A stretch of 21,424 bases of DNA. Source: a virus. The notes beneath the pieces were generated by a model. The model did not search any database, had not been told where the DNA came from, and saw nothing but the letters and a program-made list of their open reading frames with translations. Made by a program: the position numbers and the translations under genes. The first letter of the stretch is position 1; each line of letters starts with the position of its first letter. The DNA lies in IMG/VR virus record IMGVR_UViG_3300047510_000343, positions 1 to 21,424 of that record. The stretch is one strand, 5' to 3'. Positions 1 through 21,424 of the stretch are shown in pieces.

Positions 1-1
1 G

Positions 2-94
2 CTCTACATTGTGTTACAGTCCGGCTGGCTTGTCTGGAAATGGTTCCATGCCATAAAAGATAAGAAGAATGAAGCACAATCTTCCGATAGTTAA
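2..94 (+). CDS. C-terminal fragment of a small membrane-like protein
   Basis: An open frame enters from the left edge and ends at TAA 92-94, giving the last 30 residues of a protein. It begins with a hydrophobic, aromatic stretch (LYIVLQSGWLVWKWF) and ends in a charged tail (KDKKNEAQSSDS), as in a small single-span membrane protein with a cytoplasmic tail. Its stop lies 26 bases inside the next gene, the tight spacing seen throughout the window. The position just upstream of lysis genes would suit a small holin-like or other membrane accessory, but this is inference from a fragment. Confidence 0.5.
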   Translation, partial: LYIVLQSGWLVWKWFHAIKDKKNEAQSSDS

Positions 95-335
95 AGTAGT
101 TTGGGAAGATGCCTGCCACGACACTCTTGGGTGGGGTGATAGCCCAGAGAAAGCCAGGGAGTTTCAAGTCCCGCTTGTTGTCTCTATAGGCTTTTTATTA
201 GCAGAGACCAAGCAGGGCGTGAAAATTTGTCAGTCATTGACTGACGACGCAATTGCTCAGTCTTTGGTGATTCCGCGAAAGATGATCCAGAGCATAGAGC
301 GCGGAGCTTGGCGTGAGAAAAAAGTCAGAAGATGA
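69..335 (+). CDS. conserved small phage protein, unknown function
   Basis: This 88-residue protein starts at ATG 69 after a weak purine-rich site (AAGAAG). The pattern VVWEDAC...GWGDSPEKA...VPLVVSIGFLLAETKQGV...QSLTDDA..QSLVIPRKMIQSIE resembles a small soluble protein widespread in tailed phages and annotated only as hypothetical; I recognise the pattern but know no function. It probably forms a small beta-rich fold. The phosphoesterase gene starts inside its 3' end (23-base overlap), so the two are likely co-translated. Confidence 0.75.
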   Translation: MKHNLPIVKVVWEDACHDTLGWGDSPEKAREFQVPLVVSIGFLLAETKQGVKICQSLTDDAIAQSLVIPRKMIQSIERGAWREKKVRR

Positions 336-1248
336 GGATTTCATCGCAGTCTGGAAAGAACTAGGAAGCCCAACGAAGATTTCAGATCGCATAGGTCTTA
401 CGCTTCGCAATGTGTACGAGCGACGAAGGGCGATCGAGAAGAAATACAACATCCTTCTACCCACAAAAGACGCTCGTTTTACCTTGCCAGAGAATCGTAG
501 GCGAGCAACGCTAGAGGCCGAAGGTTATGTGATCGTATTCTCTGACGCTCACTTCATGCCTGGTGAGCCATCAGCGGGGTTTAACGCTCTCTTAAAACTC
601 ATCAAGACTCTAAAGCCCAGAGCGATTATCGCAAACGGAGATATTCTTGACGGGGGAACTATCTCCAAGTACGGCCCTATGGATTGGGAGCCAGTCACAA
701 GCCTACGGGATGAACTCGAAGCGGTTCAGTGGCATATGGATCAGATCGTCAAGGCTTGTAAGGGTTTAGGAACTTTCTTACATAGAACCACAGGCAACCA
801 TGACATACGATTTGACAAAAGATTAGCCGGATCTGTTCCTGAGTTCAAAGGCATTCAAGGTACGACGCTTAAAGATCATTTACCGGAGTGGTCTGTAAGT
901 TGGTCAGTCATGGTCAATGACATTTGCATGATTAAGCATAGACTTCAACATTCAGGTATCCACTCAGGCTACAACAACACCCTAAAAGCAGGCATCTCTA
1001 CGGTCTCAGGGCATACCCATCTCTTAGAGGTAAAAGGTTGGGGAGACTATCGAGGGCGTCGATACGGTATTTCTACAGGGATGTTGGCCGATCCTGACGG
1101 CAATCAGTTCAATTACATTGAGGACAATCCTGTTCCCTGGTGCTCAGGCTTTGCTGTCTTATGTTTCAGAGATGGTCTACTCTTACCTCCAGAACTCGTT
1201 GAGGTTATCGAGGGAACAGCGTATTTCCGAGGAGCAGCAGTTGGCTAA
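313..1248 (+). CDS. calcineurin-like metallophosphoesterase
   Basis: This 311-residue protein starts at GTG 313 with GGAG six bases upstream. It carries the five metal-binding blocks of the calcineurin-like phosphoesterase fold in order: FSDAH (D78, H80), NGD (D110), TGNHD (N162, H163), KHR (H209) and SGHTH (H234, H236). The first 50 residues are basic and look like a helix-turn-helix (SPTKISDRIGLTLRNVYERRRAIEKKY), suggesting DNA contact. Such enzymes hydrolyse phosphoesters using two metal ions; the phage substrate is unknown and could be a nucleic acid end, a nucleotide or a protein phosphate. It sits directly before the endolysin, whose TTG start lies within its last codons. Confidence 0.9.
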   Translation: MRKKSEDEDFIAVWKELGSPTKISDRIGLTLRNVYERRRAIEKKYNILLPTKDARFTLPENRRRATLEAEGYVIVFSDAHFMPGEPSAGFNALLKLIKTLKPRAIIANGDILDGGTISKYGPMDWEPVTSLRDELEAVQWHMDQIVKACKGLGTFLHRTTGNHDIRFDKRLAGSVPEFKGIQGTTLKDHLPEWSVSWSVMVNDICMIKHRLQHSGIHSGYNNTLKAGISTVSGHTHLLEVKGWGDYRGRRYGISTGMLADPDGNQFNYIEDNPVPWCSGFAVLCFRDGLLLPPELVEVIEGTAYFRGAAVG

Positions 1249-1741
1249 CTTTGAACAAGCGTTTGACAAGATGATGGAGGACGAAGGAGGTTACGTCCTT
1301 CATGAAGTACAGGGAGATCGAGGCGGTCAGACCTACGCGGGTATTGCTCGCAAGATGCACCCCAAATGGGAAGGATGGAATCACATCGACTACCAGGAAA
1401 CACCTCCAACACAGTTAGTCCGAGACTTCTATAAAGAGAACTTCTGGAACAAGATCAAAGGCGATGACTTAACGCATGACGTTATAGCCTCGTCTCTCTT
1501 TAACTTTGCTGTCAATGCTGGCGTTCCCGTATCCATCAAACTTGCCCAGATATGCGTTAAAACGGCCCCAGACGGCGTTATCGGCCCCAAGACCATATCA
1601 GCACTCAACCAAGCCAATCCAGAGCTATTCGTGGCTTATTACGCGCTAGCAAAGATTGCTAGGTATCGTGACATTGTTTTGCGTGATCGCAGCCAACTTA
1701 AGTTTCTTCTTGGTTGGGTTTCTAGGACGCTCAAGCTATGA
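1241..1741 (+). CDS. endolysin, glycoside hydrolase family 108 lysozyme
   Basis: A 166-residue lysozyme. The frame is open from 1118, but I place the start at TTG 1241 because GAGGAG lies six bases upstream and GH108 enzymes begin shortly before the catalytic Glu. The motif DEGGYV (Glu15 from this start) is the family signature, and the C-terminal part (APDGVIGPKTISALN) matches the family's peptidoglycan-binding domain. It would cleave the glycan backbone of the cell wall at the end of infection. No signal peptide is seen, so it should depend on the adjacent holin for release. It overlaps the phosphoesterase by 8 bases and the holin by 4, so all three are likely translated together. Confidence 0.9.
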   Translation: MANFEQAFDKMMEDEGGYVLHEVQGDRGGQTYAGIARKMHPKWEGWNHIDYQETPPTQLVRDFYKENFWNKIKGDDLTHDVIASSLFNFAVNAGVPVSIKLAQICVKTAPDGVIGPKTISALNQANPELFVAYYALAKIARYRDIVLRDRSQLKFLLGWVSRTLKL

Positions 1742-2151
1742 ACCTGCTCGGAATCTCTTCCATCGTTGATTCGGTCGGTAAGGTTATCGGAGACCTGCAT
1801 ACATCCGACAAAGAACGCATGGAGCTTGAGCTTGAGGCCAAGCGTATCGACCAAGCGATAGACCTCGGTCAAATGGAAGTCAATAAAGTCGAGGCTGCTA
1901 ACCAGAATATGTTTGTTTCCGGTTGGCGACCTGCTATCGGTTGGGTTGGTGCTGGCGCGATGTTCTATCAGTTCCTTGCTTACCCGTTACTGGTCTGGGC
2001 GTGGACTTGGATGCAAGCAGAACAGATTGTCCCGCAGGAAGTAAAGCCACCTCCCATGCTGGACACAGATGCTCTATGGGTTATTTTGAGCGGTATGTTG
2101 GGGATCGCTGGGATGAGGAGTTTTGAGAAGAGCCGCGGTGTTGCGCGGTAA
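1738..2151 (+). CDS. holin, 3-TM superfamily
   Basis: This 137-residue protein starts in the ATGA overlap with the endolysin stop. The first 60 residues are amphipathic and charged (SDKERMELELEAKRIDQAIDLGQMEV). They are followed by FVSGWRPAIGWVGAGAMFYQFLAYPLLVWAWTW and, near the end, a third hydrophobic segment, LWVILSGMLGIAGMRSFEK. The GWRP signature and the final MRSFEK match the GTA-type 3-TM phage holin family. It should form lesions in the inner membrane that let the endolysin out and set the timing of lysis. Its last 71 bases overlap a gene on the opposite strand. Confidence 0.88.
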   Translation: MNLLGISSIVDSVGKVIGDLHTSDKERMELELEAKRIDQAIDLGQMEVNKVEAANQNMFVSGWRPAIGWVGAGAMFYQFLAYPLLVWAWTWMQAEQIVPQEVKPPPMLDTDALWVILSGMLGIAGMRSFEKSRGVAR

Positions 2152-2356
2152 CTTCATCTCGCACCATTTGCCCTATCTTGTCACCGTGTATCTTTTCGAT
2201 CTTCTCGATGATCGGAAGTCGTTTGCTTTTAGCTAACTTTAAGATCATCTTTGCCCAGTCCTGAACGACAAACGGCAACGCTTGGTTATACGCTGCCGTT
2301 ATCTCCTCCACGTCTGACGACTTAACTTGCTTGATAAGGTTGATCCACGATGCCAC
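2081..2356 (-). CDS. small protein of unknown function, last gene of the minus operon
   Basis: The start is GTG 2356 with GGAG about ten bases upstream; the product is 91 residues. Residues 1-65 read as a helical, soluble domain (MASWINLIKQVKSSDVEEITA...LPIIEKIEKIHG). The last 20 residues are Ser/Gln/Arg-rich and lie opposite the holin C-terminus, so they may be constrained by the other strand. It overlaps its upstream neighbour by 35 bases. I do not recognise a family. The long convergent overlap is unusual, but the N-terminal half has ordinary protein composition and continues an operon with the same strand and spacing. Confidence 0.6.
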   Translation of the reverse strand: MASWINLIKQVKSSDVEEITAAYNQALPFVVQDWAKMILKLAKSKRLPIIEKIEKIHGDKIGQMVRDEVTAQHRGSSQNSSSQRSPTYRSK

Positions 2357-2510
2357 GGATCGACCACTCCCGAAAAGCCTTATGTTTTGCCATTGTGTCT
2401 GGGCACTCGGTTGATGGTGGAATCCACCCTCGTTCCCTCCAGATTTCCTCGACGGGTCTGAACTTTTCTGTCCTCGTCTGATTCTCGATTAACTCTTTCC
2501 AGTTGCTCAT
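2322..2510 (-). CDS. small hypothetical protein
   Basis: A 62-residue protein starting at ATG 2510, with AAAGG six bases upstream and an ATGA overlap with the preceding gene. It is charged and Trp-rich (MSNWKELIENQTRTEKFRPVE, EIWRERGWIPPSTE, FREWSIRG). There is no signal peptide, membrane span or recognisable motif. Its place at the end of a recombination operon suggests a minor accessory role, which cannot be inferred further. Confidence 0.65.
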   Translation of the reverse strand: MSNWKELIENQTRTEKFRPVEEIWRERGWIPPSTECPDTMAKHKAFREWSIRGIVDQPYQAS

Positions 2511-2764
2511 AATAAGCCTTTCGGGAACGGATAGACCGCATCCTCGTGAGGAGTTCCTGGCCGTGGTGCATTGAAGAACCTCCGTTTTTCCAACTCTGTA
2601 GGCTTCCAGAATGCTTCAGGAGCCTCAGACTTGATGATGTGAATGATCCTCTCAAGTACAGGAGAGTCATCCGAAATGTTTGCAGGACGCTTTGCAAACG
2701 CTTTTTTCAACATAGTTTGGTGGTGTACGCTTAACATATCAAAATGGAACCGAATCGTCGTCAT
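2507..2764 (-). CDS. small hypothetical protein
   Basis: An 85-residue protein. ATG 2764 overlaps the upstream gene by 26 bases. A second ATG at 2737 (MLSVHHQTMLKKAF) sits one base after the upstream stop and is equally possible; neither has a clear ribosome binding site, so coupling is likely. The sequence is basic and helical (HHQTMLKKAFAKRP, VLERIIHIIKSEAPEAFWKPTELEKRRFF), with a Pro/Gly-rich end (RPGTPHEDAVYPF). No family is recognised. Its end joins the next gene by ATGA. Confidence 0.65.
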   Translation of the reverse strand: MTTIRFHFDMLSVHHQTMLKKAFAKRPANISDDSPVLERIIHIIKSEAPEAFWKPTELEKRRFFNAPRPGTPHEDAVYPFPKGLL

Positions 2765-2960
2765 CGACTTTGGTTGATCTTACTTCCCCGTCTTTCTGCT
2801 GGAACTTTAAGCCCAGATACTTCCCGTCGGAACCCTCGTTAACCCATCCTGAGATCCAAAACTCGACCCCGTTTATCATTGCTGAACCTCGGTAGTCTGG
2901 GTGCACATCTTTTTCTTTCTTCTTGTTCTTGCTGATTGATCCTGTTAGTTCTTTTGGCAT
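2739..2960 (-). CDS. small phage protein with SSB-like acidic C-terminal tail
   Basis: This 73-residue protein starts at ATG 2960 with GGAG eight bases upstream. The pattern MPKELTGSISKNKKKEKDVHPDYRG followed by INGVEFWISGWV and KYLGLKFQQ is a small family common in phages, with a likely compact beta fold. It ends in DDDDSVPF, closely resembling the acidic C-terminal tip (DDDIPF) by which bacterial single-strand DNA-binding proteins recruit partners. It lies directly after an exonuclease gene and in the same operon as an annealing protein. A role in single-strand DNA handling is plausible but inferred; it is too short to be a normal SSB. Confidence 0.8.
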   Translation of the reverse strand: MPKELTGSISKNKKKEKDVHPDYRGSAMINGVEFWISGWVNEGSDGKYLGLKFQQKDGEVRSTKVDDDDSVPF

Positions 2961-3541
2961 AACGACAACTCCATTTGATTAACTTCATTGAGAAAGGAAA
3001 CCAGATCAGCCTCGATCTTGGTTAGCTCTTCCGGTTTTGGCTCGTAACGTACGACAAATAGTTGAAGATGTTCAGGAAGTCTTGGGTCAAACGAAACAAA
3101 GTCGCACCAAGTTCTACCTGTCACGAGCATTTGAGTAAGCATTTGTGGCTTGTATTTTGTGGGAACCTCCTTTGCTAGTAAGTAATCGACATGGGTGTTT
3201 GAGTTAGGGCACTTGATCTCGATCAGCCCCGACCCTGCAAAGCCATCAGGACTCGCCCCAAGCCACTTTATCGACTTGTGAACATGAAACCCTGTCTGCT
3301 CGACAAAATGGCCTGTGTGGATTTCGTATGCTGCTCTGGCAACAGGTTCTTGTTCTGTACCCCATTGCATAGCTGCATTCGTGAATGAATCGCTTTGCAG
3401 TCCCGTCAAACGCTCTGTGACGAGTTGAATCTGGTAGTTCCTACGTGTAGCCGTACCAGGTTTCGCAAGCGCGTCTGAAGCTCTGCTAGCGGTTAGGTGG
3501 CCTAGTCTTGCCTTGTGCCAATCATCAGTTCTTTGTTCCAT
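2945..3541 (-). CDS. YqaJ-like viral recombinase / lambda-type exonuclease
   Basis: This 198-residue protein starts at ATG 3541 with AAAGGTG five bases upstream. It has the order of the YqaJ/lambda exonuclease fold: an N-terminal RTDDWHKARLGHLTASRAS block, the acidic GTEQEPVARAAYE segment (Glu63, Glu65), then SPDG with Asp99 and IEIKCP with Glu108 and Lys110, the PD-(D/E)XK metal site. Family members degrade one strand of double-stranded DNA ends to expose single strands for annealing. The partner annealing protein is encoded six genes upstream in the same operon, forming a phage end-resection and annealing system. It overlaps its neighbours by 17 and 16 bases. Confidence 0.92.
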   Translation of the reverse strand: MEQRTDDWHKARLGHLTASRASDALAKPGTATRRNYQIQLVTERLTGLQSDSFTNAAMQWGTEQEPVARAAYEIHTGHFVEQTGFHVHKSIKWLGASPDGFAGSGLIEIKCPNSNTHVDYLLAKEVPTKYKPQMLTQMLVTGRTWCDFVSFDPRLPEHLQLFVVRYEPKPEELTKIEADLVSFLNEVNQMELSLCQKN

Positions 3542-3818
3542 GTTGCACCTTTAATATCCCTCGTTCAATCATTGCTTGCATTGTGTTTATGTATGCCTGG
3601 TTCCAGAAGTCTCGACGTTCCTCACGAGACATTTCTTTCCCTTGATCTAAGTATGCGTGGCATTTGAAACACAAAGATGCTACTAAAGCATCAGAGACTT
3701 TGATGCCCATGCCTTTGCCTTGATTTCTATGGGCTGCGACTACAGTCCCATCCTCACAAAAACATGCACCGCAAGGCATATTTCTACAAGCCTCAAGCAA
3801 CTTTTTGTTGGTGTACAT
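3525..3818 (-). CDS. YbcO/DUF1364-like zinc nuclease domain protein
   Basis: A 97-residue protein starting at ATG 3818 after GAGGA. It has C16-x2-C19 with C21 nearby, then AAHRNQGKGMGIKVSD (H30) and SLCFKCH (C50, C53, H54). This cysteine and histidine layout with the G-K-G-M-G-x-K-x-x-D stretch matches the YbcO / DUF1364 family found in lambdoid ninR-like regions, thought to be a zinc-bound HNH-type nuclease acting on DNA. Placement between ninB and the exonuclease agrees with a recombination role. Activity is inferred from the family only. Confidence 0.8.
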   Translation of the reverse strand: MYTNKKLLEACRNMPCGACFCEDGTVVAAHRNQGKGMGIKVSDALVASLCFKCHAYLDQGKEMSREERRDFWNQAYINTMQAMIERGILKVQHGTKN

Positions 3819-4212
3819 TGATCTTCCTCAAGTCAAGTTCAGCGTCCTTCATCTCGTCTGTCCAGACTAAGCCCTTCTCGATTGCGTACTGGAGTAACTG
3901 CTCTACTAAGTCCGAGAACTCAGACACGGTAAGCGAAGCAGTCGAAGGCTCGATCTCTTTGACTTGTCCTCCAGGAAGTTCAACAACACGAGACGGAAGA
4001 AACCTCGTTTTAGCCCACTCATGCCAGATGTCTTGTGTGTATTGCTGGCCCATTAACTGTTCAGCACAAGCTGTCAGGATCGACCAATAAAACCGATTCT
4101 GAGCCGCTGTGCGGGGAGGTTTGGAGATAGTTACCATGTAGCCTAGTTCAGTGGCTTCTATGGCCTCTATGACCCTCCTGCGGTCAGTTTCAGTTGTCAG
4201 TATTGATCTCAT
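3793..4212 (-). CDS. ninB: NinB-like recombination protein
   Basis: I choose ATG 4212 (139 residues), giving MRSILTTETDRRRVIEAIEATELGYMVT, although the frame extends upstream. The length fits lambda NinB (about 146 residues), and the family features are present: a central KPPRTAAQNRFYWSILTACAEQ, then WHEWAKTRFLP, and the C-terminal SEFSDLVEQLLQYAIEKGLVW. NinB (Orf) in lambda binds single-strand DNA and SSB and can replace RecFOR in loading a recombinase. The gene overlaps its upstream neighbour by 23 bases and the YbcO-like gene by 26 bases, within the recombination operon. Confidence 0.88.
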   Translation of the reverse strand: MRSILTTETDRRRVIEAIEATELGYMVTISKPPRTAAQNRFYWSILTACAEQLMGQQYTQDIWHEWAKTRFLPSRVVELPGGQVKEIEPSTASLTVSEFSDLVEQLLQYAIEKGLVWTDEMKDAELDLRKINVHQQKVA

Positions 4213-4543
4213 TTCGTAAGTACCAGTTGTAGTTAGCTCGGAAGGCTCGTCTCTCGAAGTCAGTGAACTTATCGTGACGCTCTGAGTACATGGCATTGAC
4301 CATGCGTCTCTTGAACTCTTTGCTGTCAACGTCAAGCCACATCAGATAATTGTCGAGCCCAGACTCGTGGAGGTCTCCGAATAGGAACCTAAGTGCGGTA
4401 ATCGTGTCGTCTGTCGGCCTAGTTTTATAGGGTGCTTTGCAGGCATCATCGACTGCTAGTTGGATGACAGACCAGAGCAGTTTCTTGCAACGCTCTGTCT
4501 GAATCGAGTCCAGCAGTCCTTCTTCAAATGTGTTCAGGTTCAT
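4190..4543 (-). CDS. conserved phage protein of unknown function
   Basis: A 117-residue protein starting at ATG 4543 in an ATGA overlap with the upstream gene. It is soluble and mostly helical. The segment ALRFLFGDLHESGLDNYLMW with FERRAFRANYNWYLR near the end recalls a small protein often found beside replication or ninB genes in phages, known only as hypothetical. There is no catalytic signature or membrane span. Location suggests a DNA-metabolism accessory; this is inference. Confidence 0.75.
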   Translation of the reverse strand: MNLNTFEEGLLDSIQTERCKKLLWSVIQLAVDDACKAPYKTRPTDDTITALRFLFGDLHESGLDNYLMWLDVDSKEFKRRMVNAMYSERHDKFTDFERRAFRANYNWYLRNEINTDN

Positions 4544-4842
4544 TTTCTTTTGTAGTAGTAAGCCCAGGCTTGCCTGTAGAGTTTTTCTTTCGTTACCAAC
4601 TTACGAGCCTCCAGAGCGCGGATCATCTTTAGGGCGTTTTGTGATGTGCAGCCGAATTTGTTTGCAAGATCGTTTAGAGACATCCAGTCGTTGAGCGCGG
4701 TTAGATAAGCCGTTTGTGTTGGCGTTAGCGGTTTAGACTTGTTAAGCATTAACCGGCCAAACTTCTCCACCGACTTCAGGAACTCATCTCGGTGTGAGAT
4801 GAGAACCCCTGATTGCTTGGCAATAGAGAGAATCTGACTCAT
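4540..4842 (-). CDS. winged helix-turn-helix DNA-binding protein
   Basis: This 100-residue protein starts at ATG 4842 with GGAG five bases upstream. Residues 40-90 read as a winged helix: LTPTQTAYLTALNDWMSLND, then LANKFGCTSQNALKMIRALE as the helix-turn-helix, and ARKLVTKEKLYRQAWAYYYK as helix plus wing. The N-terminal 35 residues are a separate helical region. It may regulate the operon or bind origin DNA; the sequence cannot distinguish these. It is joined by ATGA to genes on both sides. Confidence 0.72.
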   Translation of the reverse strand: MSQILSIAKQSGVLISHRDEFLKSVEKFGRLMLNKSKPLTPTQTAYLTALNDWMSLNDLANKFGCTSQNALKMIRALEARKLVTKEKLYRQAWAYYYKRK

Positions 4843-5369
4843 TTAATCTCCGTCAGTTCTTTCTTGCGCTGTTCCTTGGCTGCGTCTATTTGCTTGATGG
4901 ACTCAGGATCGTTCTTAAAGACCTTGTACGCACTCGTGAATGCTGCCTTCAAGTCGTCAACTGTTTTGGCCTCTGAGAGCGTTTTTATGTGGTCGTCTAC
5001 GGAAGGCTTATCTTCATCTGGCAGATCCTCTCCAGCGTAGATATAAAGCCCGATACCGTGTAGCGAGATAGCTTTAGCTAGGCAACGCTGCATAGCAGTG
5101 TTGACTTGGAAAGCATCTGGCCCAGAGATCGCTTTGTTACGGTGATCCATGACGGGTAGTTGTGCAGTGCGAGATACACCAAATGCTTTGACTTCACAAA
5201 ACACCATCACGGTGTCGCCCCACATCTGATGTGGTTTGTACTCCCATGTAGCGGTAGGATCGTGTTGTAACAATGTATCCACGGCCCAAGCCCACGAGAG
5301 GTAAGAGAGTCCGTTTTTCTTCTCGACCTTCTCGGTTACGTTGATCTTTCTAAGTTCGTTGAATTTCAT
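4839..5369 (-). CDS. single-strand annealing protein, DUF1071/Sak3-like
   Basis: I place the start at ATG 5369 (176 residues). It has GGAG seven bases upstream and opens with MKFNELRKINVTEKVEKKNG, then LSYLSWAWAVDTLL, the conserved beginning of DUF1071 proteins; a TTG at 5444 would add 25 unlikely residues. The C-terminal half has AFQVNTAMQRCLAKAISLHG and LYIYAGEDLP, also typical. This family is placed among phage single-strand annealing proteins with Rad52-like relatives. It would coat resected DNA and anneal complementary strands, working with the YqaJ-type exonuclease. The last 45 residues are charged and helical. Confidence 0.87.
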   Translation of the reverse strand: MKFNELRKINVTEKVEKKNGLSYLSWAWAVDTLLQHDPTATWEYKPHQMWGDTVMVFCEVKAFGVSRTAQLPVMDHRNKAISGPDAFQVNTAMQRCLAKAISLHGIGLYIYAGEDLPDEDKPSVDDHIKTLSEAKTVDDLKAAFTSAYKVFKNDPESIKQIDAAKEQRKKELTEIK

Positions 5370-5380
5370 GTTTGGCTCCT

Positions 5381-5473
5381 TTACTTTATGAACAGGTAGA
5401 GCAGTGTTCCGTAGCAAATCCCCAATAGCGCGCATAGTGCCCAATCACTCCTCGTTATCTTGTACTTCGTCAA
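5381..5473 (-). CDS. possible 30-residue membrane peptide
   Basis: A short frame from TTG 5473 to TAA 5381 encodes a charged start (MTKYKITRSDW) followed by one hydrophobic segment (ALCALLGICYGTLLYLFIK). GGAG lies about eight bases upstream, and the stop codon runs straight into the Shine-Dalgarno of the annealing-protein gene. It overlaps the 44-residue gene in another frame by 29 bases. A clean single-span layout in an otherwise unassigned gap is suggestive, but the TTG start and the short length leave this uncertain. Confidence 0.4.
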   Translation of the reverse strand: MTKYKITRSDWALCALLGICYGTLLYLFIK

Positions 5474-5579
5474 GTTCGTACTCCTGTTGTTCCAACTGTT
5501 GTTGGTAGTCATTCTGTTCCCTCTCTCTGTCGTATTCGTAAAGTTTTCTGTCTAACCAAGCATCGTAGTCAACGCTCAT
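5445..5579 (-). CDS. 44-residue acidic protein
   Basis: ATG 5579 has GGAGG five bases upstream, a strong ribosome binding site, and overlaps the preceding stop as ATGA. The product is short, acidic, and rich in Gln, Glu and Tyr (MSVDYDAWLDRKLYEYDRER, LEQQEYELDEVQDNEE), probably a single long helix. No family is recognised. The strong site and coupling make it a credible gene although it is below usual length cut-offs. Confidence 0.7.
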   Translation of the reverse strand: MSVDYDAWLDRKLYEYDREREQNDYQQQLEQQEYELDEVQDNEE

Positions 5580-5746
5580 ACAGCCTCCAGGTATTTGTTA
5601 AGTTCGTCTCTAAGTTGCGTTACTTGTTCTTTGTTGAGATGTATAGCTGCGTGTGCTTTCATATGCCAGATAGAAATCCAAATGTCTTGCTCGTAGTCAC
5701 TGATACATAACTTCTCGTAATCTGCTGTTTTGATCTGTACGTCCAT
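5576..5746 (-). CDS. 56-residue protein, first gene of the minus operon
   Basis: ATG 5746 has AAGGAG five bases upstream. The 56-residue product (MDVQIKTADYEKLCISDYEQ ... KEQVTQLRDELNKYLEAV) is soluble with a helical, coiled-coil-like C-terminus. It is the first gene after the divergent gap and joins the next gene by ATGA, so it probably heads the recombination operon. Early phage operons often start with such small host-interacting proteins, but no function can be read from this one. Confidence 0.75.
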   Translation of the reverse strand: MDVQIKTADYEKLCISDYEQDIWISIWHMKAHAAIHLNKEQVTQLRDELNKYLEAV

Positions 5747-5805
5747 GCTTGCTCCTTGTTTCGATGGAGTAATCTTAGGCTTATCAACCCCATAAGACTG
5801 TCATC
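5747..5805. promoter_or_regulatory. divergent intergenic region, probable promoter for the minus operon
   Basis: These 59 bases separate the first minus-strand gene (start 5746) from the first plus-strand gene (start 5806). All 13 minus-strand genes run without a gap from here, so their promoter should lie in or just beyond this segment. On the minus strand a TTGATA is visible, but I could not find a well spaced -10 box. The plus-strand gene has no Shine-Dalgarno here. The assignment rests on gene orientation more than on a motif. Confidence 0.4.
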
Positions 5806-6159
5806 GTGACGACAATCTCTGCCGCTGATACCAAAAAGAAACGCCGTTCGTCGGTAAGTCCTACTCAAAGGTCTTTAGCTGCGCTTCGTGAGCGTGGTTA
5901 CTTATGTCAGATCGTCGAGCACTGGAACCCTTGGGCCAGGATCAGGCAGGACTTATTTGGGATAGGTGACATCCTCTGTCTCAAAGACGAGGAGACGCTT
6001 TTAGTTCAGACGACCTCAAGAGGTAACGTCTCGGCCAGGGTGAAGAAGATTGCAGAATGCGAACACCTTCCGGCTATCTTGCGAGCAGGATGGAAGATCG
6101 AGGTGCATGGATGGGGTAAGTTAAAAGAAGGCTGGACTTGCAAGGTTGTGGAGATCTGA
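5806..6159 (+). CDS. PD-(D/E)XK nuclease-like small phage protein
   Basis: This 117-residue protein starts at GTG 5806, with no visible Shine-Dalgarno. It has a basic N-terminus (DTKKKRRSS), then SLAALRERGYLCQIVEHWNP and RIRQDLFGIGDILCL followed by ETLLVQTTSRGNVSARVKKI. The arrangement, with an Asp after a Gly-rich turn and a beta strand ending VQT, resembles the core of Holliday-junction-resolvase-like endonucleases, with Gln-x-Thr in place of Glu-x-Lys. It could be a degenerate or variant nuclease, or a DNA-binding relative. It is divergent from the recombination operon, and its last codons overlap a promoter for the RNA downstream. Confidence 0.65.
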   Translation: MTTISAADTKKKRRSSVSPTQRSLAALRERGYLCQIVEHWNPWARIRQDLFGIGDILCLKDEETLLVQTTSRGNVSARVKKIAECEHLPAILRAGWKIEVHGWGKLKEGWTCKVVEI

Positions 6160-6165
6160 TATAGT
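6138..6165 (+). promoter_or_regulatory. sigma70-like promoter reading into the structured RNA
   Basis: TTGCAA (6138-6143) and TATAGT (6160-6165) are separated by 16 bases, a near-consensus -10 and a partial -35. The -35 lies in the last codons of the upstream gene, and transcription would start near 6172, just before the base-paired region. Confidence 0.5.
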
Positions 6166-6171
6166 TGGTTT

Positions 6172-6272
6172 GTCTGTGTGGTAGCAGATTGAGCCGTTAG
6201 GAATGTGCCCTGTCCCTTTTCTCCTGAAGGGAACTACCACCAGGGTACATCCTTAACGGCTTTTTCTTTTTC
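6172..6272 (+). ncRNA. candidate structured phage RNA with possible pseudoknot
   Basis: This roughly 100-base segment has no good reading frame but a striking fold. Bases 6192-6212 pair with 6241-6261 over 21 positions (18 Watson-Crick, 2 G-U, 1 A-C mismatch). Inside, TCCCTT (6213-6218) pairs with AAGGGA (6227-6232). The remaining loop CTACCAC (6234-6240) is perfectly complementary to GTGGTAG at 6178-6184, before the stem, so a pseudoknot or switching pairing is possible. A promoter lies upstream and a T-rich tract follows. It could be a small regulatory RNA, a cis-acting leader or an elaborate terminator. I do not recognise a known RNA class. Confidence 0.55.
6192..6272 (+). terminator. intrinsic terminator formed by the long hairpin
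   Basis: The 21-position stem ends AACGGCT and continues directly into a T-rich run (TTTTTCTTTTTCT from 6261). This is a canonical rho-independent terminator placement, although the stem and internal loop are far longer than needed. It ends transcription from the 5806 gene and from the internal promoter. Confidence 0.75.
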
Positions 6273-6541
6273 TACCAGACCGTACTCCGAGCGTTATTAA
6301 GAACCTGCATGGGTTGCGCGGAAGTAAACACCGGCTGGCGATACACCCCGTTTCATGCCGATCCAGACTGTCAGTGAGGTACTGGACAAAGCCTCTTGTA
6401 CATGGGTGGGACAAGCAAGAGGTGGAGAGAATCGCTGGCTTCGGCTACGCTAGGCAAGGAACATCCAGAAGTGACCCTTGCGGGGCGGAGGTGGCTGCCA
6501 CCCTTGGGGAAGTTATGTCTAAAGGAAAGAAAAGTAGAAGA
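6273..6541. other. gene-free segment with several short hairpins
   Basis: Between the terminator and the next promoter I see no gene with a start site and protein-like composition. Frames here are short or have shadow-like composition. Several short inverted repeats follow one another on the plus strand: CCTCTTG 6392-6398 with CAAGAGG 6416-6422; TGGC-TTCG-GCTA 6436-6447, which has a UUCG tetraloop; GCAAGG 6454-6459 with CCTTGC 6476-6481; and GGTGG 6490-6494 with CCACC 6498-6502. This may be a second structured RNA, an origin or packaging-related DNA, or chance pairing; I cannot decide. Confidence 0.4.
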
Positions 6542-6570
6542 TTGTCAACAAGACGACAGTCAACAATAAA
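6542..6570 (+). promoter_or_regulatory. probable promoter of the plus-strand early operon, with direct repeat
   Basis: TTGTCA (6542-6547) and AATAAA (6565-6570) are 17 bases apart, upstream of the 6613 gene. The 8-base repeat GTCAACAA occurs at 6544-6551 and 6559-6566, start to start 15 bases, lying over the promoter like a possible operator. The segment is clearly more AT-rich than its surroundings. Confidence 0.45.
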
Positions 6571-6612
6571 AATAAGGTTTACATTGAGATTTCCTAACAA
6601 CAGGAGAAAACA

Positions 6613-6975
6613 ATGTTCGAGGAGTTCTGGAGCAAATACCCAAGAAAGGTCGCTAAACGTGCTGCACAAAAAGCATGGGCCAAACTATCACCACAAGAGC
6701 AAAAGTCTGCTGTAGAGGCTTTGGTGACGCATAACAAGTATTACCAGGTGAAGGGTACGGGACAGGAGTTCATCCCGCATCCTGCGACCTGGTTGAACCA
6801 GGGAAGATGGGAAGATGAGTTAGAGATCGCACCTGCACAAGAAAAGGTTGTTGTGTGGTGGGCTACAGAAAAAGGTACTGCTGAGATGGCAGCGAAAGTA
6901 AATTGTCCTGCTAGACCAGGAGAGGACTGGAACTCTTGGAAGGCAAGGATCTCTGAAAAGTTGAGGGCAGCATGA
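6613..6975 (+). CDS. replication-protein-like C-terminal domain protein
   Basis: This 120-residue protein starts at ATG 6613 with AGGAG six bases upstream. FEEFWSKYPRKVAKRAAQKA followed by AWAKLSPQEQKS and GQEFIPHPATWLNQGRWEDE is the module usually found at the C-terminus of phage replisome organisers and O-like replication initiators. Here it stands alone, without the DNA-binding N-terminal domain, and is followed by a 45-residue tail with SWKARISEKLRAA. It may help load replication proteins; in its family it is not enzymatic. It is the first gene of an operon running to 8782. Confidence 0.75.
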   Translation: MFEEFWSKYPRKVAKRAAQKAWAKLSPQEQKSAVEALVTHNKYYQVKGTGQEFIPHPATWLNQGRWEDELEIAPAQEKVVVWWATEKGTAEMAAKVNCPARPGEDWNSWKARISEKLRAA

Positions 6976-7211
6976 ACAGAGAAGACATCATCCGCATGGC
7001 GCGGGAGGTAGGTATTGAGTTTGATCCGCGATGGGGGACTTGCTACACGGGAAATGTTCAGCTTGAACGCTTCGCTGCCCTTGTTGCCGCTGCCGAGCGT
7101 GAGGCGTGTGCGAAGGTGTGTGATGAGCGGGAAGAAATTTTTCAAAAGTATTACATCAGAGGTCTTCCAGGGCAATGCGCGTCCGCCATACGAGCAAGGG
7201 GACAGTTATGA
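6972..7211 (+). CDS. conserved small phage protein
   Basis: A 79-residue protein starting at ATG 6972 (ATGA overlap). It has the recurring layout MNREDIIRMAREVG, then ERFAALVAAAEREACAKVCD, then ASAIRARG at the end. This is a frequent small protein in phages of Burkholderiales and related hosts, always of unknown function. Helical, soluble, with Cys residues in CAKVC. It couples by ATGA to the next gene. Confidence 0.8.
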   Translation: MNREDIIRMAREVGIEFDPRWGTCYTGNVQLERFAALVAAAEREACAKVCDEREEIFQKYYIRGLPGQCASAIRARGQL

Positions 7212-7393
7212 CAGACAAAGAGAAAGCCTACGCACTGCTAAGAAAGCTAGCAGACGAAACAACGTATGTGATGGTGCATCCCAACGAGTTAAGAATTCTT
7301 CTTGACGATCTTGATCATATGAGGCTTAGGGTAAGGATCGCTAGGGAAGAACTTAGCGATGCTTGGCAGCTTTATAGAGGGGATATGGCATGA
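7208..7393 (+). CDS. small hypothetical protein
   Basis: I use ATG 7208 (61 residues), which has a GGGG site about four bases upstream and overlaps the preceding stop as ATGA; the longer frame from 7175 lies wholly inside the upstream gene. The product (MTDKEKAYALLRKLADETTY, then LRILLDDLDHMRLRVRIARE) is a charged helical protein, possibly a coiled coil. No function is recognised. Confidence 0.72.
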   Translation: MTDKEKAYALLRKLADETTYVMVHPNELRILLDDLDHMRLRVRIAREELSDAWQLYRGDMA

Positions 7394-7620
7394 AACATGT
7401 AGCGCATGTGTGCTCATTTGAAAAGAACGGCAGGCCAATGATTGCCTGGGATAACGCTAAAGATATAAAGCTAGGCGACAAACTTTACGTTGCTCCAAAG
7501 CAATGGGTTGGGCTGACTGATAAAGAAGTGTTGGAAGCAATTGATGACGTTCTTGAAGGTGGTGGTTGGTTAGATGTTGCAAGAGCACTTGAGGCAGCAA
7601 TTAAAAGGAAAAACACATGA
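7390..7620 (+). CDS. small phage protein with WVGLTD module
   Basis: This 76-residue protein starts at ATG 7390, overlapping the preceding stop. The first half (MKHVAHVCSFEKNGRPMIAW, then LGDKLYVAP) resembles a short beta domain found in many small phage proteins; the second half begins KQWVGLTDKEVLEAIDDVLE and is helical. The WVGLTD motif recurs in the next gene, so these are modular paralogues. The role is unknown; such genes accumulate in early phage operons. Confidence 0.75.
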   Translation: MKHVAHVCSFEKNGRPMIAWDNAKDIKLGDKLYVAPKQWVGLTDKEVLEAIDDVLEGGGWLDVARALEAAIKRKNT

Positions 7621-7892
7621 GCGAAAACAAGAATGCAAAGACACCAGCAGACGGGCCTGTAGCTTGGGGTTGTCAGTGTGGCAGAGCGTATACGGTTACA
7701 TGTATTTCAAGCAAACCACCAAAGCGTGAATGGGTTGGGCTGACGGATGAGGACATGGAAGCACTTTTCTTGAATGAGGACGGTGTGAGGTTTGCCCGAT
7801 ACATCGAAGCCAAGCTAAAGGAGAAGAACGGCGGTGAATATCGTAACGGGGCTACGACTGAAAGAACCAAGCTAAAGGAGAAGAACGCATGA
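7617..7892 (+). CDS. small phage protein with WVGLTD module and duplicated tail
   Basis: This 91-residue protein starts at ATG 7617 in an ATGA overlap. It has a short Cys-containing N-terminus (VAWGCQCGRAYTVTC), then REWVGLTDEDMEALFLNEDG and RFARYIEAKLKEKN. The last 26 residues hold a 19-codon spaced duplication, with KLKEKN appearing twice, from a 21-base direct repeat. The second repeat copy also carries the AAAGGAG site of the next gene. Unknown function. Confidence 0.75.
   Translation: MSENKNAKTPADGPVAWGCQCGRAYTVTCISSKPPKREWVGLTDEDMEALFLNEDGVRFARYIEAKLKEKNGGEYRNGATTERTKLKEKNA
7810..7887 (+). repeat. 21-base direct repeat, two copies 57 bases apart
   Basis: Positions 7810-7830 and 7867-7887 are identical over 21 bases, beginning CCAAGCTAAAGGAGAAG. 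The offset of 57 bases keeps the reading frame, so the gene gained 19 codons. Each copy contains AAAGGAG, and only the second is followed by the ATG of the next gene (7889). Confidence 0.9.
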
Positions 7893-8272
7893 GTGGCGAT
7901 CACAACATGCACCAGAAAGAAAGAGACCCTAAAGGCTTAGATCAACACGCCCCTGGTGCAAAACTAGACGCAGAAAAACAAAGGCCATCACTAGTGTTTG
8001 AAGATATGTTTAGGGCTTTGAACGCAGTGATAGCCGTCGGTGAATACGGGGCTAGGAAGTATTCTTATGGTGGCTGGCTGTCTGTAGAGCGGGGTGAACA
8101 ACGTTACACCAACGCTATGTATAGGCACATACTTGCAGAAAACGAAGATGGTTACGACAAAGATACACAATTGCTACACGCTGCACACGTTGCATGGAAC
8201 GCAATGGCGAGGCTTGAATTGATGCTTCGCAGCGGAGAGTGGTCGCTAAGATACGGGGATGACAATGACTGA
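7889..8272 (+). CDS. dATP/dGTP diphosphohydrolase-like protein (MazZ/DUF5664 family)
   Basis: This 127-residue protein starts at ATG 7889 with GGAG eight bases upstream. GAKLDAEKQRPSLVFEDMFR, then AVIAVGEYGARKYSYGGW, RYTNAMYRHILAENEDGYDK and LLHAAHVAWNAMARLEL form the conserved core of the DUF5664 family, an all-alpha MazG-related group. Characterised members (MazZ) hydrolyse dATP and dGTP to monophosphates and help phages that replace adenine with 2-aminoadenine. No PurZ or companion polymerase is in this window, so a general nucleotide-pool role is equally possible. Acidic residues E84, E86, D87 and D90 are candidate metal ligands. Confidence 0.82.
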   Translation: MSGDHNMHQKERDPKGLDQHAPGAKLDAEKQRPSLVFEDMFRALNAVIAVGEYGARKYSYGGWLSVERGEQRYTNAMYRHILAENEDGYDKDTQLLHAAHVAWNAMARLELMLRSGEWSLRYGDDND

Positions 8273-8597
8273 CGAGCAAAAGAAGATTCTTACTTACCTG
8301 AAAAAGCGTAAGACACCTGCTGACCTAAAGTCAGTGAGGCTACAAACAAAGATCGACAAGCAGACGACTGTGAACTGCCTAAACGCTCTGCTTAAGAAAG
8401 GCTGCATCAAAACTTCGTTTAGGATAGATCCGTTTACCAAGGAACGTGTTTGGGAGTGGGTAAAGGACGAATACGAGGTCAAGAAGGTATCCAGGCCGAA
8501 GAAGAAGTTCAAGCCTGTTCTATCCAAGCCTAAGCAAAAAGAGGAAGGCGTAGACATCAGTTTCTTTAATAATCCGTTCAATTTGAGGGTCGCATGA
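8265..8597 (+). CDS. winged helix-like basic protein
   Basis: ATG 8265 is preferred over ATG 8259 because GGGG lies six bases before it; the product has 110 residues. The first 65 residues look like a winged helix (TDEQKKILTYLKKRKTPADL, then TTVNCLNALLKKGCIKTSFR and a wing ending RVWEWVKDEY). A very basic linker (KKVSRPKKKFKPVLSKPKQK) and a short hydrophobic end (ISFFNNPFNLRVA) follow. It is probably DNA-binding, perhaps a regulator of the switch to later genes; the target is unknown. Confidence 0.7.
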   Translation: MTDEQKKILTYLKKRKTPADLKSVRLQTKIDKQTTVNCLNALLKKGCIKTSFRIDPFTKERVWEWVKDEYEVKKVSRPKKKFKPVLSKPKQKEEGVDISFFNNPFNLRVA

Positions 8598-8782
8598 ATC
8601 TAAACGAAGCAGCAGCCATGAGTGCCGCACAAGACATCATCGAGCAGGCACAGTCAACAAGCGCTCTTGAACAACGAGCACTAGCAATCGTCAATCTGTC
8701 TGTAGAGCTACACAGGAAAGCCATAGACCTGAGACTGCAAGCAGAAGAGATTCTCAAAGAAATAAGGTATGGGTTAAAATGA
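8594..8782 (+). CDS. small helical protein
   Basis: A 62-residue protein starting at ATG 8594 in an ATGA overlap. The sequence is Ala-, Glu- and Leu-rich throughout (MNLNEAAAMSAAQDIIEQAQ, then ALAIVNLSVELHRKAIDLRL), predicting two long helices. No motif or family is recognised. It is the last gene before the terminator at 8806, although a 19-codon frame continues across the terminator. Confidence 0.68.
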   Translation: MNLNEAAAMSAAQDIIEQAQSTSALEQRALAIVNLSVELHRKAIDLRLQAEEILKEIRYGLK

Positions 8783-8838
8783 AAGCTGACTCCTTCCCCT
8801 CCTTTGCCCGACGCGACGTTGGGCGTTTTTTTGTATGA
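8779..8838 (+). CDS. possible 19-residue leader peptide spanning the terminator
   Basis: A short frame starts at ATG 8779, overlapping the previous stop as ATGA, crosses the entire terminator hairpin, and stops at TGA 8836-8838, overlapping the glycosyltransferase start at 8835, again as ATGA. It would encode MKADSFPSFARRDVGRFFV. A ribosome translating it would cover the hairpin and could be handed on to the next gene, which has no Shine-Dalgarno of its own. This is a coordinate observation; translation is inferred. Confidence 0.4.
   Translation: MKADSFPSFARRDVGRFFV
8806..8832 (+). terminator. intrinsic terminator between early operon and glycosyltransferases
   Basis: GCCCGACG (8806-8813) pairs with CGTTGGGC (8817-8824) across a three-base loop, followed by G and seven T (8826-8832). 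It ends two bases before the next start codon. Confidence 0.85.
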
Positions 8839-9536
8839 ATGCGGCGGTCTACACGGCGATCTTTGGTAACTATGACCCGTTGCACTACGCGGTCAGGCAA
8901 AGCGTTCCTACGGCCTTCTACGCGATCCTAGACAGCGCTAAGAAGCCTCAAGGATGGCAGCAAGTCATCACAAGCAGACGCTTCTCAGATCCGCGTATGG
9001 ATGCCAAGTGGTTCAAGGTATTCCCAGACAAGCTAGAGTTCGCTGAAGACTACGTGATCTGGATAGACGGGTCGATAAGGATCACGAGTCCTGAGTTTGT
9101 GGCCTACATGATCGATCAGGCCGGAGATACGATGGCAGCATTCCAACACCCTTGGCGGACTTGTATTTACCAAGAGGCCGGAGAGTGTTGGGATATGGTT
9201 AAGTATCAAGACCAACCTATCTTGGCTCAGGTCGAGCACTATCGGGATCAAGGGTGGCCGCAGGATGCAGGTCTTATTGCTGGCGGGGTGTTATGTTGGA
9301 AGCGGAGTTACATCAATCCCCAGGCTAATCAAGACTGGTGGGTCGAGATGATGAAATGGACGCTACAGGATCAACTGTCGTTTCCGATCATCGCGGACAG
9401 AAACGGGTTAGAGGTCAATGTTTGTACAGAAAACCTCATGGATAACAAATACTTTCAGGTGGTAGCCCACCATAGGATGGCGGAGTATGAAAAAAGTTCC
9501 GATACTCATTTGTACGGTAGGGAGTCCAAGTCTTGA
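8835..9536 (+). CDS. DUF616-type glycosyltransferase-like protein
   Basis: This 233-residue protein starts at ATG 8835, immediately after a terminator T-tract and without a Shine-Dalgarno. The N-terminus VYTAIFGNYDPLH begins at residue 5 as the family expects, so the start is credible. Further DUF616 features are PRMDAKWFKVFPDKL, the DxD-like YVIWIDGSIRI (Asp78) and a later NPQANQDWWVE region. The family is a GT-A-like glycosyltransferase group. It may modify a surface or virion glycan. Its 3' end overlaps the next gene by 50 bases in another frame. Confidence 0.8.
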   Translation: MNAAVYTAIFGNYDPLHYAVRQSVPTAFYAILDSAKKPQGWQQVITSRRFSDPRMDAKWFKVFPDKLEFAEDYVIWIDGSIRITSPEFVAYMIDQAGDTMAAFQHPWRTCIYQEAGECWDMVKYQDQPILAQVEHYRDQGWPQDAGLIAGGVLCWKRSYINPQANQDWWVEMMKWTLQDQLSFPIIADRNGLEVNVCTENLMDNKYFQVVAHHRMAEYEKSSDTHLYGRESKS

Positions 9537-10179
9537 AATCACGCTGTCGAGCATCCGTCTATACGCCAAAGAAGCGCCTATTTATTTGTCGAGCAGAACC
9601 GAGACAATGGACGAACGAGTTTACAAGTGGGTACTCAACTCGTCGGGTAACTTTGGTGATGCCTACAACCGGATCATGGACGACGCATTCCAATACCACG
9701 ATGCAGTCATCATTGCCAACGACGACATCTGCCTGACCCCAGACTCCTATAGACTCATTCTTGAGGATGCCGAGCATCTACAGAAGGCTGGACATAAAGT
9801 CGGGGTTTTAGGTGCGAGGTCTGACTACATCTTAGAGGCCCAGAACATCCGGTTCGAGGGCGGTGCAAGACACGGGATGAAGTGGGCAGAAGAAGAGACG
9901 ATCAAAGAAACGAGCGTCATTGCGCCGATCTTTGCTTACATCACGAAGGAAGCCTTTCAGGCGGTTAGGTTTCCTCCGATCAATTGGTTTTCAGATAACG
10001 TGTTTTGTCATACACTTACGGTATGTGACTTTAAGCATTTTGTTTCAAGGAGTTACGTCCATCACGCAGGAAGTCAAAGCGTTGGAAAGGATGACTCCAA
10101 GAACATCAAGGAGGCAGCAGCATGGCTGTGGAAAAACGAACCAGGGATAGCAAGGCATTACCGTCTCCCTACAAGCTAA
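9487..10179 (+). CDS. family 2-like glycosyltransferase
   Basis: This 230-residue protein starts at ATG 9487, 50 bases inside the DUF616 gene. The opening VPILICTVGSPSLEITLSSI with a Rossmann-like strand, the metal-binding VIIANDDICLT (N78-D79-D80) and the C-terminal SYVHHAGSQSVG follow the GT-A / GT2 layout, with nucleotide-sugar binding early and an acceptor-side histidine late. It should transfer a sugar from a nucleotide donor; donor and acceptor cannot be read. Two adjacent transferases suggest stepwise building of a glycan on a virion protein or host surface polymer. Confidence 0.78.
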   Translation: MKKVPILICTVGSPSLEITLSSIRLYAKEAPIYLSSRTETMDERVYKWVLNSSGNFGDAYNRIMDDAFQYHDAVIIANDDICLTPDSYRLILEDAEHLQKAGHKVGVLGARSDYILEAQNIRFEGGARHGMKWAEEETIKETSVIAPIFAYITKEAFQAVRFPPINWFSDNVFCHTLTVCDFKHFVSRSYVHHAGSQSVGKDDSKNIKEAAAWLWKNEPGIARHYRLPTS

Positions 10180-10250
10180 AAGTGCCTCCTGTACCTATCA
10201 GGTATGACAGGAAAGTAGGCATTCCTTTGCAACCCAAGGAAAAGAAATGA
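10122..10250 (+). CDS. 42-residue basic, proline-rich protein
   Basis: ATG 10122 lies in the end of the glycosyltransferase gene, with AAGGAGG seven bases upstream, one of the strongest ribosome binding sites in the window, and the frame ends in an ATGA overlap with the next gene. The product (MAVEKRTRDSKALPSPYKLK, then VPPVPIRYDRKVGIPLQPKE) is basic and proline-rich, likely without its own fold. Unknown function; it may bind another protein. Confidence 0.72.
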   Translation: MAVEKRTRDSKALPSPYKLKVPPVPIRYDRKVGIPLQPKEKK

Positions 10251-10729
10251 AAGGCTTGCTTTCCCCGAAGGTAATGATTGTCCTTAAGAATGGCGAGGAC
10301 GAAGAGTCATCAGATTGTCCGATTGCTACGCAAGACATTGAGGTTAACCTCAACAACCGTCAGAAAGCGATAGACAAGGCTCAGTATGGGCCTATGAACC
10401 CTAACGAGCCTAATAGTCAGTATTGGCGTGATATGGGTGCTAAGTGGCGTGTTTCTGGTGAGCAAGCAAAGAAGTCTCGTTGTGGTAACTGCGCTGCGTT
10501 TAACCAAAAACAGTCCATGCTTGACTGTATTGAACAAGGTTTAGGCGAGGAAGATGATTGGTCGGCGGTCGATGCTGGCGATCTTGGTTTCTGCGAGATA
10601 TTTGATTTTAAATGCGCTGCGCTGAGAACTTGTGCAGCGTGGGTTACTGGTGGCCCTATCACAGACGAGGAAAACGATGAAGAAGGCGATATGGGAGAAG
10701 GCGAGGCCGAAGAAACTGGGGAAGAGTGA
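10247..10729 (+). CDS. cysteine-rich, probably metal-binding phage protein
   Basis: This 160-residue protein starts at ATG 10247 (ATGA). After an N-terminal 65 residues with YGPMNPNEPNSQYWRDMGAKW, it has SRCGNCAAF (C79, C82), DCIEQG (C93), then GFCEIFDFKCAALRTCAAW (C116, C123, C129) and GGPI, ending in an acidic tail of about 25 residues. The Cys pattern and aromatic surroundings recall a small family seen in uncultured marine and freshwater phages. An iron-sulfur or zinc site is likely; the metal and function are unknown. Confidence 0.72.
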   Translation: MKGLLSPKVMIVLKNGEDEESSDCPIATQDIEVNLNNRQKAIDKAQYGPMNPNEPNSQYWRDMGAKWRVSGEQAKKSRCGNCAAFNQKQSMLDCIEQGLGEEDDWSAVDAGDLGFCEIFDFKCAALRTCAAWVTGGPITDEENDEEGDMGEGEAEETGEE

Positions 10730-10835
10730 ACCTCTTTCCAAGTCTGAGAAGAAGTCCGCTAAGACTATGGCCGCATCTGCTGGCAGACCCTACCCTAATC
10801 TTGTGGATAACATGAGAGCAGCGAGGAAGAAATGA
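10677..10835 (+). CDS. 52-residue basic protein
   Basis: I use ATG 10677, with GAGG eight bases upstream; the frame continues 5' to 10632 but inside the previous gene. The product (MKKAIWEKARPKKLGKSEPL, then TMAASAGRPYPNLVDNMRAA) is strongly basic. The ending AGRPYPNLVDNMRAARKK seems familiar from small phage proteins in this position. It overlaps the Cys-rich gene by 53 bases and the next gene by 4. Possibly a nucleic-acid-binding or internal virion protein; inference only. Confidence 0.65.
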   Translation: MKKAIWEKARPKKLGKSEPLSKSEKKSAKTMAASAGRPYPNLVDNMRAARKK

Positions 10836-10987
10836 AAAAAACCAAGGCTGAAAAGAAGATCAGTAAGGTTATGACCGAATTCGGCAAGGGACAACTCCAT
10901 TCAGGTAAGGGTGGGCCAGTTGTCAAGAGTCAGAAACAGGCGGTAGCGATTGCCCTATCTCAAGCTGGCAAAGCTAAAAAGAAATGA
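10832..10987 (+). CDS. 51-residue basic protein, DUF6496-like
   Basis: ATG 10832 to TGA 10987, joined by ATGA on both sides. The sequence KKISKVMTEFGKGQLHSGKG, then GPVVKSQKQAVAIALSQAGK matches the short pattern of the DUF6496 family (VM.EF..G.LHSG...GP.VKS.KQA.AIALS.A), widespread in bacteria and phages without known function. It is basic and probably binds nucleic acid or packs with the adjacent basic proteins. Confidence 0.78.
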   Translation: MKKTKAEKKISKVMTEFGKGQLHSGKGGPVVKSQKQAVAIALSQAGKAKKK

Positions 10988-11280
10988 CTGCCGCTTGGAC
11001 TAGGAAAGAAGGTAAGAACGCTAAGGGTGGCCTGAACGAGAAGGGTCGGAAATCTTACGAGGCTGCAAACCCTGGTTCTAACCTGAAGGCTCCCGTTAAG
11101 AGCGGCGATAACCCGCGTAGAGCGTCTTTCCTAGCGAGAATGGGTAACATGCCAGGCCCAGAGCGTAAACCTGATGGTAGCCCTACTAGACTACTTCTCA
11201 GTCTAAAGGCATGGGGTGCAAGTAGTAAGGAAGATGCAAAAGCGAAAGCAAAGGCAATCTCGGCGAGGAATAAGAAGTGA
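10984..11280 (+). CDS. 98-residue basic protein, DUF6321-like
   Basis: This protein starts at ATG 10984 (ATGA). MTAAWTRKEGKNAKGGLNEK, then LKAPVKSGDNPRRASFLARM and GNMPGPERKPDGSPTRLLLS form a recognisable conserved family (DUF6321-like) in phages and bacteria; the name is from memory. It is rich in Lys, Arg, Ala and Gly with few hydrophobics, like a small nucleic-acid-binding protein. It sits as the third member of a run of basic genes just before the packaging region. Confidence 0.78.
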   Translation: MTAAWTRKEGKNAKGGLNEKGRKSYEAANPGSNLKAPVKSGDNPRRASFLARMGNMPGPERKPDGSPTRLLLSLKAWGASSKEDAKAKAKAISARNKK

Positions 11281-12527
11281 AGCGCAGAAAGGGTCTACTG
11301 GACGAGCCAAAGGAAACGCTGCAAGACATGATTGCGGCGTACCAAAGAAATATTGGCGAGCCATTTGCTAATGTTGTAGGCCCGTTTTCGCGTGGATTGT
11401 TGGGTTTAGAAAAACCTGTTTATGGTGAAGAACAGGCTTACAGAACTGGTCAAGCGATAGGTAATATGCCTGCGGTTAATGTGCCAGTTGGGGCTGTTAA
11501 AGCGGCAATGCAAACGCCAGAACTGTTTTCTGCGCTAGGCGTAATTGCTCCAAAGGGATTAAAGAAAATTCGTGAGGCTATCCCTGGTGAAGTGAACAAG
11601 CCAGGAGCGTCAGGATTCGACCCAAGGTTTGACCCAAGAGCCAAGGAACAACAAAGGCTTGCTGAACTTAAAACAACTATTGAGCCGACTGCTAATTTAA
11701 ATGCCCCAACTGTAAATCTAGCCAATTATGAAGGCTACCCATTTATTACTTCAATGGCCGATAGGTCAGCAGCGGGCGGGCTTCTTACATCTGTTAACGA
11801 CATTCCTTTGAAGCGTCCTGTAGAGTTACAAGGTGGCCAAGATTTCATGTTTGTCAATCCAATGGCATGGGCTTCCGGCAGAGGGCCGGTTGGTCAAATC
11901 ATGCGTTCTTCCGAAATTGTTAAGGAAGTTACTGGAAAAGACCCTTTGTACATCCCTTGGCGTATGGCCCCGACTGGTGGAGACTTTGCGACTTTTACGG
12001 GCGAAACAATGCTTTCGTTTGCCGAATCTGCTTTAGGGAAAACGCAGAAAAAAGCCATTGATAAAAAGATCAAACAAATCGTTCCCGCATGGCCAGGATT
12101 AGACGCAACAAATAGCTTAGAGGTTTACAGAAACACGCCTGACGTTCAAAGGAAACAAATTAAAAATATGCTTGATGTTGAGTTCAGGGATTTGGGTGGG
12201 TTAAGCATTGGAGAGGCTAGGCTTGCCGTAACAGATCCAAAGCAATTGCAAGGCTTTGACACTCAAATTATGAATGTAGGTCAAATAAAAACCGGCAGTC
12301 CTGTTATTCAGCAATCTGGTCATTATTCTTACCCTCTTGGTGTTCCTGGAGAGGGCGTTGGTAGAGTTGATAAAGACATCGGTATCTTTGAATTGTTGCC
12401 GAATGTTGTTGAAGCAAGGGGTATCGCAGACCCTACAAAACCTGCTGCAACCGACGTTCGTGCGCTACAGATGAAGCCTTATGCGGGGTTGTTAACAGAA
12501 GAACTTTTAAAAAGATTGGGGTACTAA
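11277..12527 (+). CDS. conserved 416-residue phage protein, unknown function
   Basis: This protein starts at ATG 11277 (ATGA). The middle contains a highly patterned region, TSMADRSAAGGLLTSVNDIP, VELQGGQDFMFVNPMAWASG, LYIPWRMAPTGGDFATFTGE, and later LGGLSIGEARLAVTDPKQL, GVPGEGVGRVDK and IFELLPNVVEARG. The same ordered blocks occur in large phage proteins annotated only as hypothetical. No enzyme signature is clear. The N-terminal 110 residues are variable and Gly/Pro-rich. Proximity to terminase genes suggests a virion-associated or injected protein, or a domain cut from a larger polyprotein. Confidence 0.8.
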   Translation: MKRRKGLLDEPKETLQDMIAAYQRNIGEPFANVVGPFSRGLLGLEKPVYGEEQAYRTGQAIGNMPAVNVPVGAVKAAMQTPELFSALGVIAPKGLKKIREAIPGEVNKPGASGFDPRFDPRAKEQQRLAELKTTIEPTANLNAPTVNLANYEGYPFITSMADRSAAGGLLTSVNDIPLKRPVELQGGQDFMFVNPMAWASGRGPVGQIMRSSEIVKEVTGKDPLYIPWRMAPTGGDFATFTGETMLSFAESALGKTQKKAIDKKIKQIVPAWPGLDATNSLEVYRNTPDVQRKQIKNMLDVEFRDLGGLSIGEARLAVTDPKQLQGFDTQIMNVGQIKTGSPVIQQSGHYSYPLGVPGEGVGRVDKDIGIFELLPNVVEARGIADPTKPAATDVRALQMKPYAGLLTEELLKRLGY

Positions 12528-12528
12528 C

Positions 12529-12717
12529 ATGAAGGCAGTCATTAACACTGACGTAGACATTCCATCTGAGTTGTTTGAGGTTTTATGCCTATTTGAAACT
12601 TATTGCTCTGTAACAGGAAAACTAGAAACAACAGAAGAAGAAGTTAAGGAATGGGTCAAAGCACGATCAGATTTAAGCATTGCAAATCAATTCAAGACTG
12701 AGTACATGTACAGTTAA
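12529..12717 (+). CDS. small acidic hypothetical protein
   Basis: A 62-residue protein starting at ATG 12529, one base after the previous stop, with GGGG about eight bases upstream. It is acidic (INTDVDIPSELFEVLCLFET, then TEEEVKEWVKARSDLS), soluble and probably helical. No family is recognised. It is the last gene before the 37-base gap that precedes terminase. Confidence 0.6.
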   Translation: MKAVINTDVDIPSELFEVLCLFETYCSVTGKLETTEEEVKEWVKARSDLSIANQFKTEYMYS

Positions 12718-12754
12718 CCGTTGCAAAGTAACAACAAAAGGATAGTAAAATACA

Positions 12755-13039
12755 GTGGAAAACAAATGGATTCCTCCAAACGCAGGATTAGGTAGACCAA
12801 AGGGTGCGCCTAACAAATCTACTGCGGCAGTTAGGGAAGCCATTGCTAAGATGGCGGAACTAAACGCACCTCGTTTTGCTATATGGCTAGACGAAGTGGC
12901 ACAGAAAAGCCCAGAAAAGGCTTGCGATATTTACTTGCGGGCTATCGAGTACCACATACCTAAGTTGGCAAGGACAGAGGTAACAGGTCAGGACGGGCAA
13001 CCAGTTGCTTTACAAGTGACATGGGCGCAACAAGAATAG
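12755..13039 (+). CDS. putative terminase small subunit
   Basis: This 94-residue protein starts at GTG 12755, with only a distant AAAGGA upstream. GLGRPKGAPNKSTAAVREAI is the basic opening of a group of phage small-terminase or DUF5681-like proteins; helices AKMAELNAPRFAIWLDEVAQ and KACDIYLRAIEYHIPKLART follow. These recognise packaging sites on the genome and stimulate the large subunit. Its gene overlaps the large subunit by 19 bases, strengthening the assignment. The sequence alone does not prove DNA recognition. Confidence 0.75.
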   Translation: MENKWIPPNAGLGRPKGAPNKSTAAVREAIAKMAELNAPRFAIWLDEVAQKSPEKACDIYLRAIEYHIPKLARTEVTGQDGQPVALQVTWAQQE

Positions 13040-14277
13040 TCATTCCGTATGCACCGCGAGCGCAACAGCTACAGATCCACCATGCGCTTGCAGACAAGCG
13101 ATTCGGGGTTGTTGTGGCTCACCGCCGTATGGGGAAATCAGTCTCTGCTGTCAATCATCTCATTAGAGCAGCGATAGAGAACACAAAGGAGGCTCCAAGA
13201 TATGCGTTTATTGGGCCTACCTACTCTCAGACAAAACGAGTTATCTGGGATTACCTCCTCAAGTTTACCGAGCCCCTTAACGCCACCGCGAATATTGCAG
13301 AACTTAGGGTTGATTTCTGGGGCAGACGCATCCAACTTGCGGGGTCTGATAACCCAGACTCTCTTAGAGGACAGTATTTTGACGGGGTTGTATTCGACGA
13401 ATTTGGAGACCAGAACCCTAAAATTTGGTCGGAAGTGGTTCGTCCGGCCCTGTCAGACAGAATGGGATGGGCGTTATTCCTTGGGACACCAAAGGGAAAT
13501 AACCACTTCAAAACTCTGAGAGACCATGCGTCAGAGCATAACGATTGGGCACTGCTTGAGTTCAGAGCGTCCGAAACCGGTCTTATTCCTCAGACTGAAC
13601 TCGATGCAGCCAAGTCCGAGATGGGAGATGACAAGTACCTGCAAGAGTTTGAGTGTTCCTTTGACAGTGCAATCGAAGGAAGTTACTACGGGCAACTTCT
13701 CAATGAGCTACCGTCTGAGCGATTCCACGACATCCCTGTAGATGGATTGGCTAAAACTTATGCAGCATGGGACTTAGGGATAGGCGACTCCACTGCAATC
13801 TGGGTCTGTCAGAGAGTGGGGTTAGAGACACGACTCATTGACTTTGTGGAGAACCACGGCCAGGGACTCGATTGGTATGTGAACTGGCTGAGAACGAATC
13901 ACTATGAGTTAGCCGAGCAATTACTTCCTCATGACGTACAAGTAAGGGAGCTAGGCACTGGTCGCTCGAGGCTAGAACTCCTACAAGAAGCAGGGCTAAA
14001 CATCACGATTGTGCCGAGAATGGGTGTTGACGATGGGATACAAGCCGTGAGAAGGCTAATTCCTTATTGTTGGTTCGACTCCAAGACTAAGCGTGGAGTG
14101 GACGCACTAAGGAATTATCGGCGACAATACGACGATAAGCGTCAAGTCTATTGGGATAAGCCTCTTCATGACTGGGCATCTCATGCTTCTGACGCATTTC
14201 GGTATTTAGCGGTTGGTATGTCCGAGACAACATCTTGGTCAAAGCCTCTGAAACCTAACGTATCTTGGGTGGTCTAA
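13021..14277 (+). CDS. terminase large subunit
   Basis: This 418-residue protein starts at ATG 13021. The ATPase half has Walker A VVAHRRMGKS (residues 31-40), Walker B GVVFDEFGD (122-130) and the coupling segment FLGTPKG. The nuclease half has three acidic positions typical of the RNase H-like fold: AAWDLGIGDST (Asp251), LLPHDVQ (Asp305) and HDWASHASDAFRYL (Asp391). It would cut concatemers and pump DNA into the prohead through the portal. The length is within the normal range. The portal gene follows directly, its ATG immediately after the stop. Confidence 0.95.
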   Translation: MGATRIVIPYAPRAQQLQIHHALADKRFGVVVAHRRMGKSVSAVNHLIRAAIENTKEAPRYAFIGPTYSQTKRVIWDYLLKFTEPLNATANIAELRVDFWGRRIQLAGSDNPDSLRGQYFDGVVFDEFGDQNPKIWSEVVRPALSDRMGWALFLGTPKGNNHFKTLRDHASEHNDWALLEFRASETGLIPQTELDAAKSEMGDDKYLQEFECSFDSAIEGSYYGQLLNELPSERFHDIPVDGLAKTYAAWDLGIGDSTAIWVCQRVGLETRLIDFVENHGQGLDWYVNWLRTNHYELAEQLLPHDVQVRELGTGRSRLELLQEAGLNITIVPRMGVDDGIQAVRRLIPYCWFDSKTKRGVDALRNYRRQYDDKRQVYWDKPLHDWASHASDAFRYLAVGMSETTSWSKPLKPNVSWVV

Positions 14278-16245
14278 ATGGATGACGGACGATTAAAGGC
14301 GATTCTCCAAGGTGAGATTGATAACGCGATAGGTTTCTTGGAGACCGAGACGGTCGAGCAGCGTAAGAACGCGCTTACCGCCTACATGCGTGACCCCTAC
14401 GGTAACGAGGTAGAGGGTCGCAGCCAGATCGTGACCGGAGAGGTAGCAGAAGCAGTAGACGGGATGCTACCGCCTCTCATGCGTCTTTTTACTTCTGCTG
14501 ACCAGATCGGTGTGTTCGAGCCTGTAGGCCCAGGTGATGAGCCGTTAGCTAAACAAGCAACCGAGTACACAAACTGGGTGCTCATGAAGCAGAACCCAGG
14601 CATCTCGATCATGCACGACTGGTTCAAGGACGCGATCCTTCAAAAAGTCGGGGTTATCAAAGCCTACTGGGATGACTCGATAAGCGTCACTAAAGAGCAG
14701 TACGCAAACCTTACCGACGATGAATTAGCTCTTATCATGTCTGATGGCACGATGGAGATCGCAGCGCAAGAGACGGTTGAGCAGGATATTGACGGTCAAA
14801 TGATGCGCGTTCATAACGTCGCACTCATGAAGAAAACAAAGGCCGGAAAGATCAAGATTGAGAATGTGCCTCCCGAAGAGTTCTTGATCTCTAAGGCAGG
14901 CAAGACCGTAAGAGACACGCCTTTTGTTGCACACAGGAAACTCATCACGAGGTCTGATCTTGTGGCGATGGGGTTCGATGCTGAGATCGTGATGAACCTA
15001 CCTGTCTACAACGATCTTGAGTTCTCTGCTGAGTACATTGCAAGATACAACCGAGACGAGCAGCCTTACATGGAGCCAAGTCTTGATAAGTCCATGCAGA
15101 CGGTTGAAGTGTTCGAGTGCTACCTAAAGACTGATTACGACGGAGATGGGATTGCAGAACTAAGACGAGTTCACTTTTCGGGGAATGAAATCCTAAGTAA
15201 TGAGGAAACCGACTATGTGCCGTTTTACACCCTCTGTCCTATTCCGATACCTCACAGGTTCTTTGGGGATTGCCCTGCTGATCGTACAGTTGATCTCCAG
15301 CTTATCAAGACTACTCTAACGAGGCAGATGCTTGATAACCTTTACCTTCAAAACAATACTCGTATGGGTGCTGTCGAAGGTCAGGTCAACCTCGATGACC
15401 TCTTAAGCGTTACTCCTGGTGGCGTGGTCAGGATGAAGAACCCTGGGGCGCTTGTTCCTATCCAGGTCAATCCTGTTGCCCAGCAGGTATTCCCGTTCAT
15501 GGAGTACCTAGACTCCATACAAGCCAAGCGTACGGGCGTTACAGAGGCTTCCCAAGGGTTAGACCCAAACATCCTACAGAACGTGACTGCTGCGGCCATA
15601 GCAGCCCTTACGCAAGCCTCGCAAGGCAAGATCGAGTTAGTCGCTAGGATCTTCAGTGAAACAGGTGTAAAAGACTTATTCAAAGGGTTATTACATCTTT
15701 TATGCAAGTACCAGGACAAAGCAGTCATCATTCGGATGCGCGGCCAGTATGTTCAGTACGATCCGCGAGAGTGGTCGAACCAGTACGATGTGTCAGTGAA
15801 TGTCGGACTTGGTACGGGGAACATCGAGCAAAAGATGGCGATGCTCTCAATGGTTCTTGCAAAACAAGAGCAGATCATTCAAGCGTACGGCCCGAACAAT
15901 CCTTTGGTGTCTGTCTCGCAATATCGAGGGACGCTCGGAAAACTGATTGAGGCAGCAGGCTTTGCAGACTCGGCTGAGTTCTTCAAGCAAGTGACACCGG
16001 AGGTTGATGCTGCACTTGCACAACCCCAACAACAAGGCCCAGATCCTGCCGTACAGATGATGATGGCGCAGGCTCAAGCGGATATTGAGATCAAGCGTCA
16101 GAAAGCTATGGCCGACATTCAGCTTGCAAGAGAGAAGGCTCTAGCCGAGTTAGAACTCAAGCGCATGGAGTTCGAGGCAGAAGCGCAGATGAAGGCTATG
16201 AAAGTCGGCGCAGGCATTACGTCTAACATTGAGATACCAGGGTAA
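14278..16245 (+). CDS. portal protein, P22-like
   Basis: This 655-residue protein starts at ATG 14278, with GGTGG six bases upstream. The size, the order (an N-terminal helical part with EGRSQIVTGEVAEAVDGMLP, a beta-rich wing around YDGDGIAELRRVHFSGNEIL, a crown region QASQGKIELVARIFSETGVK, and a C-terminal stretch VQYDPREWSNQYDVSVNVGL) and its neighbours fit podovirus portals such as P22 (725 residues). The last 57 residues hold a long charged coiled coil (AQADIEIKRQKAMADIQLAR onward), like the barrel extension. Twelve copies should form the DNA entry vertex. Confidence 0.9.
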   Translation: MDDGRLKAILQGEIDNAIGFLETETVEQRKNALTAYMRDPYGNEVEGRSQIVTGEVAEAVDGMLPPLMRLFTSADQIGVFEPVGPGDEPLAKQATEYTNWVLMKQNPGISIMHDWFKDAILQKVGVIKAYWDDSISVTKEQYANLTDDELALIMSDGTMEIAAQETVEQDIDGQMMRVHNVALMKKTKAGKIKIENVPPEEFLISKAGKTVRDTPFVAHRKLITRSDLVAMGFDAEIVMNLPVYNDLEFSAEYIARYNRDEQPYMEPSLDKSMQTVEVFECYLKTDYDGDGIAELRRVHFSGNEILSNEETDYVPFYTLCPIPIPHRFFGDCPADRTVDLQLIKTTLTRQMLDNLYLQNNTRMGAVEGQVNLDDLLSVTPGGVVRMKNPGALVPIQVNPVAQQVFPFMEYLDSIQAKRTGVTEASQGLDPNILQNVTAAAIAALTQASQGKIELVARIFSETGVKDLFKGLLHLLCKYQDKAVIIRMRGQYVQYDPREWSNQYDVSVNVGLGTGNIEQKMAMLSMVLAKQEQIIQAYGPNNPLVSVSQYRGTLGKLIEAAGFADSAEFFKQVTPEVDAALAQPQQQGPDPAVQMMMAQAQADIEIKRQKAMADIQLAREKALAELELKRMEFEAEAQMKAMKVGAGITSNIEIPG

Positions 16246-16247
16246 TC

Positions 16248-18311
16248 ATGGCTTTAGTTGACGAACTACCGGCAGGATGGGATAGCTACGACGCAGCGCA
16301 AAAGATTGCGTGGTTCAACGCTAATAATGTCTCAACGACTGAATTACTCAATGCTGGCGTTGACACAGACTCAATCAATTGGATGCTTAACAACGGGTAC
16401 GCTCCGCCTCCAGAGCCACCTCCGTATGTACCCCCACCTCCGGTTTATGTGCCTCCGGAGCCTGTGTATGTACCTCCGGAACCTGTGTACTACGAGCCGG
16501 AACCGGTTTACTACGAACCTCCTCCGTATGCGCCTCCGCCGCCACCTGCGCCGCCACCTGCGCCTGTTTACAACGTATTCGGTCTTAACTGGGACTCTGG
16601 TTCGTCATTAGCTACTAAACAAGGCTATGTTAGCTCTTTGCTAACAGCAGGTATTACGCCAGATCAGATCAAGGCAAAGATTGCCGAACTAGATCCGGCA
16701 AGCGCAACGCAGGCCAACTACGATTTATTAGGCATACCAAACCCGCCACCTTATGTTCCTCCTATCGAGGAGCCGCCGCCGGTTGTAACACCTCCTCCGG
16801 TAACGCCGCCTGTTGTCGAAACACCTCCGGTTAGTCCGCCGCCGCAAGCATCCACGCAAGAACCTGTTAACAATGTGAGCACACCTATGGCTACAACCTA
16901 CAATGTCTTTGGGTTGGATTGGAATCCAAATGCTTCATTGGCAACCAAGCAAGGTTACATTCAATCTTTGCTGGCAGCAGGTATTACGCCAGACCAGATC
17001 AAAACAAAGATTGCGGAGTTAGACCCAGCTAATTCAACGCAAGCAAGTTTTGATTTATTAGGTATTCCAACACCTCCGCCGGTTTACGATGTCTTTGGCA
17101 CTCAATGGAATACAGGTGCGTCTCTAGCTACAAAACAAGGCTATATCCAGCAGCTTCTTGCATCCGGTAGATCTAAGGCTGAACTACGCAACTACATCAG
17201 GAACGTAGACCCAACTAACGCAACAGACGAAGCATTCGCGGCTCTTGGCTTGCAAGACGCTCCTACCGCCGAGGTGCGTAATCCTTCCCAGGATGCTGTA
17301 ACGCTGATAGCAGGGCAACTTGGTTTAGGTCTGCCTCCTGAATGGCAATACTACACAGGCCAAGACAAAGTTAACTGGTTCAACTCCAAGGGGATAACTG
17401 CTGACATGCTCAGGCAGTACAAGGTTCCTGAGTTTGATATTCAGCAGGCTATCTCTTACGGGCTAGGGCAGACAGGAACGGGGGCTCCTCCGACATGGAA
17501 GTTGCCAGCCGGCATGACGCTTCCGAGCGATTGGAACGTGTACACAGGAGCACAAAAGATCGCTTGGTTCAACCAGAACAAGATTACAGCAGACATGCTG
17601 CGGTCTATGGGTGTACCAGAGGCTGATGTTCTTTCGTCAATCGAGATGGGGCTAGGCCAAACCACGACAACGCCGACAACGCCAAGCACGTTTGACCCTA
17701 GTCGCTACATGCCACCTACGTTCAACTTGCCTGCGACTAACTTTGTGCCGTTCCAGACTGGAGGCGGTCAAACAAGCCTTGCTGCGCCAACATCGGGGTT
17801 CTTCTACAAGACAACGCCGACCCCAGAGGTTCCGTTTCAGTTCCAGTCTGGTGCCGCTGGCTACACAAACCTGCGCCCTATGACGCTAGAGTTTGGCGTT
17901 CAACCTGCTGTGTCTCAGGTGCAACAGTTCCAGCCTGGGTACTTCAATCAGACAGGGCTCCTTCAAAACTACGATTGGGCTAAAACCAACACGCAGTTAG
18001 CAGAGCAGGCAGCGCAACAGGCCCAACAGCAAGCGGTCGAGCAGGTGCAAAGCGGTGCTGCTATGGGTGGCAAGATCGTAGGCTTTACAGATTACGAAGA
18101 AAGGCCTGATGGCAAGGTTGGTTACGAGAAAGGCGGGAAGATCCGTTCTCTACTCGGGCCTAACCCAGACGGGCCAGACGAGGGTTATGCCAAGCTACAG
18201 CGTGGCGAGTATGTCATTCGCAGGAAGGCTGTAAACAAGTACGGAGACGACTTCTTAGAAGCCCTAAACGAAGCAAGAATGCCTAAAGAGAAACTGAAGA
18301 GCCTGCTATGA
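16248..18311 (+). CDS. large proline-rich repeat protein of unknown function
   Basis: This 687-residue protein starts at ATG 16248, AGGG seven bases upstream. It is mosaic. Type A repeat (about 45 residues, LP..W..Y....KI.WFN...IT...L...GV....I...) occurs at 7-51, 362-407 and 425-470. Type B repeat (about 58 residues, VYNVFGL.W....SLATKQGYI..LL.AGITPDQIK.KIAELDP) occurs at 107-164, 217-274 and 279-335. Between them are proline-rich linkers (52-106, 165-215). The C-terminus has a Gln-rich helix (582-602), two GGKI motifs, then EGYAKLQRGEYVIRRKAVNK and YGDDFLEALNEAR, a tail recognisable in other phage structural proteins. It is likely virion-associated or a decoration or adsorption protein; function unproven. 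Confidence 0.85.
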   Translation: MALVDELPAGWDSYDAAQKIAWFNANNVSTTELLNAGVDTDSINWMLNNGYAPPPEPPPYVPPPPVYVPPEPVYVPPEPVYYEPEPVYYEPPPYAPPPPPAPPPAPVYNVFGLNWDSGSSLATKQGYVSSLLTAGITPDQIKAKIAELDPASATQANYDLLGIPNPPPYVPPIEEPPPVVTPPPVTPPVVETPPVSPPPQASTQEPVNNVSTPMATTYNVFGLDWNPNASLATKQGYIQSLLAAGITPDQIKTKIAELDPANSTQASFDLLGIPTPPPVYDVFGTQWNTGASLATKQGYIQQLLASGRSKAELRNYIRNVDPTNATDEAFAALGLQDAPTAEVRNPSQDAVTLIAGQLGLGLPPEWQYYTGQDKVNWFNSKGITADMLRQYKVPEFDIQQAISYGLGQTGTGAPPTWKLPAGMTLPSDWNVYTGAQKIAWFNQNKITADMLRSMGVPEADVLSSIEMGLGQTTTTPTTPSTFDPSRYMPPTFNLPATNFVPFQTGGGQTSLAAPTSGFFYKTTPTPEVPFQFQSGAAGYTNLRPMTLEFGVQPAVSQVQQFQPGYFNQTGLLQNYDWAKTNTQLAEQAAQQAQQQAVEQVQSGAAMGGKIVGFTDYEERPDGKVGYEKGGKIRSLLGPNPDGPDEGYAKLQRGEYVIRRKAVNKYGDDFLEALNEARMPKEKLKSLL
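16266..17657 (+). repeat. two interleaved degenerate repeat families in one gene
   Basis: Coding repeats: type A at 16266-16400, 17331-17468 and 17520-17657; type B at 16566-16739, 16896-17069 and 17082-17252. B1 and B2 are still close at the DNA level around TACGCCAGA.CAGATCAA. B3 is more diverged in its second half. The order A-B-B-B-A-A indicates duplication of two distinct units with separate histories. Confidence 0.88.
16428..16532 (+). repeat. 21-base tandem repeat encoding VPPEPVY units
   Basis: Five consecutive seven-residue units (VPPPPVY, VPPEPVY, VPPEPVY, YEPEPVY, YEPPPYA) are encoded by 21-base steps. The third positions differ among units, so the array is old enough to have drifted. 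It is followed by a PPPPPAPPPAP run. Confidence 0.85.
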
Positions 18312-18544
18312 CACAACGATGGGAGCGAGCAAAAGCATTACTGGGTGACGAGTTTCTGACGGAAATCTTCACTGAGTTGGAAAAAGACAACATCGAGCGT
18401 ATTATCAACAGTAATCCCGACGACATTGACTTACGCGAGGAGTCATACGTGGCAATTCGTGCAGTGCGTCAGGTTAAGGCACGTCTTGAATCTGTTGCCG
18501 CCGAAGGCGAGATAGTGAAGAGGCGATTTAAGATTTTTAAGTAG
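18308..18544 (+). CDS. small helical protein, possible head accessory
   Basis: A 78-residue protein starting at ATG 18308 in an ATGA overlap. The sequence ERAKALLGDEFLTEIFTELE, then KDNIERIINSNPDDIDLREE and YVAIRAVRQVKARLESVAAE predicts helices throughout. A small protein with this ERIINS.PDD..LREE pattern often precedes the scaffold gene in phages of this layout; function unknown. An assembly accessory role is inferred from position. Confidence 0.75.
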   Translation: MTQRWERAKALLGDEFLTEIFTELEKDNIERIINSNPDDIDLREESYVAIRAVRQVKARLESVAAEGEIVKRRFKIFK

Positions 18545-18554
18545 AGGTTAGTGT

Positions 18555-19490
18555 ATGGAAAGCAGCAACCCGCAAGGGACTAGCTTGACAGTGGGACAGG
18601 CAGCAGATGCCTTCTTGGGTCTAATGGGTGGTGGCGAACCTCCTCCGGAGCAAGTTCAAGACCAAACAGAAGAACAAGAGGTTGAGGCCAGTGAATCCGA
18701 GCATGAGGAAGCAGTAGAGGAAGCTCAGGAAGAGGAACAACGCTTTACGGTGAAAGCCGCAGGTGAAGAGCGTGAAGTGACCCTCTCAGAGTTGATCGAG
18801 GGCTACCAAAAAGGTACGGATTACCATAAAAAAACTAACGCGCTTGCTGAACAGCGCAAAGCCGTAGAGGCTGAGAAAGTCGCTGTAGAGCAAGCAAAGC
18901 AGGCGAGAGACGCATACTCGCAGCGTTTGCAGGCGATGGATCAGTTCCTAAGCCAACAAATGCGTGGCGAGGATATTGAAAGTTTGAAGGAAACCGACCC
19001 GATTGCGTATGCAGTCAAGGTCGCAGAGCAGACTAGGCAAAAAGAGCAGATTCAACAGATTCGTGCTGAACAGCAACGCATTGCAAGAGAGCAACAGGCA
19101 GAGCGTGAAGCGCATCTTGAGAAGCACTTAGCCGAAGAAGCGAAAAGGGTAGCTGAGGCAATCCCTGAGTATGCACATCCTGAGAAGGGTGAGAAGGTAC
19201 GCTCTGAACTTCGTAGCTTTGCAAAGAGTATTGGTTACTCGGACACAGAGCTAGCAAATGCAACCGACTCTCGTGCTGTGTTGACGTTGTGGATGGCAAG
19301 TCAGTACCAGAAACTGCAAAAGGCCAAGCCAGGGGTGACCAAGAAGGTTGCCGAGGCTCCCAAGATGCTAAAGGCTGGTAATGCCACGGGTAAGACCATA
19401 GCAACAGAGGCAGCAAAACAGGATCTTGCGCGACTTAAAAAGACTGGTTCTCGACAAGACGCAGCAAGGGTTTTTGAACGATTTTTGTAA
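18555..19490 (+). CDS. capsid scaffolding protein
   Basis: This 311-residue protein starts at ATG 18555 with a weak AGAGG site. The layout matches phage scaffolds directly upstream of the coat gene: an acidic N-terminal region (residues 30-62, almost all Glu, Gln and Asp), a short beta-like FTVKAAGEEREVTLSELIEG, a very long charged coiled coil (residues 95-205), and a basic C-terminal end (KQDLARLKKTGSRQDAARVF) that would contact the capsid protein. It directs prohead assembly and is normally removed before DNA packaging. The assignment is by architecture and position. Confidence 0.85.
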   Translation: MESSNPQGTSLTVGQAADAFLGLMGGGEPPPEQVQDQTEEQEVEASESEHEEAVEEAQEEEQRFTVKAAGEEREVTLSELIEGYQKGTDYHKKTNALAEQRKAVEAEKVAVEQAKQARDAYSQRLQAMDQFLSQQMRGEDIESLKETDPIAYAVKVAEQTRQKEQIQQIRAEQQRIAREQQAEREAHLEKHLAEEAKRVAEAIPEYAHPEKGEKVRSELRSFAKSIGYSDTELANATDSRAVLTLWMASQYQKLQKAKPGVTKKVAEAPKMLKAGNATGKTIATEAAKQDLARLKKTGSRQDAARVFERFL

Positions 19491-19502
19491 TTTGGAGTAA
19501 TC

Positions 19503-20459
19503 ATGTCTGTTCCTTCAGGTACATTTCAGACCTTCACGGCTATCGGTCAGCGTGAAGATCTAACTGATGTTATTTACAACATCAGCCCGACCGAAACGCC
19601 TATCCTTTCTTCGCTTGCTCGTACCAAAGCAACTGCTGTGTACCACGAGTGGCAGACGGATACCCTTGCCGCAGCAACGACCAACAACGCACAAGTTGAA
19701 GGTGACGACGCAACGGCAGCAACCATTAGCCCGACAACCCGTCTCGGTAACTACACACAGATCGTTTCCAAGACGATCCAAGTGTCAGGCACGATGATGG
19801 CCGTTGATCTTGCAGGTCGTCGCGCTGAGAAGGCTTATCAACTCAGTAAGGCTTCGCAAGAGCTCAAGCGAGATCAGGAAACGATCATCTCTGCTAACCA
19901 GGGACGTAGCGCAGGTAACTCGTCCACGGCTCGCAAGATGGGTTCGCTTTTGTCTTGGCTTAAGACCAACTCGAACTACAACACCACTGACGGTGCTAAC
20001 CCCACCACCATCGGTGTCTCGACTCGTTCGGATGGCACGACTCGCACCTTCACCGAGGCAATCCTCAAGGATGGCGTTCAGCAGGTTTACACCTCTGGCG
20101 GCAGCCCCAAGATCCTCGTGGTTGGCCCTGCACTCAAGCAGACCGTTTCGGCCTTTGCTGGTATCGCAGCACAGCGCTACATGGCTCCTTCTGACGCACC
20201 GACGACCATCATCGGCGCAGCGGATGTATACCTTAGCGACTTCGGTTCGATCTCTGTAGTCCCAGATCGTTTCGTTCGTAGCCGTGATGCGTTCATCCTC
20301 GATCCTGAGTATGCAGCGATTGGTTATCTGCGTCCCTTCCAGACCAACGAGCTTGCCAAGACTGGTGACTCCGAGAAAACTCAGATCCTTGCTGAGTTCA
20401 CGATGGAGATGCGTAACGAGGCTGCTCACGGTATCTTGGCTGACCTCAAGACAGCGTAA
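19503..20459 (+). CDS. major capsid protein, SU10/DUF5309 type
   Basis: This 318-residue protein starts at ATG 19503 with GGAG six bases upstream. REDLTDVIYNISPTETPILS, then HEWQTDTLAAATTNNAQVEG, PTTRLGNYTQIVSKTIQVSG and AYQLSKASQELKRDQETIIS follow the conserved order of SU10-like (DUF5309) coat proteins with the HK97 fold. The C-terminal half holds ILVVGPALKQTVSAF and the P-domain-like SDFGSISVVPDRFVRSRDAF. Codon use is more biased than in surrounding genes, as in a highly expressed protein, and this leaves a long spurious open frame on the opposite strand. A terminator follows. Confidence 0.93.
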   Translation: MSVPSGTFQTFTAIGQREDLTDVIYNISPTETPILSSLARTKATAVYHEWQTDTLAAATTNNAQVEGDDATAATISPTTRLGNYTQIVSKTIQVSGTMMAVDLAGRRAEKAYQLSKASQELKRDQETIISANQGRSAGNSSTARKMGSLLSWLKTNSNYNTTDGANPTTIGVSTRSDGTTRTFTEAILKDGVQQVYTSGGSPKILVVGPALKQTVSAFAGIAAQRYMAPSDAPTTIIGAADVYLSDFGSISVVPDRFVRSRDAFILDPEYAAIGYLRPFQTNELAKTGDSEKTQILAEFTMEMRNEAAHGILADLKTA

Positions 20460-20472
20460 CAAAAACTGTGGT

Positions 20473-20507
20473 AAAAAAGAGGGAGGCGTAACAACCTCCC
20501 TTTTTTT
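20473..20507. terminator. intrinsic terminator after the capsid gene
   Basis: GGGAGG (20481-20486) pairs with CCTCCC (20495-20500) across an eight-base loop and is followed by seven T (20501-20507). An A-rich run before the stem makes it potentially active in both directions. The T-tract touches the ATG of the next gene at 20508. Confidence 0.88.
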
Positions 20508-20792
20508 ATGCTTAAAACTAAATTTCACGTTGCAGACGATAAGTATGTCTTTGAGAGAACTCAAGACATAACGGCCATTGTCGAGCAGAACAAGGCACTT
20601 TATAACGCAACGGATGAACGTGAGCGTTGGGGTGAGTGGACACGTTACGCGCAATTGCCTTATGCGGTGATTGACGATTTAAACAAACTAGGGATCATGC
20701 GAGGCTTTGCTGTCGCAGACGAGAAGAAATTCAGGGCGTGGATGAACGACCCAGAAAACAGACACTTCAGAACTCGACCAGGGAAAGTATGA
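20508..20792 (+). CDS. conserved phage protein following the capsid gene
   Basis: This 94-residue protein starts at ATG 20508, immediately after a terminator T-tract and without a Shine-Dalgarno. MLKTKFHVADDKYVFERTQD, then NKALYNATDERERWGEWTRY, LPYAVIDDLNKLGIMRGF and WMNDPENRHFRTRPGKV match a small family common beside capsid genes in phages, function unknown. The N-terminus appears conserved, supporting this start. The 3' end joins the next gene by ATGA. Confidence 0.8.
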   Translation: MLKTKFHVADDKYVFERTQDITAIVEQNKALYNATDERERWGEWTRYAQLPYAVIDDLNKLGIMRGFAVADEKKFRAWMNDPENRHFRTRPGKV

Positions 20793-21424
20793 AGATAGCC
20801 TTTTGTGTTCCATGTCGGGACACGATGATGACGGGTACTGCCTTCGACATGGCTCGACTGGCAGCGTACGATGGGGCCAATAGATGCGCGACAACAGGGG
20901 GTTCTTTCCTCTTGTATACCGCGCCTGGGACACTCATATTCAGTCAAAGAGAGTCTTTGGCTAAGGAAGCCTTAGCAGACGGTGCGGAGTACATCTTATG
21001 GGTGGACTCGGACATGAGGTTTCCAAAGAACACGTTAGAGAGACTGTTAGCCCACGGCGAAAAGATCGTCGGGGTTAACGCAGTCACAAGGCGCAAACCT
21101 GTTTTACCGACAGCAATTAACTTTCACCAAGACAAAGAGATCTTTGAGAAGATCGAAAGTCGAGGCAAGAAGGGTATCGAGGAGGTTACGGCTGTAGGTT
21201 TCGGGGTTGTGTTGACCCATAAATCTGTGTTTGATGCTATGCCACAGCCTTGGTTTGATGTAGTATGGGGGGCGGGTGGTCTAATTGGCGAAGATGTGCA
21301 TTTTTGCGTGAAAGCCTTAGACCACGGGATAAAGACTTTCGTGGATCACGAATTGAGCCTCGAAATAGGACACATCGGGACGCACGAATACCGGTGGAGC
21401 GATGTCGAATATGGCCCTAAGCAC
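20789..21424 (+). CDS. glycosyltransferase-like protein, 3' end beyond the window
   Basis: The frame opens at ATG 20789 (ATGA) and is still open after 212 codons at the window end. The sequence FCVPCRDTMMTGTAFDMARL starts a GT-A-type Rossmann strand and helix; YILWVDSDMRFP carries the DxD metal motif (D73-S74-D75); a conserved AVGFGVVLTHKSVFDAM and GEDVHFCVKALDHG (E168, D169), and HIGTHEYRW, complete the usual active-site features of family 2-like enzymes. It is the third transferase in the window and lies in the virion gene region. Acceptor unknown. Confidence 0.78.
   Translation, partial: MKIAFCVPCRDTMMTGTAFDMARLAAYDGANRCATTGGSFLLYTAPGTLIFSQRESLAKEALADGAEYILWVDSDMRFPKNTLERLLAHGEKIVGVNAVTRRKPVLPTAINFHQDKEIFEKIESRGKKGIEEVTAVGFGVVLTHKSVFDAMPQPWFDVVWGAGGLIGEDVHFCVKALDHGIKTFVDHELSLEIGHIGTHEYRWSDVEYGPKH

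Follow-up and report, generated by a model that had tools for sequence, protein, structure and literature searches.

The phage DNA analyzed here, an IMG/VR record of 21,424 bases that we refer to as the window, contains a promoter-proximal RNA element of ~95 nt (6170–6271, plus strand) in which the loop of a 5′ hairpin is perfectly complementary over 7 bp to a bulge in the 3′ half of a long terminator hairpin. We regard the existence of this RNA gene, and of its kissing fold, as close to certain. From the sequences we propose that the element is a kissing-loop leader-terminator, which would yield a stable short RNA and gate the transcript of a modular phage noncoding RNA. We place the probability of this functional reading at about 0.55.

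Architecture of the element and its genomic setting

All the parts of the element lie on the plus strand. A putative sigma-70-type promoter at 6138–6165 comprises TTGCAA (6138–6143) and TATAGT (6160–6165) separated by 16 nt, the latter preceded by an extended –10 (TGA). From the promoter spacing the transcript is predicted to start close to the 5′ side of P1, the 5′ hairpin at 6172–6189, in which UCUG (6173–6176) pairs with CAGA (6185–6188) and whose loop presents the first strand of the kissing helix, GUGGUAG (6178–6184). There follows the long stem of the terminator, formed by a 5′ arm at 6192–6212 and a 3′ arm at 6241–6261. Its two helices, P2 (6192–6201/6252–6261) and P3 (6203–6212/6241–6250), are separated by a 1 × 1 A–C mismatch (6202/6251) that is the only one in the stem. 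The stem is capped by the apical hairpin P4 (6213–6232, with pairs 6213–6217/6228–6232), four of whose five pairs exhibit two-sided changes within the clade of the window. The bulge strand CUACCAC (6234–6240), the partner of the P1 loop, precedes the 3′ arm, and the stem runs into the U-tract of an intrinsic terminator at 6261–6271. Within P1 there are one or two nucleotides on the 5′ side of the kissing strand and none on its 3′ side; such spacing is expected in pseudoknots and kissing loops if a loop helix of 7–8 bp stacks on P1. The element is present as a single copy in the window, with no tandem repeats found when up to three mismatches were allowed.

The calculated minimum free energy is –47.7 kcal/mol (z = –6.4), a value equaled by none of 200 shuffled sequences, and folding of the opposite strand is weaker (z = –4.3). 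The first-pass annotation had described the long stem, the inner hairpin, the complementarity of GTGGTAG and CTACCAC and the T-rich tract just as we find them, and its promoter pair agrees with the sequence base for base. Taken alone the promoter is not above chance, with 12 matches of such quality in the window compared with 17.9 expected; we accept it as real because relatives with unrelated upstream DNA also have a promoter there.

The promoter overlaps the 3′ end of an ORF of 117 aa (5806–6159, +), a neighbor that lies outside the RNA and has no match in Pfam or PHROGs. The next gene (6613–6975, +) encodes a replication-initiation-like protein of 120 aa (phrog_270, E = 1e-19). The ~340 bases that lie after the element (6272–6612) either do not code for protein or do so doubtfully, and they make up a further conserved, structured region, so that the initial description of a genome otherwise wasting almost no space does not hold here. 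Elsewhere the window encodes SU10-type portal and major capsid proteins and, on the minus strand, a Sak annealing protein and a YqaJ/RecE-like exonuclease. Among cultured phages its terminase is nearest to that of Methylophilales phage Venkman (61% identity), followed by the pelagiphage HTVC010P group. No tRNA or tmRNA was found in the window.

Two further features of the window may be mentioned. A strong hairpin resembling a terminator, with seven T nucleotides and distinct from the element, is located at 8805–8831 (+), before the gene at 8835. The sequence GACGACARTC occurs at just two sites (5808–5817 and 6552–6561; 0.07 expected), one where the divergent region begins and the other before the replication gene, beside two GTCAACAA repeats. 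This may be an operator; 39 loci retain the second motif.

Conservation, mobility and covariation

How widespread is the element? Relatives are present in hundreds of metagenomic phage contigs. With the 117-aa ORF (3′ end at 6159) as query, 80 contigs were retrieved; about half of them have the element 3′ of the ORF, in three sequence clades, and the rest have unrelated sequence there. In many of the close relatives (L017, L028, L069 and others) the place of the element is taken by GTTTCACCGCATTGGCTAGGGTAGCTCCCGAAAAGC..., which runs directly into a different gene. Two pattern-based scans retrieved 59 and 47 contigs, many with unrelated genes both upstream and downstream. The element is therefore a movable unit, and not an extension of the ORF. 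Relatives sharing the upstream gene keep TTGCAA (TTGTAA in some) and TA..AT/TATAGT, and where the upstream DNA is unrelated a TTGAC-type promoter occupies the corresponding position. The pattern TTGAC-N16–20-NANNNT was found in 52 of 85 distinct upstream stretches, concentrated 33–39 nt before P1, compared with 9 of 425 controls. At the other end of the element, 84 of 85 distinct, independently anchored relatives retain the U-tract, taken as four or more consecutive T.

Two copies were found in bacterial contigs, one betaproteobacterial and the other from a Comamonadaceae MAG. A covariance-model search of 399 genomes of the order to which this MAG belongs gave a single match, the MAG contig already found, leaving 398 without; thus the element appears to be phage-borne and rare in assembled bacterial genomes. 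In blastn searches with the element and the downstream RNA as queries, cultured phages and plasmids yielded no real homologue, the matches of one search being short similarities to the terminator stem only.

Covariation was analyzed in 24 divergent IMG/VR copies of clades B and C (alignment A2), and separately in clade A, which holds the window. In alignment A2 97.4% of the cells are paired, compared with 33–54% in slid controls, and two-sided changes occur at 17 of 37 pairs. A two-sided change is found in 105 cells against 33.8 in shuffles. In the kissing helix six of the eight pairs have changed on both sides, with up to four types per pair (AU/CG/UA/GC at one of them), which none of 500 shuffles equals. 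Comparison with shuffles overstates the significance somewhat because the copies are related. Clade A is 99.4% paired with fewer changes, being less diverged, and a single pair of its kissing helix (UA/AU/CG) is two-sided. Moreover, a model of clades B and C built without the window's clade recognizes the element of the window with 38.4 bits (E = 1e-7). The first-pass annotation had named a lack of compensatory changes in related phages as one refutation of its claim. Such changes are found, and strongly so; with the fold and the promoters they support its proposal of a free-standing structured RNA that has a promoter, a long stem, a pseudoknot and a terminator of its own.

The loop and the bulge are matched within each copy. 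Over 61 distinct copies the mean match is 7.9 bp in cis and 4.2 bp between copies, and in 60 of the 61 a loop matches its own bulge by at least 6 bp. Such within-copy complementarity fits equally well with pairing between identical molecules, generating rings or chains in the manner of the phi29 pRNA, whose loops pair between molecules on the packaging motor. Against this, the lengths of the linker and the stem appear to allow pairing in cis, the phages are not phi29-like given their SU10-type portal and capsid, and there is no match in Rfam, including that of the phi29 pRNA model to the window; we regard intermolecular pairing as the least probable of the readings considered here. The variable loop could also serve as the specificity element of an antisense RNA of the C4 or OOP type, directed at a phage or host target. 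Yet the loop is complementary to the RNA's own bulge, and in a comparison that covers phage DNA the complementarity does not go beyond shuffled expectation. In the own phage DNA of the window and of six relatives (L143, L147, L250, L162, L193 and L207) the longest matches are 11 nt, as for shuffled elements. No phage target outside the RNA, as would characterize a C4-type antisense RNA, thus emerged, and the earlier suggestion of a regulatory RNA is, in its antisense sense, very improbable.

Downstream RNAs and a proposed mechanism

What follows the element? Usually it is a second, larger noncoding RNA, a feature that the first-pass annotation had missed. In the window, alignment with relatives reveals such a region (6280–6519, +, with approximate bounds), which we term type ii. 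It begins with a CGUACUCCGAGCG hairpin that is common to other downstream RNAs, and its first ~55 nt, made up of a CGNACTCCNNNCG hairpin and one further short hairpin, recur in another kind, type i. These larger structured phage RNAs, of ~220 nt (type i) and ~240 nt (type ii), are absent from Rfam; a larger downstream RNA is seen in L179, L180, L282, L300, L328 and some 120 other loci. Type i is closed by GGAAG..CUUUGGG. Two-sided changes affect 11 of its 42 predicted pairs, and its G–U pairs place it on the strand of the element. Folded as single sequences, most downstream regions do no better than shuffled ones, so that their status as RNAs rests on alignment. Among 147 elements of the three clades, 115 are followed by the ACTCC hairpin of a downstream RNA and the remaining 32 by other sequence, and in two loci (L303 and L360) the downstream RNA is present and the element not recognizable. 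The median distance from U-tract to downstream RNA is 16 nt, which leaves little room for a promoter and points to readthrough.

Some type i RNAs contain a long tRNA-like insert (L275, L276, L193, L293, L303, L304, L316, L319 and L328), an example being GATGATGGTGTAGCTCAG...GGTTCGAAGCCAGCCACCATCATC in L293; ARAGORN called no tRNA in these inserts. In L328 an array of six phage tRNA genes (2343–2864, –) lies directly upstream of the promoter of the element and type i unit. In the IMG/VR viral contig L194 the element is directly followed by a Betaproteobacteria-1 RNA (RF02932; 2483–2599, –; 93.4 bits).

Using type i as an independent anchor we find elements upstream of it that have an entirely different sequence and the same plan, with more than 60 different kissing sequences. 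A mechanical parser, the lowest-scoring parses of which are unreliable, identified a kissing element upstream of type i in 109 of 126 loci compared with 24 of 312 control stretches. The element family is recognized by a P1 loop complementary to the 3′ bulge, a long basal stem and a U-tract; this architecture is common to the clades, and the sequence is not conserved between them. We tentatively suggest, at somewhat less than even odds, that these RNAs belong to a leader-RNA superfamily in phages united by architecture and not by sequence. In such a superfamily a kissing-loop pseudoknot inside an intrinsic terminator would gate modular, undescribed structured noncoding RNAs, some with tRNA-like inserts, as an RNA-only two-part system.

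Sequence comparison shows the fold with its kissing helix, as well as the promoter and the U-tract, and it links the element to the downstream RNA. In the mechanism that we propose for the leader-terminator, the sigma-70 promoter would start transcription at the foot of P1, and the first ~95 nt would form a compact module, the P1 loop being paired to the bulge in the 3′ half of the long terminator hairpin. Most polymerases would stop at the U-tract in vivo, giving a stable self-terminated short RNA, and readthrough would generate the second, larger noncoding RNA starting ~10–20 nt later. This readthrough may be regulated, and the kissing contact would set the stability or the termination efficiency, or be a protein-binding fold. 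The first-pass annotation had raised the possibility of a switch with alternative pairing controlling termination, which we reject. The kissing strands are the loop and the bulge, both of which stay free once the terminator stem has formed, so that kissing helix and terminator stem coexist and do not compete. More likely the kissing helix pre-orders or stabilizes the hairpin, or creates a fold for binding protein. No Q- or N-like antiterminator was recognized among the window genes tested.

Alternatively the ~95-nt RNA might itself be functional, as a trans-acting small RNA or as a decoy for a host protein (RNA chaperone, ribonuclease or RNA polymerase), the downstream RNA being a separate product or a neighbor. 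It is a self-contained unit of promoter and terminator that has moved between unrelated upstream contexts; the invariant stem of clades B and C (TTACTCATGC / GCAGYAGTAA) could be a protein site, and the U-tail is like that carried by Hfq-bound small RNAs. However, a lone small RNA would not need the strong linkage to the downstream RNA, and it is the architecture alone, and not the sequence, that is conserved between clades. We consider this reading rather unlikely. Fixed order and short spacing are also what would be found if the element were the 5′ part of a single long folded RNA that includes the downstream RNA, with a ‘terminator’ that is mostly read through or cleaved. The tRNA-like inserts in some downstream copies are reminiscent of large ornate phage RNAs, and in L277 (reverse strand, just upstream of a type i RNA) the kissing helix is intact and the U-tract replaced (CACTAGTAACC), so that termination is not universal. 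Yet selection would not be expected to keep a U-tract internally, as it has in all but one of 85 copies, and the single long RNA is distinctly improbable.

Known systems and the significance of the element

Neither at the gathering score nor at E ≤ 10 did Rfam 15 give a match over the element in the window or in the relatives examined, nor was there one for the type i RNA, and a literature search found no description of the element. As far as these searches show, the element family is undescribed. Its kind is known, as structured phage RNA and leader terminator; the kissing-loop variant is new.

The pR′ leader (6S RNA) and tR′ terminator of phage lambda have the same layout of promoter, short constitutive RNA, intrinsic terminator and readthrough transcript, and here too a promoter lies directly upstream with an intrinsic terminator within ~200 nt. 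In lambda readthrough leads into the late protein genes, and the protein Q acts at the DNA near the promoter. Lambda has no kissing pseudoknot there, whereas in the present case a noncoding RNA follows and no Q is recognized. Another phage RNA, put of HK022, renders RNA polymerase resistant to terminators in cis. In type III toxin–antitoxin systems (ToxIN) a pseudoknotted RNA is followed by a leaky terminator, and the partner is made by readthrough. That order is similar to the one proposed here, but neither tandem RNA repeats nor a toxin gene accompany the element, the next gene being replication-initiation-like. C4 antisense RNA (P1/P7) and phi29 pRNA are small phage RNAs with functional loop pairings, to which the element is alike in these respects but from a different phage type. 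GOLLD and ROOL are structured phage RNAs of unknown function, often near tRNAs and sometimes with a tRNA inside (PMC12286853). The present RNAs are likewise phage-encoded and structured, and the tRNA array of L328 adjoins an element unit, but GOLLD and ROOL are much longer at 600–800 nt and neither has an Rfam match here. Betaproteobacteria-1 RNA is the downstream partner in L194 and not the element, and the window has another partner type.

The element is thus a noncoding-RNA unit outside Rfam that is kept by a widespread group of uncultured phages, and behind it stands a further family of phage RNAs, larger and likewise unlisted. Through L194 it also links the orphan Rfam family Betaproteobacteria-1 to phages. 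The conserved kissing pairing provides exact compensatory mutants for testing, and given that the architecture has been conserved while the sequence was rewritten, the fold itself is likely to be the functional part.
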